Program-made: the position numbers and the translations under genes
Shown: positions 1 through 64,000 of the stretch, piece after piece
How positions within the stretch are numbered: position 1 is the first letter of the stretch
Layout of the letters: each line of letters begins with the position of its first letter
Notes under the pieces: generated by a model
What the model saw: only the letters and a program-made list of their open reading frames with translations
Databases searched by the model: none
What the model was told of the DNA's origin: nothing
Assembly: GCA_001897435.1 (NCBI GenBank)
Contig: MKSV01000003.1
Span: forward strand, 715,250-779,249
Direction of reading: 5' to 3'
Source of the DNA: Acidobacteriales bacterium 59-55
GTDB taxonomy: Bacteria; Acidobacteriota; Terriglobia; Terriglobales; Acidobacteriaceae
DNA length: 64,000 bases

Positions 1-2098
<2,098 letters not shown>

Positions 2099-2160
2099 GG
2101 GGACGCGGGGGGCACGCCACATCACGAATGGGATAGAGCCTTTTGCGGCCAAGCGAAGGA

Positions 2161-2209
2161 GAGATACAGGGGTCTCTCCGCTACGCTTCGCTCCGGTCGA
2201 GATGACGTG
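2161..2209 (+). repeat. Family A hairpin repeat, copy A1
   Basis: Copy of a dispersed element that starts TACAGGGGTCTCTCC and ends GGTCGAGATGACG, with a variable centre. It occupies the 333-bp gap between mfd and the DUF885 gene together with a family B repeat; no gene is seen in that gap. Confidence 0.85.
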
Positions 2210-2229
2210 ACGTTGAGTTATAGCGGCCC

Positions 2230-2370
2230 TCCAGATGTAGTCCTGGCGATTCGAGCGAAACGCGGATTCCCTTCGGGAATGACAAACAAAGAGGGGTACT
2301 CCTGACAAATAGAGAGAAACTGCCCGTGACAAACAGAGCGAGGTGTCCCTGAGAGAAAATTGCTCCAGGC
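2230..2370 (+). repeat. Family B repeat, copy B1
   Basis: The core at 2230-2290 contains the hairpin ATTCCCTTCGGGAAT followed by GACAAACAAA. It is followed about 60 bases later by a second conserved piece (CCTGAGAGAAAATTGCTCC). The same two pieces in the same order occur at 23851-23979 and 44107-44205. Not coding. Confidence 0.7.
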
Positions 2371-2431
2371 GCAGGAAGAGGATCGGCTCTTCCCTTCACA
2401 CCGGCTTGGATCTACTCTCTTTGCAGAGCCT

Positions 2432-4240
2432 ATGACGCGCAAACTGACCTGCAAACTCCTCCCCGCACTTACCCTCGCACTTGGAACGATACTCGCCATG
2501 CCGAATCATGCCGCCGCACAGCGCGTCTCCGCCGATGGAGCGACGCAGACCTTTCACTTCATCTCCGATCAGTACTTCAGCGACGTGTACTTCCACTTCG
2601 CGCCGACGGCGGGGACCAGCGCCGGGCTGCACCAGTACGACAATCAGCTTGAGGACTACTCTGCCGCCTCGATCGAGAAAGAGACGGCCGCGCTGCATGA
2701 GTACGAGAAGAAGGTCGAGGCCATCGACCCCAGCGCGCTCGACGCCAGCGTGGCCGGCGACCGCGAGATCCTGCTCAACAACATCCGCTCGCAACTGCTG
2801 ACGCTCGAGGTGATCCGGCCCTGGGAGAAGAATCCGGACAACTATTCCTCGGGGATCACGTACTCGATCTTCGTGCTGATGGAACGGCCCTACGCGCCGC
2901 CGGCGGTGCGGCTGCGCGCCGTGATCGCGCGCGAGAAGCTGATTCCGCAGGCGCTCGACGAGGCGCGCAAGAATCTCAAGAACCCGCCGCACATCTTTAC
3001 CGAAATTGCGCTCGAACAGATCGACGGGCTGGTCAGCTTCTTCGAGAACGACGTTCCCGGCGCTTTCTCCAGCGTGACCGATCCCGGCACCAAGGCCGAC
3101 TTTGCCAAATCGAACGCCGCCGCGGTCGCCGCGCTCAAGAGCTACGGTGCGTGGATGAAGACCGACCTGCTGCCGCGCTCGAACGGCGACTTCCGGCTGG
3201 GCGCGGAGACCTTCCGCAAGAAGCTCGCCTACGACGAGATGGTGGATATCCCTCTCGATAAGCTGCTTCAGATCGGCTTCGACGACCTGCACAAGAATCA
3301 GGCGGAGTTCGCCCGCGTGGCCAAAGAGGTCGATCCGACGAAGACGCCGCAGCAGGTGCTGGCCGAGCTGGCTACGATTCATCCCGCGCCGGACAAGCTG
3401 CTGGCGGCCTTCCAGAATACTTTCAACTCGCTGATCGGCTTTATCAACGCGCATCACATTATTACGATCCCGAGCACGGTGGAGCCGACGCTCGAAGAGA
3501 CGCCGCCCTTTATGCGGGCGACGACGTTCGCTTCGATGGACCCTCCGGGACCGTTCGAGACGCACTCGAAGAAGGCCTACTTCAACGTGACGCTGCCGGA
3601 GAAGAGCTGGACCGCCGAGCACATCGCCGAGCACATGGCCAGCTTCAACGTGGGCACGATCATCAGCACCAGCGTGCATGAGGCCTACCCCGGCCACTAC
3701 GTGCAGTTCCTGTGGATGCCGGAGTTTCCCAGCAAGATCCGCAAGCTGCTGGGGGCCAATAGCAACATCGAAGGCTGGGCGCACTACACCGAGCAGATGA
3801 TGCTGGACCAGGGCTACGACGCTCCGGGGCCGAATGCCACGGCGGCCCAGATTCGCCAGTCGCGGCTGGTGCGGCTGGGGCAGTTGCAGGACGCTCTGCT
3901 GCGCGATGCGCGCTTCGTCAACTCCATCAAGCTGCAGACGGGCGAAGGCGAGCCAGACGGCAGGTGGACGATGCAGCAGGCCGAGAACTTCTTCGTCAAG
4001 CAGGGCTATCAGTCGCAGTCGGTCGCCGTGGTCGAGACCAAGCGGGGCACGGCGGACGCCACCTATCTTTACTACACGCTGGGCAAGCTCGAGATTATGA
4101 AGCTGCGCGAGGACCTGAAGAAGAAGGAAGGCGACAAGTTCAATCTTGAGACATTCCATGACAACTTCATGCGGCAGGGTTTTGCGCCGATCAAGATCAT
4201 CCGCAAGGCCATGCTGCACGACGACTCGCCGGTGCTGTGA
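2432..4240 (+). CDS. Secreted DUF885-family metallopeptidase-like protein
   Basis: A protein of 602 residues. The ATG at 2432 gives a clear signal peptide (basic start, hydrophobic LLPALTLALGTILAMP, then AAAQ cleavage-type end); an in-frame TTG 72 bases upstream would hide it. The body matches the DUF885 family, which carries an extended HExxH-like motif. Here HEAYPGH lies at residues 416-422, followed about 36 residues later by the conserved GWAHYTEQMMLDQGY helix that normally supplies the third ligand glutamate. DUF885 proteins are usually assumed to be periplasmic zinc peptidases; substrate unknown. It is a stand-alone gene after two repeats and has no obvious partner. Confidence 0.85.
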   Translation: MTRKLTCKLLPALTLALGTILAMPNHAAAQRVSADGATQTFHFISDQYFSDVYFHFAPTAGTSAGLHQYDNQLEDYSAASIEKETAALHEYEKKVEAIDPSALDASVAGDREILLNNIRSQLLTLEVIRPWEKNPDNYSSGITYSIFVLMERPYAPPAVRLRAVIAREKLIPQALDEARKNLKNPPHIFTEIALEQIDGLVSFFENDVPGAFSSVTDPGTKADFAKSNAAAVAALKSYGAWMKTDLLPRSNGDFRLGAETFRKKLAYDEMVDIPLDKLLQIGFDDLHKNQAEFARVAKEVDPTKTPQQVLAELATIHPAPDKLLAAFQNTFNSLIGFINAHHIITIPSTVEPTLEETPPFMRATTFASMDPPGPFETHSKKAYFNVTLPEKSWTAEHIAEHMASFNVGTIISTSVHEAYPGHYVQFLWMPEFPSKIRKLLGANSNIEGWAHYTEQMMLDQGYDAPGPNATAAQIRQSRLVRLGQLQDALLRDARFVNSIKLQTGEGEPDGRWTMQQAENFFVKQGYQSQSVAVVETKRGTADATYLYYTLGKLEIMKLREDLKKKEGDKFNLETFHDNFMRQGFAPIKIIRKAMLHDDSPVL

Positions 4241-4250
4241 CAACAACAAA

Positions 4251-4291
4251 ATGGTATTTGGAAATGGTAAAATACCATCCGTGAGTACCAT
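4251..4291. promoter_or_regulatory. Symmetric double-palindrome operator of the toxin-antitoxin operon
   Basis: Four hexamers are arranged with exact two-fold symmetry: ATGGTA at 4251 and 4264, TACCAT at 4273 and 4286. The two copies in each arm are 13 bases apart and the centre is base 4271. The inner pair forms a palindrome with a 3-base spacer. It overlaps the antitoxin GTG start at 4281 and includes TAAAAT (4268-4273), a possible -10 box that would give a leaderless or nearly leaderless mRNA. AbrB/MazE-type antitoxins usually autorepress through such sites; binding here is inferred. Confidence 0.7.
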
Positions 4292-4559
4292 TACGGAGAT
4301 CGATAAGGCCGGGCGGCTTGTAGTTCCGAAGAAGATGCGCGATGCGCTTCATCTGAAGGCCGGTACAAGGCTCGTCCTCGACCAGAGCGGCGAATCCATT
4401 ATCGTGCGCGCGGAATCGAAACCTCGCGGTCTTTATATGAAGAATGGGACCTGGGTCTATGACACCGGCACCCAGCTTTCGGGCGACCTTCAGGAATGGA
4501 TCGACGAGGACCGCGACGACCGGATGCGCAACGCGATGGGCGAAGCGGGCGAGCGGTGA
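4281..4559 (+). CDS. vapB: AbrB/MazE-type antitoxin (VapB-like)
   Basis: A DNA-binding antitoxin of 92 residues from GTG 4281. The N-terminal SpoVT-AbrB swapped-hairpin domain reads ITEIDKAGRLVVPKKMR, the standard family signature. The acidic C-terminal half (GDLQEWIDEDRDDRM) is the part that normally wraps the toxin. An in-frame ATG at 4251 would add ten residues, but it sits in the operator and has no ribosome-binding site. The stop overlaps the toxin start (GTGA), so the two are translationally coupled. Known role of the family: neutralises the partner PIN RNase and represses the operon. The start is the least certain point. Confidence 0.85.
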   Translation: MSTITEIDKAGRLVVPKKMRDALHLKAGTRLVLDQSGESIIVRAESKPRGLYMKNGTWVYDTGTQLSGDLQEWIDEDRDDRMRNAMGEAGER

Positions 4560-4978
4560 TCTTTTTCGACACGTCGGTCCTGATCGCCGCCTCTTCTCCG
4601 CATCACGCAAGCCACGAGGCCTGCTTGGATCGGCTGGCGGCGGCGGACGTTCGCGGAGGAGCCTGTGCCGCTCACTCGCTGGCCGAGATGTACTCGGTCT
4701 TCACGCGCATTCCGCCTCCGTTTCGCATACCGCCTGCCGCCGCGCTGCAGATCGCGCAGCACACGAGCAAGCGGTTCACCGTGGTTACACTGACGGCAGC
4801 CGAGCAACTGGCGGTGATTCGCGACCTTGCCGGCCGCGAACTGGGCGGAGGCATGACCTGCGATGCCCTGATTGCCGCCTGCGCGCGCAAGGCACGGGCG
4901 ACCCGTCTGTATACACTCAACCGGAAACATTTCTGCAAGGTTGCTCCGGACCTGACGCCTCGCATCTTCGAACCATGA
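4556..4978 (+). CDS. vapC: PIN-domain RNase toxin (VapC-like)
   Basis: A PIN-domain ribonuclease of 140 residues. The GTG at 4556 overlaps the antitoxin stop by 4 bases. The acidic active-site residues are visible: D5 in FFDTSVL, E44 in SLAEMYS and D103 in CDALIAACA. The C-terminal motif is TLNRKHF, with Asn122 where many VapC proteins have a fourth Asp; this LN-x2-HF variant is common in one subfamily. VapC toxins cleave tRNA or rRNA and stall translation; the target here is unknown. The gene order antitoxin-toxin, the overlap and the symmetric operator all fit an intact type II module. Confidence 0.88.
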   Translation: MIFFDTSVLIAASSPHHASHEACLDRLAAADVRGGACAAHSLAEMYSVFTRIPPPFRIPPAAALQIAQHTSKRFTVVTLTAAEQLAVIRDLAGRELGGGMTCDALIAACARKARATRLYTLNRKHFCKVAPDLTPRIFEP

Positions 4979-5043
4979 CGGTTGCCGGGTTGTAACCTCC
5001 ACCTGCTAGCATTTTCCACAACGAAACTGCATCCAAGGAAGAC

Positions 5044-5931
5044 ATGACAGACAAGATTCGCCAGAAGATTCGTAAAGCCGTCTTCCCTGCCGCGGGCATG
5101 GGAACCCGCTTTTTGCCCGCCACCAAGGCCATGCCCAAGGAGATGCTCTGCCTGGTGGACAAGCCGCTGATCCAGTACGGCGTCGAAGAGGCCGTGGCCG
5201 CCGGGTGCACGGAGATCATCATCATCACCGGGCGCGGAAAGTCGGTGATGGAGGACCACTTCGACAGCAGCCCCGAGTTGGAGGCTTCGCTGGAGGCGAG
5301 GAATAAACTTGCGCTGCTCGAAGTGGCGCGCAGCGTCGCCAAGCTGGCCCGCGTCACCTACACGCGGCAGTCCGAGCCGCTGGGGCTGGGCCATGCCGTG
5401 CTTCAGGCCAAGGAGATCGTGGGCGACGAACCCTTCGCCGTGCTGCTGCCGGACGATATCGTCGACGCCTCGACGCCGTGCATGAAGCAGATGGTCGAAG
5501 CCTTCGACGAGACGCAGTGCAGCATTCTCGGATCGGAGGTCGTCGAAGGTGACGCCATCTCCGCCTACGGCTGCCTCGACTGCACGCCGGACGCGGAGAA
5601 TCCGCGGCTGCTGGCGGTGAAGAACATGGTGGAGAAGCCGAAGCCGGAGGATGCTCCGTCGCACAACGCCATCATCGGGCGCTACGTGCTGACGCCGCGC
5701 ATCTTCGAGATGATCGAAGGGATTACGCCGGGCGCGGGCGGCGAGCTGCAACTGACCGACGCCATCAAGGCGCTGCTGAAGTATGAGAAGGTCTACGGCT
5801 TCAGCTACGAGGGCAAGCGTCACGACGCGGGCGACAAGCTGGGCTTTCTGAAGGCGACTGTCGAGTTTGCGCTGAAACGCGACGACCTGGGGCCGGGCTT
5901 CAGAGAATGGTTGAAGTCGTTTCCGATCTAA
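5044..5931 (+). CDS. galU: UTP--glucose-1-phosphate uridylyltransferase
   Basis: Makes UDP-glucose from UTP and glucose-1-phosphate for envelope glycan synthesis. It has 295 residues, the usual size. The N-terminal nucleotide-binding signature is AAGMGTRFLPATKAMPKEML at residues 16-35. Further family motifs are LVDKPLIQYGVEEAV, GLGHAVLQAK, VLLPDDIV and the C-terminal GKRHDAGDKLGFLKA. The ATG at 5044 is preceded by AAGGAAG at a good distance. It stands alone, followed by a 351-bp gap that carries a family A repeat and a short tandem duplication but no gene. Confidence 0.96.
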   Translation: MTDKIRQKIRKAVFPAAGMGTRFLPATKAMPKEMLCLVDKPLIQYGVEEAVAAGCTEIIIITGRGKSVMEDHFDSSPELEASLEARNKLALLEVARSVAKLARVTYTRQSEPLGLGHAVLQAKEIVGDEPFAVLLPDDIVDASTPCMKQMVEAFDETQCSILGSEVVEGDAISAYGCLDCTPDAENPRLLAVKNMVEKPKPEDAPSHNAIIGRYVLTPRIFEMIEGITPGAGGELQLTDAIKALLKYEKVYGFSYEGKRHDAGDKLGFLKATVEFALKRDDLGPGFREWLKSFPI

Positions 5932-5992
5932 AAGCTGGTCAGGACAGGTTGTCGATTCGGATTTAAGAGAAAGCAACGGCAAGTGCAACGGC

Positions 5993-6056
5993 AAATACAG
6001 GGGTCTCTCCACTGCGGCGCGCGATGATGCCGCGCGCCTTCGGTCGAGATGACGTG
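5993..6056 (+). repeat. Family A hairpin repeat, copy A2
   Basis: Full copy. The variable centre forms its own stem (GGCGCGCG / CGCGCGCC around ATGATGC). The outer ends GTCTCTC and GAGATGAC can pair with one bulged T. It lies in the galU to ferritin gap. Confidence 0.88.
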
Positions 6057-6091
6057 GGTTGGATGGCTCGATGACGTGGGTTGGGCGGCTC
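6048..6091 (+). repeat. 22-bp tandem duplication at the end of repeat A2
   Basis: Two adjacent 22-base units (6048-6069 and 6070-6091), each beginning GATGACGTGGGTTGG, differ at two positions. The first unit is the 3' end of repeat A2, so the duplication seems to have arisen from the repeat boundary. Confidence 0.75.
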
Positions 6092-6282
6092 GATGGATAA
6101 ATCCGATATAAATTCGAGGCTGGGGCTGAATTTGGTTGGGTGCGACTAAAATAAATCGCCGGCGAGAAGTTATGTAGGCTGCTGGTATCTTTGCTCCACC
6201 GGAAGAGAACACGGGCAGGGTTTCCTGCATCTCACCCATAGGATTGCTGCACGCACCACCACAAAAAAAATTCGGAGAAGAA

Positions 6283-6762
6283 ATGGCCACCAAAAAAGCA
6301 CGCGCAGGCAAGAAACCCATCACCCGCAAGCAGCTCATCGACGGGCTCAACGACGACCTGGCCCGCGAGTACCAGGCCGTAATCGCCTATGTAAATTACT
6401 CGCAGGTTCTGAAGGGCGCGGAGTATATGAACATCGCCGCCGAGCTTGCAGTTCATGCGACAGAGGAGCTGGCGCACGCCATCCTGATCGCCAACCAGGT
6501 CGACTACCTGGGCGGCATGCCCTGCGTCACGCCCAAGCCGGTGAAGACGTCGGAGAAGGCCAAGGACATGCTCCGCTTCGACCTCGAGGCCGAGAACGAG
6601 ACGATTCGCCAGTACCGCCGCCGCATCAAGCAGTGCGATGAGCTGGGCGAGTTCGCCACGGCGGAGCACATCCGCGACATCCTGCTGCAGGAGCAGGACC
6701 ATCAGATATCACTGGCCACGGCGCTGGGCATCGATGTGCCCGATGTGGGGATTGCGGACTAG
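6283..6762 (+). CDS. Ferritin-like / bacterioferritin-type diiron protein
   Basis: A protein of 159 residues, starting at ATG 6283 with GGAGAAG eight bases upstream. Four-helix ferritin-like fold with the expected diiron ligands: E29 (AREYQAV), E62 and H65 (TEELAH), a helix-3 glutamate near E102-E106 (DLEAENETIRQY), and E137 with H140 (QEQDH). A Lys/Arg-rich N-terminus (ATKKARAGKKPITRK) precedes the fold and could contact DNA as in some Dps proteins, but that is only a suggestion. Likely roles are iron storage or peroxide consumption. There is no heme-ligand methionine that I can place with confidence, so a plain ferritin-like name is safer than bacterioferritin. Confidence 0.8.
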   Translation: MATKKARAGKKPITRKQLIDGLNDDLAREYQAVIAYVNYSQVLKGAEYMNIAAELAVHATEELAHAILIANQVDYLGGMPCVTPKPVKTSEKAKDMLRFDLEAENETIRQYRRRIKQCDELGEFATAEHIRDILLQEQDHQISLATALGIDVPDVGIAD

Positions 6763-6788
6763 CTGTGTTTCGGTCTGGTTTGTGGTTT

Positions 6789-6828
6789 CCCATCCTTTGT
6801 GCAAAAACGCACAAAGGATGGGGCACCC
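6789..6828. repeat. Family C hairpin repeat, copy C1
   Basis: Perfect 14-bp inverted repeat (CCCATCCTTTGTGC, loop AAAAAC, GCACAAAGGATGGG) followed by GCACCC. It lies between the convergent ferritin and dehydrogenase genes and could stop transcription from both sides, although no T-run follows. The right arm GGATGGGGCACCC recurs inside ispE. Confidence 0.75.
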
Positions 6829-6897
6829 GAATTTTTGTAACCGCTTGAATCGAAGATGCTCTGACTGCTGGAATCAGCGGCGCTCCCATGCGAGGCG

Positions 6898-6965
6898 AAA
6901 TACAGGGGTCTCTCCACTGCGCAGCGGACGGTGAAGCCGTCCACTGCGCCGGTCGAGATGACGTG
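6898..6965 (+). repeat. Family A hairpin repeat, copy A3
   Basis: Full copy with the longest internal hairpin of the family: GCGCAG/CTGCGC and GGACGG/CCGTCC stems stacked around a TGAAG loop with one mismatch. Located in a convergent intergenic gap. Confidence 0.88.
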
Positions 6966-6981
6966 CATTTAAGGTGCGCCG

Positions 6982-7866
6982 CTACTTCTTTTTGCGGAGC
7001 GGCTCGACGAGCGACGCCATGTCCTGCTCGCCGTAGCCGTCGGCGATGGCGGCTTCCATCAGCGCGCGCGACGGCTCGCCGGTCTTGAGATCGACGTTGC
7101 AGGCGGCCGCTTCGTTACTGGCGTAGAGCATGTCTTTCGACAAGAGTCTCAGCAGGAAGTTGACTGTGTAGTCGCGGTTGACCATGCGCGTGGACATGGC
7201 CGCCAGCAGCGGGCTTCCGGGCGCGCCGCTCTTGAGGATATCGATCGCCTTGGCGCGGTCGAGGCCGCTGCGCTCAATCCACACCATGGCCTCGGCGAGC
7301 GAGGCCACCTGAACGCCGCAGAGAAAATTGTTGATCAGCTTCATCTTCGCGCCGCTGCCGACGGGGCCGAGGTGGACGATCTCTTTGCTCATGGCCTCGA
7401 GGACGGGTGTGGCCGCTTTGAGCGCCGCGGCCGGGCCGCCGACGAGGAAGGTGAGCTGGCCGCCCTCGGACTGGGCGCGGCTTCCGGTGACGGGAGCGTC
7501 GAGCAGCGGGTGGCCGCGCTCCTCGGCACGGGCGGAGAGTTCGGCGATCCAGGCGGGGCTGGCGGTGCTCGATTCGATAAGGATGGCGCCGGGCCCGGCT
7601 GCGGCGAGAGCGCCGTTCTTGCCCAGCCACGCGGCGCGAGAGGCATCGTCGTCCGCCAGCATGGATACGATGATCGACGCTTCCTTGACCGCATCGGCGG
7701 GCGTAGCCGCGACTCGCGCACCTTTAGCGGCAAAGGGTTGGGCCTTTGACTGCGTGCGGTTGTAGACGGCGAGCGGAACGCCGGCCTTCAACAGATTCGA
7801 CGCCATGCCGCTGCCCATGGTGCCAAGCCCCAGGATCGCTACCTTTGTTGCCTTGATATCAGCCAC
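6982..7866 (-). CDS. Beta-hydroxyacid dehydrogenase (3-hydroxyisobutyrate / tartronate-semialdehyde reductase family)
   Basis: NAD(P)-dependent oxidoreductase of 294 residues. The start is GTG at 7866, with AGAAGAGG upstream; the frame stays open further upstream only because it overlaps the neighbouring FAH gene. The Rossmann motif is VAILGLGTMGSGMA, the substrate-binding segment LLDAPVTGSRAQSEGG, and the catalytic-lysine helix GSGAKMKLINNFL, all in the family order. The family reduces or oxidises 3-hydroxyacids such as tartronate semialdehyde or 3-hydroxyisobutyrate. It lies 23 bp after the FAH-family gene, as last gene of the minus arm of the sugar-acid locus. The substrate is not determined by sequence. 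Confidence 0.85.
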   Translation of the reverse strand: MADIKATKVAILGLGTMGSGMASNLLKAGVPLAVYNRTQSKAQPFAAKGARVAATPADAVKEASIIVSMLADDDASRAAWLGKNGALAAAGPGAILIESSTASPAWIAELSARAEERGHPLLDAPVTGSRAQSEGGQLTFLVGGPAAALKAATPVLEAMSKEIVHLGPVGSGAKMKLINNFLCGVQVASLAEAMVWIERSGLDRAKAIDILKSGAPGSPLLAAMSTRMVNRDYTVNFLLRLLSKDMLYASNEAAACNVDLKTGEPSRALMEAAIADGYGEQDMASLVEPLRKKK

Positions 7867-7889
7867 GAAAACTACCTCTTCTTTCCAAA

Positions 7890-8921
7890 CTAGGCCAGGG
7901 AGCGGACTTCGATCAAGCGGTCCGCGTCCTTCGATGCGATATGGACGGAGTTGCGCAGGGCGCGGCCGAAGCCGTCGAAGCGGACCTCGGTCCAGTCGCC
8001 GTCCCTGAGTTCGATGCCGTCGCCGAAGCTCAGCGAGTGCGCGCCGAAGAAGTGCACGTGCAGGTCGCCGGGCTGGCGATGGCCTTCGAACTTGAAGTGG
8101 TGGTGCTCCATGTTGGCGAGGCTGTGGCACATGTTCTCTTCGCCGGTCTCGATGGCCTTGTGCCAGAGCGTTTTGCCGTCGCGCTCGATGCGGACTTCGC
8201 CGGTGATTCCTTTGAAGTCGCCGCCGATAACCAGCTCGGGGCCGAGGCTGCACGAGCGCAGCTTCGATCCGGCGAGGTTGAGATAGTTGCGCTTCTCGAA
8301 CTTGTGGTCGGAGAACTCGTTGCCCGTGGCCATGCCGATGCGGTGCGGCGTGCCCTCGTTGTCGACAAGGTAGATGCCGGCAAGCTCGGCTTCCTCGCCG
8401 CCGTCTTCGGCATACGACGGCACATCGAGCGGGGCGAAGGGTGCGCGCAGAACGGAGCCGTTGCCCTTGTAGAACCACTCGGGCGCAATGCCGATCTTGC
8501 CTGCGGCGGGACGGCCGCCTTCGACGCCCCACTGGAACATCCTCATGCTGTCAGTGATATTTTCGGCGGCCTTCGCGGCGTCAACCTTCGCGGCGGCGGC
8601 CTTGTGCATGGCCTGCCGGTCCTTGGCGCTGCCGAGATGCGTGAGTCCGGTGCCCGCGACCAGCGTGCGCGAGGGCAGGCCGGGAACGTCGATGGGCGTC
8701 AACAGATGCCACTCGGAGGTTCCCTTGTAGACAGCGTCGTAGTCGAGTGACTCGCCGTGGGCGAGGGCGCCCGCCAGTTCTACGATGCCTTTGCCGCCGT
8801 GGAGGGCGGCCTGCGCCAGATCGTAGATCGAGGTAACGCCGTCGAGGCAGCGCAGGCGCGGCTCGTCGACGATAGCGACACGCCGCGACGCGCCATTGCC
8901 GAGTTGAACGAGGTGAATCAT
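7890..8921 (-). CDS. AraD1/GguC-family fumarylacetoacetate-hydrolase-fold protein
   Basis: A protein of 343 residues with the FAH fold. The N-terminus MIHLVQLGNGASRRVAIV and core motifs (EWFYKGNGSVLRAPFAPL, GMATGNEFSDHKFEKRNYLNLAGSKLR, HVHFFGAHSLSFGDGIEL) match the AraD1/GguC group found in sugar-acid loci. Members are annotated as 2-keto-3-deoxy sugar-acid processing enzymes on the basis of context, and some are dehydratases. Upstream (189 bp) is the enolase-superfamily dehydratase, whose product would be a 2-keto-3-deoxy acid, so this protein is the natural next step; that is inference. The ATG at 8921 is preceded by AGGAGTTCC-type purines on the minus strand. Confidence 0.78.
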   Translation of the reverse strand: MIHLVQLGNGASRRVAIVDEPRLRCLDGVTSIYDLAQAALHGGKGIVELAGALAHGESLDYDAVYKGTSEWHLLTPIDVPGLPSRTLVAGTGLTHLGSAKDRQAMHKAAAAKVDAAKAAENITDSMRMFQWGVEGGRPAAGKIGIAPEWFYKGNGSVLRAPFAPLDVPSYAEDGGEEAELAGIYLVDNEGTPHRIGMATGNEFSDHKFEKRNYLNLAGSKLRSCSLGPELVIGGDFKGITGEVRIERDGKTLWHKAIETGEENMCHSLANMEHHHFKFEGHRQPGDLHVHFFGAHSLSFGDGIELRDGDWTEVRFDGFGRALRNSVHIASKDADRLIEVRSLA

Positions 8922-9001
8922 AGGAGTTCCTTTATAAAAACACTTTAGAAAAAATCGTCTGCTCTAAGGGAGGTCTGATTAGGTCTCGGAAGATGCCCTC
9001 A

Positions 9002-9055
9002 GCGGCTAAAGCCGCGTTGCAGTCAAGCCACTTGCGGCACGGCTAAAGCCGTGCC
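9002..9055. repeat. Family D double TAAA-loop hairpin
   Basis: Two hairpins share the loop TAAA: GCGGC-TAAA-GCCGC (9002-9015) and GGCACGGC-TAAA-GCCGTGCC (9036-9055). They lie in the 189-bp gap between the enolase-type dehydratase and the FAH gene, inside the presumed minus-strand operon, where they could act as an RNA processing or stabilising structure. Confidence 0.65.
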
Positions 9056-9110
9056 CTTAACAAAACCGGACTTAATTCAGAGGTCCCCTCAAAGATCTTG
9101 TTGCCTCCCT

Positions 9111-10283
9111 TTATTCGATGATCTTAAACCGCTTCAGCGATTCCTCGTTGACGGTGAGGCCGAGGCCAGGCGTATTGTCGTCGAGGTCGATGTAGCCGTC
9201 GACCGGCACCGGCTCGCCGTCGAAGATATACCAGAAGAGCTCGTTGCCGACCTCGACATCGACCTTGGGGAAGAACTCGGCCATGGGCGAGTTGAGGCTG
9301 GCCATGACGACGTGGTAGTTGTGCATCTGGCCGGCGTGCGGGATGACGGGAATCTGATAGGCCTCCGCCATGGCGGCGATCTTGCGCGCCTGGCTGAAGC
9401 CGCCGACGCGGTTGGTGTCGAACTGGATGTAGTCGAGCGCGTTTGCGTCGAGCAGATCGCGGAAGCCGAAGAGGGTGAACTCGTGCTCGCCGCCGGCGAT
9501 GGGGATGCGGCCATAGGATTTAAGTTCGCGGTAGCCGCGAGTGTCGTCGGGAATGACGGGCTCTTCGAGCCAGCGCGGATGGAAGGGCTCGATCAGAGGC
9601 AACATGCGCTTGGCGTAGTCGAGCGTCCAGCCCATGTAGGCGTCGACCATCAGGTCGATCTCGTAGCCGATGACCTCGCGCACGGTGCGGACGAGCTCGA
9701 TGTTGCGTTGCATGCCGGCGGCGCCGTCGACCGGCCCCCAGCCGAAGCGCAGCTTCATGGCCTGGTAGCCTTCGTCCTTGTAGCGCTGGGCTTCGCGACG
9801 AAGCTGGTCGAGCGGCAGGGCGTAGAGGCGGCTCGCGTAGACGGGGATGCGCTTCTTGGTGCGTCCGCCAAGCAGGCGATAGACGGGCTGCTTCGCCGAC
9901 TTGCCCAGAAGATCCCAGAGAGCGATATCGACCGCGCTGATGGCGGTCATGGCGACGCCCTTGCGACCGAAGGCCATGGTGCGGCGGTACATCTGCTGCC
10001 AGAGATACTCAGTGTCCCAGGGGTCGGAGCCGATCAGTACATCCTTGAGATAGTTGTCGATGCAGGACTTGGTAACAAGCGGGGAGAGCGCTGCGTTGCC
10101 CAGGCCCACAAGGCCGTTGTCGGTGAAGATCTCGACCAGCAGCCAGCCGTGGAAGGTGAAGGTGCCCATCGATGCCTCGCGGAACATGACGAGGTCCATG
10201 GGATTGGTGCAGAAGTGAGGGGGGAGCGGGACGGTCTTGCCTTCCCATTGAACGACGCGAGTGCGAACTTCTGTGATCTTCAT
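9111..10283 (-). CDS. Enolase-superfamily sugar-acid dehydratase (L-rhamnonate dehydratase-like)
   Basis: A protein of 390 residues of the mandelate racemase / muconate lactonising group. The N-terminal capping domain (MKITEVRTRVVQW) is followed by the barrel. Segments GPVDGAAGMQRNIELVRTVR, LMVDAYMGWTLDYA, WLEEPVIPDD, IAGGEHEFTLFGFRDL and VIPHAGQMHNYHVVMASL align with the rhamnonate / related acid-sugar dehydratases. They supply the expected D-E-E metal ligands and the catalytic His. Such enzymes convert an aldonate to its 2-keto-3-deoxy derivative. The start overlaps the stop of the upstream MFS gene by 4 bases, so transporter and enzyme are coupled. The exact substrate (rhamnonate, fuconate, arabinonate or other) is not settled. 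Confidence 0.8.
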   Translation of the reverse strand: MKITEVRTRVVQWEGKTVPLPPHFCTNPMDLVMFREASMGTFTFHGWLLVEIFTDNGLVGLGNAALSPLVTKSCIDNYLKDVLIGSDPWDTEYLWQQMYRRTMAFGRKGVAMTAISAVDIALWDLLGKSAKQPVYRLLGGRTKKRIPVYASRLYALPLDQLRREAQRYKDEGYQAMKLRFGWGPVDGAAGMQRNIELVRTVREVIGYEIDLMVDAYMGWTLDYAKRMLPLIEPFHPRWLEEPVIPDDTRGYRELKSYGRIPIAGGEHEFTLFGFRDLLDANALDYIQFDTNRVGGFSQARKIAAMAEAYQIPVIPHAGQMHNYHVVMASLNSPMAEFFPKVDVEVGNELFWYIFDGEPVPVDGYIDLDDNTPGLGLTVNEESLKRFKIIE

Positions 10284-11566
10284 GACCGGCTCTCGAATTG
10301 GATTAGGTCTGGGGCCTTGAGTGGATGCAACCTGCCGCCCAGAAGCAGGATTGCGAAGAATCCGATGAGGTGAAATGTTCCAACGATATAAAACAGGGTT
10401 GCGTAGCCGAAGCCGTGGCTAAGGAGAAAACCGGCGACGACGCCGAAGATGGCTCCGCCGATTGCGCCACCGAAGCCAATCATGCCCGAGACCGAGCCGA
10501 CTGCCGACAGCGGAAAGACGTCGGCAGGCAGCGTCATAATGAGGCCCGACCACGACTGCTGGCAGAAGAAGGCGATGCTGAACAGTCCCAGAGCCCAGGC
10601 GACGGGCACATGCGGCACCAGCATTACCACCGGCATAAAGACGGCGCTGAGGCCGAGCACAAGCTTGCGCGAGTAGTTGAGCGAGTGGCCGCGGCCGAGC
10701 AGGTAGCTTGAAAACCAGCCACCGAGAAAGCTGCCGACGCCGGAGGCCGCGTAGGGAATCCAGGCGTAGTAGGTGACCTGCTTCACGTCGAAGCCGCGCG
10801 CGTCGTAGAGATACTTGGGCAGCCAGAAGAGATAGAAGTACCAGGCCGAGTCGCTCATGAACTTGGCGAAGACGATGACCTGTACCTGGCGCATGGCGAT
10901 AAGGTCGAGCAGACTGAACTGCTTTGCGACGAGGCGAGCGTCGAGCGTGGCGATGGAGGCATCGGCGGAGGAGCGATAGCTCCAGGCCCACCAGATGACC
11001 CATACGATGCCGACCGCGCCCGAGACGAAGAAGACCATGCGCCAGCCGCTCAGCAGCAGCACGGTGCCGATCAGGGGCGGCGCCAGCACGGAGCCGACGG
11101 CGGTGCCGGCGTTGATGATGCCCATGGCGGTCGAGCGCTGGTGCATCGGAACCCACTCGGCAACTACGCGCGCGGCAGCGGGAAAGCCGCCGCCCTCGCC
11201 CATGCCGAGCAGGAAACGGGCGACGAGGAGAAAGGTGAAGTTCATCGCCAGCCCGTGCAGCGCACAGGCCAGCGACCACCACAGCATGATGAGAATGAAT
11301 CCCCTGCGCGTTCCCATCAGGTCGAGGATGCGTCCGCCGATGACGTAGAGCGCGGCGTAGGAGATCAGGAAGGCGGACTGCAGCCAGGAGAACTGCTGGT
11401 CGTCCAGCGGGATGTTGTGCTGGATGGCCGTGATGGCGACCGGCAGCGTCTGGCGGTCGAAGTAGCTGATTGCAATGGCGAGCGTGACCAGCCCGACAAA
11501 GAACCACTGGACCTCGAGCCCCGCAATGCGAGGCCCACCAGTCCGCGCCATGCCTTTAGCATTCAT
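10280..11566 (-). CDS. MFS sugar-acid transporter (ACS / hexuronate type)
   Basis: Major facilitator of 428 residues with about 12 hydrophobic segments. The first helix region has AISYFDRQTLPVA, the loop 2-3 signature is GGRILDLMGTRRGF, and FLLGMGEGGGFPAAARVVAEW is the signature of the anion:cation symporter family that includes ExuT, GudP and RhmT. Expected job: proton-driven uptake of hexuronates or aldonates across the inner membrane. It ends 4 bp inside the dehydratase gene and starts 46 bp after the GH39 gene, consistent with one operon. The predicted substrate follows from neighbours, not from binding residues. Confidence 0.85.
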   Translation of the reverse strand: MNAKGMARTGGPRIAGLEVQWFFVGLVTLAIAISYFDRQTLPVAITAIQHNIPLDDQQFSWLQSAFLISYAALYVIGGRILDLMGTRRGFILIMLWWSLACALHGLAMNFTFLLVARFLLGMGEGGGFPAAARVVAEWVPMHQRSTAMGIINAGTAVGSVLAPPLIGTVLLLSGWRMVFFVSGAVGIVWVIWWAWSYRSSADASIATLDARLVAKQFSLLDLIAMRQVQVIVFAKFMSDSAWYFYLFWLPKYLYDARGFDVKQVTYYAWIPYAASGVGSFLGGWFSSYLLGRGHSLNYSRKLVLGLSAVFMPVVMLVPHVPVAWALGLFSIAFFCQQSWSGLIMTLPADVFPLSAVGSVSGMIGFGGAIGGAIFGVVAGFLLSHGFGYATLFYIVGTFHLIGFFAILLLGGRLHPLKAPDLIQFESRS

Positions 11567-11612
11567 CCTTTAGCTCTCCTGAATCCCCGGGCTTCTGATT
11601 TACGGTCTTTTT

Positions 11613-13274
11613 TTACCATGTCAGATGCATCAGGGAGGTAGCCTGCCGGGGCAGCGATGTTGGAATCGTGACCTTGCCATTGTCGACTACCAGCCACCGC
11701 GGCGAGGTGAGTAATTGCAACTGCCCAGCCGCTTGCAGCTTCTTGTACTGCTCGGGCGTGGGCTTCTGCGGCGAGCCCATCGCCTTCCAGACGGTGTAGG
11801 CGTTGCTGTGGTCCTGGTCGATGCGATAGTGCTGGAGCAGGACGCGATGTACACCGGCGGGAATGCCGGAGACAGTGACCTGGACCTCGGCGCCCGCGGC
11901 GGGAAGATCGTCGTCGTGATAGTTCCACAGCAGCACGGCGGCTTCACGAGTGTCCTTGGTTGCGAAGGCATCGATGTCGGGGTTCTGCCGCACGCCGGAC
12001 TTCAGGATATCGTCGAGCGGAACCGCACCCGTGCTGGTGGTGCCGACGCGCTCGCCGGACATCATGCCGGCCATGCGGAAGACGTTCAACACCGGCTTAT
12101 CGATGCCGTTGGTCGAGAGCGAGCGGAAGCCCTCGAAGTAGTCCTTGTCCTCGAACTCGAAGGCCCAGGTCAGCATCGAGATCAGGTTGACCTTGTGCCG
12201 GTCCTGCAGGGCGAAGAGTCCCTTGATGGCCGCCGCCGTGTAGACCGGATAGAGCGTGCCGTTGCGATAGTTGTTCGACGGGTTCACCTTCGAGGAGCAG
12301 GCGGCGCAGCCCTCGGGGTCGGCTTCGCTGAGGATGATGGGCAGATGCGCGAGCTTTGGATACTTGGTGATAATGGCGAAGCCCTTGTCGACGTCGTTCA
12401 TCTCCTTGTCAAAGCCCATGCGCACATGACCATTAATAACCGTGGGGCGACCCTTGGCATGGAACGAGATAAAGTCCATGGGAACAGCCTTGCCGGTAGC
12501 CGCGCTCTTTCCCGAGTCGACGTGCTTGAGGAAGTTGTCGAGGAAGGTGGCGGCCTTCGCGTTGCCGGGGCCGGTGCTCGCGGGACCGCCGACCATCGCG
12601 TTCGGCAGCGCTGCACGCACGCCGGCGACGGCATAGTCGTAGAGCTTGTAGTAGTTCTCCGGAGTGGAGTGCCAGTAGGGAATGTTCGGCTCGTTCCAGA
12701 CTTCGAAGTACCACTTCGACACCTCATCCTTGCCGTAGCGCTGGACGAGATGCTCGGTGACCTTGCGGACCAGTTCGCCCCAGAGCTTGTAATCCTTCGG
12801 GGGATTGTTCGAGCCGCCGGAGATGGTGCTCTTGGGATAGTGGACCTGGTAAGGCTCAGGATTTTCGGCGAGATCTTTGGGCATGAAGCCAAGCTCGACC
12901 ATGGGGCGCACGCCGGCAGCCTTGTACTCGTCGAAGATGCCGTCGAGGATCTTGAAGTCGTAGACGGGCTTGCCGTTGGCGTCGAGCGAGAAGACGTTGG
13001 TGGAGCTCCACTTCAGCTCGGCCACGCCGTTGCCCGAGGTCAGCAGATGGTGCGCGCGGATGTGGACCGGCACCGGGCTGAGGTCGTGCAGTTCGCGCAG
13101 GAGCCGCTTGCCGTCCTTCATGGTGGTGTAGTTCGCTTCGTCGTAGCCGAACCAGCTATAGATGGGCTTGTACGTTCCCTCGGCTTTCGCTAGATCGACA
13201 TTGATAGAAATCGGCGCTTGTGCCGCCGCCTGCATGGCGGCGGCACAGATCAGGGCAAGGGCGAGCTTTCGCAT
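11613..13274 (-). CDS. Secreted GH39-type glycosidase (beta-xylosidase-like)
   Basis: A protein of 553 residues with a signal peptide (MRKLALALICAAAMQAAAQA). The fold is the GH39 TIM barrel. The acid/base glutamate is E195 in FEVWNEPN and the nucleophile E317 in PIILSEADPEGC; both motifs and their spacing are typical of GH39 beta-xylosidases. The C-terminal 150 residues form a beta-rich accessory domain, as in the family. It probably acts in the periplasm on oligosaccharides brought in by the adjacent TonB-dependent receptor, which ends 18 bp upstream. GH39 also contains iduronidases and other specificities, so xylosidase is the best guess only. Confidence 0.82.
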   Translation of the reverse strand: MRKLALALICAAAMQAAAQAPISINVDLAKAEGTYKPIYSWFGYDEANYTTMKDGKRLLRELHDLSPVPVHIRAHHLLTSGNGVAELKWSSTNVFSLDANGKPVYDFKILDGIFDEYKAAGVRPMVELGFMPKDLAENPEPYQVHYPKSTISGGSNNPPKDYKLWGELVRKVTEHLVQRYGKDEVSKWYFEVWNEPNIPYWHSTPENYYKLYDYAVAGVRAALPNAMVGGPASTGPGNAKAATFLDNFLKHVDSGKSAATGKAVPMDFISFHAKGRPTVINGHVRMGFDKEMNDVDKGFAIITKYPKLAHLPIILSEADPEGCAACSSKVNPSNNYRNGTLYPVYTAAAIKGLFALQDRHKVNLISMLTWAFEFEDKDYFEGFRSLSTNGIDKPVLNVFRMAGMMSGERVGTTSTGAVPLDDILKSGVRQNPDIDAFATKDTREAAVLLWNYHDDDLPAAGAEVQVTVSGIPAGVHRVLLQHYRIDQDHSNAYTVWKAMGSPQKPTPEQYKKLQAAGQLQLLTSPRWLVVDNGKVTIPTSLPRQATSLMHLTW

Positions 13275-13292
13275 GAGCTTCGGGCCTTTCGG

Positions 13293-16200
13293 TTAGAAGT
13301 TATATTTGAGCGCGAACTGAACATCACGCGAAGGGACCGACGTGTCTGTGATGACACCGCCCGACGCCGTATCAATACTAGAGCCGGGGGCGTTGAAGCT
13401 GGTGGTGTTGGGCAGGTTGAAGAACTCGGCGCGGAAGGAGAGCGTCGAATCCTTGATGGCGAAGTTCTTGAAGATGGAGGCATCGTACTGGCGGAACGCA
13501 TCGGAGCGCAGCGTGTTGGCCAGCACGGTTCCATAGGTGTACTGATCGGGGACCGTATACGCCGTCTTATCGAACCAGCTCGTCAGCGACTTCTGGAACG
13601 ACTTCGATCCCCCGTTGGGGTTCAGGTTGGGCCGCTGGCCGCCGACGCCCGTATTGGCTACGTCCTTGGAGACGGTCGGCGTAAAGGGCGTTCCGCTACG
13701 CAGCACGATGATGGTCTGTACCTGCCATCCGCCGAGGACCGAATCGACCAGACCGCCGCTGTTGTTGAGGAACCGCTTGCCCTTGCCCACCGGAAGCTGG
13801 TAGGTGCCGCTCATGGCGAGGTTCTGAGGCGTGTCGAAGGGCGAATAGGTTCTCTCGTAGCCCTTGTTGCCGCCGAGCGCAGAAGACTGGTTCGACTGCA
13901 TGAACTTCGACCAGGTGTAGGAGATCATGCCGGTAAGGCCATGGCCGGCGCGGTGCTGGATCTTGGTCTGCAATGACTGATAGGTCGTGCCGACATCCTG
14001 GGACTGATAACTAATATTTCCCCAGGGCTGATACGGACGGCGACCCTGAATGGCGCCCGGACCGGCATCGGGATAGTTGATGGCATTGGAGCCCTGAAGA
14101 TGGACGCCGTGATTGCCGACGTAAGCCATCTCGAAGACCGTCTTATTGGAGAGCTGCTGCTGCATTCCGAAGCTGTAGTGCTGGTTATAGCCCATCTTGA
14201 GATGGGTCCTGGTCGGCGACATGGACGGATGGGCGGTGGCCGAGCCGAGCTGCGAGCCGAGGAAGAAGTCGCCGAGGGTTCGGTTGGGAACGATGTTCTG
14301 CGTCTGGTTGACGGTCTCCGACAACGCGTAGGGAAGAACGTTGCGGTTGACGCGGCCGCTGGTTCCCTCCGGCTCGTAGAAGATGCCGTAGCCGCCGCGG
14401 AAGACGGTGGAGTTGCCCGCCGGGCGCCACGAGAAACCGATGCGCGGAGCGAACTGGGTCTTGTCGGTGTAGGTGATCGAGTAGGGAAGGCCGGCTTCGT
14501 GGCTGGTCTGGATGTACTGGCCGAAGAACTGGTAGGCCGCCGGAGCCGAAGGCTGCGAGGACAGGTCCACCTTATCCGTATGGCTGGCCACGATGATGGG
14601 CCGCGACAGCGAGGGATCGAAGGTGCCCAACTGCCCCTTGTAGCCGTCCATCCAGGGGGAGTACTCGTAACGGAGCCCGATGTTCACGGTAAGCCGGCCA
14701 TTCACGCGAATGTCATCCTGGGCGAAGTATTGATGATACCAACGCTGGCCGCCGAAGTTGGCCGCCGGATAGGCGCGGGCCACCGAGGACGGATAACCGA
14801 GCAGGAAGTCGGCGATGGAGTCTCCGCCCGAGGGACTGCACGGAGCGACACCGCCGGGGCACGGATTCTGCGTCTCGCTGCCGTTGAAACCGAAGACGCC
14901 GGCATAGCTTGAGCTGTCATAGCCGAGCCATTGGTAGTACCGAAGTAAAACGCCGAACTTCAGCGAGTGCCGTCCCTTCAGGATGGTGAAGGTATCGGTC
15001 GGCTCGAAGACCATGCGGTCCTGCGATTTGGGCCGCTGATCGAAGGACGAGCCGGCCATGCCGCTGTAACCGCTGAAGTTGAAGTCCGGGAACGAACCGC
15101 CCGAGCCGGGACGCAGCAACTGCGTGAAGCCGGTGATGCCGTTGTCCGTGTTGAAGTCCGGTCCCTGCAGGAAGGCCTTGAGCAGAACATGGCTGGGCAT
15201 GTAGTGGACGCGGAAGTCCTGCACCTTGTTGGCGCCGATGTTGGTAATGAGTCCGACGGCGATATCCTGCCCGTTCGAGGTGAGCGCGGCGGTCTTGAGC
15301 AGCGGGATCGCGTTGGGGTCGACCTCGCGGTTGTTGACGTAGGTCCAGCGGACAAAGAGGCGGTTCGACGGGTTGATCTGGTCATCGACGCGCACCGTGA
15401 ACTGATCCCAGTCCACCGCCTGCGACGGTGTGCTGCGGAAGTTGCTCGGGCCGCTGTTGGCGTGAGGGATGTAAGCAAGGACAGCCGCGGACTGCGGTGT
15501 GATCAGCGATGGGCAGATGACGTTGAGCGTGCCGTTGCAGGAGATCTGGTTGCGCGTGGTGACGCCGCCGACGGTGGTTGTGCTGGTGGGGTCGTAGATC
15601 TTCTTGAGCCCGGCTGCGGTGAAGTCGCCGCCCCGCTGCGCTTCTGTCGGCACGATGTTGTTGAAGATCAGCCCCTGGCGCAGCCGCTGCGCCTCATAGT
15701 CGAGGAAGAAGAAGGTCTTGTCCTTGCCGTTGTAGAGATGCGGGATGGAGAGCGGGCCGCCGATGTCGCCGCCGAACTGGTTGCGCTTGAGGATCTGCCG
15801 CGAGTTGGCGAAGAAGTTGCGCGCGTCGAGCTTGTCGTTGCGGATGAACTCGAAGATGCCGCCGTGGAACTTGTTGGTGCCGGACTTGGTGGTGGCGTTG
15901 AAGAAGGCGCCGCCTCGGTTGTACTCCGCCGAGTACGGGCTTTGCTGGACGCTGAACTCCTGCAGGGCGTCGATCGAGGTCTGGATGAAGGTGCCGCCCT
16001 GGTGCTGCTCGCTGACGTCGACGCCGTCGAGCAGGAACGAGATGGCGCTGCCGCGAATGCCGCTGATGGTGTTTCCGTTGACGACTTCAGGGCGGATGGC
16101 CAGCGAGTTGCCAGTGGGCGGCAACAGCGCCGCGCCGGGAGTAAGCTCCGCCAGCTTGTAGAAGCCGCGGCCGTTGAGCGGAAGGCTGGTCAACTGCTCG

Positions 16201-16634
16201 TTGGTGATGACAGTGCCGATGGTCGCGGTGTCGGTGCTGAGCAGCGGCGTCTCGACGTTGACGTCGATGGTGGTGGTCTCCGCGCCGACCTGGAGCGTCA
16301 GGTCTTCGCGGACGACCTGGCCGACCTGCACCTCGATGTTCGAGGTGTTGATAACGGAGAAGCCGGGGGCCGTGACGGTCAGGTTGTAGACGCCGGCCTG
16401 GACGGGCGTAATCACGAATTCGCCGTTGGAGTTGGTCGTCGCAGTCTGAACGATGTTGGTGCCGACATTGGTCGCCTTGATGACCGCGCCCGGCACCAGT
16501 GCCCCCTGCGGGTCGGAGATGCGGCCGACGAAGCGGCCCGTCTCGACCTGTGCGCCGGCCCATGGAGCGCAGATCAGAAATATCAGAGATGCAAGTACCA
16601 GCCTCATAGCTATGCAGCGATCGTTCTTCGTCAT
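13293..16634 (-). CDS. Oar-like TonB-dependent outer-membrane receptor with carboxypeptidase-regulatory domain (receptor 1)
   Basis: A protein of 1113 residues. I prefer the ATG at 16634 because it leads directly into a signal sequence (RLVLASLIFLICAPWAGA); an in-frame upstream ATG lies in the promoter. Order: signal peptide; CarboxypepD_reg-like beta-sandwich (VGRISDPQGALVPGAVIKAT); plug (TSLPLNGRGFYKLAELTPG, ISGIRGSAISFLLDGVD); long beta-barrel; terminal phenylalanine (KYNF). The layout is typical of the large receptors abundant in Acidobacteria and presumed to import oligosaccharides. First gene of the minus arm, directly before GH39, and divergent from the GntR regulator, so probably controlled by it. 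Confidence 0.93.
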   Translation of the reverse strand: MTKNDRCIAMRLVLASLIFLICAPWAGAQVETGRFVGRISDPQGALVPGAVIKATNVGTNIVQTATTNSNGEFVITPVQAGVYNLTVTAPGFSVINTSNIEVQVGQVVREDLTLQVGAETTTIDVNVETPLLSTDTATIGTVITNEQLTSLPLNGRGFYKLAELTPGAALLPPTGNSLAIRPEVVNGNTISGIRGSAISFLLDGVDVSEQHQGGTFIQTSIDALQEFSVQQSPYSAEYNRGGAFFNATTKSGTNKFHGGIFEFIRNDKLDARNFFANSRQILKRNQFGGDIGGPLSIPHLYNGKDKTFFFLDYEAQRLRQGLIFNNIVPTEAQRGGDFTAAGLKKIYDPTSTTTVGGVTTRNQISCNGTLNVICPSLITPQSAAVLAYIPHANSGPSNFRSTPSQAVDWDQFTVRVDDQINPSNRLFVRWTYVNNREVDPNAIPLLKTAALTSNGQDIAVGLITNIGANKVQDFRVHYMPSHVLLKAFLQGPDFNTDNGITGFTQLLRPGSGGSFPDFNFSGYSGMAGSSFDQRPKSQDRMVFEPTDTFTILKGRHSLKFGVLLRYYQWLGYDSSSYAGVFGFNGSETQNPCPGGVAPCSPSGGDSIADFLLGYPSSVARAYPAANFGGQRWYHQYFAQDDIRVNGRLTVNIGLRYEYSPWMDGYKGQLGTFDPSLSRPIIVASHTDKVDLSSQPSAPAAYQFFGQYIQTSHEAGLPYSITYTDKTQFAPRIGFSWRPAGNSTVFRGGYGIFYEPEGTSGRVNRNVLPYALSETVNQTQNIVPNRTLGDFFLGSQLGSATAHPSMSPTRTHLKMGYNQHYSFGMQQQLSNKTVFEMAYVGNHGVHLQGSNAINYPDAGPGAIQGRRPYQPWGNISYQSQDVGTTYQSLQTKIQHRAGHGLTGMISYTWSKFMQSNQSSALGGNKGYERTYSPFDTPQNLAMSGTYQLPVGKGKRFLNNSGGLVDSVLGGWQVQTIIVLRSGTPFTPTVSKDVANTGVGGQRPNLNPNGGSKSFQKSLTSWFDKTAYTVPDQYTYGTVLANTLRSDAFRQYDASIFKNFAIKDSTLSFRAEFFNLPNTTSFNAPGSSIDTASGGVITDTSVPSRDVQFALKYNF

Positions 16635-16689
16635 ATGCGAACCTCGAATCTTCCCCGCGTCGGCGGAGTTCTTTTGGAATCGTGTGCAA

Positions 16690-16700
16690 AGGTAGTACCA
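16690..16700. promoter_or_regulatory. Candidate GntR/FadR operator 1
   Basis: The sequence AGGTAGTACCA fits the FadR-subfamily consensus TNGTNNNACNA at all but the first position and forms the palindromic core GGT-AGT-ACC. It lies about 55 bases upstream of the receptor start, in the divergent region shared with the GntR gene. Confidence 0.5.
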
Positions 16701-16842
16701 ACTGTTAGCAATTGTCAACCAAGATATTTTGAGGGATTGAACGGCTACTCAAAAAATTGAGAAAATAAAGGGATTTTCAATCTTTTCGGTCCGGGAATTG
16801 GCCGTCTTATGGATGATTTTGCCGTTAAGTTATGCGCGTTAT

Positions 16843-16853
16843 CGGTCGTACCA
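16843..16853. promoter_or_regulatory. Candidate GntR/FadR operator 2
   Basis: The sequence CGGTCGTACCA has the same GGTNGTACCA core as the site at 16690 and lies 66 bases before the GntR start. One site near each divergent promoter suggests joint control and autoregulation. Confidence 0.45.
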
Positions 16854-16918
16854 GTATTTGAGACTCCGGCTGTTACCATGAGTTGACAAAGTTCTCGCGG
16901 TTGGGGAGTATCTGAGAA

Positions 16919-17812
16919 ATGAATGGAAGGCGCAAGTCTCCGCTCGGCGACAGTGAGCACATCCTCAACAACAAGGAGGATGTCACCCATCTGCTGATTC
17001 TCCGCTTTCAACAACTGCTCGGCGACGGTGTACTCTCGCCGGGGACGAAGCTGCCGTCGGAGCGCGAGCTGGCCGCGAACTTCGGCGTGGCGCGATCCTC
17101 GCTGCGCCAGGCACTCAAGGTGCTGGAGATCATGGGCGTCATTACGCAGAAGGTGGGCGACGGCAGCTACCTGAATAAAGACGCGTCGTCCGTCCTCGCC
17201 GTACCCATGGAGTTTCTCTTCCTGCTGGACGATACCTCGCTGCAGGAGTTGACCGAGATGCGGCTGCTGATGGAGCCGGCACTGGCCGCCAAGGCCGCCG
17301 AACGCGCCAACGCCGACGACATTGCGCTGCTGCGGCAATCGATCGCCGACCTGGAGCAGAGCAAGCATGACCGCGTGCGGCTGGTCGCGGCGGACCTGCT
17401 CTTTCATCGCGCCATCTTTCAGGCCTCGGGCAACCGGCTCACCGAGCGGCTCTTTCACATCATTCATCGCGCCATGCTGAATATGATCATGGTGACCTCG
17501 CAGCTGGTGGACCTTGAACACACGCTGCACTTTCATCGCCCCATCCTGACGGCGATCGAGCGGCGCGACTCGGAGCTGGCCTTTCGCCTGATGACCGACC
17601 ATCTCACCGACGCGGGCAACCTGCTGCTGGAGGGCCGCGCGCAGGCGAAGGCCAAGCAGTTGCGCGACCATCTCGCCGCGGCCGCGCCGGTCCACAACGG
17701 TCTTCGCTCCGTGGGCACGGCAGTCCGCGGCCGGGAGGCCAAAGTGAAGACCGGCTCGGTAAAGGCCGGCCCGGTGAAGACCAGCCCGGTGAAGAGATCG
17801 AAGGCCGTCTGA
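16919..17812 (+). CDS. GntR-family regulator, FadR subfamily (FCD domain)
   Basis: A protein of 297 residues, starting at ATG 16919 after a GGGGAG ribosome-binding site. The winged helix-turn-helix spans about residues 22-90 (PGTKLPSERELAANFGVARSSLRQALK). The helical FCD ligand domain follows, with the metal/ligand histidines in DLLFHRAIF, HRPIL and MTDHL. The last 25 residues are an unusual basic repeat (KTGSVKAGPVKTSPVKRSKAV) absent from typical family members. These regulators respond to sugar acids or related carboxylates. Its divergent position from the receptor and its place upstream of a transporter and two dehydratases make it the likely local regulator of the whole sugar-acid locus. 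Confidence 0.88.
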   Translation: MNGRRKSPLGDSEHILNNKEDVTHLLILRFQQLLGDGVLSPGTKLPSERELAANFGVARSSLRQALKVLEIMGVITQKVGDGSYLNKDASSVLAVPMEFLFLLDDTSLQELTEMRLLMEPALAAKAAERANADDIALLRQSIADLEQSKHDRVRLVAADLLFHRAIFQASGNRLTERLFHIIHRAMLNMIMVTSQLVDLEHTLHFHRPILTAIERRDSELAFRLMTDHLTDAGNLLLEGRAQAKAKQLRDHLAAAAPVHNGLRSVGTAVRGREAKVKTGSVKAGPVKTSPVKRSKAV

Positions 17813-17847
17813 ACCGGTCTGAACTTTCGCACGAATCTGGAGAGCAC

Positions 17848-19161
17848 TTGAAACAGGACTCAGCCTCGACCGGGCAAATTGCCCGGGATCTGCGCAAGCG
17901 TTGGTTGTACCTTTTGCCCGCGGTCTTCGTGACCTATAGCCTGGCGTATCTCGACCGCGCGAACTATGGCTTCGGCGCGGCGGCGGGGCTGGCCGAGACG
18001 CTGCATATCACCGAGTCGCAGACGGCGCTGCTGGGGTCGCTCTTCTTCCTGGGGTACTTCCTCTTTCAGGTGCCGGGCATCGCCTATGCGCGGCGCCGGA
18101 ACGCGAGCCGGCTGATCTTCTATACGCTAATCGTCTGGGGCACGCTGGCGGCGCTGACCGGCGTGATCCGCAGCTTCTGGCTGCTGGCGCTCGACCGCCT
18201 GCTGCTGGGCGTCGCCGAGAGCCTGATCTTTCCGGCGATGCTGCTGTTGCTGACCAACTGGTTTACCCGCTCGGAGCGTTCGCGCGCGAACACGCTGCTG
18301 ATCCTCGGCAACCCGGTCACGATTCTGTGGATGTCGGCGATCACGGGCTTCCTGATCCGCTCCTTCGGCTGGCAGATGACCTTCATCATCGAGGGCGTCC
18401 CGTCCATTTTGTGGGCGGTGATCTGGATGATGGTCGTCCGCGACCGGCCTGAGCAGGCGTCGTGGATGAGCGCCGAGGCCAGCGCGCAGCTTAGCCGCCA
18501 GTTGGCCGAGGAGCAGGTCTCGCTGCCCAAGGTCTCCGGGCTGTTGAAGGCGCTGATGCGGCGCGACGTCCTTCTGCTCTCGCTGCAATATTTCTGCTGG
18601 AGCCTGGGGCTGTACGGATTTGTGCTGTGGCTGCCGACGATCATCCGTCAGGGCAGCGATCTGGGCATCGGCATTACAGGCCTGCTGAGCGCGATTCCGT
18701 ACCTGCTGGCGGTTCTGATGATGCTGCTGGTGGCCTACCTGTCGGACAAGACGCTGCGGCGCGGGTCGCTGGTGTGGCCGTTCCTTGTGCTGTCGGGCGT
18801 GGCGCTGCTGGGGTCGTTCGTGTTTGCCTCGCACAGCTTCTGGCTGGCCTACGGCTGCCTGATTCTTGCCGGGGGAGCAATGTACGCGCCCTACGGGCCG
18901 TTCTTCGCCATCATCCCCGAGGTGGTGCCTGCCAACGTTGCCGCCGAGGTGATGGCCACGGTCAACAGCTGCGGCGCGTTGGGCGCGTTCCTGGGAGCGT
19001 GGTTCGTTGGCGTTCTGCAGGCGCGCACCGGCAACTCCCGCGCCGGATATCTGCTGATGGCCGTGGCGCTGATCGTCTCGGGCCTCATCATGCTCTTCGG
19101 CTTCCGTAAGCCGTCGACGCAGGGCACGGCGGTTGCGGACGAGCGACTTCAGCGGGGCTGA
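17848..19161 (+). CDS. MFS transporter (ACS family), second of the locus
   Basis: A protein of 437 residues with about 12 membrane segments. Helix 1 carries SLAYLDRANYGFGAA, the ACS-family signature region; FQVPGIAYARRRNASRLIF and LLLGVAESLIFPAMLLLL follow. The start is TTG 17848, chosen because GGAGAG lies just upstream and no ATG/GTG gives a better N-terminus. It lies 35 bp after the GntR gene. Likely an inner-membrane symporter for an aldonate such as xylonate, judged from the downstream dehydratase. The 242-bp gap after it carries a family A repeat (A4) that separates it from that dehydratase. Confidence 0.83.
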   Translation: MKQDSASTGQIARDLRKRWLYLLPAVFVTYSLAYLDRANYGFGAAAGLAETLHITESQTALLGSLFFLGYFLFQVPGIAYARRRNASRLIFYTLIVWGTLAALTGVIRSFWLLALDRLLLGVAESLIFPAMLLLLTNWFTRSERSRANTLLILGNPVTILWMSAITGFLIRSFGWQMTFIIEGVPSILWAVIWMMVVRDRPEQASWMSAEASAQLSRQLAEEQVSLPKVSGLLKALMRRDVLLLSLQYFCWSLGLYGFVLWLPTIIRQGSDLGIGITGLLSAIPYLLAVLMMLLVAYLSDKTLRRGSLVWPFLVLSGVALLGSFVFASHSFWLAYGCLILAGGAMYAPYGPFFAIIPEVVPANVAAEVMATVNSCGALGAFLGAWFVGVLQARTGNSRAGYLLMAVALIVSGLIMLFGFRKPSTQGTAVADERLQRG

Positions 19162-19272
19162 GGAAAAATGTGGAAACGCGGTTCTTTCTCTTCGCGCATA
19201 AGAACCTGCCTGAAAACTTCCCACGGCGAGATATGTCGATAGACACGCAGGAACAGGCAGGGGACGAGGACG

Positions 19273-19335
19273 AAATACAGGGGTCTCTCCACTGCGCCGC
19301 GCGATGAAGCTGCGCGGCTTCGGTCGAGATGACGT
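19273..19335 (+). repeat. Family A hairpin repeat, copy A4
   Basis: Full copy with an internal GCCGCGC / GCGCGGC stem. It lies between two co-directional genes of the sugar-acid locus (MFS transporter and dehydratase), where it may weaken or process the shared transcript. Confidence 0.88.
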
Positions 19336-19403
19336 CTTTCGGGGTTTTAGACTGGTTCTTAGTTTCGCGCGGCAAGGCGCATAAAATAGTGGCACCGAAA
19401 TAA

Positions 19404-21383
19404 TTGGAGCGCGCCATCTCAGTCCTTCCTATTGCTTCCATTCTTGAAACCGCCGGCTTTGACCACGGAACGGTAAAGACTCATGCGCCGGGGCCGCGGG
19501 GAGTGCTGCCGCTGACGCCGGAGATGCTCGAGACCGAGCCTTCCGGCAATCTCTTCGGCCTGAGCCAGAACGCGGGCATGGGCTGGGACCCGCGGCGGCT
19601 GCTCGATCCCGAGTTCCTCATCCTGAGCACGCACGGCGGGGTGCGCGCGCCGGACGGACGGCCGATCGCGCTGGGCTTTCACACCGGGCATTGGGAGGTA
19701 GGCCTGCTGGTCGCCGAGGCGGCGCGGGAACTGCGCGAGTTGCGCTGCGTTCCCTTTGCCGGAGCCGTCACCGATCCCTGCGACGGGCGCACGCAGGGGA
19801 CGGCGGGCATGCTCGACTCGCTGCCCTTCCGCAACGACGCGGCTATCGTTCTGCGGCGGCTGATGCGGTCGCTGCCGATGCGCAAGGGCGTCATCGGCAT
19901 CGCCACCTGCGACAAGGGAATGCCCGCCATGATGATGGCGCTGGCCGCCTCCGGTCCTGTTCCCAGCGTGCTGGTTCCGGGCGGCGTGACGCTGCTGCCG
20001 GACGACGGCGAAGACGCGGGCAAGGTGCAGACCATCGGCGCGCGCTACGCGCAGAAGCAGATCACGATCGAGTACGCCCGCGAGGTCGGCTGCCGCGCCT
20101 GCGCCTCGCCGGGCGGCGGCTGCCAGTTTCTGGGCACGGCGGCTACGGCGCAGGTGGTGGGCGAGGCTCTCGGACTTTCGCTGCCGCACACGGCGCTTGC
20201 GCCCTCGGGACAGCCCATCTGGCTGGACGGGGCGCTACGTTCGGCCCGCGCCATCCTGCGCATGCACCAGACCGCGATGGGCACCGCCGATGTGCTGACC
20301 CAGGCCTCGGTCGAGAATGCGATGGTGCTGCACGCTGCCTTCGGCGGCTCGACCAATCTGCTGCTGCACCTGCCTGCCGTGGCCCACGCCGCCGGTCTGC
20401 GCCGTCCCACCGCCGCCGACTGGACTGCAGTGAACCGCAACACGCCGCGGCTGGTCGACGCGCTGCCGAACGGCCCGCGCTACTTCGCCACCGTGCAGGT
20501 CTTTCTCGCCGGGGGCGTGCCCGAGGCGATGCTGCACCTGCGCCGCGCCGGGCTGATCGATACCGCGGTCAAGACCGTCTCTGGCGCGACGCTGGACGAG
20601 TGCCTGAACTGGTGGCAGGACAGTCCGCGCCGCCGCGAGCTGAAGGCGCAACTGCTGGCCGAGGACGGCATCGACGCCGACGACGTCATCATGTCGCCCG
20701 ACGTCGCGCGCTCCCGGGGACTTACTTCCACGGTCTGCTTCCCGGTCGGCAATCTCGCGCCCGAGGGCAGCGTCATCAAGAGCACCGCCATCGATCCTTC
20801 GCTGATTACCGAGGACGGCGTCTACCGCCATCGCGGCGCGGCCAAGGTCTTCCTTACCGAGACTGCCGCCATCCACGCGATCAAGAACGGAGAGATCGTC
20901 GAGAGCGACGTGATGGTGCTGATCTGCGGCGGACCGGCGGGCGCGGGCATGCAGGAGATCTACCAGATCACCTCGGCGCTGAAGGCGTTGCCCCACTGCA
21001 AGCATGTCGCCGTGCTGACGGACGCTCGTTTCAGCGGCGTCTCGACCGGAGCCTGCCTGGGCCACATCTCGCCCGAGGCGCTGGCCGGTGGACCTGTCGG
21101 CCGGGTGATCGAAGGCGACATCATCGAGATCGTCGTCGACCGCAACGCGCTCGACGCGACCGTCGACCTGGTGGGCGAGGGCGAAGAGATCTTCGGCGCG
21201 GAGGAAGGGCGGCGGCGACTGGCGGCCCGTCCGCCCCGTCCCGACCTTGCGCCGCATCCCGCACTTCCCGCCGACACCCGCCTGTGGGCGGCGCTGGTGC
21301 AGGCCAGCGGCGGCGTGTGGGGCGGTTGCGTCTACGACACCGAAAGCATCGTCGCTCAGCTTGAACGAGGCCGAAAGGCATAG
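19404..21383 (+). CDS. YjhG/YagF-family D-xylonate dehydratase
   Basis: Fe-S dehydratase of the IlvD/Edd family, 659 residues, close to the 655 of E. coli YjhG. Long blocks agree with YjhG/YagF, for example [95 protein letters not shown] and [16 protein letters not shown]; they include the cluster cysteines. The reaction converts D-xylonate to 2-keto-3-deoxy-D-xylonate. The start is taken as TTG 19404; there is no clear Shine-Dalgarno sequence, so the first residues are uncertain. The FAH-type dehydratase that could take the next step begins 38 bp downstream. Confidence 0.9.
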
Positions 21384-21421
21384 CCTCGAACTTTCACCCT
21401 CTTTCCAGAAAGGCTCGATCC

Positions 21422-22249
21422 GTGAAACTCTACCGCACCCGGAACGGAAACTACATCGTCGATCAGAACGCCTGCTACCGCGTCGAGGAGGACTCGTGGG
21501 ACGCGCTGATTGCCCGCGAAGATCTCGATGAATACTGCCGCTCCGTTGTAAAAGGCGGCCGGAAGGTCGAGGCGTTCGCCGAGGCTTCCGTCCTCGCGCC
21601 CATCGAGAGCCAGGAGGTCTGGGCCTCGGGCGTCACCTACTACCGCAGCCGCAGCGCGCGTATCGAGGAGTCCAAGGACGCGGGCGGCGGCGACTTCTAC
21701 GACCGCGTCTACTCCGCGCCCCGGCCCGAGCTCTTCTTCAAGGCGACCGGCCGCCGTGTCGTCGGGCCGAACGACAAGGTACGGATTCGCAGCGACGCCA
21801 AGTGGTCGGTGCCGGAGCCGGAGCTGACGCTGCTGATCAGCCCGAAGGGGAAGATCACCGGCTACACCATCGGCAACGACATGAGTTCGCGCGATATCGA
21901 GGGCGAGAACCCGCTCTACCTGCCGCAGGCCAAGGTCTACGACGGAAGCTGCGCACTGGGCCCCTGCATCTTCGTCAGCTCCAGCCCCTTGCCGGCGGAG
22001 ACGGGCATCGGCATCGAGATTCTGCGAGGCGGCGAGGCCGCCTTCTCGGGCACCACCGCGCTGACCGAACTGAAGCGCGATCCCCAGACGCTGGCCGACT
22101 TCCTCTACCGCGACAACAGCTTTCCCCACGGCAGCTTCCTGATGACCGGCACCGGCATCGTCCCGCCGGACTCGTTCACCCTCGCGGGAGGCGACCGGAT
22201 CAGCATCACCATCGCGCCGATCGGGGTGTTAACCAACGAAGTTGCCTGA
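21422..22249 (+). CDS. FAH-family 2-keto-3-deoxy-pentonate dehydratase-like protein
   Basis: A protein of 275 residues from GTG 21422, with GAAAGG upstream. It belongs to the fumarylacetoacetate-hydrolase fold: [40 protein letters not shown] (metal-binding acids), [36 protein letters not shown]. The group includes 2-dehydro-3-deoxy-D-arabinonate/xylonate dehydratase, which forms 2-oxoglutarate semialdehyde in the oxidative (Weimberg-like) pentose pathway. Placed 38 bp after the xylonate dehydratase, that role is likely. The final enzyme, 2-oxoglutarate-semialdehyde dehydrogenase, is not in this window and must lie elsewhere. Confidence 0.83.
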
Positions 22250-22344
22250 CGGTTGACGCGCCGTGAAAGTTGGCAGGAAATGCTGCACCGCTGCGATACT
22301 TAAAGACGTCCAATGGTTGGGGCATTTCGCCGATCATTAAGCAG

Positions 22345-23619
22345 ATGGCAGCTATTACCTCCTCCAAGACGAGTTCGTTCGAGCGCACGCTGGCCAGCGC
22401 GCGTTCCACCATGATGTTCAGCGAGGTGGTGCGGCTGGCCGTGGACAGCTTCCGCGCCAGCAAGATCCGCTTTCTGCTGACGATGCTGGGCATGGTCATT
22501 GGCTCGGCATCGATCATTCTGGTGGTCACCATTGGGCTTACGGGCAAGGAATATGCTCTGAACCTGATCTCGAGCATCGGCCCCAACATGATCGAGATGC
22601 AGTACAACGGCGGCACTGTCTCCGGCCCGGACAACGTGAGCACGCCCGACCTGTTCACGCGCGAGGACCTGACCGCTGTCATCGAGCAGGTGCCGGGCAT
22701 CGTCGCCTCGTCTCCCATGCTGGAGGTCCACTACAACGTCGGCCTGCCCGGCGGCCTGACCAAGGACGCCATGCTGCTCGGCGTATCGCCGCAGTATAAA
22801 GATGTCCGCAATCTCGCCGTCGTCGCCGGTCGCTTCTTCGACGATCAGGACGACGCCTCGCACACCAAGGTGGCGGTCATCGTCGAACCGTTCGCCAAGC
22901 TGCTGTTCGGCAACTCCGCGGCGGCGCTGGGCCAGAACATTACAGTGAAGGGCATTCCGTTTGTCATCATCGGCGTCTTCAAGATGCGCGTCGACACCTT
23001 CGGGCAGTCGGAGATCAACGACCAGACGCTGCTCATCCCCTACCCGGTGGCGCGCTACTTCACCGGCAAGGACACGGTGAAGGAGCTGTTCTTCACCATG
23101 AAGGATCCGATGACGGTGATCCCGGCGTCGAAACAGATCATGGAGGTCATCCGCAGCAGGCACCGGCCGACCTCGACCTACACCGCGTTCACCCTAACCC
23201 AGGTACTCAAAGTGATGGCGCAGATCGCGAATATGTTGACGCTGGTCCTTACGCTGGCCGCAGGTATCACTCTCATCGTCAGCGGCGTTGGCATCATGAA
23301 CAGCATGTTGGCGAACGTGCAGTCGAGAATCAAGGAGATCGGCATCCGCAAGGCTCTCGGCGCCACCAGCCTCGAAATCCGATTGCAGTTTCTTACCGAG
23401 GCGATCTTCCTCTCGCTGGCCGGAGGTCTGGTCGGCACCTTGCTCGGACTGGCGATCCCGCTCTCGGTCAGCCTGCTGACGCCGTTCAAGATTCCCATCA
23501 GCGGCTGGTCCGCGGTGATTGCGCTGGGAACCTCGATGCTGGTCGGCATTCTCTTCGGAACGCTGCCCGCCAACCGCGCGGCGCGGCTCGACCCGGTGCA
23601 AACCCTCAAGTACGAGTAG
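22345..23619 (+). CDS. MacB-type ABC permease without adjacent ATPase (permease 1)
   Basis: A protein of 424 residues from ATG 22345; upstream TTG and downstream ATG-ATG (22411) starts are possible. One N-terminal membrane helix (ASKIRFLLTMLGMVIGSASIILVV) is followed by a large periplasmic MacB_PCD-like domain (residues about 75-290) and three C-terminal helices with the FtsX signature IKEIGIRKALGATSLEIRLQF, ending in PVQTLKYE. MacB-type permeases transmit force to periplasmic partners or export lipids, peptides or drugs and need a cytoplasmic ATPase; none is encoded nearby. Not evidently part of the sugar locus. Confidence 0.85.
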   Translation: MAAITSSKTSSFERTLASARSTMMFSEVVRLAVDSFRASKIRFLLTMLGMVIGSASIILVVTIGLTGKEYALNLISSIGPNMIEMQYNGGTVSGPDNVSTPDLFTREDLTAVIEQVPGIVASSPMLEVHYNVGLPGGLTKDAMLLGVSPQYKDVRNLAVVAGRFFDDQDDASHTKVAVIVEPFAKLLFGNSAAALGQNITVKGIPFVIIGVFKMRVDTFGQSEINDQTLLIPYPVARYFTGKDTVKELFFTMKDPMTVIPASKQIMEVIRSRHRPTSTYTAFTLTQVLKVMAQIANMLTLVLTLAAGITLIVSGVGIMNSMLANVQSRIKEIGIRKALGATSLEIRLQFLTEAIFLSLAGGLVGTLLGLAIPLSVSLLTPFKIPISGWSAVIALGTSMLVGILFGTLPANRAARLDPVQTLKYE

Positions 23620-23655
23620 TGCATCAATGAAGCAACAGTGTGAGCGACATCAGAA

Positions 23656-23703
23656 AAATACAGGGATCTCTCCACTTCGCTGCGCTCCGGTCGAGATGAC
23701 GTG
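23656..23703 (+). repeat. Family A hairpin repeat, copy A5
   Basis: Short-centre copy in a 443-bp convergent gap between the permease and rplI. It faces copy A6 in opposite orientation 44 bases away. The gap also holds family B copy B2 and no gene. Confidence 0.85.
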
Positions 23704-23747
23704 CAGTTGAGGTTCTCTCAGAATGAGATAGTTCGAGCCACCAAACG

Positions 23748-23807
23748 CACGTCATCTCGACCGAAGGCGGCGCTTTTGCCGCCGCAGTGGAGAGAGCCCT
23801 GTATTTT
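23748..23807 (-). repeat. Family A hairpin repeat, copy A6 (inverted)
   Basis: Inverted full copy (CACGTCATCTCGACCGAAGG at left, CCCTGTATTT at right) with an internal GGCGGC/GCCGCC-type stem. It forms a head-to-head pair with A5. Confidence 0.87.
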
Positions 23808-23850
23808 TAACCTTCACAGGGCAACATCCACAACCCCCTATAGCTGTTCC

Positions 23851-23979
23851 CCTCCAGGCGCAGTCATGCAAGCCCGAACGAAACGCAGATTCCCTTCGGG
23901 AATGACAACAAAATAGGGCAAACATCATCCGATAAGATCCGATAAAGAGTTACACCTGCAGGAGAATGGCTCTAAATGG
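23851..23979 (+). repeat. Family B repeat, copy B2
   Basis: The core at 23851-23914 contains GATTCCCTTCGGGAATGACA. The second conserved piece (ACACCTGCAGGAGAATGGCT) follows at about 23952. Order and spacing agree with copies B1 and B3. Confidence 0.7.
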
Positions 23980-24062
23980 AACAGCGGATTGACGGGGAGA
24001 GGCACGGAGCTAGTCCATGCCAATCCACATCAATCCGCTGTCGATTGGTTTGCAGCGATGAA

Positions 24063-24548
24063 CTACTCGGCTGCGGCTGCGACCGGCTCGGCTTCCGTCT
24101 CGGGCTGATCGCCCTTGACCGTGACCTTGATGTGGCTGGTCACCTCGCGGTGCAGCTTGACCGGCACATGGTACTCGCCGATGGTCTTGAGCGGCTCTTC
24201 GAGCGAGATCTTGCGGCGGTCGATGGTGAAGCCCTTCTGCTCGAGCTGCTGGGCGATATCGCCCGAGGTGACCGAGCCGAAGAGGTGATCGTTCTCGCCG
24301 ACCTTGCGCTCGAAGACCAGCTCGACCTCGTTGAGCTGCGTCGAGAGGCCCTCGGCCTCGGTCTTCTCCTTGGCCGACTTGCGGACGGCGGAGGCCTTCA
24401 TCTGCTCGATGACTGCCTTGTTGGCGGCGTTTGCCTCGATGGCGAGCTTCTCCGGCAGCAGGTAGTTGCGCCCGTAGCCGTCGGCGACCTTGACCACGTC
24501 GCCACGATGCCCGAGCTTGTTTACGTCTTCCTTCAGAATGACTTCCAT
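24063..24548 (-). CDS. rplI: 50S ribosomal protein L9
   Basis: A protein of 161 residues. The N-terminal RNA-binding domain is typical (MEVILKEDVNKLGHRGDVVKVADGYGRNYLLP), then the long connecting helix and the C-terminal domain (GSVTSGDIAQQLEQKGFTIDRRKI). It ends in an acidic Ala-rich tail of about 15 residues (PETEAEPVAAAAE) beyond the usual end. Last gene of the minus-strand rpsF-rpsR-rplI group, the usual bacterial order. An 8-bp hairpin sits in the 80-bp gap to rpsR. Confidence 0.96.
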   Translation of the reverse strand: MEVILKEDVNKLGHRGDVVKVADGYGRNYLLPEKLAIEANAANKAVIEQMKASAVRKSAKEKTEAEGLSTQLNEVELVFERKVGENDHLFGSVTSGDIAQQLEQKGFTIDRRKISLEEPLKTIGEYHVPVKLHREVTSHIKVTVKGDQPETEAEPVAAAAE

Positions 24549-24568
24549 TGCGGTTCTCCGATTCCTGT

Positions 24569-24589
24569 CCAGCCTGTCTGGCAGGCTGG
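24569..24589. other. Hairpin between rpsR and rplI
   Basis: CCAGCCTG and CAGGCTGG form a perfect 8-bp stem around a TCTGG loop. It lies in the 80-bp gap; no T-run follows, so processing or translational control is as likely as termination. Confidence 0.5.
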
Positions 24590-24628
24590 TCTTGCGTAAC
24601 TCGTAAGCCCGATGTGCGGCGCGGGCAA

Positions 24629-24982
24629 CTAGAAGCGTGCGGCGAAGGCAAGCAGGGCGATGTTGCGCGACTGCTTGATGGCCAGGCTGAGGCGGCGCTG
24701 ATGCCGCGTGCAGACACCGGTCAAGCGGCGCGGAACGATCTTGCCGCGCTCGGCGACGAAGCCCTGCAATAGGCGAACGTCGCGGTAGGAGATGGCGTCG
24801 ATCTTCTCGGTGCAGAACTTGCAGACCTTCTTGCGCCGGAAGAACTTGCGGCCGCCGGAGCCGCCGGGACGCGGGGAGCGGGGAGCGCCGGAGCCGGCGT
24901 GCGCGGGGCGGGATGTGGCAGCGTGGGCGGGTGCGGTTGCGTGCTGCTCGGTGGATTGCGGCGTGCTGGTTTCGTCAGCCAT
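24629..24982 (-). CDS. rpsR: 30S ribosomal protein S18 with N-terminal extension
   Basis: A protein of 117 residues against about 75 in most bacteria. The conserved S18 core is in the second half ([52 protein letters not shown]). The first ~45 residues are a disordered-looking stretch rich in Ala, Thr, Pro, Ser and Gly ([18 protein letters not shown]). Part of the rpsF-rpsR-rplI group on the minus strand. An internal start could remove the extension, but the ATG at 24982 with GAGGGAAT-type purines upstream looks sound. Confidence 0.93.
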
Positions 24983-25147
24983 GGTGATTCCCTCTCAGGT
25001 GCGTTGTGTCTTCGCCCGCTCCAGACCCGCGATGGAGTCTCTGAACATCGGGGCCCGTCGGGCCCGAACGGAAGTGGGGAAGAGCGATTCGTTGAGCGTT
25101 GTGCGATGCGGCAGTGAGCAGGCATCGCAGATGAGGTAGCGCGAAGT

Positions 25148-25633
25148 CTAAACGGCGGCGGCAGCCTCGGAAGAGGCAGCCGGAGCAGCGGTTTCGGGGG
25201 TAGCAGTCGGGGCAGCGGCGGGGGCTTCCTTGGCAGCAGCAGGCGCCTCGGTCTCGGTCGCGGCGGCAGGCTGCGCAACCGGCAGCGCGCTTCGCTTCAC
25301 CTTGGAGTCGCGCAGGGCCTTCACCTTGGCAAGACGCTTCTCTTCTTCGTCCATGCGCACGGTGATGAACTTGATTACCTGCTCGGAGACGCGGAGGCGA
25401 CGCTCGATCTCGGTGATCAGCGAGCCTTCGGCGGCGATGTTCAACAGGACATAGAAGCCGTCATTGAACTTGCGAACGGTGTAGGCGAGACGGCGGCGTC
25501 CCATCTTCTCGACACTCTTGACCTCGCCGCCACCCGAAGTGACGTTGGCCGAGAAGCCTTCGATGAGCTTGTCGATCTCTGCTTCTTCAACGTCCGGACG
25601 GACGATGAACATGATTTCGTAGGTACGATTCAT
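25148..25633 (-). CDS. rpsF: 30S ribosomal protein S6 with C-terminal extension
   Basis: A protein of 161 residues against about 100-130 usually. The S6 ferredoxin-like fold is intact (MNRTYEIMFIVRPDVEEAEI, GRRRLAYTVRKFNDGFYVLL, ERRLRVSEQVIKFITVRMD). The last ~45 residues are Ala/Pro/Glu/Thr-rich and probably unstructured. In other bacteria S6 pairs with S18 in the ribosome and the pair can bind the rpsF leader. Here 165 bp separate rpsF and rpsR, with no ssb gene between them, and a GGGCCC-type hairpin lies in that gap. Confidence 0.95.
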   Translation of the reverse strand: MNRTYEIMFIVRPDVEEAEIDKLIEGFSANVTSGGGEVKSVEKMGRRRLAYTVRKFNDGFYVLLNIAAEGSLITEIERRLRVSEQVIKFITVRMDEEEKRLAKVKALRDSKVKRSALPVAQPAAATETEAPAAAKEAPAAAPTATPETAAPAASSEAAAAV

Positions 25634-25740
25634 TCGTTTACTTCTTTCTGCGAAGTTCCGCTTCGCACCGCGCCGGCGTGTCGTCTGCCGGAACGGTCTG
25701 GAAAATCAATGGCTACTGAACGCAACGACTGAAACTCAAA
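25634..25740 (-). promoter_or_regulatory. Leader of rpsF, structured; possible S6:S18 autoregulatory RNA
   Basis: On the minus strand this leader contains CCGGC/GCCGG and TGCGAAG/CTTCGCA stems and several CCG trinucleotides. Most bacteria carry an S6:S18-binding element here. I cannot align it to the motif by eye, so the assignment rests on position. Confidence 0.2.
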
Positions 25741-25779
25741 AGCATTTTGCTGAACTGCATTTTCTTTACTGCACTTTCT

Positions 25780-26409
25780 TTACTTCCCGTTCCCCTCGTC
25801 CGCACCCCTCTCAGGTTCGTCCGGGCGACGGTTGAACTCGTTCATCGCGGCGCCGACCCCTTTGGTCAGCACCGTCTCGACAGCGTTTCGCACGCGGTCG
25901 AGCACCTCATCCAACACCGCAAGCTCCTGCTTGCGGAAGGGCGACAACAGATACTCCTTGCCACCCGCCTTAATCTCTCTGCCATCCTCCAGCGCCGGTT
26001 TCCCGACGCCAATGCGAATGCGCAGCCACTCTTCCGTTCCAAGCGCCCCGGAGATCGACTTCACCCCGTTGTGCCCGTTCGCCGAACCACGCTCGCGGAT
26101 GCGAACCGTGCCCAGCGGAATCGCCAGTTCGTCGTAGAGGACGATCAGGTCCGCCGACGGAATGTCGATCTCCAGCTCTCGAACCAGCGCGGCTACCGAA
26201 AGCCCGCTCAGATTCATAAACGTCTCCGGCTTGGCCAGCAGGATCTCCTCCCCTGCAAGTCTCGCCTTCGCGGTAAGCGCCCTTCCCCGCCGGTTGGTGA
26301 GGACCACGCCGCAGTCGTCCGCGATGCGATCCACCGCGAGAAACCCGGCGTTGTGGGGCGTGAACTGATATTCGATACCGGGGTTGCCGAGCCCTACAAT
26401 CAGTTTCAC
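25780..26409 (-). CDS. pth: Peptidyl-tRNA hydrolase
   Basis: Releases tRNA from abortive peptidyl-tRNA. It has 209 residues starting at GTG 26409 (VKLIVGLGNPGIEYQFTPHN); earlier in-frame starts add a stretch not found in the family. Catalytic and binding residues are present: the His in TPHNAGF, Asn in KPETFMNLSG, Asp in VLYDELAIPLG, and the GSANGHNGVKSI loop. The C-terminus is slightly longer than usual and charged. It lies downstream of rplY, the usual bacterial arrangement rplY-pth. Confidence 0.95.
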   Translation of the reverse strand: MKLIVGLGNPGIEYQFTPHNAGFLAVDRIADDCGVVLTNRRGRALTAKARLAGEEILLAKPETFMNLSGLSVAALVRELEIDIPSADLIVLYDELAIPLGTVRIRERGSANGHNGVKSISGALGTEEWLRIRIGVGKPALEDGREIKAGGKEYLLSPFRKQELAVLDEVLDRVRNAVETVLTKGVGAAMNEFNRRPDEPERGADEGNGK

Positions 26410-26458
26410 AATTCCACGCCCAGTTTCACGCGAACGCTTCCCTTCCATGCATAGCGGA

Positions 26459-26495
26459 AGCGGCCTCGAAGCGAAATGCAATCTTCAAGGCCGCT
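26459..26495. terminator. Hairpin between rplY and pth
   Basis: AGCGGCCTCGAAG (26459-26471) pairs with CTTCAAGGCCGCT (26483-26495), 13 positions with one mismatch and an 11-base loop. It begins just after the rplY stop. There is no T-run on either side, so it may attenuate rather than end transcription before pth. Confidence 0.45.
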
Positions 26496-26501
26496 CCCCG
26501 T

Positions 26502-27191
26502 TTACTTCTTCGCGGCCTTGGCATCGGCAGCCGGAGCAGCTTCCGCATCCGTCTTGCCCTTCTTGGCGACCTCGGGCTCGGTGGCGGCAGCGGCAACCGC
26601 TTCAGGCGCCGGAGCCTCTTCCTTGACCGCCGTCACGTGAGCGACTGTCGCGTTCTCGTCTTCGAGGAACTTGATGCTGCCCGAGTGCGGCAGGTCGGAG
26701 ATGCGAATCACGCCATGAAGCTCCAGGCCGGAGACATCGACGTCCAGGTGGCCCGGAATATCGCCCGGCAGGCACTCGATCTCGACCTCGCGTAGAACGT
26801 GGTCGAGGATGCCGCCCTGATTCTTGACGCCGGTCGAGATTCCGACCAACTGGATCGGCACGGAGACGCGCATCGTCTTGTCCATCGCGATCCGCTTCAG
26901 GTCGATGTGCAGCAGCTTGCCCTTGACCGGCTCTCTCTGCCAGTCGACGATCATCGCCTTGACGATCGCCGCGCCTTCGATATTCAGGTCGAAGATGGTG
27001 TTGTGGCCGGAGTCGGAGTGCAGAATTTTGGTGATGACCTTGGGGTCGACGGTCACCGCGACGGCGTCCTGGCCGGCGCCATAGACGACGGCGGGAATCT
27101 TGCCGGAGACGCGAACGCGGCGTGCCGCATTCTTGTTGAACCTGCCCTCGCGGGGCGCTGCGACTACTGCTTCGATAGGTGCTGCTGCCAT
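26502..27191 (-). CDS. rplY: 50S ribosomal protein L25 (CTC type)
   Basis: A protein of 229 residues, the long two-domain CTC form. The N-terminal L25 domain includes FNKNAARRVRVSGKIPAVVYG and LLHIDLKRI; the C-terminal TL5 domain includes LREVEIECLPGDIPGHLDVDVSGLELHG split over residues about 135-165. A 50-residue Ala/Glu/Lys-rich tail (ending ADAKAAKK) follows. It binds 5S rRNA in the large subunit. Placed between prs and pth on the minus strand, a common order. The 172-bp gap towards prs contains an inverted repeat (family E). Confidence 0.94.
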   Translation of the reverse strand: MAAAPIEAVVAAPREGRFNKNAARRVRVSGKIPAVVYGAGQDAVAVTVDPKVITKILHSDSGHNTIFDLNIEGAAIVKAMIVDWQREPVKGKLLHIDLKRIAMDKTMRVSVPIQLVGISTGVKNQGGILDHVLREVEIECLPGDIPGHLDVDVSGLELHGVIRISDLPHSGSIKFLEDENATVAHVTAVKEEAPAPEAVAAAATEPEVAKKGKTDAEAAPAADAKAAKK

Positions 27192-27229
27192 AACGGAATG
27201 TTCCTTTCGGGCACGGAAGAAAGTTGTCG

Positions 27230-27350
27230 GTTGCCAGTTGTTCGTTGTCAGTTAAAAACGAACGACCCGCTCCTTGACGTCCTCTCCACTCCCTTTGCGG
27301 TCTTGCCGCGAATTTGTCTTTCTAACAACCAACAACGAACAACTAGCAAC
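27230..27350. repeat. Family E inverted repeat in the prs-rplY gap
   Basis: A 24-base GTTG-rich segment at 27230-27253 and its inverted partner at 27327-27350 agree at 21 of 24 positions and are 73 bases apart. The second arm continues as AACAACCAGCAACTAG up to the prs stop codon. The transcript between prs and rplY could fold into a long hairpin. Confidence 0.65.
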
Positions 27351-27363
27351 CAACAACCAGCAA

Positions 27364-28479
27364 CTAGTTAAACAGCGTGCTGACGCTGGTCTCCATGTGT
27401 ATGCTCTCGATGGCGCGTCCCAGCAGACCGGCAATCGAGAGCACTTTAATCTTCGGCACCCGGAGCGCATCTTCGCGCAGCGGGATGGTATTCGTCACGA
27501 CGACCTGCTCCAGCCGTGATTCTGCGATGCGCTCGACCGCCGGCCCGGAGAGCACCGCGTGGGTCGCGCACGCATAAACTTTTTCCGCGCCCTGATCGAG
27601 CAGCGCGTCCGCCGTCTTCACCAGCGTTCCGGCGGTATCGATAATGTCGTCGAGGATCAGGCACGTCCGGCCACGCACATCGCCGATCACGTTCATCACC
27701 TCGGTCACATTAATATCGGTCCGCCGCTTGTCGACGATGGCCAACGGCACTTCCAGCTTCTTGGCGAAAAATCTCGCCCGCTCCACGCCGCCCGCATCGG
27801 GCGAAACCACGGTCAGATTGGGCAGCTCGAGATCCCGGAAGTAGCTCACCAGCACCGGGCTGGCGAAGAGATGATCGACCGGGATATTGAAGAAGCCTTG
27901 AATCTGCGCTGCGTGAAGATCGACCAGCAACGCCCGGTTCGCACCGGCCGTGGTCAGCAGATCGGCCACCAGCTTTGACGTGATTGCCACGCGCGGCCGG
28001 TCCTTGCGGTCCTGTCTCGCGTAGCCGTAGTACGGCATCACAACCGTGATTCGCCCGGCCGATGCGCGCTTCAGCGCGTCCATCATGATCAGCAGTTCAA
28101 CAAGATGCTGATCGACCGGGTAACACGTAGGCTGCACCAGAAAGACATCCGCTCCGCGAACGTTTTCGAGCAGTTGAAAATGAACCTCGCCGTCGGAGAA
28201 TCTCTGCAACCGGGTCTCGCCCAGCGGCACACCGACGAACTTGCAGATCTCCTCGCACAGCTTCGGATTGGAGGATCCGCAGAAAATCTTGATGCGCTTG
28301 CTCTCGCTCAGCTTGCCGGAGCGCTTTCTTTCGGCCGCCGTCTTGACCTGCCCGGCCTGTGCTGCCTGACTCGGGCCGCCCGAAGCGGCCGTTGCGGGCG
28401 CAGACTGGGAGCCGGATTCCGCATCCTCAGTCTGCCCTGAAACAGGGGAAAGAACTGCAGTCGTGTCTTGTTCGCTCAC
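27364..28479 (-). CDS. prs: Ribose-phosphate pyrophosphokinase with N-terminal extension
   Basis: Makes PRPP for nucleotide, His and Trp synthesis. It has 371 residues from GTG 28479, chosen because GGAGGG lies seven bases upstream. The first ~58 residues are low complexity (SAPATAASGGPSQAAQAGQ) and precede the normal Prs start (RIKIFCGSSNPKLCEEI). Family motifs: FSDGEVHFQLLENVRG, VMPYYGYARQDRKDRPR, the metal-binding DLHAAQIQGFF, VVSPDAGGVERARFFAKKL and the PRPP loop CLILDDIIDTAGT. The stop codon lies inside the family E repeat. A shorter start at the core cannot be excluded. Confidence 0.94.
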   Translation of the reverse strand: MSEQDTTAVLSPVSGQTEDAESGSQSAPATAASGGPSQAAQAGQVKTAAERKRSGKLSESKRIKIFCGSSNPKLCEEICKFVGVPLGETRLQRFSDGEVHFQLLENVRGADVFLVQPTCYPVDQHLVELLIMMDALKRASAGRITVVMPYYGYARQDRKDRPRVAITSKLVADLLTTAGANRALLVDLHAAQIQGFFNIPVDHLFASPVLVSYFRDLELPNLTVVSPDAGGVERARFFAKKLEVPLAIVDKRRTDINVTEVMNVIGDVRGRTCLILDDIIDTAGTLVKTADALLDQGAEKVYACATHAVLSGPAVERIAESRLEQVVVTNTIPLREDALRVPKIKVLSIAGLLGRAIESIHMETSVSTLFN

Positions 28480-28746
28480 GTTGAAACCCTCCAGGCTGGT
28501 TGACCTTGGTAGTTCCTGCTGCCTTGTCTCGCGAGGTCTTGTTGCGACCCCGTACGTCTCTCGAAAAATCCTTGTTGCGAATACTGCGAAAGCTAAGACT
28601 GTTCCTTCAAACTTCTGACATCTTCTGTCCGCTACGTTGCCGCGAACCAAAACCGTTTCACCTCTGCGGCACATTGCTGCCGCCAAAGAACCCTGAATCC
28701 ATCTCGCGTCCGGATCACGCCTGGATCGCACCTGGCGTCGACATTC

Positions 28747-28820
28747 TGGCTGGGCGACTAGGATTCGAACCTAGACAAAGAGATTCAAAGTCTCTTGACC
28801 TACCATTAGTCGATCGCCCA
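28747..28820 (-). tRNA. tRNA-Gln (UUG), CCA encoded
   Basis: On the minus strand a full cloverleaf is seen: acceptor TGGGCGA/TCGCCCA, D stem GAC/GTC with AATGGTAG loop, anticodon stem AGAGA/TCTCT with loop CTTTGAA (anticodon TTG), T stem CTAGG/CCTAG with TTCGAAT loop, discriminator G and genomic CCA. It sits between ispE (36 bp upstream) and prs (267 bp downstream); the ispE - tRNA-Gln - prs order suggests co-transcription. The 267-bp gap to prs holds no gene. Confidence 0.96.
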
Positions 28821-28856
28821 GTATGCCGCCGGGCATCTGCATCGTCGCCGGCGGAG

Positions 28857-29975
28857 CTACCCTGCGAACATTCTCTCCCAGTAAGCTGCCCTGGGCAAAG
28901 TCTCCGTCAGGAGAGTCCGGACCCCGGTTTCGGACGCAGCCGACTGGACGCGCTGTTGAGCTGCCCGCGCATCTGCCACGGACCGGTAAAGTCCAAACAG
29001 AGCCGAACCCGAGCCCGAAAGCGCCGCATACAACGCTGGAGCTTCAGAGTCGGTACCCATCAATAAACGCTTGATTTCACGCAAGGAGGGATAAGCAGGA
29101 AAGACGACCTGTTCAAAGTCGTTTTCAACCCCGGTGCGGACAAGCGAGAGAAGGGTATTCTCCGCGAGATCGTTCCGAAAGCCGCCCTGAACATCATCAG
29201 AACTCCCCTGTTTTTTCTCAGGATTCAGGCTGCGAACGATACCGGAAGTGCCGGGCTCTGCATACAGAGACGCATAAGCGAGGCTCAACTCCCTTAGTCT
29301 ATCGATTCCAGCCGCCGCCGTCAATCCACCCCCGCTCCTCGCAGTACCCCCTCCGGGTGCCCCATCCTTCGCGGCCGTATCGCGAAGGGTGGGATCAACG
29401 GTTCCCGCCAACGCATCCCAGTCCCGAAACGCCTGCGGCGTCGAGACTCCCACCTCCGGCACAGCCACCAGGCAGGCCATCGGCGGCAGGTCCGGCAGCG
29501 GAACCACCTGCTCTCCCCGGCCCAGCCCCAGAACCGCTCCGCCCAGCAGAAACAGCGGCACATCCGACCCCACCACTGCCGCCAGCTCTAGCCGGGCCGC
29601 CCCGGGCAAGGCAACGCCAAGCTCGCGCTCCAGCCCCAGCAGCGCCGCCGCCGCATTTGCGCTGCCCGCGCCCATGCCTCCCTGCACGGGAAGATTCTTC
29701 TCGATGGCGATCTCCACCTCGGCGGCCAGGCCGAGCCGCTCCAGGCACCGGTCGACGATCTTCCAGGCAGTATTCCGTTCGTCCGTCGGCACAAACCTGT
29801 GATTCGTCGTCAGGGAAATCCGCGTCTGCGCCGCCCGCCGCGCCGAGACCGTCACCACATCATGCAGATCGAGCGTCTGGTAGAGCGTCGTCAGAGCATG
29901 GAAGCCGTCGGCCCGCGCCGGCCCGATGGCCAGGCCCAGATTGATCTTCGAATAGGAACGAACGCGCGTAGCCAT
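28857..29975 (-). CDS. ispE: 4-diphosphocytidyl-2-C-methyl-D-erythritol kinase, with in-frame repeat insertion
   Basis: GHMP kinase of the MEP isoprenoid pathway. It has 372 residues against about 280-310 usual. The N-terminus RSYSKINLGLAIGPARADGFHAL and the ATP loop LPVQGGMGAGSANAAAALLG are normal, and the C-terminal LSGSGSALFGLY motif is intact. Between them, residues about 193-260 form a Gly/Ala-rich, family-atypical insertion. Residues 195-208 (DPTLRDTAAKDGAP) are encoded by a family C hairpin repeat. Because the frame and catalytic motifs are preserved the gene is probably functional. Upstream of tRNA-Gln and prs on the same strand. Confidence 0.93.
   Translation of the reverse strand: MATRVRSYSKINLGLAIGPARADGFHALTTLYQTLDLHDVVTVSARRAAQTRISLTTNHRFVPTDERNTAWKIVDRCLERLGLAAEVEIAIEKNLPVQGGMGAGSANAAAALLGLERELGVALPGAARLELAAVVGSDVPLFLLGGAVLGLGRGEQVVPLPDLPPMACLVAVPEVGVSTPQAFRDWDALAGTVDPTLRDTAAKDGAPGGGTARSGGGLTAAAGIDRLRELSLAYASLYAEPGTSGIVRSLNPEKKQGSSDDVQGGFRNDLAENTLLSLVRTGVENDFEQVVFPAYPSLREIKRLLMGTDSEAPALYAALSGSGSALFGLYRSVADARAAQQRVQSAASETGVRTLLTETLPRAAYWERMFAG
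29355..29394 (-). repeat. Family C hairpin repeat inside ispE, copy C2
   Basis: CCCATCCTTCGCG and CGCGAAGGGTGGG form a 13-bp stem (one G-T pair) with a 7-base loop, flanked by GGGTGC. The arm GGGTGCCCCATCC is the exact complement of the arm of intergenic copy C1. It is read in frame as part of IspE. Confidence 0.8.
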
Positions 29976-29999
29976 CGCCTTCGATTCTACCCGCGCAAC

Positions 30000-30587
30000 C
30001 TATTTGATCTCGGTCGCAGTTAACTCCAGCTCCAACGTCCGCTTTGAAGTCACCTCATCGGACGAAAACAATACTGTCGGCTTCCCCATTGCAACAACAA
30101 CTTGAGAATTCCACTTGTTCTGCTGAATGACGGGCGTAGCAGCGGGGCGGTCCGATTGCGGCCGAAGGTCATTAGCCGAGACGTGCTGGAGACTGCTGAT
30201 CTCCGCGCTTACCTCTATTCCCAACCTGTCTCCGAGACTGACCACATTTTTGCAATCGAGGTTAACACCGAGATCAACGTAGGTTATTTTCCCCTGCTCA
30301 TACTCAATGGGTACCTTGGTTCCGGTTCGGATAGAACGGGTGAATCTATTTTCACCCTCCGTGGTGGTCCCAATGCTCATTGCATAGTTCCGGCTATTGA
30401 TCACCTTTCCCGCATCCAGTTCCTTCACAACAAAAACGAGGTGATAGTAATGGGGCACAAATGCGGTCTTCGCAGAGGTATGCTCCACCACGGTTGTCGA
30501 CGTACTTTGCGCGCTGGCCGGAGGCGCCACGCAGCCTAACAGAACGATTGCAACGAAGCATCCCCAAAGAACCCCTGCCCTTTTCAT
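30000..30587 (-). CDS. Small exported protein of unknown function
   Basis: A protein of 195 residues from ATG 30587 with GGAGAG upstream; an earlier in-frame start would overlap the preceding gene. The N-terminus is a signal sequence (MKRAGVLWGCFVAIVLLGC) with a weak lipobox (LLGC), so it may be a lipoprotein. The mature part is beta-rich (HYYHLVFVVKELDAGKV, AMSIGTTTEGENRFTRSIRT, LDCKNVVSLGDRLGIEVSAE) and has no catalytic motif I recognise. It follows the anti-sigma gene by 49 bp and is probably in that operon, so a role in envelope stress or surface assembly is possible. No family assigned. Confidence 0.7.
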   Translation of the reverse strand: MKRAGVLWGCFVAIVLLGCVAPPASAQSTSTTVVEHTSAKTAFVPHYYHLVFVVKELDAGKVINSRNYAMSIGTTTEGENRFTRSIRTGTKVPIEYEQGKITYVDLGVNLDCKNVVSLGDRLGIEVSAEISSLQHVSANDLRPQSDRPAATPVIQQNKWNSQVVVAMGKPTVLFSSDEVTSKRTLELELTATEIK

Positions 30588-30636
30588 CTGTATCTCTCCT
30601 TTTCTTCCATTCGCTTGCCGTGCATCCTTCACTGGA

Positions 30637-31182
30637 TTACAGCGGTTTAATCTCAATCTTCGCTATCGTGATGGGCGCGATCTTCAGCTCCATATCCGTA
30701 TGCACCACGGACGGCTCCGCCAATCCCATCACGATCTTTCTGCGCCGGGATATCTCCGCCAGCTCCCGCACCGGCTCCGCCACCACGCTCGGCGTCGGAA
30801 AAACATCGAGCTTCGGCAATGACTCAGGAGCACGCGTGGCGATCATCCTCTTTTGCCGAACTGAAGCTTTCGCCGGCGCACTCCTCTGCTTCTGAGTTTG
30901 TATCGCTTCCACCGGCGGATTCCTCGGCAAAGCCGAAACGGCATCTACGTGGACGCTCTTAGTCAGCTGCACAGGCGGCACGCTTCGCGGCCAAATCAGC
31001 AGTGCAATAAGACACACCGGCAAGGCCGCCGCAACTGCTCCCCATGCCGCGAACCTCCACACTGATCGTCTCTGCCCCTCAGCCCGAACGCGAGCCATGA
31101 CGCGCCCTTCCAATCCGGTGCGCGGCTCGGCGGCAGCGTCCTCGCGCAGCACTTCGTCCAGCAGTTCGTCAAAGTTCTTCAT
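30637..31182 (-). CDS. Probable anti-sigma factor (single-pass membrane protein)
   Basis: A protein of 181 residues. A short cytoplasmic N-terminus (MKNFDELLDEVLREDAAAEP, then a helix to residue 42) is followed by one membrane segment (about 44-64, AAWGAVAAALPVCLIALLIW) and a Pro/Ala/Lys-rich extracytoplasmic part ending in a beta-like PITIAKIEIKPL. It overlaps the ECF sigma gene by 4 bases, the usual arrangement for a sigma / anti-sigma pair. There is no zinc HxxxCxxC motif, so it is not a ZAS-type protein. Function is inferred from topology and context. Confidence 0.65.
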   Translation of the reverse strand: MKNFDELLDEVLREDAAAEPRTGLEGRVMARVRAEGQRRSVWRFAAWGAVAAALPVCLIALLIWPRSVPPVQLTKSVHVDAVSALPRNPPVEAIQTQKQRSAPAKASVRQKRMIATRAPESLPKLDVFPTPSVVAEPVRELAEISRRRKIVMGLAEPSVVHTDMELKIAPITIAKIEIKPL

Positions 31183-31781
31183 CGCCGCGCCTCCATCGCC
31201 TCAAACCTCTTCTTCAACTCGGCTCGCGCCCGCATTACCCGCGTTCGCACCGTTCCCTCGGGAATCCCCATCACCGCCGCGACCTCCCGCGAGGTCATCT
31301 CCTCCATCGCGCTGAGCACCAGCGGTTGTCTCAACTCCTCGGGCAAACCGTCGATCAGCAGCCTTAGCAGAGCCCGCTCGTCCTTCTCCGCTGCGCTGCG
31401 CTCCGGGGACCGGGCGGCGGACGCCAGCTCCATTCCGGCTACATCGTCCATGCGGTCGGCGGCCTTCGGAACTCGATCCAAAGCGGCTCGCCAGACCGTC
31501 CGCGCCAAAAATGCTCGCTCGTCCTCCATCCGCCGCCAGGCGTCGCCCCGGTAAAGTTTCAGAAAAACCTCCTGCACCGCGTCCTCGGCGTCCTGCACGT
31601 TGCGCAACAGGCTGTAGGCCACGCGAAACATTAATCGCGCCTGCCGTTCGACGATCCCCGAAAACTCCTGCTCCCGCTCCAGCGGATCATCCCGACGCAA
31701 GCCCTCGCGCCTCCCTGATTTCAAGCCTTCAGGCTCCGATTTCAAGCCTTGAAGCTCCGTCCATGCCATCGGCAAGTCCAT
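31179..31781 (-). CDS. ECF RNA polymerase sigma factor
   Basis: A protein of 200 residues. Region 2 contains ARLMFRVAYSLLRNVQDAED and AVQEVFLKLYR. Region 4 contains GLPEELRQPLVLSAMEEMTS and the helix-turn-helix REVAAVMGIPEGTVRTRVMRA. No region 1.1 or 3 is present, so it is group 4 (ECF). The first ~35 residues (LQGLKSEPEGLKSGRREG) are an atypical duplicated LKS stretch; a start further in is possible. It controls an unknown regulon, normally including its own promoter. Translationally coupled to the downstream anti-sigma gene. Confidence 0.9.
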   Translation of the reverse strand: MDLPMAWTELQGLKSEPEGLKSGRREGLRRDDPLEREQEFSGIVERQARLMFRVAYSLLRNVQDAEDAVQEVFLKLYRGDAWRRMEDERAFLARTVWRAALDRVPKAADRMDDVAGMELASAARSPERSAAEKDERALLRLLIDGLPEELRQPLVLSAMEEMTSREVAAVMGIPEGTVRTRVMRARAELKKRFEAMEARR

Positions 31782-32105
31782 CCGCCCTCACGACGCAGCA
31801 GCTATAAGTTTGCTTGCCTTTGCGGTCTTTACTTTCGCTTGCCTTCATACGCTAAGACCGCCGCCCGGCACAAACTGTTCATCTTTATTCTCGACAGTAC
31901 TTTTCTTGCAATCACAGGGCGCTGTTCGGCCGACGGAATCCCGCCGCCCGGAGAGGATCGTCGCCCTCCGAAGCCGTGCTGCTCTGGCGCCCGCTCCTGA
32001 AAGTAACGCTGCCGCAACATGGCATTCACCATCGCTTCATCTGTGAATCTCACACTCGAATATCAGAACAAAGATCAATTTTCACTACTCAAGAGGCGAC
32101 TCACG
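31782..32105. other. Divergent intergenic region, no gene seen
   Basis: This 324-bp region separates the ECF sigma gene (minus) from receptor 2 (plus). It must hold both promoters. It contains a GC-rich stretch at 31920-32010 with local inverted repeats, but I recognise no riboswitch class or family A/B/C repeat. Confidence 0.5.
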
Positions 32106-34763
32106 ATGTCTTCACTGCCCCGACGCGCATGGATTCTGGCATTCTCCGCCATCCTTTCCCTTCCCCTCTTCACTCCACTCACCACCACAGCTCTCTTCGC
32201 CCAGACCGCAGCCGGCAGAAGCACTCTCAGCGGAACGGTTCTCGACCCCAGCGGCAACGTTCTTCCTAGCGCCGCCATTCTGTTGAAGGACGACGCCGGC
32301 AGCCTGATCCGCAAGGCCACCGCCGACTCCCAGGGGCACTTCTCCATCGCCGGGCTGCCCGCCGGCAGATATACCGTCTCGGCCACCGCCCCCGGCTTCT
32401 CGACCGCCGTGCAGCGCAGCGTGCCTCTGCTTGCCGATCAGGCAAAGGACCTCTCCTTTTCTCTGAGCCTCGGCAACTTCTCGCAGCAGGTCACGGTCGA
32501 GGGCGGCGCCTCCAACTCGATCGCCGCCCGGCTTGCCCCCATGGGCGCACCGCTCGACGCACGGTCGGCTCGCACTGAGGTCAACGCAAACTTTATCCAG
32601 AACTTCACGGCTCCGACCGCGGACTACGGCGAACTGGTCGCCATGGTGCCGGGCACGGTGACGACCAATGGAAACGGCGTCGGCCTCGGCCAAAGCGATA
32701 CCGCCTTTCGCGGCTTCGCGGACGGGAACTACGACATCGACTTCGACGGCATCCCCTTCTACGACACCAACACTCCCACCCATCATTCCTGGGCATTCTT
32801 CCCCTCGCAGTGGATCGGCGGAGTCGACTTCGACCGCAGCCCGGGCACGGCTTCCACCATCGGGCCTACGCCCTTCGGCGGCTCCATCCACCTGCTGTCC
32901 AAGCCGATGTCGCCCGAGCGCAATCTCCGGGGCGGCTTCTCCTACGGCTCCTTCAACACGGTCCTGTTCGATGGCAGCTTCGATTCGGGCAACTTCGGTG
33001 GCTACAACAAGAGATCGAACCTCTTCATCGACGTCCACCACATGACGTCGGATGGCTATCAGACGTTCAACCGCCAGACGCGCAACGCGGGCTCGTTGAA
33101 GTATCAGTACAAGCTCTCCGACAAGACCGTTCTCACCGGCTTTGCCGGAGTCATCTGGCTGGACTCCAACTCGCCGAACCTCTCGTCCACGCGCGCGCAA
33201 CTGCTCGCCAACGGCGACAACTATCTCTTGCAGAACACCGACAACACCCGGGCGAACTTCTACAGATACAACTACTACCATGTGCCTACGGACTTCGAGT
33301 ACATCGGCGTCAACTCGCAACTGGGCCGCGGCTGGAGCCTCGACTTCAAGCCCTACACCTACAACTACGACAACTCGGAGTTCTACGCGAAACAGCCCAA
33401 GGGCGGCGCTCCCATCAACGAAGACGTCTGCGCCATCCCGGTGAAGAAGATCAGCCCCTGCGCGGTCGACAAGTACAACAGCTATCGCAAGTACGGCGAG
33501 ACGCTGGCCGTCAGCCAGACCTCCGGGCGCGGCATCTTCCGCACCGGCCTCTGGTATGAGCGGGCGGCGACGAACCGCCACCAGTTCCCGTCGAACCCCT
33601 TCACGCTGAAGGACGATGTGCTGCCGAACTTCAGCGAGAAGTTCTGGACCAACTCCTACCAGCCCTATGCCGAATACCAGTACATGGCCACGCGCAAGCT
33701 AAGCGTCAGCGCCGGCCTGAAGTTCGCCTACTACACCATGGCCCTGCAACAGTTCGCCGACAACGGCGGCAAGATCGGCAGCGTCAACCCCGTCACCGGC
33801 AAGCCTTTCACCGTCGTCTACAACTCGGTCGACTACCACTCGTGGCTGCCGTCGATCGACGCCAACTACCGGATCAAGCCCAACTGGTCGGTGTACGCGC
33901 AAGCCTCCACCGGCAGCGTCGTCCCTCCCAGCAACGTCTACGATACGGCAGGCGCGCTGGTGGGCACGCCGCCCAAGCCGCAGACCTCGACGACCTACCA
34001 GACCGGCACCGTGGTCAAGCTCAAGCGCGTTACCTTCGATGCGGACTTTTACCACACCCGCTTTCAGAACGGCTATTCCTCGTCGACCGACAACAATCCC
34101 GACTCGCCTCTGTACGGCGAATCCATCCAGTACATCTCGCCCAGCTCGATCACCCTGGGCGGCGAGTTCGAGAGCAGCATCTATCTCGGCAGAGGGCTTA
34201 GCCTCTACCTCAATGGAACCCGGGGCAAGGCCACCTATGTGGGCACTCTGACCGTGTACAGCCCGGACGGTTCCACCAGCAATCCGCTCGTGGTCAAGGC
34301 GCCGTCAGGCTTGTGGGTCTCCGGAACGCCCACCGATACCGAAGCCGAAGGCCTCACCTATCAGGAGAGGGGATGGAACGTCGGCATCTTCAACAAGCGC
34401 GTCGGCTCGCAGTGGGAGGATAACGGGGCTTACCATAACCAGCTCCGCGACGATCCCTATAGCGTCTCCAATGCCTTTATCAACTACACCATCCGCGGCC
34501 ACTCGCACTTCGACCAGACCAAGATCCGGTTGAGCGTCAACAACCTGCTCGACTCCCACAACGTCACCAGCGTCAAGCCGGGCGGAGCTCTGGTTGCCGC
34601 GCCGCTGACCGTGGCCGGCCTCACCTACGTCAATCCCTTCGTAGGAACGACCACCTCCTCGCCGGGCTACACCGGCGGCAGGAATCTGGCCGACAATCCC
34701 AACCTGCTGCCGGGACGCAGCATCATGCTCTCGGTTACCTTCGGCTTCTCGCCGGAGCGCTGA
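32106..34763 (+). CDS. TonB-dependent outer-membrane receptor (receptor 2)
   Basis: A protein of 885 residues from ATG 32106, the start nearest a signal peptide (RRAWILAFSAILSLPLFTPL). A carboxypeptidase-regulatory-like domain follows (LSGTVLDPSGNVLPSAAILL), then a plug (DYGELVAMVPGTVTTNG, TAFRGFADGNYDIDFDGIPF) and a 22-strand-type barrel. The plug and barrel look more like the siderophore/FecA group than the Oar-like receptors 1 and 3. It ends TFGFSPER, without a final aromatic residue. Possible ligands are iron chelates or thiamin/other small solutes; none can be chosen. It is divergent from an ECF sigma unit, but the anti-sigma lacks the FecR fold, so FecIR-type control is not supported. 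Confidence 0.87.
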   Translation: MSSLPRRAWILAFSAILSLPLFTPLTTTALFAQTAAGRSTLSGTVLDPSGNVLPSAAILLKDDAGSLIRKATADSQGHFSIAGLPAGRYTVSATAPGFSTAVQRSVPLLADQAKDLSFSLSLGNFSQQVTVEGGASNSIAARLAPMGAPLDARSARTEVNANFIQNFTAPTADYGELVAMVPGTVTTNGNGVGLGQSDTAFRGFADGNYDIDFDGIPFYDTNTPTHHSWAFFPSQWIGGVDFDRSPGTASTIGPTPFGGSIHLLSKPMSPERNLRGGFSYGSFNTVLFDGSFDSGNFGGYNKRSNLFIDVHHMTSDGYQTFNRQTRNAGSLKYQYKLSDKTVLTGFAGVIWLDSNSPNLSSTRAQLLANGDNYLLQNTDNTRANFYRYNYYHVPTDFEYIGVNSQLGRGWSLDFKPYTYNYDNSEFYAKQPKGGAPINEDVCAIPVKKISPCAVDKYNSYRKYGETLAVSQTSGRGIFRTGLWYERAATNRHQFPSNPFTLKDDVLPNFSEKFWTNSYQPYAEYQYMATRKLSVSAGLKFAYYTMALQQFADNGGKIGSVNPVTGKPFTVVYNSVDYHSWLPSIDANYRIKPNWSVYAQASTGSVVPPSNVYDTAGALVGTPPKPQTSTTYQTGTVVKLKRVTFDADFYHTRFQNGYSSSTDNNPDSPLYGESIQYISPSSITLGGEFESSIYLGRGLSLYLNGTRGKATYVGTLTVYSPDGSTSNPLVVKAPSGLWVSGTPTDTEAEGLTYQERGWNVGIFNKRVGSQWEDNGAYHNQLRDDPYSVSNAFINYTIRGHSHFDQTKIRLSVNNLLDSHNVTSVKPGGALVAAPLTVAGLTYVNPFVGTTTSSPGYTGGRNLADNPNLLPGRSIMLSVTFGFSPER

Positions 34764-34777
34764 TCGCGGACCAACTG

Positions 34778-34809
34778 AAGGCGGCTTCCGTCGACCCGGA
34801 AGCCGCCTT
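34778..34809 (+). terminator. Terminator-like hairpin after receptor 2
   Basis: Perfect 12-bp stem AAGGCGGCTTCC / GGAAGCCGCCTT with an 8-base loop, 15 bases after the receptor stop. No long T-run follows, but position and strength fit termination before ruvA. Confidence 0.75.
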
Positions 34810-34841
34810 CGCCGTTGCTCAGCGGATACAATCGTCAGAGA

Positions 34842-35438
34842 ATGATTGCCCACCTTCGAGGACGCCTGCTGACGAAAGCCCCCAACCAGGCCATTGTCGA
34901 ATGCGCCGGCGTGGGCTACGACGTGGCTATCTCGGTCGCCACCTTCACCAGCCTGCCCGCCGAGGGAGCCGAGGCCGCCCTCCATATCCACACCCACGTC
35001 CGCGAAGACCAGATCTCGCTGTTCGGCTTCTCCGAGCCGCAGGAGAAGCGACTCTTCGAGAAGCTGCTTACTATCAGCGGGATAGGACCGAAGCTGGCGA
35101 TTACAGTGCTGAGCGGCATCGCCTCGGACCGGCTGGTCGCGGCCATCCGGTCGAGCGACCACGCCTCGCTGACCCGCATCCCCGGAATTGGGAAGAAGAC
35201 GGCGGAACGGGTGGTGCTTGAATTAAAAGACAAGCTCGACGACATGGCCGTGCCCGTTGCCGAACCGAGCGGCGCCTACCGCGGGCCTGCCGGAGACGAC
35301 GCGCTCTCGGCGCTGGTTAACCTGGGCTATCCGCAGCCGGTCGCGCAGAAGGCCATCGAGACGGCCATGGGCAAGAATCCTGCCGCCGCCGAGGACTTCG
35401 AGACGCTGTTTCGCGCGGCCATGGCGGCGATCCGGTAG
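34842..35438 (+). CDS. ruvA: Holliday junction branch migration protein RuvA
   Basis: A protein of 198 residues. Start ATG 34842 (MIAHLRGRLLTKAPNQAIVE) gives the exact family N-terminus. Domain I is an OB fold; domain II has two helix-hairpin-helix motifs, LLTISGIGPKLAITVL and LTRIPGIGKKTAERVV; domain III is the C-terminal helical RuvB-binding part (DALSALVNLGYPQPVAQKAI). It binds four-way junctions and loads RuvB. ruvB and ruvC are not adjacent. The next feature is the convergent RNase P RNA gene. Confidence 0.96.
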   Translation: MIAHLRGRLLTKAPNQAIVECAGVGYDVAISVATFTSLPAEGAEAALHIHTHVREDQISLFGFSEPQEKRLFEKLLTISGIGPKLAITVLSGIASDRLVAAIRSSDHASLTRIPGIGKKTAERVVLELKDKLDDMAVPVAEPSGAYRGPAGDDALSALVNLGYPQPVAQKAIETAMGKNPAAAEDFETLFRAAMAAIR

Positions 35439-35454
35439 CAATTTTAAGAGAGAT

Positions 35455-35487
35455 GGCCCCGGGACCGTTTTGCGGTCCTCCGGGGCC
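35455..35487. terminator. Bidirectional terminator between ruvA and rnpB
   Basis: GGCCCCGG-GACCG and CGGTC-CT-CCGGGGCC form a strong stem around TTTTG. It lies between the ends of the convergent ruvA and rnpB genes. On the minus strand the following bases are T-rich (ATCTCTCTTAAAATT), so it suits rnpB best. Confidence 0.7.
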
Positions 35488-35492
35488 ATAGG

Positions 35493-35932
35493 TTTGCAGA
35501 CGGCCCGTAAGCCGAATTCTGTTTTAGACGATCATTCCTCTACGCGACGCATTACTGCGGCGCTTTAGCAACCTACCCGCAGGTTTCGGCTCCGGCTTTC
35601 GCCGGTCTCTCCGCCTGGGCGCATCGGGCCGATACGCTCTGCGCCGCCTGGAGAGGAGCGACGCGATCCCTGCCTATTTGGTCTTGCTCCGTGTGGGGTT
35701 TACCCTGCCGCGCCCATTACTGGACGCGCGGTGCGCTCTTACCGCACCTTTTCACCCTTACCCCGGGCCGAGGCCCGAGGCGGTATGTTTTCTGTTGCAC
35801 TAGCCGTCCAGAGGTCTTGAAACCTCCGTCCCGGACGTTATCCGGCACACTGCCCTGCGGAGTTCGGACTTTCCTCCCCCGCCCAACGCCTTTTGGGCCC
35901 GGGCGGCAGCGATCATCCAGCCGTCTGCAAAG
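35493..35932 (-). ncRNA. rnpB: RNase P RNA (bacterial type A)
   Basis: Catalytic RNA that cleaves tRNA 5' leaders. On the minus strand the ends pair as P1 (TTTGCAGACGG at the 5' end, CCGTCTGCAAA at the 3' end). The universal 5' P4 region GAGGAAAGTCCG lies at 35865-35876 and its 3' partner ACAGAATTCGGCTTAC at 35507-35522. Other conserved segments (GTGCAACAGAAA, GGGTGAAAAGGTGCGGTAAGAGCGCACC in two parts, AGTAATGG, GGTAAACCCC) are in the right order. About 440 nt, typical for type A. The ends are accurate to a few bases. Confidence 0.95.
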
Positions 35933-35982
35933 TTGAGTGTATCCCACGCAGAGGACTCAGGCCTACATGAATCGAAGCCCTG

Positions 35983-36015
35983 TCCCACGTCCGAAAGTCC
36001 GGACGCGGGGCACCC
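35983..36015. repeat. Family C hairpin repeat, copy C3
   Basis: The stem CGTCCG/CGGACG, framed by TCCCA and GGGGCACCC, shares the outer ends of copies C1 and C2 while its stem sequence differs. It lies between rnpB and the permease operon. Confidence 0.6.
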
Positions 36016-36122
36016 AGCGTTGCGGAGGCGAACTAATGGACGGTGTAAAGCGTATTAACAACAGATACAGGCTCGCGCTGGCCCTCCGGGGCTGATAATC
36101 TCAAGCGCGGGAACAGAGATCG

Positions 36123-37346
<1,224 letters not shown>

Positions 37347-37368
37347 GCGAAGGAAGGCAAAGGGTTTT

Positions 37369-38622
37369 ATGCGGATTGGCGATGTCAAAGAGACGGTCGT
37401 AATGGCGCTGGACACGCTGCGGACCAACAAGCTGCGCAGCGGGCTGACGATTCTCGGGATCGTGATCGGCGTGATGACGGTCATCATCATCTCGTCGGTG
37501 GTCAACGGTCTGAACAGCCGGGTCGAAGGCCTGGTGAAGTCGCTGGGATCGAACGTGCTGTTCGTCTTCCGCTTTCCCGTCTTCGGCCAGCGGCCTACGA
37601 CGGAGATGCTGACGCGCAAGCAGTTGACCTACGACGACGCCATGGCGATGCGCGAGCTGCCGCATGTCGTCGCTGTCTCTCCGGCGTTGCAGTACACCGA
37701 CAACACCGCTCCGGGGCGCGCGGGCGTGACCGCAATCAAGGGCGGCGGCAAGTCCATGCAGGGCACCATCCTTGAGGGCGACACCCCGGCCCAGAAGGAT
37801 GTGAGCGAGCTGGACCTGCGCGAGGGACGGTTCTTCAACGAGGGCGACCAGGAGCGCGCCGCCAAGGTGACGGTGCTGGGCAGCGATACAGCGGACGGGT
37901 TGTTCCCCGGCCAGAACCCGATAGGAAAAGAGGTGCAGGCGGCGGGCATGGTCTTTACCGTGGTCGGCGTGCTGGACAAGCAGAAACAGGCCTTCGGCGG
38001 AGGCAAGAATCCGCAGGACAACCACGCCTACTTTCCCATCACTACGTTCCACTACATGCACCCGGAGCAGCTCGACTACTGGATCACGCTGAAATATGAC
38101 AATCCGAAGAACCGGTCGCTGGTCGAGGACGAGCTGACCGAACTGCTGCGGCGGCGACGCAAGGTGGCCAACGCCGCGCCCGACAACTTCGCCATCTTCG
38201 GCACCGACTCGCTGACGCGGCTGTGGGACAACATCACGAGCGGCCTGTTTCTGTTGCTGGTGGCGTTGTCGAGCGTCGCCCTTCTGGTGGGCGGCGTGGG
38301 GGTGATGAACATTATGCTGGTGAGCGTGACCGAGCGAACGCGGGAGATCGGCATTCGCAAGGCGATCGGGGCGACCAAACAGACGATCCTGGCGCAGTTC
38401 ACGCTGGAGGCGATCACGCTGTGCGCGGTCGGCGGCATCATCGGCCTGCTGATCGGCAGCGCGCTTGCCATCGGGGTATCGTTTCTCTTCCCGGCGGCGC
38501 TCTCCACGGCGTGGATGCTGGTGGCGTTTTTGAGCTCGTGCGGCATCGGATTGATCTTCGGCATCTATCCGGCGTGGAAGGCGGCGAACCTGAACCCGAT
38601 TGAAGCGCTGCGCTACGAATAA
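37369..38622 (+). CDS. MacB-type ABC permease (permease 3)
   Basis: A protein of 417 residues with the same plan as permease 2: ALDTLRTNKLRSGLTILGIVIGVMTVII helix (residues 11-38), periplasmic domain, and C-terminal helices with TERTREIGIRKAIGATKQTI and the end PIEALRYE. The periplasmic domain is clearly different from that of permease 2, so they are old paralogues and not a recent duplication. Ribosome-binding site GAAGGAAGG. Needs an ATPase encoded elsewhere; the substrate is unknown. Confidence 0.88.
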   Translation: MRIGDVKETVVMALDTLRTNKLRSGLTILGIVIGVMTVIIISSVVNGLNSRVEGLVKSLGSNVLFVFRFPVFGQRPTTEMLTRKQLTYDDAMAMRELPHVVAVSPALQYTDNTAPGRAGVTAIKGGGKSMQGTILEGDTPAQKDVSELDLREGRFFNEGDQERAAKVTVLGSDTADGLFPGQNPIGKEVQAAGMVFTVVGVLDKQKQAFGGGKNPQDNHAYFPITTFHYMHPEQLDYWITLKYDNPKNRSLVEDELTELLRRRRKVANAAPDNFAIFGTDSLTRLWDNITSGLFLLLVALSSVALLVGGVGVMNIMLVSVTERTREIGIRKAIGATKQTILAQFTLEAITLCAVGGIIGLLIGSALAIGVSFLFPAALSTAWMLVAFLSSCGIGLIFGIYPAWKAANLNPIEALRYE

Positions 38623-38700
38623 GGCTCGGGATGGATCGCGGCTTGCCGCTGATCTGCACCAACGGCCGTCAGATTCGTAATTGAGTTGCGACAAACGATG

Positions 38701-38768
38701 AAATACAGGGGTCTCTCCACTGCGCAACGGACGATAAAACTGTCCCTTGCTTCGGTCGAGATGACGTG
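38701..38768 (+). repeat. Family A hairpin repeat, copy A7
   Basis: Full copy with an internal GGAC/GTCC stem. A second copy of the right end only (GGTCGAGATGACG) occurs at 38801-38813, as if the end had been duplicated. It lies in the 223-bp gap between permease 3 and the glycosyltransferase gene; nothing else is seen there. Confidence 0.87.
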
Positions 38769-38845
38769 TATTAAGGGTGAGTCCGGGATGGCATGAGTCA
38801 GGTCGAGATGACGTTTGGGTACGTTGGGTTCGATAGACTACTGGC

Positions 38846-40012
38846 ATGGCCACAGCGATTGCGGCGATCACTACACTTCTGACGGTCGCCGGGCTGGCGT
38901 ACCTGTTGCTGGCGCTGTGGGCGACGCGCTCCTTCGCGCACTACTGGACGCGGCAGCCGAAGCGGGCCGCCTTTGCGCCCGACGTCAGTATCCTGAAGCC
39001 GGTCAAGGGCATCGACTCGCGCATGTACGAGGGCTTCGCCAGCCATTGCCGCCAGCGCTACGAAGGCCGCTTCGAGATCGTCTTCGGCTTCGGCAGTATG
39101 GACGAGCCGGCCATCGCCGAGATCGAGCGGCTGCGCAGCGAATTTCCCGAATGCGATATTCGCCTGGTGGTGTGCAGCGAACGGCTGGGCACCTCGGGCA
39201 AGGTGAGCAGCCTGGTGCAGATGCTGCGCGAGGCGAAGTACGAGCATGTGCTGATCAACGACAGCGACATCCGCGTCTCCCCGATCTACCTGACCCGCGT
39301 GATGGAGAGCTTCGCGGACGCGTCGGTGGGCATGGTGACGGCCCCTTATATTGGCCGGACAGCAGAGAGCGGCAGCGGCAGAACGCTGTGGTCGCGGCTG
39401 GAGGCGCTGGGCATCTCGACCGACTTTCTGCCCGGCGTGCTGACGGCACGGATGCTCGAGCGCGGCATCCGCTTCGGCCTGGGCTCGACGCTGGCCACCA
39501 GTAAGACGGTGCTGGCGAAGATCGGGGGCCTGGAGCCGCTGACGGAATATCTGGCCGACGACTACGAGATGGGCGTGCGCATCGCCGGTGCCGGCTACCG
39601 CGTGGAGCTGTGCGGCGAGGTGGTGGAGACGACCGTTCCGGCGTACAGCTTCCGCGGGTTCCGCGACCATCAACTGCGCTGGGCGCGGTCGACGCGGGAC
39701 TCGCGGCGTTGGGGTTACGTGGGACTGGGAATCACCTTCGCGCTGCCGTGGGCATTGCTGACCTGTATCGCCAGCGGACTGGCGCTATGGAGCTTCACGC
39801 TGCTGAGTATCGTGCTGCTGGCGCGGGTCGCGGTGGCGCTTTCGGTCGGCGTCGGCATCCTGCGCGACGGTCAGGTGCTGCGCGATCTGTGGCTGCTGCC
39901 TGTGCGCGATCTCTTCGGCCTCGGTTTCTGGGCGTGGAGCTTTGCCGGAGACACGGTGGTCTGGCGAGGCGATCGGTTCCATCTGCGGAAAGGCCGGATT
40001 ACGCGGGCTTGA
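38846..40012 (+). CDS. hpnI: HpnI-like family 21 glycosyltransferase (hopanoid/ceramide glycosyltransferase type)
   Basis: A protein of 388 residues. One N-terminal membrane helix (AIAAITTLLTVAGLAYLLLALW), a GT-A domain and two or three C-terminal helices. Motifs: SILKPVKGIDSRMYEGF, the first Asp pair in LINDSDIRV, LADDYEMGVRIAGAGYRVEL, and the processive-type FRDHQLRWARSTR. These place it with ceramide glucosyltransferase-like enzymes and HpnI, which adds GlcNAc to bacteriohopanetetrol. HpnJ, HpnK and hopene cyclase are not nearby, so a hopanoid role is inferred from similarity only; another membrane lipid acceptor is possible. Confidence 0.8.
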   Translation: MATAIAAITTLLTVAGLAYLLLALWATRSFAHYWTRQPKRAAFAPDVSILKPVKGIDSRMYEGFASHCRQRYEGRFEIVFGFGSMDEPAIAEIERLRSEFPECDIRLVVCSERLGTSGKVSSLVQMLREAKYEHVLINDSDIRVSPIYLTRVMESFADASVGMVTAPYIGRTAESGSGRTLWSRLEALGISTDFLPGVLTARMLERGIRFGLGSTLATSKTVLAKIGGLEPLTEYLADDYEMGVRIAGAGYRVELCGEVVETTVPAYSFRGFRDHQLRWARSTRDSRRWGYVGLGITFALPWALLTCIASGLALWSFTLLSIVLLARVAVALSVGVGILRDGQVLRDLWLLPVRDLFGLGFWAWSFAGDTVVWRGDRFHLRKGRITRA

Positions 40013-40049
40013 GGGAGATGGGGGCCTGAGCCTCTGGTAAGGTGGAAAT

Positions 40050-40634
40050 ATGGAACTGCCTACATGCGACCCGCTGTTTCGGGAGTACTTTGCCCCCTGG
40101 TACAACAAGGAAGAACAGGAGCGGCGCGGCGATCGCGAGACCCGGCCCGACATTGAGGAGCTGGGCATCACGCTGGCGGAGGCGAGAGAGCAGAGCCCGG
40201 TGACGGCCGAGGTCGGCCTCGGCGTCGCCCAGCGCATCACCGCCATGGCCGACGCCGCCGGCAAGGATTGGAAGACGCTGCTGAAGGTGACGGGCGAGCC
40301 CTCGATGGAGTGGCTGGCCGCGTTCGACGCGCACTTCGGCAAGCAGGAGATCCTCGACCTCATCATCGCGTCGTCGCCCGAGGAGTTCGGCAACGACTAC
40401 CTGGTGCTGTGCTGCGAGGCGGGCGCGGTGCTCGGCCTGATTCTGCGCGAGGCTGAGCCGCGGCTGGAATGGGTCTACGACTCTCCTTATTGGGAGAGTG
40501 CGCTGTACGACGAGCAGACGGGCACTCGCCTCAACGTCTTTCACTGGGTGATCCGCCGCATGAGCCACCCCGGACTGGACGATGGGCTGGCCGACCGCGT
40601 GCGGCGGCATCTCGGCAAGATCCGAAAAAAATAA
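40050..40634 (+). CDS. Hypothetical cytoplasmic protein
   Basis: A protein of 194 residues, 37 bp downstream of the glycosyltransferase and in the same direction. It has no signal or membrane segment and is acidic to neutral with many charged residues. Sequences such as FREYFAPWYNKEEQERRGDRE, YLVLCCEAGAVLGLIL and LEWVYDSPYWESALYDEQTG show a mixed alpha/beta soluble protein with conserved-looking aromatic residues. I do not recognise a family or catalytic motif. It may simply be co-transcribed with the neighbour. The coding call rests on a good start (ATG 40050, GGTGGAAAT upstream) and normal codon usage. Confidence 0.7.
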   Translation: MELPTCDPLFREYFAPWYNKEEQERRGDRETRPDIEELGITLAEAREQSPVTAEVGLGVAQRITAMADAAGKDWKTLLKVTGEPSMEWLAAFDAHFGKQEILDLIIASSPEEFGNDYLVLCCEAGAVLGLILREAEPRLEWVYDSPYWESALYDEQTGTRLNVFHWVIRRMSHPGLDDGLADRVRRHLGKIRKK

Positions 40635-40692
40635 CTCAGCCACTACTCCGGACTCAGGTTGTTTTGACCGAAGTCCGCGTCGCCGCAAACGT

Positions 40693-40745
40693 ACGTCATC
40701 TCGACCGAAGGCCCGCAGGGCCGCAGCGGAGAGACCCCTGTATTT
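40693..40745 (-). repeat. Family A hairpin repeat, copy A8 (inverted)
   Basis: Inverted copy with internal GGCCC/GGGCC stem. Together with A9 it fills most of the 289-bp convergent gap between 40634 and 40924; no gene is seen there. Confidence 0.87.
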
Positions 40746-40826
40746 TTGTCTTTCTCCCGGTTCTTCTTTCGGCGGTTCCAGTTTTTGAACGAGTTCCATA
40801 CAACCGGCATAAAACAAACAAAAAGC

Positions 40827-40874
40827 GAATACAGGGGTCTCTCCACTCCGCTCCGCTCCGGTCGAGATGACGTG
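40827..40874 (+). repeat. Family A hairpin repeat, copy A9
   Basis: Short-centre copy in direct orientation, 81 bases from inverted copy A8. The pair is arranged in the opposite order to A5/A6. Confidence 0.85.
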
Positions 40875-40923
40875 CTTTCATAGTTTTTGAACGGTTCTTA
40901 CCTGTACACCGTACGGTTTTTGC

Positions 40924-42867
40924 TCAATAGGGATTGGGCTGGTTGCTGACGATCTCCTTGCCGCCACTCTGCGCGATGAAGAAGGTCTTGCCGGGAAGCG
41001 CGGGCAGGGGCTGGTCGAGACTCTGCCAGAGGAAGATGCGGCGGACTCCGGTCCATTGGAGGCGAAGCGATTCGGCGTCCTCGAAGATGGGCGGCGCGTC
41101 GGGGAAGAAGGAGCCGTACCAGAGGTTGGAGCTGCGGCCGTCGAGGATGTGGATGTCGTTGCGCTGAAGATAGAAGCTGAGCGTGCTGCCGCTCTCGTAC
41201 TCGCCGTGGATGACAATCAGATCGTCGGGCTTGAGCTCCGGCGCGATGGCGGTGGCCAGCTTGTACGACGAAAGCACCGGCGCGAAGATCTGCAACCCCA
41301 TGTGCGCCGCCAGCAGGAAGCCGAAGGCAGCGGCGGCGAGCGACAGGTTGGCGGCGTGGGGTTTGTAGTCACGGCGCAGCAGCCAGTTGGCGAGCGTTCC
41401 GCCGAAGAGCGCGATGGCGGTGAGGATCAGCGGCGTGCGGAAGGCTCCCATGGCGCGGGTGTCGAGATCGAGGAAGTGGCCGAAGGAGAGCGCGTACTCG
41501 CCGGGGTTCTGCCGGAGCAGCGTCGCGAGGTCGGTGTTGGGGGCAGGCGCGTTGGAGTGCAGGACGAAGAACCCGGCGGCGATGGCGGCAAGCGAGCCGA
41601 GCACAAGCAGCGCAACCGAGATGCGCTGTCCGGCGACGACGAGGCGGTTGGGCACGGCGAAGGATTCGGCCTCGGCCGCCTCGGCAGCCAGCCATGCCGC
41701 GATCAGCAGCGTGAGCGCGGGCAGCGCGGGCAGCACGTAATACTCCTGCCGCGTCGAGAAGCTGAAGAACAGCATCGGCGTCGCCGCCCAGACGCCGAGC
41801 AGCAGCAGCGTGCTCTGCGCCTTGTCGAGCGATTGGCGGCGCAGGGATTTGAGCCAGGGGACAGCGGCAATGGCCTTGAAGAGATAGGCGCTCCACGGCA
41901 TCAGCCACACCAGCAGCAGCCCCCAGAAGAGCGCGAGCGGCACGGTGTCGTAGTCGCGGGGAACGCGCAGGTTCAGGTAGCGCAGCACCTGCTCGTTGAC
42001 GAAGTAGAACCACAGCCAACCGTGGACGTTGCCGTCGGTTGGGCCGGGGACAGACCAGTGGCCGTGCGCGAAGCGGAGATGGCCGGGATCGCCGTGGCCG
42101 GGGTTGGCGAGCGCGATGAGGATGTGCCACGGCGCGGCGATGGCGAGGAAGATCACGAGGCTTGAGACAGGGCAGAGCTGACGGAGGCGGGCAAGCGTCC
42201 CGCGAATGCCGCGGGTCAGCAGCAGGTGCGCCACAACGATGAGCACGGGAAAGACGATGCCGATCAGCCCCTTGGTTAGCACGTTCAGCGCGCAGCAGGC
42301 GGCGAATCCCCAGCAGAGAATGCGCCGGGGCCGCGCCTGCTGCGCCGGATCGCTTTCCGTGAGCCAGTAGCAGAAGAGCGCCAGCGTAAGCCAGAGGCAG
42401 ACGGCGACGTCGGGGATGGTGATGCGCGTAAAGATGAAGATGCCGAAGCTGGAGAGCAGGATCAGCACGGCATAGAGTCCTGCACGCACAGAGCCGAAGG
42501 CGCGGCGGGCGAAGGCCTCGATGGCCAGCGCCAACGCCAGCACGGCGAGAGCCAGCGGCAGGCGGGCAGCGGCGGTGTGAACGCCGAATGCTTTAAAGCT
42601 GGCAGCCATGCTCCAGTAGAGCAGCGGCGCCTTCTCAAGGTAGCGGATGCCGTTGGCGTAGAGCGTCACCCAGTCGTGGCGGACGAGCATCTCGCGGGCG
42701 ACCTCGGCGTGGACCGAGTCGGCGTCGTCGAGCAGCGGCGGCGTCAACAGGGTGAAGCTGGCGTAGAAGAAGAACCAAAGCGCGAGCAGGATCAGCCGAT
42801 TGCGGGATGCGCCGGAGCTGGGGGTGGTACCGGTAGCGGAGCGGCTGGCAAAGCGGGATATCTGCAT
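40924..42867 (-). CDS. ArnT/PMT-like membrane glycosyltransferase
   Basis: A protein of 647 residues from ATG 42867; the ribosome-binding site is weak and the frame is open further upstream, so the start is tentative. About eleven membrane helices form the N-terminal two thirds. The first periplasmic loop carries the acidic motif LLDDADSVHAEVAREM, the catalytic region of GT39/GT83 enzymes that use polyprenyl-phosphate sugars; GIRYLEKAPLLYWSMA follows, also typical. The C-terminal ~130 residues are a soluble periplasmic domain. Members add aminoarabinose, mannose or other sugars to lipid A or proteins; the acceptor here is unknown. Divergent from the Rieske gene. Confidence 0.83.
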   Translation of the reverse strand: MQISRFASRSATGTTPSSGASRNRLILLALWFFFYASFTLLTPPLLDDADSVHAEVAREMLVRHDWVTLYANGIRYLEKAPLLYWSMAASFKAFGVHTAAARLPLALAVLALALAIEAFARRAFGSVRAGLYAVLILLSSFGIFIFTRITIPDVAVCLWLTLALFCYWLTESDPAQQARPRRILCWGFAACCALNVLTKGLIGIVFPVLIVVAHLLLTRGIRGTLARLRQLCPVSSLVIFLAIAAPWHILIALANPGHGDPGHLRFAHGHWSVPGPTDGNVHGWLWFYFVNEQVLRYLNLRVPRDYDTVPLALFWGLLLVWLMPWSAYLFKAIAAVPWLKSLRRQSLDKAQSTLLLLGVWAATPMLFFSFSTRQEYYVLPALPALTLLIAAWLAAEAAEAESFAVPNRLVVAGQRISVALLVLGSLAAIAAGFFVLHSNAPAPNTDLATLLRQNPGEYALSFGHFLDLDTRAMGAFRTPLILTAIALFGGTLANWLLRRDYKPHAANLSLAAAAFGFLLAAHMGLQIFAPVLSSYKLATAIAPELKPDDLIVIHGEYESGSTLSFYLQRNDIHILDGRSSNLWYGSFFPDAPPIFEDAESLRLQWTGVRRIFLWQSLDQPLPALPGKTFFIAQSGGKEIVSNQPNPY

Positions 42868-42991
42868 AGGAGGGCGCGGGCGAGGCTCTGCGCCGAGTCT
42901 ACCGGAGCCGGTGTCACCATTCAACGCCCGGCGATTAAGCTTCGCGCAATTATGATGAGAGGGCGCGGCAACGGCGACAAGGAGGCAGGGC

Positions 42992-44098
42992 TTGAACGAC
43001 CCGATGCGAATAGCGGAGATGACGGCACCCCCGACGGAGATGATCTTCGGCGACTGGTACCCGGCTCTGCGCTCGGCCGCGTTGCGCAAGGGCACCACCA
43101 GCAAGGCGATGCTGCTCGGCATCCCTCTTCTGCTGGGCCGCAAGAGCGACGGCAGAATCTTTGCCATGCGCGACCTTTGCCCGCACCGCGGCATCCCGCT
43201 CTCGGCCGGGTGGTTCGACGGAGAGACGGTGCAGTGCAAGTACCACGGCTGGCGCTTCGAGCCGTGCAGCGGCCAGTGCGCGGAGATTCCATCGCTGACC
43301 GGCCACGATACGCTGGACGCCACTAAAATCTTTGCCAACTCCTTTCCCTGCGAAGAGCGCGACGGCTATGCCTGGGTCTACCTTCCCGAGCCCGGCACCG
43401 GACGCGTGGGCGACGCGCTGCCGCCCCTGCCCGAGGTGCCGAAGTTCTCGCCGCGCTTTCGCAGCGCGCACCTGATGGCCGACCTGCCCTGCAACGTGGA
43501 TCACGGCATTATCGGCCTGATGGACCCGGCACACGGACCCTTCGTGCACCAGGCGTGGTGGTGGCGCAGCCGGGCCAGCATCCACGAGAAGACGAAGCAC
43601 TTCGAGCCGTTGAAAGATCAGGAAAATAAGGGAAGGAACGCCGGCTTTCGCATGTCGGCCCATGCGCCCTCCGGCAACAGCGCACCATATAAATTGCTGG
43701 GCGTCTACGGCGAGCCGATTACAACGACGATCGACTTCGTTCTGCCCAACCGCCGGTACGAGACGATTCGCTGCGGCGAGAAGTGGTTCTCCAGCCTGAC
43801 GACCGTGACCCCCATCACCGCGTCCACCTGCCGCATCGACGTCGAGGCGGCGTGGAACGTCTTTTACCATGTTCCATTTGTAACTCCCATCGCTACCTTC
43901 TTCGGTGCGCGCTTTGTGCGCCAGGATCAGGAGACGATGATCCAGCAGGCCGAGGGACTTCGTTTCAACCCGGCGCTGATGCTGATCGACGACGCCGACA
44001 AGCCGGCGAAGTGGTACTTCGCGCTGAAGCAGGCGCGGCTGAAGGGGACCGGGGAGCATCCGCTCGACGGCCCGGTGACACTGCACTGGCGCAGCTAG
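42992..44098 (+). CDS. Rieske non-heme iron oxygenase, alpha-subunit type
   Basis: A protein of 368 residues. The start TTG 42992 is supported by a strong AAGGAGG six bases upstream. The Rieske 2Fe-2S ligands are C63, H65, C82 and H85 (CPHRG and CKYHGW). The catalytic domain shows the mononuclear-iron motif D178-x2-H181-x4-H186 (MDPAHGPFVHQ) and a later ARFVRQDQETM segment that provides the third ligand region. It resembles the monomeric oxygenases of the vanillate O-demethylase / sterol or pheophorbide oxygenase type rather than ring-hydroxylating alpha-beta enzymes. No reductase or ferredoxin is adjacent, so substrate and electron donor are unknown. Confidence 0.88.
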   Translation: MNDPMRIAEMTAPPTEMIFGDWYPALRSAALRKGTTSKAMLLGIPLLLGRKSDGRIFAMRDLCPHRGIPLSAGWFDGETVQCKYHGWRFEPCSGQCAEIPSLTGHDTLDATKIFANSFPCEERDGYAWVYLPEPGTGRVGDALPPLPEVPKFSPRFRSAHLMADLPCNVDHGIIGLMDPAHGPFVHQAWWWRSRASIHEKTKHFEPLKDQENKGRNAGFRMSAHAPSGNSAPYKLLGVYGEPITTTIDFVLPNRRYETIRCGEKWFSSLTTVTPITASTCRIDVEAAWNVFYHVPFVTPIATFFGARFVRQDQETMIQQAEGLRFNPALMLIDDADKPAKWYFALKQARLKGTGEHPLDGPVTLHWRS

Positions 44099-44106
44099 AG
44101 ATGTTC

Positions 44107-44205
44107 TCCTCCAGATGCAGTACCTGGTGATTCGGGCGGAACGCGGATTCCCTTCGGGAATGACAACAAAAGAAGCTACACCTGAGAGAATGACTCTGGA
44201 ATCTA
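44107..44205 (+). repeat. Family B repeat, copy B3
   Basis: The core at 44107-44170 (CCAGATGCAGTACCTGG, then GATTCCCTTCGGGAATGACA) is followed by ACACCTGAGAGAATGACTCT at about 44178-44197. It lies in the convergent gap between the Rieske and beta-propeller genes. Confidence 0.72.
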
Positions 44206-44221
44206 TATGTAACTCAGATAG

Positions 44222-45490
44222 CTACGATCTTCCGTGAATGAAATAGATGACGCCGTTGAGGTCGTCGGTCAGCAGGAACGCATCCTTGCCCATGGCAAGG
44301 ACGCCGCAGGGACGGCCATTCACCTTGCCGTTCGAGCGGAAGCCGCGCACGAAGTCCACCGGGCGGCGCGACGCCGGGGTAAAGCGGACGACCTTGTAGC
44401 CGGTGCCGATGTACTCCTTTCCCGCGCCGTGAAGCGCGACCACGAAGGTATCTTTCAGCAGCATGTTGGAGTCATCGAAGTATGCGAGGCCGAGCGGGCT
44501 CGCGTGCGCGGCGAAGGTGGTGTATGCAGCGGGAACCCGAGCGCAGTCAAACTGCGGCGGCGTGGGTCCGACGGGCGGAAAGATGGGCTTCTCCGGATGC
44601 TGGATGACCCTATCCGGATGCGCGGTCCCGTTCTCGAAGTAGCAGGTGGGCCAGCCGTAGTTCGTGCCCGCGGCCACGGGATGCCGGTTGGAGTCGAGTT
44701 CGAAGAAGGTGTCCTCGGGCGTCGCGTTACCCAGGTGATCGTCGCCCATGTTGGTGGCGAACAGCGCGCCGTCGTCGATCGATGGTACAAAGGCCATGTC
44801 CACGGCATTGCGCAGGCCGTGCGCGATGATCTGCGGGTTGCCGCCGTCCGGGTCCATCACCGAGAGCGACGCGCGAATTGGCTCCTTCTCGATGCAGGCG
44901 TTGCAACTGCTGCCCACCGTGACATAGAGGCGCGTATGGCCGTGCAGGCCGGCGAAGGCCACCGTGCGGGTCAGATGCCAGCCGCCGTACTTGTAGCTGA
45001 GGCCATAGTCGGGATAATGGGCGAGCACCTCGGGCGGCCCCGTCGGCGCGTTGTCGCCCGCCTTGTATTTGTAGCGCAGCAGGCGGTCGGTCAGCGCGGT
45101 GTAGAGCCAGGACTGGCCCGAAGGATCGGTGTAGAAGGCGACGTTGTTGGGGTTGCGAAGATGCCGGAGATACGTGGTGCGCGAAGCGAAGGTGTGCGTC
45201 CGGGCGTTCCACCCGTCAAGAATGTAGATAGCTCCCTGCGTGTTGTCGGCCAGCGAGTGCATGTCGGTGGCGAAGATGCGGCCGTCGGGCGACCGAGCCA
45301 TGAAGCGAACGCGCCTCATCCCCTGTGCGGCAATATCGATGTCGAAGCCGGCGGGCAGCGACAGCGTGATGCTCTTTCCGGACGCAAGTCGAAGCGTATG
45401 CGGCTTCAGCGCGGTCTGCGCACCGGCGGCGATGGCGACGGAGAGGAGAAGGAGGGGGAGCACGCGAGATTTCAGCCGGGATTTGAGCAT
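44222..45490 (-). CDS. Exported sorbosone-dehydrogenase-like six-bladed beta-propeller
   Basis: A protein of 422 residues. ATG 45490 leads into a signal peptide (KSRVLPLLLLSVAIAAGAQ); an upstream in-frame start would push it inward. The body shows the L-sorbosone dehydrogenase / soluble glucose dehydrogenase propeller pattern: GFDIDIAAQGMRRVRFMARSPDG (starting near residue 48), NPNNVAFY, HLTRTVAFAG, GLRNAVDMAFVP, NMGDDHLG, AGTNYGWPTCYF and SPLGLAYFDD. These are the calcium- and PQQ-site loops of the family. Probably a periplasmic PQQ-dependent oxidase of sugars or aldehydes. No cytochrome domain is fused, so the electron acceptor is separate. No obvious operon partner. Confidence 0.8.
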   Translation of the reverse strand: MLKSRLKSRVLPLLLLSVAIAAGAQTALKPHTLRLASGKSITLSLPAGFDIDIAAQGMRRVRFMARSPDGRIFATDMHSLADNTQGAIYILDGWNARTHTFASRTTYLRHLRNPNNVAFYTDPSGQSWLYTALTDRLLRYKYKAGDNAPTGPPEVLAHYPDYGLSYKYGGWHLTRTVAFAGLHGHTRLYVTVGSSCNACIEKEPIRASLSVMDPDGGNPQIIAHGLRNAVDMAFVPSIDDGALFATNMGDDHLGNATPEDTFFELDSNRHPVAAGTNYGWPTCYFENGTAHPDRVIQHPEKPIFPPVGPTPPQFDCARVPAAYTTFAAHASPLGLAYFDDSNMLLKDTFVVALHGAGKEYIGTGYKVVRFTPASRRPVDFVRGFRSNGKVNGRPCGVLAMGKDAFLLTDDLNGVIYFIHGRS

Positions 45491-45660
45491 AGCTAAATGG
45501 TAGCGAATGGCGAGCGGAAGCGTGGACGCAACGGCGGGCGCCACTCAATTCTGTTCTCGCTTGACATCCCGCTCGCGCCGCGTCGAGAATCCATGAACCG
45601 GCCCATCGAATCCCCGGCCACCGGCCCCCTTATCTCTCAGCGATACCTTGAGGACGCAAA

Positions 45661-47100
45661 ATGAGTTCTCTCTTGCAGCTTCATGCAGGCACGGCGGGAA
45701 ACTATCGGTGGGGCTCGCACCTGACGCGCTTCTCGTTCCTCGGCCCGGTCAACGGGCACACGCTGCCGCGAACGCTGGCCGGCTCCATTAACTCCCAGGC
45801 CAGTTGGAACTCGAACGTCGAGCTGCGGGAGTCGCTCGTCATCATGCACGAGACCGTGCACTACTTTCAGAATCTTCTTACCGGTACGGGATACTGGGAC
45901 TCCGAAGTCATGCGACGGCGGGTGCCGGAGGCGCTGGGATACGCCCGCGCGGAGCGCAGAATCGAAAGCGTCATCCCCGGCGAAGCAGCGCGCCGGAAGA
46001 GTCGGAGCCAGAGCGAACGATGGATGAAGGAAGGGATCGAGGAGCTGATCTTTCTTCCCAACCGCAACCTGCCTCGCCGAAGAAAAGAGCAGATCGGCGA
46101 TGCGGTCGAGGCCTGCACGGGCAAGCGCGAGGACCAGCGCAACCTTGCGGGACTGTGGATCGAAAATATTCTGGAGGCCGAGGCCGTCGCTAATGTCCTG
46201 CTGCAGACCCTCGGCACACAAGCCACCGACCGCCAGAGGGAGATCTGGCGCGAGAACAATTTCCTCTCCAATCCCGACCGGATGCAGGGCCGCTATCAGG
46301 CGACCATCGTGCTGGTCGCCGGCATCTTTGAACATTGGATGGGCTCAACCTTCGCGGAGATGGAGGCCACCTACGGCCGGACGCCGATCTACATCTTCTT
46401 CTACCGTCTGCTGGCGCTGCTGATCGATATCGCCTGCGCGCATCCTTCGCCCGCGCACCTGGCCAAGCGGGCGCAGCCGATGTACGAGTTCGATCCCGGC
46501 CTTAAACTCATCCGTCTGCTGGCGTCGTTGCAGCGCTTCACCAAGAGCACCGCCGCGCTCTTTCAGAAGGCGCTGGGAGATAAGGACTACGCTGGGGCCG
46601 AGCGCATCCTGTTGGCCGGAATCGCGTTCGACTACGCGCACTCGGCGGAGATCTACAAGGATTGGGCAGAGTACTTCGCCGGGCAGATGTCGGAGAGCGA
46701 CGACCGCCTCATCCGCCTGCGGTCGCACTGCTGCCGCATGCGCATCGACAATCCGGGCTGCGGCGCCAGTAAATCGCTGGGCTGGCTGGTAGTCTGCAGG
46801 ATTCCCTTGTTCTACCTGACGCCCGGCGGCCTGCAATCCTACGGCTTCGCGGCCGAGCACTTCGACCCTGCCGAAGAGCCTCTCTTCCTTGCCGACCTGT
46901 TGAAAATGAACCGGGATCTGGGGCTTTGGGAATACTTCATGGGTTCAGGGAAATTTGTATGCCCGCTGGCCGAGGCGGATTCCTGCGACGGCAGGACCGC
47001 GGTGTGCGAGAGCGGCATCGAGCGAGATGCGCAGTTTCCCGAGGCAATCTGTTGTTCCGTCCGCCGCAGCCTGGAACAGGCCGGCTTTATATTGAGGTGA
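45661..47100 (+). CDS. Uncharacterised HExxH-containing protein
   Basis: A protein of 479 residues, not a family I can name. A candidate zinc-peptidase helix has H63-E64-T-V-H67 (IMHETVHYFQ). About 100 residues later the helix NILEAEAVANVLL (E172/E174) could give the third ligand, as in gluzincins. The middle is largely helical and basic (RRKSRSQSER). The C-terminus holds five cysteines (434, 442, 449, 464, 465) in about 30 residues, perhaps a metal-binding knot. No signal peptide or membrane segment. The next gene starts 5 bp downstream and encodes a small membrane protein; the two look like one unit. Peptidase activity is inferred from the motif only. Confidence 0.72.
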   Translation: MSSLLQLHAGTAGNYRWGSHLTRFSFLGPVNGHTLPRTLAGSINSQASWNSNVELRESLVIMHETVHYFQNLLTGTGYWDSEVMRRRVPEALGYARAERRIESVIPGEAARRKSRSQSERWMKEGIEELIFLPNRNLPRRRKEQIGDAVEACTGKREDQRNLAGLWIENILEAEAVANVLLQTLGTQATDRQREIWRENNFLSNPDRMQGRYQATIVLVAGIFEHWMGSTFAEMEATYGRTPIYIFFYRLLALLIDIACAHPSPAHLAKRAQPMYEFDPGLKLIRLLASLQRFTKSTAALFQKALGDKDYAGAERILLAGIAFDYAHSAEIYKDWAEYFAGQMSESDDRLIRLRSHCCRMRIDNPGCGASKSLGWLVVCRIPLFYLTPGGLQSYGFAAEHFDPAEEPLFLADLLKMNRDLGLWEYFMGSGKFVCPLAEADSCDGRTAVCESGIERDAQFPEAICCSVRRSLEQAGFILR

Positions 47101-47105
47101 TCGAG

Positions 47106-47558
47106 ATGACTACGTCTAAGAAGTCCCACGCGAAATACGACATCGTCGCCGCTCACGAGGCGGCGACAAAGACGATGCTGCGCGATGCGCTCGAACAGAA
47201 GGACCGCACCGGGGCCCTGGGCCTGACCGGCCTCGAGGTGCTGGCCTTTATGGCTGCGAAGGTCGTTGTGCCCATCGTCTGCTCCTTTATCAGCAGCGTG
47301 CTCTTCAACAAGTACAAAGGCGCCGAGACCAAGCGCGAACTCGCGGAGGCCAAAGCCGAGATCGCAAAGCACGAAGGCCCCTTGACGCCGCAGGTCGATC
47401 GCGCCGTCGTCATCGATTCCATCGTCGCCGGGCTGCTGCGCGAGGGCGTGCCGCGCGAGGTGGCCGCGGGCGTGGTCGAACGAACGCTCGACGATATCGG
47501 CAGGGACCTGGCAGAAAAAGAGCTGTCAGAAAAGAACAAGCCGGCAGTAAAGGGATGA
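47106..47558 (+). CDS. Small single-pass membrane protein paired with the HExxH protein
   Basis: A protein of 150 residues from ATG 47106, 5 bp after the HExxH gene, with GAGGTGATCGAG upstream. A cytoplasmic-looking helical N-terminus is followed by one hydrophobic segment (about residues 46-67, AFMAAKVVVPIVCSFISSVL), a charged helix that may be a coiled coil (AETKRELAEAKAEIAKHEG) and a further amphipathic helix pair. No known domain. It could anchor or be the target of the upstream protein, or act on membranes by itself; nothing in the sequence decides this. Confidence 0.68.
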   Translation: MTTSKKSHAKYDIVAAHEAATKTMLRDALEQKDRTGALGLTGLEVLAFMAAKVVVPIVCSFISSVLFNKYKGAETKRELAEAKAEIAKHEGPLTPQVDRAVVIDSIVAGLLREGVPREVAAGVVERTLDDIGRDLAEKELSEKNKPAVKG

Positions 47559-47671
47559 TTGCAGGCTACAAGGGGAGGAGAGAGTTGCAGCCTGAAATCA
47601 GGCCGCCCTTTGAAGAGGAGGACCCACCAGCTGCGAATAGCGGTAAACTAGTCGCCGTGTGAGGTTCGAGC

Positions 47672-48004
47672 ATGTTAGAGGAGCTCGCCAAGCCGTTCGC
47701 CCTGCTGCTGTGCATGCTCTCCCTGTACGCCGTCTTTCATACCGCCTTTCTCCTTCCGGCAAGCGACCTGCACAACCGGATCTGGGACTCCCTGGAGCTG
47801 TTGACGATGGCTGCCGGCATCGCGGTCGCGGCCGGTTTGATCTTTCGCGATTCAGCGCCGCAATCAACGGCGGGCCGCGCATCGCTCGCGAGTACGCTTC
47901 CGATTCAGATCTTCTGCTGGACTTCCGGCGCGATGGTCTTTCTCTTCCTCGCCTCCTGGTATCTGGAAAATCACTTTGTCTTCTACCGCGAGGTACGTTT
48001 CTAG
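47672..48004 (+). CDS. Small integral membrane protein, unknown
   Basis: A protein of 110 residues with three hydrophobic segments: residues about 8-28 (FALLLCMLSLYAVFHTAFLL), 43-60 (LLTMAAGIAVAAGLIF) and 78-97 (IQIFCWTSGAMVFLFLASWY). No polar motif that suggests catalysis. ATG 47672; a gap of 113 bp follows the upstream gene. It is preserved as an open frame with normal codon usage, but no family comes to mind. Confidence 0.6.
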   Translation: MLEELAKPFALLLCMLSLYAVFHTAFLLPASDLHNRIWDSLELLTMAAGIAVAAGLIFRDSAPQSTAGRASLASTLPIQIFCWTSGAMVFLFLASWYLENHFVFYREVRF

Positions 48005-48107
48005 GGCAGGATCAGAGGAGTCGACACCGACTGCTTTTTGTCGCGCCATGACCTGCGCCAGAACATCCATCACATGAGCTTCGCCCGGCGCGCTATGCTG
48101 GAAGCCC

Positions 48108-49178
48108 ATGGACCCACTCACCCACCTGATGACCGGAGCCGTGCTCGCCCGCACCGGCTTCAACCGCAAGGCCGCCTACGCCACCCTGGCCATGACGCTG
48201 GCCGCCGAGACTCCCGACCTCGATGTTCTCTGGTCGATCCGCGGCCCGGTCGCGGCCTTCCAGCATCATCGCGGCTGGACGCACACCTTCCTCGGTCTGC
48301 CGCTCGAGGCCGCCGTCGTCGTGGGCGCGGTCTGGCTCTTCCATCGCTGGCGCGTGAAACGAAACAAGCCCATCAAGCAATCTGCGCCCGTCCGCTGGGG
48401 CCTGCTCTACGGCTTCGCGCTGATCGCGCTGTTGAGTCACCTTCTACTCGATTGGACCAACAACTACGGCCTGCGCCCCTTCTTCCCCTTCAACCCGCGC
48501 TGGTACAGCGCCTCGCTGGTCTTCATCGTCGAGCCGGTGATGCTTCTGCTGCTGCTGATCGCGCTGGTCGCCCCCGCGCTCTTCGGCCTCGTCAACAGCG
48601 AGGTCGGCGCGCGCAGGCCGGCGTTTCGCGGACGCAGCTGGGCCATCGCCGCTCTCGTCGGCATCGTCGCCTTCTGGGGCTGGCGCGCCGTCGAGCGGCA
48701 GCAGGCCATCCAACTCGCGCTCACCGGCGACTACGGTCCGACCCCGAACAACGTGCAGATCCTGCGCGTCACCGCCGAGCCCGCGCCCATCAGTCCCTTC
48801 CTGTGGCAGGCCATCGTCGAGACGCCGGACTTCTACCAGCACGCCGCCATCGACACCCTGCACGGCACCGTCACCACCGGCGAACGCGCGGACATCTTCT
48901 ATAAGCCTCCCACCACGCTGGCCACGCTGGTGGCAAAGCGAAGCTGGCTGGGCCAGGTCTATCTCGACTGGTCGCAGTTTCCGCTGGTCACCCAGACCGA
49001 GGTCGACGCCACAACCGGCGACGCGACCGTCACCTTCCGCGATCTTCGCTTCATGGTCGACGTGCCGTTCACGCCCGGCCGCGGCAACGCGGAAGATCCG
49101 CCTCTCTCCGGCAAGGTGATCGTCAACGCCGACCGCCGCGTCGTCGGCATGGAGATGGACGGCCACGTTCAGCGCTGA
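48108..49178 (+). CDS. YdjM-like membrane-bound metal-dependent hydrolase (DUF457 type)
   Basis: A protein of 356 residues. It begins with the family signature MDPLTHLMTGAVLARTG. Conserved metal-site residues appear in AAETPDLDVLW, FQHHRGWTHTFLGLP and LLSHLLLDWTNNYGLRPFFP. Four or five membrane helices lie in the first 220 residues; the last ~130 residues are a soluble domain. Related proteins are annotated as membrane-bound hydrolases, and E. coli YdjM is LexA-regulated; the reaction is unknown. No LexA box was noted here. Monocistronic by spacing. Confidence 0.82.
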   Translation: MDPLTHLMTGAVLARTGFNRKAAYATLAMTLAAETPDLDVLWSIRGPVAAFQHHRGWTHTFLGLPLEAAVVVGAVWLFHRWRVKRNKPIKQSAPVRWGLLYGFALIALLSHLLLDWTNNYGLRPFFPFNPRWYSASLVFIVEPVMLLLLLIALVAPALFGLVNSEVGARRPAFRGRSWAIAALVGIVAFWGWRAVERQQAIQLALTGDYGPTPNNVQILRVTAEPAPISPFLWQAIVETPDFYQHAAIDTLHGTVTTGERADIFYKPPTTLATLVAKRSWLGQVYLDWSQFPLVTQTEVDATTGDATVTFRDLRFMVDVPFTPGRGNAEDPPLSGKVIVNADRRVVGMEMDGHVQR

Positions 49179-49287
49179 GATTCTCTTCTTTCGATTCCCC
49201 ATCGTTTTCAAGGGAACCGCGGAGCGCAAACCCGCGTATTGAGTCTTGTGCAATAGCCGGGTGTCGTCCCCGCATCGAAAGGGCTAC

Positions 49288-52005
49288 ATGAGAATCTTTC
49301 TCACGGTGGCAGCGTGCTCTACGCTGCTATGTGGAAACCTGTTGTCTCAAACACCGTGCAGCGGTTCGAAGGTCGATGGTGTCGTGCGCGATTCCACGGG
49401 CGCCATCATTCCCGGAGCCAGCGTTGTGCTCGACGGAAACACCGCCGTCGCGAGCGGCGATGCCGGCCAGTTTCGATTTCCCTGCGCCGCTGTGGGTCAG
49501 CACGAGTTGCGTGTCAGCGCCGGCAGCTTTGCGACGAAAGAGATGAAGGTTCACGTCCCGCAGCTCAAGGGCGAGTTGATTGTCGTCCTGCAGCCCGAAG
49601 ATGTAAGCACCTCAGTCGACGTCGGAGAAGAGAGCGGCACCGAGGCCAACGCCGCCGCCAGCGGCTCGTCGCAAACGATCTCCGGCGATCAGTTGAGCGC
49701 CCTGGCCGACGATCCCGACGACCTCACGCGCGAGCTGCAACAGTTGGCCGCAGCCAGCGGCGGCCCGCCGAGCGGCACGACGATTACCGTCGACGGCTTT
49801 CAAAGCGACGCCCCGGTACCGCCCAAAAGCTCTATTGCCTACATCAAGGTCAACCCGGACCTTTACTCGGCGGAGTACCGCCAGCCTCCTTTCAACGGCG
49901 GCCGCGTCGAGATCTACACCAAACCCGGCCAGAGCACCTTTCACGGCTCTGTGTTCACCACCAACGGCAGCCCCTGGATGAACGCGCGCGATCCGTTTTC
50001 CACCAGCCGCGCCGCGCTGGGCAAGCAGCGTTACGGATTCGAGTTGAGCGGCCCGGTACGCAAGAAGGGCAGCGACTTTGCGTTGACGCTCGAACACCGA
50101 ACTATCGACAACTATGCCGTGGTCAACGCCATCACGCTCGACGACAATGGCAACCCGCAGCGAACGGTAGCCAACGTCGCCGCTCCCCAGCAGCTCTGGC
50201 TGGCGACCGCGCGGATGGGCTGGCAGCTCGGCCAGAAAAACACCTTCACGGCGTCGTATAACGCCAACGTCAACCACTCGCAGAACGTCGGCGTCGGCGG
50301 AACCGCGCTGCCCGAGACCGGCTACGACGGCCAGAACTACGATCACACGCTGCGGCTGTTGAACATCACCACCGCCTCGCCGAAGATGATGCACGAAGCC
50401 CGAGTCGCGTTCGACTGGAGAGGAGAGACGGACACGCCCACCTCGACCGCACCGCAGGTCCAGGTCGCCGGAGCCTTCACCAGCGGCGGAGCCTCGCTGG
50501 GGCAGCAGCGGCTGCGCACCTTCGAGGTCGAAGTGGACGACGACGCCGTCATCAGCACGGCAAAACATCTGTTGAAGTTCGGCGTGCAGTTCAAGATGTA
50601 CAACGTCCGCAATCGGCTGACGACCAACTTCAACGGCCTCTACACCTTCGGCGGCGGCACCGCGCCTGTGCTCGATGCCAATGGCGATCCTATCCCCGGC
50701 CAGACCGAGATCATCACTGGGCTTGAGCAATACCGCAGGGCAAAACTCGGCCTCGCCGGCGGCACGCCGACCGCCTTCAACAACGTAACCGGAGACCCCG
50801 AGGTTAGTTTCACGCAGGTGCAGAACGCGTTCTTCATCCAGGACATGTGGAAGCTGCGGCCCGGGCTGCAACTTGCGCTGGGCTTCCGCTACTACCTGCA
50901 GAACGCTCCGCTGACGTTGAACGGCGCGACCCCGCGGCTCGGCATCGCCTGGTCGCCCGACAAAAAGGCAAACTGGCAGCTTCACGCGCACGCCGGCCTG
51001 TTCACCGGGCAATACGGAACCACCGACTACGCCGAACTGATGCGCGAAGACGGCGTGCGCCGCGTCACCAGCACCGTCTATAACCCCGTCTTCAACGATC
51101 CTCTGGGCGACAGCGCGGCGACGATTCACTCCATCCGCCAGGCCTCGCCGCACCTGCAGAATCTTACCTTCGCGATTGAGAACGTCGGCGGCACCCATAA
51201 CTTTCCCCACGGCTGGACACTGAACACCGACATCTACTGGGCGCGCTTCTGGAACTACGCCCGAACGCTGAACATCAACTCGCCGCTCAACGACAGCCCC
51301 ACCGGCCCCCGGCCCGGCCCGGCCAACCTCAATATCCTGCAGATCAACAACAGCGGCCAGGGCGGAGCCAACGCCGAGTTCTTCGGCCTCAACCAGCACG
51401 CGTTGAAGCATCTGCAACTGTTCATCGGCGCCGTCCGCGTCAACCTGATCGACAACACCAACGACGATACCTTCTTCTCTCCGCAAAGCTCGCGCACCGA
51501 CGCCGGCGAGTTTGCGCCGCGAAGCAACCAGGGCCGCTGGCAGATCTTCGGCAACGGGACACTGAAGCTGCCCGAGAAGATCGAGCTCAGCACCAACCTG
51601 CAGGCGCAAAGCGGAAGACCGTATAACATCACCACCGGCTTCGACAACAACGGCGACGGCAACTTCAACGATCGTCCGCAGTACGCACCGCCCGGCGATC
51701 CCAACGCGATCCCTACCCAGTTTGGACTGCTGGTGGCGAGCGGCGGCATCGGCGCCTTCCCGCGCAACGCCGGAAGAATGCCCTGGTCGATCCATATGGA
51801 TACCAACATCCAGCGCAAGTTCGCCCTGAACAATCCCAAGGCTGACCATCCCCAGGCGCTGACGCTCAATGTGCGCAGCTCGAACATGCTGAACCACCTC
51901 AACGTCACCAGCGTGGGCGGCGTCCTGGGCTCACCGCTCTTCGGCCGTTCCTACGCCGCCGACAACGGCCGCCGCATCGAGGCCGGCGTGCGCTACAGCT
52001 TCTAG
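49288..52005 (+). CDS. Oar-like TonB-dependent receptor (receptor 3)
   Basis: A protein of 905 residues. ATG 49288 precedes a signal peptide (RIFLTVAACSTLLCGNLLSQ). N-terminal carboxypeptidase-regulatory domain (VDGVVRDSTGAIIPGASVVL); a short plug-like part (QLSALADDPDDLTRELQQLA, TITVDGFQSDAPVPPKSSI); then a barrel with the Oar-type pattern (YSAEYRQPPFNGGRVEIYTK) and a terminal phenylalanine (RYSF). The plug is shorter than in receptor 1 and the TonB box is not obvious. Such receptors are abundant in Acidobacteria; the ligand is unknown. Followed by a terminator-like hairpin. Confidence 0.9.
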   Translation: MRIFLTVAACSTLLCGNLLSQTPCSGSKVDGVVRDSTGAIIPGASVVLDGNTAVASGDAGQFRFPCAAVGQHELRVSAGSFATKEMKVHVPQLKGELIVVLQPEDVSTSVDVGEESGTEANAAASGSSQTISGDQLSALADDPDDLTRELQQLAAASGGPPSGTTITVDGFQSDAPVPPKSSIAYIKVNPDLYSAEYRQPPFNGGRVEIYTKPGQSTFHGSVFTTNGSPWMNARDPFSTSRAALGKQRYGFELSGPVRKKGSDFALTLEHRTIDNYAVVNAITLDDNGNPQRTVANVAAPQQLWLATARMGWQLGQKNTFTASYNANVNHSQNVGVGGTALPETGYDGQNYDHTLRLLNITTASPKMMHEARVAFDWRGETDTPTSTAPQVQVAGAFTSGGASLGQQRLRTFEVEVDDDAVISTAKHLLKFGVQFKMYNVRNRLTTNFNGLYTFGGGTAPVLDANGDPIPGQTEIITGLEQYRRAKLGLAGGTPTAFNNVTGDPEVSFTQVQNAFFIQDMWKLRPGLQLALGFRYYLQNAPLTLNGATPRLGIAWSPDKKANWQLHAHAGLFTGQYGTTDYAELMREDGVRRVTSTVYNPVFNDPLGDSAATIHSIRQASPHLQNLTFAIENVGGTHNFPHGWTLNTDIYWARFWNYARTLNINSPLNDSPTGPRPGPANLNILQINNSGQGGANAEFFGLNQHALKHLQLFIGAVRVNLIDNTNDDTFFSPQSSRTDAGEFAPRSNQGRWQIFGNGTLKLPEKIELSTNLQAQSGRPYNITTGFDNNGDGNFNDRPQYAPPGDPNAIPTQFGLLVASGGIGAFPRNAGRMPWSIHMDTNIQRKFALNNPKADHPQALTLNVRSSNMLNHLNVTSVGGVLGSPLFGRSYAADNGRRIEAGVRYSF

Positions 52006-52020
52006 CAATTGGCCTTGCAG

Positions 52021-52055
52021 CGCGGCTCACCGAAGAGGTTGAGCCGCGTAATTTA
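52021..52055 (+). terminator. Terminator-like hairpin after receptor 3
   Basis: CGCGGCTCA and TGAGCCGCG form a perfect 9-bp stem with a 10-base loop, followed by TAATTTAAATT. It begins 16 bases after the receptor stop, before the PadR promoter. Confidence 0.75.
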
Positions 52056-52098
52056 AATTCGCTTGCCAGAATTCTATTTCTTCGCTATTTTTGAAGAT

Positions 52099-52434
52099 AT
52101 GGGAGAGCATACCTATCTCGGCGAGTTCGAGCTGATGATTCTGCTCACCATCCTGCGCCTGGGCGACGACGCGTACGGAGTTCCTCTCTCCCGGGAGCTG
52201 GCGAAGCAACGGGGCAAGGAGGTTGCGGTCGGAAGTGTCTATGCCGCGCTGGACCGGCTGGAGACCAAGGGGTTGATCGCCTCGAGCCTGGGCGAGTCCA
52301 CACCCGAGCGAGGGGGCCGGGCAAAGCGGTACTTTCGCATGACTGAGCAGGGACTTCGTTCCGTCCACGCAACGCGTAAGGTTCTCAGCAGGCTATGGCA
52401 GTCGCTGCCATCGACAGACGAGGAACTCGCATGA
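52099..52434 (+). CDS. PadR-family transcriptional regulator
   Basis: A protein of 111 residues from ATG 52099, with TTGAAGAT upstream. Winged helix of the PadR type: LGEFELMILLTILRLGDDAY, then YGVPLSRELAKQRG, VAVGSVYAALDRLETKGLI and the wing GGRAKRYFRMTEQGL. It has no long C-terminal domain, so it belongs to the short PadR-s2 group. The stop overlaps the next start (ATGA). In Acidobacteria such PadR genes regularly precede permease-prefix proteins, so it probably represses its own two-gene operon in response to an unknown ligand. Confidence 0.88.
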   Translation: MGEHTYLGEFELMILLTILRLGDDAYGVPLSRELAKQRGKEVAVGSVYAALDRLETKGLIASSLGESTPERGGRAKRYFRMTEQGLRSVHATRKVLSRLWQSLPSTDEELA

Positions 52435-53090
52435 AGCCGACAGGATCAGCGGCGCTGGCGACCTGGATGCTGAAGCATCTGACCTTCGGAGGCAACGAAG
52501 CCCTGGTAGGCGACTTGCTCGAAGAATTTCTCGGCGGGCGCTCCCTGCGCTGGTATTGGCGACAGGTACTCTGCGCCATCGGAATTGGAGCCTGCAGCAA
52601 GTCTCGCGATTACGCATTTCCTCTGCTCTTCTCCGCTGCCTGGAGCATGTTGTACCCCACATGGCGGCTTTCCATCGTAAGGATCTGGTCGTCACAAACT
52701 CTCTTCGAGAGATGGACGAGCATCGATTGGCCGTATTCCACGGCGTTGCACGGCATCAGCCAGATTATTCCTGCTGCCGCGTTCGTCTGGCTTGGGTTCT
52801 TCATCTTTCTGACGCTGCGCACCGGGATGGCACATGAGCTTTCCCGGCTTCGACTTTTCGGAAGCCTGTCGATCAGTCTCAACGTGCTCCTTGTCACGAC
52901 CATCGGGCTGTGGATGCATTTGAGGTCTTCGGGAATGAATGTGGGCTATGTGGCTCAGGAAAACTTCTACTCCGGCTCCCATCTCATTGCCATCGGCATT
53001 CCGTTGACCCTGAGTCTGCTCTCCGCCATCTCGTTCGCGCTTTCGGGTACGCGAAGGCGACGGCATGGTACCGCGTCGGTCGCCGGTTGA
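52431..53090 (+). CDS. Permease-prefix-domain membrane protein
   Basis: A protein of 219 residues, translationally coupled to PadR by a 4-base overlap. The N-terminal ~45 residues (WMLKHLTFGGNEALVGDLLE, then EFLGGRSLRWYWRQVL) match the prefix domain that elsewhere precedes FtsX/MacB-like permeases in Acidobacteria. Here it is followed only by about four membrane helices and ends without a permease domain. It may be a stand-alone prefix protein that tunes permease activity, or the remains of a longer one. No ATPase or permease is adjacent. Confidence 0.75.
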   Translation: MKPTGSAALATWMLKHLTFGGNEALVGDLLEEFLGGRSLRWYWRQVLCAIGIGACSKSRDYAFPLLFSAAWSMLYPTWRLSIVRIWSSQTLFERWTSIDWPYSTALHGISQIIPAAAFVWLGFFIFLTLRTGMAHELSRLRLFGSLSISLNVLLVTTIGLWMHLRSSGMNVGYVAQENFYSGSHLIAIGIPLTLSLLSAISFALSGTRRRRHGTASVAG

Positions 53091-53186
53091 TCACTGCGGG
53101 CTGATCGGTTCTTGATTGCCCCGATTGCCGGTTGCCGATCATCGAAGTGCCGCGCGAGATCGTACCGGCAGCAGTGAAGAAGCGGT

Positions 53187-54620
53187 GTGTGCATGGAGCG
53201 TGACATGGACCAGACGGCCGCTCACCCCGAAGAGAATGGAGAGAGAAATCGCCCAGGCGGGCTCGCGCTAATCATCGGTTTTAATGCGGCACTCGCCGTC
53301 AGCTATCTCGCATGCAAGCCGCCACAGACTTATACGCTCTCCGTATCCGCTCGTCTTTTTAGCTCTGCGCTGTATCTTCTCGTTGCCTGTCTGGCGGGCA
53401 TGGCAGGCACATGGCTTGCACTTTCGCGCGACTCCCGTCAACAGTTTCGCGGCCTTGTGCTCTGTGGAGCGCGGGGTTGGGTCTTTCTTCCCGCTATGAT
53501 GATGTTCCTTCGGGAAAGGTCCATATGGGCTCCCGCCCTGGCGATCCTGTCGGCGACCCTGATGGCTGTGCATCGGAGCCGATGGATGGTCGCGATGGCT
53601 TGCCCATCTCCCAACGGCGCAAGGCTTTCGCAGATCGAAAAGAACATCTTCATCACGCAGCTTCGTCTTAAACCCATCTCAGGGACCACCTTCGCAGTCT
53701 CTCTTTGCCTCTATGGGGCCTTCCTCTCCGCCGTAAACGGGAAGCTGGCCCTCTTGATGCTTTTTGGGGGAGCCGCTGCCTTCCTGCTCGTCTCGCAGAT
53801 CACCACGGTGCTCGTAGAGGGAGCATGCGAAGAAGAGAAGGGCTCGCATCGAAATGCCCGCGCGTCTTCATGTGTCGCCGTCGCGTTCCTGTGCGCCTTT
53901 GTAGCCCTGTCCGCCGCTGCTGGAACATCGGACCTCGTCTGGCAGCGACGCGCATTTCGTGTGATCGAGCACGTCCTGGCGAGTCCGCGGCCTATCCGTC
54001 AGCCCGCTTACGAAAAGCCTTCCTCCAGTGGATACCAAGCCATCGTTCTATGGCCGATCCGGAAGAAGGAGAAGGTGATCGCATCGCCTCCGCTCAACGT
54101 CGGCCTGGCGTCACAAAGGGCGAAGAAGCCATGGGTGATCCCGTTTTACGGGCCCTATCTCTATTTCAAGGTCTCCGGCGAACAGCCTGGGCCAGAGGCG
54201 CGCACAACGCATGGCGATTCCCTGAAGGTCGATGTTCGTTCGACGGACAGTGACCCTCTCCTGATGGAAGCGCACCAGCATCTATCCGACCCGGTCGATA
54301 TGGATTGCTGCCGCGAGATTCAAGTGGTCTTCAAAAATGACCTGGCGCGGGGCGCGTCCGAGTTGGGCATCGCGCTCACCGACTCACGTTCCAAGGGAAG
54401 ACTCTCGCAGAACCTCGGCATACGGTACGTCGCGTTGGATGCCGTCGGCCAGCGCTCCGGAGATGCCCCCTTCATCGAGGAAACATTGAGCTTTCCCTTT
54501 CCGAAAGCTGCGAAGATCAAGAGATTCGATCAGATCACCGTGATCCTCTTTCCCGACCCCAAACATCTGATCGCGGGCCGAAAGGTCGCGATTGAAAGAT
54601 TCGTCATGATCCCAAGGTGA
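53187..54620 (+). CDS. Large hypothetical membrane protein
   Basis: Up to 477 residues. ATG codons at 53193 and 53205 are alternatives to the GTG at 53187. The first half has six to seven membrane helices (LALIIGFNAALAVSYLA; LYLLVACLAGMAGTWLAL; LALLMLFGGAAAFLLV; CVAVAFLCAFVALSAAAG). The second half (about residues 260-477) is soluble and beta-rich, probably extracytoplasmic. No catalytic motif recognised. It lies 96 bp after the prefix protein and may be regulated with it. The sequence is less GC-biased than its neighbours, as is common in this accessory stretch. Confidence 0.65.
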   Translation: MCMERDMDQTAAHPEENGERNRPGGLALIIGFNAALAVSYLACKPPQTYTLSVSARLFSSALYLLVACLAGMAGTWLALSRDSRQQFRGLVLCGARGWVFLPAMMMFLRERSIWAPALAILSATLMAVHRSRWMVAMACPSPNGARLSQIEKNIFITQLRLKPISGTTFAVSLCLYGAFLSAVNGKLALLMLFGGAAAFLLVSQITTVLVEGACEEEKGSHRNARASSCVAVAFLCAFVALSAAAGTSDLVWQRRAFRVIEHVLASPRPIRQPAYEKPSSSGYQAIVLWPIRKKEKVIASPPLNVGLASQRAKKPWVIPFYGPYLYFKVSGEQPGPEARTTHGDSLKVDVRSTDSDPLLMEAHQHLSDPVDMDCCREIQVVFKNDLARGASELGIALTDSRSKGRLSQNLGIRYVALDAVGQRSGDAPFIEETLSFPFPKAAKIKRFDQITVILFPDPKHLIAGRKVAIERFVMIPR

Positions 54621-54744
54621 ACCGTCGGCGGAAGCCGTTCTCAATTGACCAGCCAACGGCAAAGGCCGACAATAATATCTGCGCATCGTCGCGTTCGTTC
54701 TATCTGCGCGTCTCCGCGTCAGTCTTCTGAAACAGAGGTTCTCT

Positions 54745-55293
54745 ATGGTCGCCTATCTTGTTCTTGCCGTTGCCGTCTTCAGCCGCTTTCTGCCGCACAT
54801 CTTCAGCACCACCGCCATCGGATTCACCGCGGTCGGCGGCGGGCTGCTGTACTTCGGCGCGCGGCGCAGCCGCTGGCAGACCATCATCGCCGTCCTCGCC
54901 CTGATGGGAGCCGACTATTATCTGACCGTCGTCGCCTACGGATACGCCTGGCACACCAGCGCCTATCTCGTCACCTGGGCGTGGTACGCGGGCATCTGCC
55001 TGCTCGGCTACGGGTTGCTTCGGGGCAAGCCCTCCGCGCTGCGCGTGACGGGAGGCGTATTCGCCTCGGCAACGTCGTTCTTTATCCTCAGCAACTTCGC
55101 CGTCTGGATGGGCAGCGCGATGTATCCGCACACCGTCGCCGGGCTTGGCGCCTGCTATGTGGCGGCGATCCCCTTCTACGCCAACGATATGATCTCGACC
55201 GCCATCACCGCGGGGGCGCTCTTCGGCCTTCCCGCGATGGCCGCAAGCATCTCCCGGACCATGCAGGAGGCGCACGGCAGCCGCATTGCCTGA
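54745..55293 (+). CDS. DUF6580-like integral membrane protein
   Basis: A protein of 182 residues with about six membrane helices and few charged loops: MVAYLVLAVAVFSRFLPHIF, GFTAVGGGLLYFGARRSRWQ, VLALMGADYYLTVVAYGYAW, LGYGLLRGKPSALRVTGG, SATSFFILSNFAVWMGSAMY and FYANDMISTAITAGALFGLP. The pattern (early RFLPH, DYYLT, SNFAVW, PFYAND) agrees with a small family of presumed transporters without assigned substrate, which in other genomes sits near cobalt/vitamin or energy-coupling genes. Stand-alone, followed by a strong terminator. Confidence 0.7.
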   Translation: MVAYLVLAVAVFSRFLPHIFSTTAIGFTAVGGGLLYFGARRSRWQTIIAVLALMGADYYLTVVAYGYAWHTSAYLVTWAWYAGICLLGYGLLRGKPSALRVTGGVFASATSFFILSNFAVWMGSAMYPHTVAGLGACYVAAIPFYANDMISTAITAGALFGLPAMAASISRTMQEAHGSRIA

Positions 55294-55317
55294 CGGATGA
55301 ACGGCAACGCATCGAAG

Positions 55318-55354
55318 AGAGGGGCTGCGAAAGTTCGCAGCCCCTCTTTATTTT
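55318..55354 (+). terminator. Rho-independent terminator
   Basis: Perfect 14-bp stem AGAGGGGCTGCGAA / TTCGCAGCCCCTCT with a two-base apex, followed by TTATTTT. It ends the DUF6580-like gene transcript and separates it from the PPVYRP gene. Confidence 0.9.
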
Positions 55355-55425
55355 GGGAAGCAGCAGTTGACCAACGGAGTTCCTCTAACCCGACCGTTCC
55401 TGCTGCCAGTCTGTATACTGCTGCG

Positions 55426-57048
55426 ATGAAAGAGGATCGCACCTGGCCGCCGGTCTACCGGCCCGCGGCAGCAGCTATCGCTCAGCCTAAAATCTCTCCC
55501 CCGTCCGGCGCGCGTGTCGCAGGCGCTCCTCCCGTCTACAGGCCGCAGCCGCAGCGATTGATGCAGCTCAAACCGGCCGCGATTGCGAGGCCGCAGCCGC
55601 GAGTTCCTCCCGTCTACAGGCCCACGGCCCAAACCGTGACCCAAGCTTTTCCGCGATCGGCCAGTCCGGCCCAGGCTGGAGCGCCTCCGGTCTATCGCCC
55701 TCAGACCAGCCATCCCGTGCAGAGAATGGCTGCTCCGCCGGTCTACCGGCCCGGTGCTCCTGTGCAGAGCAAGCCCGCCGCCCCCATGCAAGGCCGCCCG
55801 GTAGTGCAAAGAGTCCAGAAGATAGCGGGAGCAGGTAAAACTCACCACATGAAGTACGGCGACTTCTGGAAGTCGGACGCCGTGCTGCCCGCGGCTGAAG
55901 GCTCCATGATCATCGAATTACTGGAGTACGACCTGGGTTCGGCACAGAATAAGGTGCAACTGCTGATCAACAGCGGGCAGGCCGCCACCTTGCCGATGGG
56001 TTTCGTCATCGGGCTCAACCAGCGGGTCCGAGGTCCCGAAGTAGGCAAAAAGGAGAAGCTCGGCAGTATCGATGAGTTGGAAAAGGCAGCTGACGCAGAA
56101 CTCGTCAAGCTCGATCCCAAGTGCAAGCAGCTCGCCGAGTCCATGGAAGCCGCTGGCATCGGCGGCGGCGCCTTTCCCTTTGCCTGGAGAGCAAGCAACG
56201 ACTCGACCGCAGGCTATGTCTTCCCCTTCTGGGAGGCGCGCTCCCGACTTACCTTGCATGCGGGAGCCAAGGCCGTGCAGGATCAGTTCCGGGCCCATAC
56301 AGGATTCTCGCCCGTCATTAGAAGCATGGATGGCGACGTAAGTAACGACCCGCTCTTTAATGACACTAAGCAGATTGCGTCCAAAATGACAGGACTCATC
56401 AATGAGGGGAAGATAAACCTTGTGAGCGGGGGCTATGCTTGGGCCGTCGCAGATATTCCGCGAGCCTTGAATGCGACCAACCTCAGCACAGAGGTAAAGC
56501 AGCGAACGGATGTGCAGGAACGGCTCACCGCAATCCTCCGGATTCTGAATCAATCCGAGAAGGCCGTCCGAGCCGCGCTGGTTAAGGAATCGGCCAAATC
56601 GATCTACTGGCCCGAGCCCAATACTTATATGTCCTACGATCTCCGTCTCGCCGGCGCACAAGAGCTCGATAAGGTCGCCAGGGAAAAAGGAACAAAGACG
56701 GCGCAGCAGGGCGAGAGCACGCACTACGTGAAGCTTGACCAGGTCAAATACCCTTCCGTCATGTTTGCACCCGGGTTAGTGACCCAAAAACCGCTCAAGG
56801 ACTACTTCGGCGACTTCCTCGTCTACTTTGCCACGGCCATGGTGAACGGGGTCAAACCGACCGCCGAAGACGTGAAGCTAAGAATCAAAGCGGTGCGGCA
56901 GACCCATCTCAATCTCGAAAACATCGAATCGAACCTCAAATGGCACGCCAAAAGCGGCGACTGGGAAAGCCTGAAGGTCACCTTGAAGGGGATCGTCGAC
57001 ACGGAAGCCGATAGCTGTGCCAATCAGATTGTGGCGCTCTTCCCCTGA
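55426..57048 (+). CDS. PPVYRP-repeat protein with a large unassigned C-terminal domain
   Basis: A protein of 540 residues from ATG 55426. Five copies of PPVYRP begin at residues 8, 35, 61, 87 and 104 (spacing 27, 26, 26, 17), separated by Pro/Ala/Gln-rich linkers ending in Q or VQR. From about residue 130 a folded region starts (VVQRVQKIAG, KTHHMKYGDFWKSDAVLP) and continues to the end with mixed alpha/beta composition; segments include FPFAWRASNDSTAGYVFPFW, YWPEPNTYMSYDLRLAGAQE and HYVKLDQVKYPSVMFAPGL. No signal peptide or catalytic motif. The repeat-linker followed by a long cargo-like domain resembles proteins loaded into secretion or contractile systems, but no such system or immunity gene is nearby. 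Function unknown. Confidence 0.7.
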   Translation: MKEDRTWPPVYRPAAAAIAQPKISPPSGARVAGAPPVYRPQPQRLMQLKPAAIARPQPRVPPVYRPTAQTVTQAFPRSASPAQAGAPPVYRPQTSHPVQRMAAPPVYRPGAPVQSKPAAPMQGRPVVQRVQKIAGAGKTHHMKYGDFWKSDAVLPAAEGSMIIELLEYDLGSAQNKVQLLINSGQAATLPMGFVIGLNQRVRGPEVGKKEKLGSIDELEKAADAELVKLDPKCKQLAESMEAAGIGGGAFPFAWRASNDSTAGYVFPFWEARSRLTLHAGAKAVQDQFRAHTGFSPVIRSMDGDVSNDPLFNDTKQIASKMTGLINEGKINLVSGGYAWAVADIPRALNATNLSTEVKQRTDVQERLTAILRILNQSEKAVRAALVKESAKSIYWPEPNTYMSYDLRLAGAQELDKVAREKGTKTAQQGESTHYVKLDQVKYPSVMFAPGLVTQKPLKDYFGDFLVYFATAMVNGVKPTAEDVKLRIKAVRQTHLNLENIESNLKWHAKSGDWESLKVTLKGIVDTEADSCANQIVALFP

Positions 57049-57065
57049 CGCGCAACTCCGGAGGA

Positions 57066-57719
57066 TTACTCGCCCTCGTCCTCTACGGGAAAGTGCGTTC
57101 CGCGCCTTTTGCCGAAGAGCTTGCGAACCACGTAGAACAGCAGGACGCCCGCCAGAATCCCAATGGTTCCAAGCACATAGCCAAGATGCTGTTCGATCGT
57201 CTGACCCACCGTGTGCATGATCTGCGGACCGTAGAAGATGGTAATGACCGCCCACAGCAGGAAGCGGATGAACTTGCCCGCGCAGATGGCGCTGAAGAAC
57301 CACAGCAGCTTCATCTCGAAGACGCCCGCCGCGAACTCGACCAGCTTGACCGGCATGGGCGGTGGCATCATGGCGGGAATCATGATGGCCAGAAACTCCT
57401 GCCGTTCGAAGCGGTCGCGCAGCTTCTCGTAGCGCTGCCGGTTGATCCGCTTCAGCAGAAAAAGCTCGCCGCCCGCGCGCCCGAAGTAGTAGGGCACCAG
57501 GCTCCCAATCGCCGACCCGACCGACGCCATCACGCAGTAAATAAGGAACTTTTCGTGGTCATGTGCCACGTAGTCGATCAGCAGAGCGTCGATCGGCACC
57601 GGGATCGACGACGTATCCACAATGGCGAGCGCGCCAAGGCCCCACGCCCCCAGAGGCTTCAGCAGGGCCAGCAGCGCGGCGTTCGCCTTGTGGAAGAGTA
57701 GAACCGGAGAGATTTTCAC
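57066..57719 (-). CDS. DedA/VTT-family membrane protein (YqaA-like)
   Basis: A protein of 217 residues with five to six membrane segments. The VTT core shows DTSSIPVPIDALLIDYVA, the conserved glycine-rich YCVMASVGSAIGSLVPYYFG, and the reentrant-loop region MIPAMMPPPMPVKLVEFAAG with FFSAICAGKFIRFLLW. Some DedA proteins act as undecaprenyl-phosphate or phospholipid translocases or affect proton balance. The C-terminus is a charged tail (GKRRGTHFPVEDEGE). It ends 17 bp from the convergent PPVYRP gene and starts 14 bp after the MogA/MoaB gene, so it is probably co-transcribed with it. Confidence 0.85.
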   Translation of the reverse strand: MKISPVLLFHKANAALLALLKPLGAWGLGALAIVDTSSIPVPIDALLIDYVAHDHEKFLIYCVMASVGSAIGSLVPYYFGRAGGELFLLKRINRQRYEKLRDRFERQEFLAIMIPAMMPPPMPVKLVEFAAGVFEMKLLWFFSAICAGKFIRFLLWAVITIFYGPQIMHTVGQTIEQHLGYVLGTIGILAGVLLFYVVRKLFGKRRGTHFPVEDEGE

Positions 57720-57733
57720 GAGGAAACCTTATT

Positions 57734-58270
57734 TTACCTGCCCTTGCGCTCTCTGTCCTTCGCCGTTTTTCCCGGATGTTCGGTCTTTCCCGCCAGCAGA
57801 TCGAGCGCGTGCGGCAGCAGCGAAAGGATCGCCGCCAGCGAGCTTTCCGCCCCCGCCGGACTTCCCGGCAGATTCACGATCAAGGTCGTTCCGCTGATGC
57901 CGCAGACCGCCCGGCTCAACGGGGCGAACGGCGTATGCTCGAGTCCTTCGGCGCGCATCCGCTCAGCCAGCCCGTCGACCAGCCGCTCGCATACCAGCCG
58001 GGTAGCGTCGGGCGTGACATCGCGTGCGGCCAAGCCGGTGCCCCCGGTGGTGACGATCAACTGGGCATCGCGCGCGTAGTGGCGCAGGGCGGTGATGATG
58101 GCGTCCATCTCATCGGGCAGCAGCCGCGTCTGCACCGCATCGACTCCGGCAGCTTTCAGCAGGCGGGCAACAGCGGGGCCGGACTCGTCCACTTTTTCGC
58201 CCCGGGAGCAGCGGTCGCTTACGGTCAGCACAACGGCGCGGGTGTCGGAAGAAAACCTCGAATTCACCAC
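57734..58270 (-). CDS. Molybdopterin adenylyltransferase family protein (MogA/MoaB)
   Basis: A protein of 178 residues starting with tandem GTG codons at 58270/58267. It has the MoCF fold: AVVLTVSDRCSRGEKVDESG, LLPDEMDAIITALRHY, the substrate loop LIVTTGGTGLAARDVTPDAT and the second loop LIVNLPGSPAGAESSLAAIL. MogA adenylates molybdopterin before molybdenum insertion; MoaB proteins are close relatives. Sequence alone does not separate them. No other moa/moe gene is in the window. The final residues are a short charged tail. Divergent from the TonB-like gene by 192 bp. Confidence 0.85.
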   Translation of the reverse strand: MVNSRFSSDTRAVVLTVSDRCSRGEKVDESGPAVARLLKAAGVDAVQTRLLPDEMDAIITALRHYARDAQLIVTTGGTGLAARDVTPDATRLVCERLVDGLAERMRAEGLEHTPFAPLSRAVCGISGTTLIVNLPGSPAGAESSLAAILSLLPHALDLLAGKTEHPGKTAKDRERKGR

Positions 58271-58462
58271 CCCAGTCTACAATCCGGATCGATTTGTGGC
58301 AGGCAACCGGGCGCAAAACGCGGTCGCGGAACGCCGTCACAGCCCGACCGCTCCGGCCAAAGATGAGAAAATAGAACGAGGTGTGCAAACCGGGTTCAGC
58401 TCCGGGTCAATCACCGCTGCGGCGCAACTTTCAAACTCCGCAGCCGTCTCACCACATAGTCC

Positions 58463-59503
58463 ATGCCACCTGTAGAGACACCCCCCAACTCCGGACAGCC
58501 GACTCCGCCCGCCAAGGTGCGCACAGGCCGCTACGGCGAACTCGATCAGCACGAGCTGATCCACCTGCTCGACACCTTCGACGACGAGCGGTCGCGCGCG
58601 CGGTTCCGCGAGGCCATCTACATCTCGGTCATCTTCTACCTGGCGCTGGGCTGGTTCCTGGTCTACGGACCTCGCGTCATCTTCCACCAGCCGCGCATCA
58701 TCAATCCAATGGACGTGCTCAAGGATCGCGAGAAAAATCTCACCTACCTCGACCTGCCCAAGGATCTGACCAAACAGGTTCCGAAGCCGACGAAAACCCT
58801 CAGCGATAAGGACCGCCTGCAGCAGACGCCGAAGGCGACCATCGACAAAAAGACGCTGGAGCAGTTACAGGCCATGCGCAAGCCCGGCGCGCCGGAGGCT
58901 CCCGCGCCCGCCCCGCAGCCCGCGGCTCCCCAGCCTGCTCCGCAGCAGCAGGCCAAACAGCCCACGCCTGCCCCGCCGCTGCCTCAGCATCCACAGCAGC
59001 AGGCAATGATCGACGCGCCGAAGCCCGCGCCTACCCGGCCCAACTTCGGCAACCAGAACCAGAGCGCCGGCGAGGCCATCCGACGCGCCGCCGAGGCCGC
59101 CGCGCAGAATCGCGGGCAGGGCAACTATGGCGCCGGCATCCCGGTGGCTCACCAGGGACTCAACACCGGCGTTGACATCCTCTCTGACACCATGGGCGTC
59201 AACTTCGACCCCTATCTCAAGCGGATCATCCGCGAGATCTACAACACCTGGCTGCCTCTCATCCCCGAGGAGGCGCGTCCGCCGCTCAACAAGTCGGGCG
59301 AGACGCTGATCCGCTTCAGCATCCTGCCCGACGGCCGCATCGGAGCGATGAGCCTCGACGGCTCCACCCACGATCAGGCCATCGACCGCGCCGCCTGGGG
59401 CTCGATCACCGGCGTCGGCCAGTTCCCTCCGCTGCCCAAGGAGTTCCACGGCCCCAACCTCGAACTGCGCATCCACTACCTGGTCAACAAGAATCCCGAA
59501 TAG
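58463..59503 (+). CDS. TonB-like energy transducer
   Basis: A protein of 346 residues. A long cytoplasmic N-terminus (about 50 residues) precedes one membrane helix (AIYISVIFYLALGWFLVYG). A Pro/Gln/Ala-rich spacer covers about residues 135-200 (PAPAPQPAAPQPAPQQQAKQ). The C-terminal domain (PYLKRIIREIYNTWLPLIPE, ETLIRFSILPDGRIGAMSLD, RAAWGSITGVGQFPPLPKEF) has the TonB/TolA-C beta-alpha-beta fold. It could energise the three receptors of this window; ExbB/ExbD are not adjacent. TolA-like function is the alternative. It is followed 6 bp later by a small membrane protein and then miaA. Confidence 0.82.
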   Translation: MPPVETPPNSGQPTPPAKVRTGRYGELDQHELIHLLDTFDDERSRARFREAIYISVIFYLALGWFLVYGPRVIFHQPRIINPMDVLKDREKNLTYLDLPKDLTKQVPKPTKTLSDKDRLQQTPKATIDKKTLEQLQAMRKPGAPEAPAPAPQPAAPQPAPQQQAKQPTPAPPLPQHPQQQAMIDAPKPAPTRPNFGNQNQSAGEAIRRAAEAAAQNRGQGNYGAGIPVAHQGLNTGVDILSDTMGVNFDPYLKRIIREIYNTWLPLIPEEARPPLNKSGETLIRFSILPDGRIGAMSLDGSTHDQAIDRAAWGSITGVGQFPPLPKEFHGPNLELRIHYLVNKNPE

Positions 59504-59509
59504 GCACGC

Positions 59510-59701
59510 ATGACCGCGCCCATCTCACAGCAGCCCCGGCAGCAGCAAGCTCGGCGTGACGAAGCCCGGCAGCACGAGCGCCGCCGCCAGCTTCGCGGCC
59601 TGCTTCTGCTGGCCGCCGTCGTGCTCGTCTTCAGCCTGATCCGCGCAAGCCTGAGTCCCGGACAGCATATCTTCACCCCCGGCTGGTGGCGGCTGTGGTG
59701 A
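59510..59701 (+). CDS. Small single-pass membrane protein between tonB-like gene and miaA
   Basis: A protein of 63 residues from ATG 59510. The N-terminal 28 residues are Gln/Arg-rich (QQPRQQQARRDEARQHERRR) and one membrane helix follows (residues about 29-46, LRGLLLLAAVVLVFSLIRAS), then a Trp-ended tail (FTPGWWRLW). The stop TGA overlaps the miaA GTG start by 4 bases and the gene begins 6 bp after the TonB-like stop, so spacing supports real translation. No family recognised. Confidence 0.62.
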   Translation: MTAPISQQPRQQQARRDEARQHERRRQLRGLLLLAAVVLVFSLIRASLSPGQHIFTPGWWRLW

Positions 59702-60639
59702 CGCATCCGCTCATCGTGCTCGCCGGACCGACGGCCAGCGGCAAGACTGCGCTCGCGCTGCAACTCGCCCAGGAGTTCGACGGCGAGATCGTCAGTTGCG
59801 ACTCGGTCGCCGTCTATCGCGAGATGGAGATCGGCACCGCCAAGCCATCGCGCGAGGAACGCACGCTCGTCCAGCACCACATGATCGACGTCGCCTGGCC
59901 CGACGAAGCCTGCACCGCTGGAGACTACAGCCGCGGAGCCCGCGAGGCGCTCGCCGGCATCACCGAACGCGGCCATCTGCCGATCGTCGCCGGGGGCACG
60001 GGACTCTATCTCCGCGCTCTGATCGACGGCCTCTTCCCCTCGCCGCCGGTCCATCCCGGCCACCGCGAACGGCTGCGCGAGCGCGCCAGAACTCATGGCG
60101 CCGCTTACGTCCACCGCCTGCTCACCCGCCTCGACCCCGCGGCAGCAGCGGCTATTCATGCCAACGATGTTCCCAAGGTCGTTCGCGCCATCGAGGTCTC
60201 GCTGGCGGCGAAGCAGCCGCTGACCGAGCAGTGGCAGAAGGGCCGCGACCCGCTCACCGGCTACCGCATCCTGCGCCTCGGCCTCGAACCGCCGCGGTCG
60301 CTGCTCTACGAACGCATCAACCAGCGCGCCGCCGCCATGTTCGATCGCGGCCTCATCGAAGAGACCGAGCGCCTGATCGAGCGTTACGGGCCCGACTGCC
60401 GCCCGCTCACCTCGCTCGGTTATGCGGAAGCAGCCGCCGTTCTCCGTGGCGAGCTGACGCGCGAGCAGGCCGTCGCCCAGGCGCAGCAGGGCCACCGCAA
60501 CTACGCCAAGCGCCAGGCCACATGGTTCCGCCGCGAGCCGGATTTTCACTGGCTCAAAGGCTTCGGCGACGACCGAGTCATCACAGAACAGGCTCTGCAA
60601 CAAGTCAGCCATCACCTCAACGACAACAGCAGTTCGTAA
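59698..60639 (+). CDS. miaA: tRNA dimethylallyltransferase
   Basis: Adds the i6A37 isoprenyl group to tRNAs reading UNN codons. It has 313 residues from GTG 59698, chosen for the 4-base overlap with the preceding stop and because it starts just before the P-loop GPTASGKTALALQLA. Other signatures: IVSCDSVAVYREMEIGTAKP, HHMIDVAWPDEACTAGDYSR, IVAGGTGLYLRALIDGL, YRILRLGLEPPRSLLYERIN and LGYAEAAAVLRGE. The catalytic Asp and Thr are in place. Convergent with the metallo-hydrolase gene, with only 5 bp between the stops. Confidence 0.95.
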   Translation: MTHPLIVLAGPTASGKTALALQLAQEFDGEIVSCDSVAVYREMEIGTAKPSREERTLVQHHMIDVAWPDEACTAGDYSRGAREALAGITERGHLPIVAGGTGLYLRALIDGLFPSPPVHPGHRERLRERARTHGAAYVHRLLTRLDPAAAAAIHANDVPKVVRAIEVSLAAKQPLTEQWQKGRDPLTGYRILRLGLEPPRSLLYERINQRAAAMFDRGLIEETERLIERYGPDCRPLTSLGYAEAAAVLRGELTREQAVAQAQQGHRNYAKRQATWFRREPDFHWLKGFGDDRVITEQALQQVSHHLNDNSSS

Positions 60640-60644
60640 TCCGG

Positions 60645-62081
60645 CTATCCCACCTGATACCGTTCGCCCCGCTTCGGGCAGACGACGTCGAGCCTGTACC
60701 GCCTCTCGATCTCCTCCTTCAGCGCCTGTTGCGCGTCCGGCTCGCCGTGCACCAGGAAGACGCGCTTCAGCGTGGGTGCCACCGGCGCCATCCACTCCAG
60801 AAGCTCGCGCTGGTCGGCGTGCCCGCTCAACTCGCCAATGGAGTCCACCTCGGCGCGCAGGCGCATCGGCTCGCCGAAGATCTTCACCTCCGGCCGCCGC
60901 TCGACAATCATGCGGCCCAGCGTATTCTCTGCCTGAAAGCCGGTAATCAGGATCAGGTTGCGCGGATCTTCGACGCTGTTCTTCAGATGATGCAGCACCC
61001 TGCCCGCCTCGCACATCCCCGAGGCCGAGATCACAATGAACGGCATGCGCAGCCCGTTGAGCGCCTTGCTCTCTTCAACCGACCGCGTGTAGTGCAGGCG
61101 CTTCCAGCCGAAGGGGTCCTGGTTGATATCGGCAAACATCTGCGCGTCCTTATCCCACTCCTCTTCATGCTTGCGAAAGACGTCGGTCACGTTCACGGCC
61201 AGCGGGCTGTCCACGAAGATGGGAATGTCGGGAATCGCCTTGTCGTTGATCAGTTCGTGCAGCAGCATTACCACCTGCTGCGTGCGGCCGACGGCAAAGG
61301 CGGGCATCACGATGTGGCCGCCGCGGCCTACGGTGCGGTTCACCAGGCCTGCCAGCTTCTTCTTCACCGGCCCGATGGGCTGATGCAGCCGGTTGCCGTA
61401 GGTGCTCTCCATGATGAGATATTCGGCAGCGGGCGCGGGATCGGGATCGCGGATGATCGGCAGCCCTTTGCGCCCCACGTCGCCCGAGAAGAGCAGCCGC
61501 GTCGTCCGGCCTTTTTCGCGGGCCTCGATCAGAACGCTGGTCGATCCCAGCATGTGCCCGGCATCGGTGGTGCTTGTGGTGAAGCCCGCCTCCGCCGTCG
61601 ATCCGGCCAGTAGCTGCGGCGTATGCAGCTTCACCGGCTTGAACAGATCGACCGCCTGCGCCGCATCCTCCTGCGTATAGAGAGGCGTCGCCTCACCGTT
61701 GCCCGGCGCAACGCCGATCGAACGCCGCCGCCGCGCCCACTTGTTCACGAACTCGGCATCCGACTCCTGGATATGCGCGCTGTCCTTCAGCATCTTCTCG
61801 CACAGGTCGACCGTCGCGGGAGTGGTATAGATGGGTCCGCGATAGCCCTGCTTCGCCAGCAGCGGCAGGTCGCCGCTATGGTCGATGTGCGCGTGTGAGA
61901 GCACAACGGCATTCAACTGTTCGGGCGGCAGCGCCAGGTGCGCATTCATCTCGCGGCCCTGCTGCCTGTGCCCCTGAAACAGCCCGCAGTCCAGCAGAAT
62001 ATTCTGCCCCGCGCACTCCAGATGGTGCGACGAACCGGTCACCGTCTGCGCTGCGCCCCAGAAATGCAATCGAATCCCCAT
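60645..62081 (-). CDS. MBL-fold beta-CASP RNA-processing hydrolase (CPSF/YSH1-like)
   Basis: A protein of 478 residues. Metallo-beta-lactamase motifs: LDCGLFQGHRQ, the zinc site LSHAHIDHSGDLP, TDAGHMLGSTSVLI and LFSGDVGRKGLP. The beta-CASP insert runs from about residue 215 (GGHIVMPAFAVGRTQQVVML, FVDSPLAVNVTDVFRKHE, MPFIVISASGMCEAGRVLHH) to the end, with RAEVDSIGELSGHADQREL and FLVHGEPDAQQALKE. No KH domains. Bacterial members are thought to be exo/endoribonucleases related to RNase J and CPSF73; activity has not been settled for most. Monocistronic. Confidence 0.9.
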   Translation of the reverse strand: MGIRLHFWGAAQTVTGSSHHLECAGQNILLDCGLFQGHRQQGREMNAHLALPPEQLNAVVLSHAHIDHSGDLPLLAKQGYRGPIYTTPATVDLCEKMLKDSAHIQESDAEFVNKWARRRRSIGVAPGNGEATPLYTQEDAAQAVDLFKPVKLHTPQLLAGSTAEAGFTTSTTDAGHMLGSTSVLIEAREKGRTTRLLFSGDVGRKGLPIIRDPDPAPAAEYLIMESTYGNRLHQPIGPVKKKLAGLVNRTVGRGGHIVMPAFAVGRTQQVVMLLHELINDKAIPDIPIFVDSPLAVNVTDVFRKHEEEWDKDAQMFADINQDPFGWKRLHYTRSVEESKALNGLRMPFIVISASGMCEAGRVLHHLKNSVEDPRNLILITGFQAENTLGRMIVERRPEVKIFGEPMRLRAEVDSIGELSGHADQRELLEWMAPVAPTLKRVFLVHGEPDAQQALKEEIERRYRLDVVCPKRGERYQVG

Positions 62082-62120
62082 GCACGCTCCCTGTTGAAAT
62101 CCAAAGCCATCCTATCTGAA

Positions 62121-62151
62121 AAAGAAAAGGCCCACCCCACGGGATGGGCCT
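62121..62151 (-). terminator. Rho-independent terminator of the lipoprotein gene
   Basis: On the minus strand AGGCCCATCCC and GGGGTGGGCCT pair (one G-T) and are followed by TTTTCTTTTTC. It lies about 50 bases past the stop of the gene at 62200 and just before the metallo-hydrolase gene. Confidence 0.88.
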
Positions 62152-62199
62152 CGACGATTCACCGCAGTAAACAACACCCGAACCATTACGGCTGAAGCA

Positions 62200-64000
<1,801 letters not shown>

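Follow-up and report, generated by a model that had tools for sequence, protein, structure and literature searches.

The window, a 64,000-nt stretch of the genome of Acidobacteriales bacterium 59-55, carries ispE on its reverse strand, followed downstream by a tRNA-Gln gene and by an open frame holding prs. IspE has a single match in the genome. The best prs profile match covers its open frame only from residue 143 onward, which probably places the true start of prs inside that frame. The features considered here are as follows.

28857..29975, reverse strand: ispE, 372 aa (TIGR00154 score 154.4, cut-off 138.7)
29355..29393, forward strand: REP hairpin (GGGTGC, a 13-pair stem and a 7-nt loop; 39-nt palindrome), whose antisense corresponds to IspE residues 195-207
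29337..29405, reverse strand: ~69 nt (IspE residues ~191-213) not present in either of the two closest relatives; approximate borders
29296..29324, reverse strand: embedded sigma70-like promoter, TTGACG (29324-29319), 17 nt and TAGACT (29301-29296), in codons TTG ACG ... GAT AGA CTA
29116..29291, reverse strand: predicted structured RNA in ispE, helices P0-P3, core covariance-model match at 29126-29251
28747..28820, reverse strand: tRNA-Gln (ttg), 475 nt downstream of the -10 box
27364..28731, reverse strand: open frame holding prs (ribose-phosphate diphosphokinase)
6789..6828, reverse strand: a further, intergenic copy from the REP family of the ispE hairpin

An earlier note on this DNA had described a palindrome with a 13-bp stem at 29355, inside ispE, and an arm shared with an intergenic copy at 6789-6828. 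Both observations hold: the hairpin spans 29355-29393 (residues 195-207), and the 13-nt arm GGGTGCCCCATCC has exact matches at 29355-29367 (+) and 6816-6828 (-). Folded as DNA, the forward strand forms a stem of 13 pairs, a single G-T pair among them (z = -2.99; 1 of 200 shuffles did as well); in the ispE sense strand a C-A mismatch replaces one stem pair. Counted over just the 64-kb window, the arm at up to two mismatches was found twice against 2.82 expected, which is not above chance. Across the 4.92-Mb genome, the arm at up to one mismatch occurred at 52 places versus four for a reversed control, and the full hairpin pattern at seven versus none, which is above chance. We kept 45 hairpins of this family from 51 distinct listed places, leaving out six by inspection. 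A wider pattern, GGGTGCCCCAYNY, was present in all 41 genus genomes searched, at 4 to 238 places each (reversed control, 0 to 4). Half of the copies examined (20/40, the ispE copy included) have no stop in any of the six frames, which would ease in-frame capture. One close relative, G023, has few REPs: for one pattern and among the matches listed, it had two places versus 34 in G000 and 46 in G001.

A Y1 transposase gene in G000:C3 is flanked by four copies of the family, two on each strand, at 258967 (+), 259139 (+), 259737 (-) and 259793 (-). The whole open frame matches NF047646 (REP-associated tyrosine transposase, RAYT) at 100 bits (cut-off 80) and contains HVH, which we take to be the HUH motif of Y1/HUH transposases. 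The REP at its 3' end has the loop GATACGGCC (read on the ispE sense strand), identical to the loop of the ispE copy. Given this arrangement of four oppositely oriented copies around a RAYT gene, the ispE hairpin is, on sequence grounds, a RAYT-associated REP element, and the G000:C3 RAYT may have mobilized it. The tag expected at the foot of GTAG or CGTC REPs is missing: GTAG/CGTC occurred within 6 nt 5' of one of 40 copies and, read as the complement, 3' of none, which rules out membership in either super-family; GTA[AG] lay within 8 nt 3' of the hairpin in 15/40.

The neighborhood of these transposase genes yielded some further observations. The RAYT open frame (L166, 1459-1983) ends inside the adjoining REP, which supplies its stop codon. 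Two further RAYT-like genes, read as partial proteins, scored 76 and 85 bits and are flanked by other inverted palindromes. A GGGGCTAAAGCCCC-type palindrome flanks two RAYT-like genes other than the one in L166 (L167, L168); the same string recurs in L067, within its ispE linker, and the ispE linker of L269 encodes a peptide similar to that of the L067 string.

We then compared ispE with its counterparts in 54 aligned relatives, of which G001 and G023 are the closest (IspE identity 86% and 85%, respectively). The TP codons and the -35 box are 48 nt apart in both versus 117 nt here, a difference of 69 nt, or 23 residues. For this comparison, ispE was not found by motif in L062, L070, L073 and L134. 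Linker variation among species makes the borders of the insertion approximate, and no target site could be defined. The absence of these 69 nt from both closest relatives, together with the RAYT-flanking family, supports the earlier view that the repeat moved as DNA and kept the frame; the linker would be translated as read. Ordinary as an element, the hairpin is informative through its position.

The same note had attributed the extra length of IspE to the repeat and had tied residues ~193-260 to it. This part did not survive comparison. IspE lengths range from 329 to 424 aa across 106 genes (including this genome's own, with 10 second records of the same genome), whether the repeat is present or not; a length of 372 aa is therefore nothing unusual among them. 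Residues ~214-285 were found in repeat-free relatives, an outcome that the note itself had named as refuting its proposal. Only the ~23 residues at 191-213 are absent from the closest two, and the other ~70 linker residues are shared without the repeat, which we therefore rejected as the cause of IspE length. An AlphaFold model built with 55 sequences (mean pLDDT 81; below 50 at residues 205-219 and 240-272), with a fold matched by solved IspE structures (PDB 4dxl, 3pyd, 1oj4), puts the insertion in a linker modelled as disordered, between helix 179-192 and the C-terminal domain. Of the claim that the repeat creates new protein sequence, the added ~23 residues stand; they are modelled as disordered and give no sign of activity.

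Copies of the family were also found in frame in RNase R (rnr), PolA, MutS and MnmG (genes named by profile), so that, counting ispE, 5/45 hairpins are shown to lie inside conserved genes; long open frames were listed for 15/45, and six proteins were profile-tested. We aligned these proteins with those of 11 other genus genomes and recognized repeats by eye. G001 and G023 have neither the RNase R nor the MnmG insert. For the MutS insert, G023 shows a decayed counterpart and G015 a similar one; in PolA, G001 carries a different insert at the equivalent position. The MnmG peptide DPTLRDEAAKDGAPG corresponds to DPTLRDTAAKDGAPG in IspE. L030 and L163 were not counted as further in-frame copies, since the element lies upstream of the recognized domain. 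RNase R of L016 appears, by eye, to contain three repeat-like inserts (GAPSIAASSRWVG, PGAPGPDSGTW and PGAPRPASGTW).

Other species have REP-like hairpins in ispE as well. We examined 44 ispE linkers, comprising genus-level loci plus L088 from a Silvibacterium bin and representing 41 distinct genomes (second-record pairs L062/L070, L078/L266 and L084/L268). Seven (L038, which is this genome, L039, L050, L061, L067, L081 and L088) have a linker hairpin with a TGGGGCAC core; these use all three reading frames and share a single orientation. L039 and L067 may descend from one shared insertion, leaving at most six independent events, and a single orientation would be somewhat unexpected under random neutral insertion. 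A degenerate pattern covering the L039, L067, L050 and L061 hairpins matched at least 48 places in G034, at least 76 in G010, at least 26 in G017 and at least 23 in G019 (control, 0-1), counts that refer to the pattern and not to each exact hairpin. As a raw 8-mer count, the 8-nt core TGGGGCAC occurs in ispE of 18/96 distinct genes (106 less the 10 second records): seven at the linker, two near residues 56-59 and 10 near residues 126-165, with L050 having both the linker and the 56-59 core. At residues 126-165 the cores are in both orientations. The cores near residues 56-59 (L050, L053) and those near residues 126-165 (L086, L094, L115, L123, L127, L130, L131, L142, L146, L147) mostly have a visible hairpin and are in frame; L127 and L130 have an extra repeat-like insert, SSAKATAGPSTLLRCAQDD, adjoining their core.

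Directly downstream of this variable site lies a promoter motif, TTGAC-N17-TANNNT, with the hairpin just upstream of the -35 box. The pattern TTG[AC].. with a spacing of 16-18 nt was matched in 103/104 genes (L046 and L099 left out, 10 second records included; the gene without a match is L135), each time with 17 nt at the homologous place. In an alignment independent of the pattern, the -35 leucine codon is TTG in 95/96 genes, versus 20% of their leucine codons overall, and the -10 box is spelled by rare codons such as AGA and CTA. The strict motif occurred 89 times in the linkers of 94 genes versus 4.1 expected when synonymous codons were redrawn from the same gene, and not once in 81 kb of remaining ispE. 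(The ten second-record loci were removed from the codon-usage, strict-motif and 96-gene codon counts.) It was also found in 9/11 more distant genes of the same order or class and in 27/30 from the rest of the phylum, the latter being the best 30 of 111 matching genomes (119 searched); combined, the distant genes gave 36/41 versus 1.7 expected, with the 27/30 part again drawn from the best 30 of 111. E. coli ispE had no strict match.

An independent promoter scan of 1.3 kb returned a single site, the embedded one (0.1 expected), although the -10 box here, TAGACT, agrees with the consensus at only 4/6 positions. TTGACA/TATAAT-like hexamers spaced by 16-18 nt are thus present beyond chance, and the counts show that the ispE linker carries a sigma70-like promoter sequence beyond codon expectation. 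If it fires, it would feed tRNA-Gln and prs. The tRNA-Gln gene lies downstream of ispE at 20/20 relatives' loci (two genomes represented twice) and at 7/11 outgroup loci, and prs lies downstream at 10/11 outgroup loci, the remaining locus ending at a contig end. Across 14 loci, the -10 box and the tRNA are 417-617 nt apart.

The choice among synonymous codons is likewise frozen 3' of the promoter, where aligned leaders predict an RNA of four helices: P0 (the 29291 region with 29121-29116), P1 (CCGGU/ACCGG), P2 and P3. Alignments took 48/93 leaders and 45/91 cores. In the 48 leaders 96.9% of cells were paired, and cells with double changes numbered 149 versus 45 in shuffled and at most 20 in slid controls, with the structure derived partly from the same alignment; in the 45 cores they numbered 106 versus 29.5 shuffled and no more than 29 slid. 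Double changes are confined to P2 and P3; P0 and P1 are nearly invariant, so their support consists of constancy only. The RNA core pattern was not found in L055 and L057. P1 competes with a small alternative hairpin at the RNA's 3' end, and both vary too little to choose between them.

A covariance model scored the window copy at 59.6 bits (the window sequence being among the model rows) and had matches in 24/199 phylum genomes. Nineteen of the 24 belong to the same family as this bacterium, with one match each, all inside or over ispE; under stricter filters the genus genome G013 had none. The matches in G101, G143, G167, G222 and G133 (25.7-42.9 bits), with no ispE and no tRNA around them, were read as chance; in the two of these loci that were examined, L322 and L323, the match overlaps other open frames or runs antisense to them. 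In a second family of the order, weaker matches fell in ispE at 4/5 loci (L264, 30.1 bits; L257, 29.6; L256, 21.9; L265, 17.5; not L255). Elsewhere in the window, 3379-3485 (-) gave a weak second match (17.2 bits, E = 0.027). Searches against Rfam 15 returned only the tRNA for the window region at E ≤ 5, and for nine relatives at E ≤ 1 the tRNA plus four weak matches elsewhere, below gathering scores.

Several explanations of the hairpin can be weighed against these data. A GC-rich coding stretch might by chance pair with itself and resemble the intergenic copy, and both the moderate z-score and an arm no commoner in the window than in shuffles would fit; the genome-wide excess over the control rules this out, and the RAYT-flanking copies and the absence of the hairpin from the closest relatives also speak against it, leaving it vanishingly improbable. 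Adoption of the added residues as functional protein sequence, whether as a new loop or as a binding peptide, draws some support from their position in frame in a gene with a single match in the genome, the IspE pathway being usually essential, and from the nearly identical peptide in MnmG. Yet the region is disordered in the model and missing from the closest relatives, and the use of three reading frames among species at the ispE site implies that no common peptide was selected; we consider adoption very unlikely. A somewhat better case, though still an unlikely one, can be made for selection on the hairpin itself, recruited 5' of the -35 box because it acts on ispE transcription, as an insulator, pause site or terminator, or because it tunes the promoter: different hairpin types recur at one place in seven loci in one orientation. 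Against this, 37/44 loci are without such a hairpin, the distance from core to -35 box ranges from 6 to 126 nt, a terminator scan found none at the ispE hairpin, and REP-like hairpins occur at two other places in IspE and in linkers of other genes.

The reading that we consider very probable is that a REP whose family is linked to a RAYT (Y1/HUH) transposase entered the disordered ispE linker of Acidobacteriales bacterium 59-55, adding ~69 nt, and was kept because it did no damage to frame, kinase fold, promoter or RNA. Retention would follow from a length divisible by three, the lack of stops in all six frames, a linker tolerant of length change and a site outside the promoter. Landing just 5' of the -35 box, the insert would have left the kinase fold, the promoter and the downstream RNA all intact.

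The promoter and the RNA are the more novel result, with functions that we infer from their sequences. On balance we lean toward a view of Acidobacteriota ispE as multi-layered, in which an ancient codon-embedded sigma70 promoter (many families) and an RNA (two families of the order) would form a nested transcript or a leader for tRNA-Gln and prs, with the linker and two other loops serving as landing sites for REPs that enter as translated DNA. With in-frame REPs in five housekeeping genes, a RAYT-linked family of soil Acidobacteriota joins the cases reported for Rickettsia and some other bacteria, and the empty sites in close relatives allow direct comparison of insertion, frame use and decay. 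The larger point is that the same DNA seems to be selected as protein, as promoter (in many families) and as folded RNA (in two families; not in Rfam 15), which would make ispE a good system in which to study how a conserved enzyme takes up regulatory sequence and mobile DNA.

Koribacter versatilis is an acidobacterium. Related transposase genes have been described there with other terminal repeats flanking them, in a study that, in the parts of it relevant here, presents REPs as 20-40-nt dispersed palindromes flanking a RAYT gene, some in frame within genes (Di Nocera et al. 2013, PMC3733652). The precedent for in-frame REPs is clear from that account, and DNA polymerase I is among the REP-bearing genes it reports (PMC3733652); ispE, MnmG, MutS and RNase R are not named as hosts in the main-text parts consulted. 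The systems described in those parts resemble ours in palindrome size, dispersal, RAYT flanking, in-frame copies and PolA as host (PMC3733652), and the ispE family differs from the best-studied REPs in having no GTAG/CGTC tag at its foot. Compared by description, the Rickettsia palindromic elements (RPE) likewise are palindromes inserted in frame in many genes (PMC3733652), and unlike them copies of the ispE family flank a RAYT gene. Our searches among open-licence PMC papers turned up no report of REPs in these Acidobacteriota genes, of the ispE promoter or of the ispE RNA. The RNA is branched and covarying, as are structured-RNA families in Rfam 15, and differs in matching none of them and in lying wholly within coding sequence. 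The IspE enzymes of mycobacteria and E. coli (PDB 4dxl, 3pyd, 1oj4) share the fold found here; unlike them, this IspE has a ~95-residue linker, in whose DNA the REP, the putative promoter and the predicted RNA are all found.
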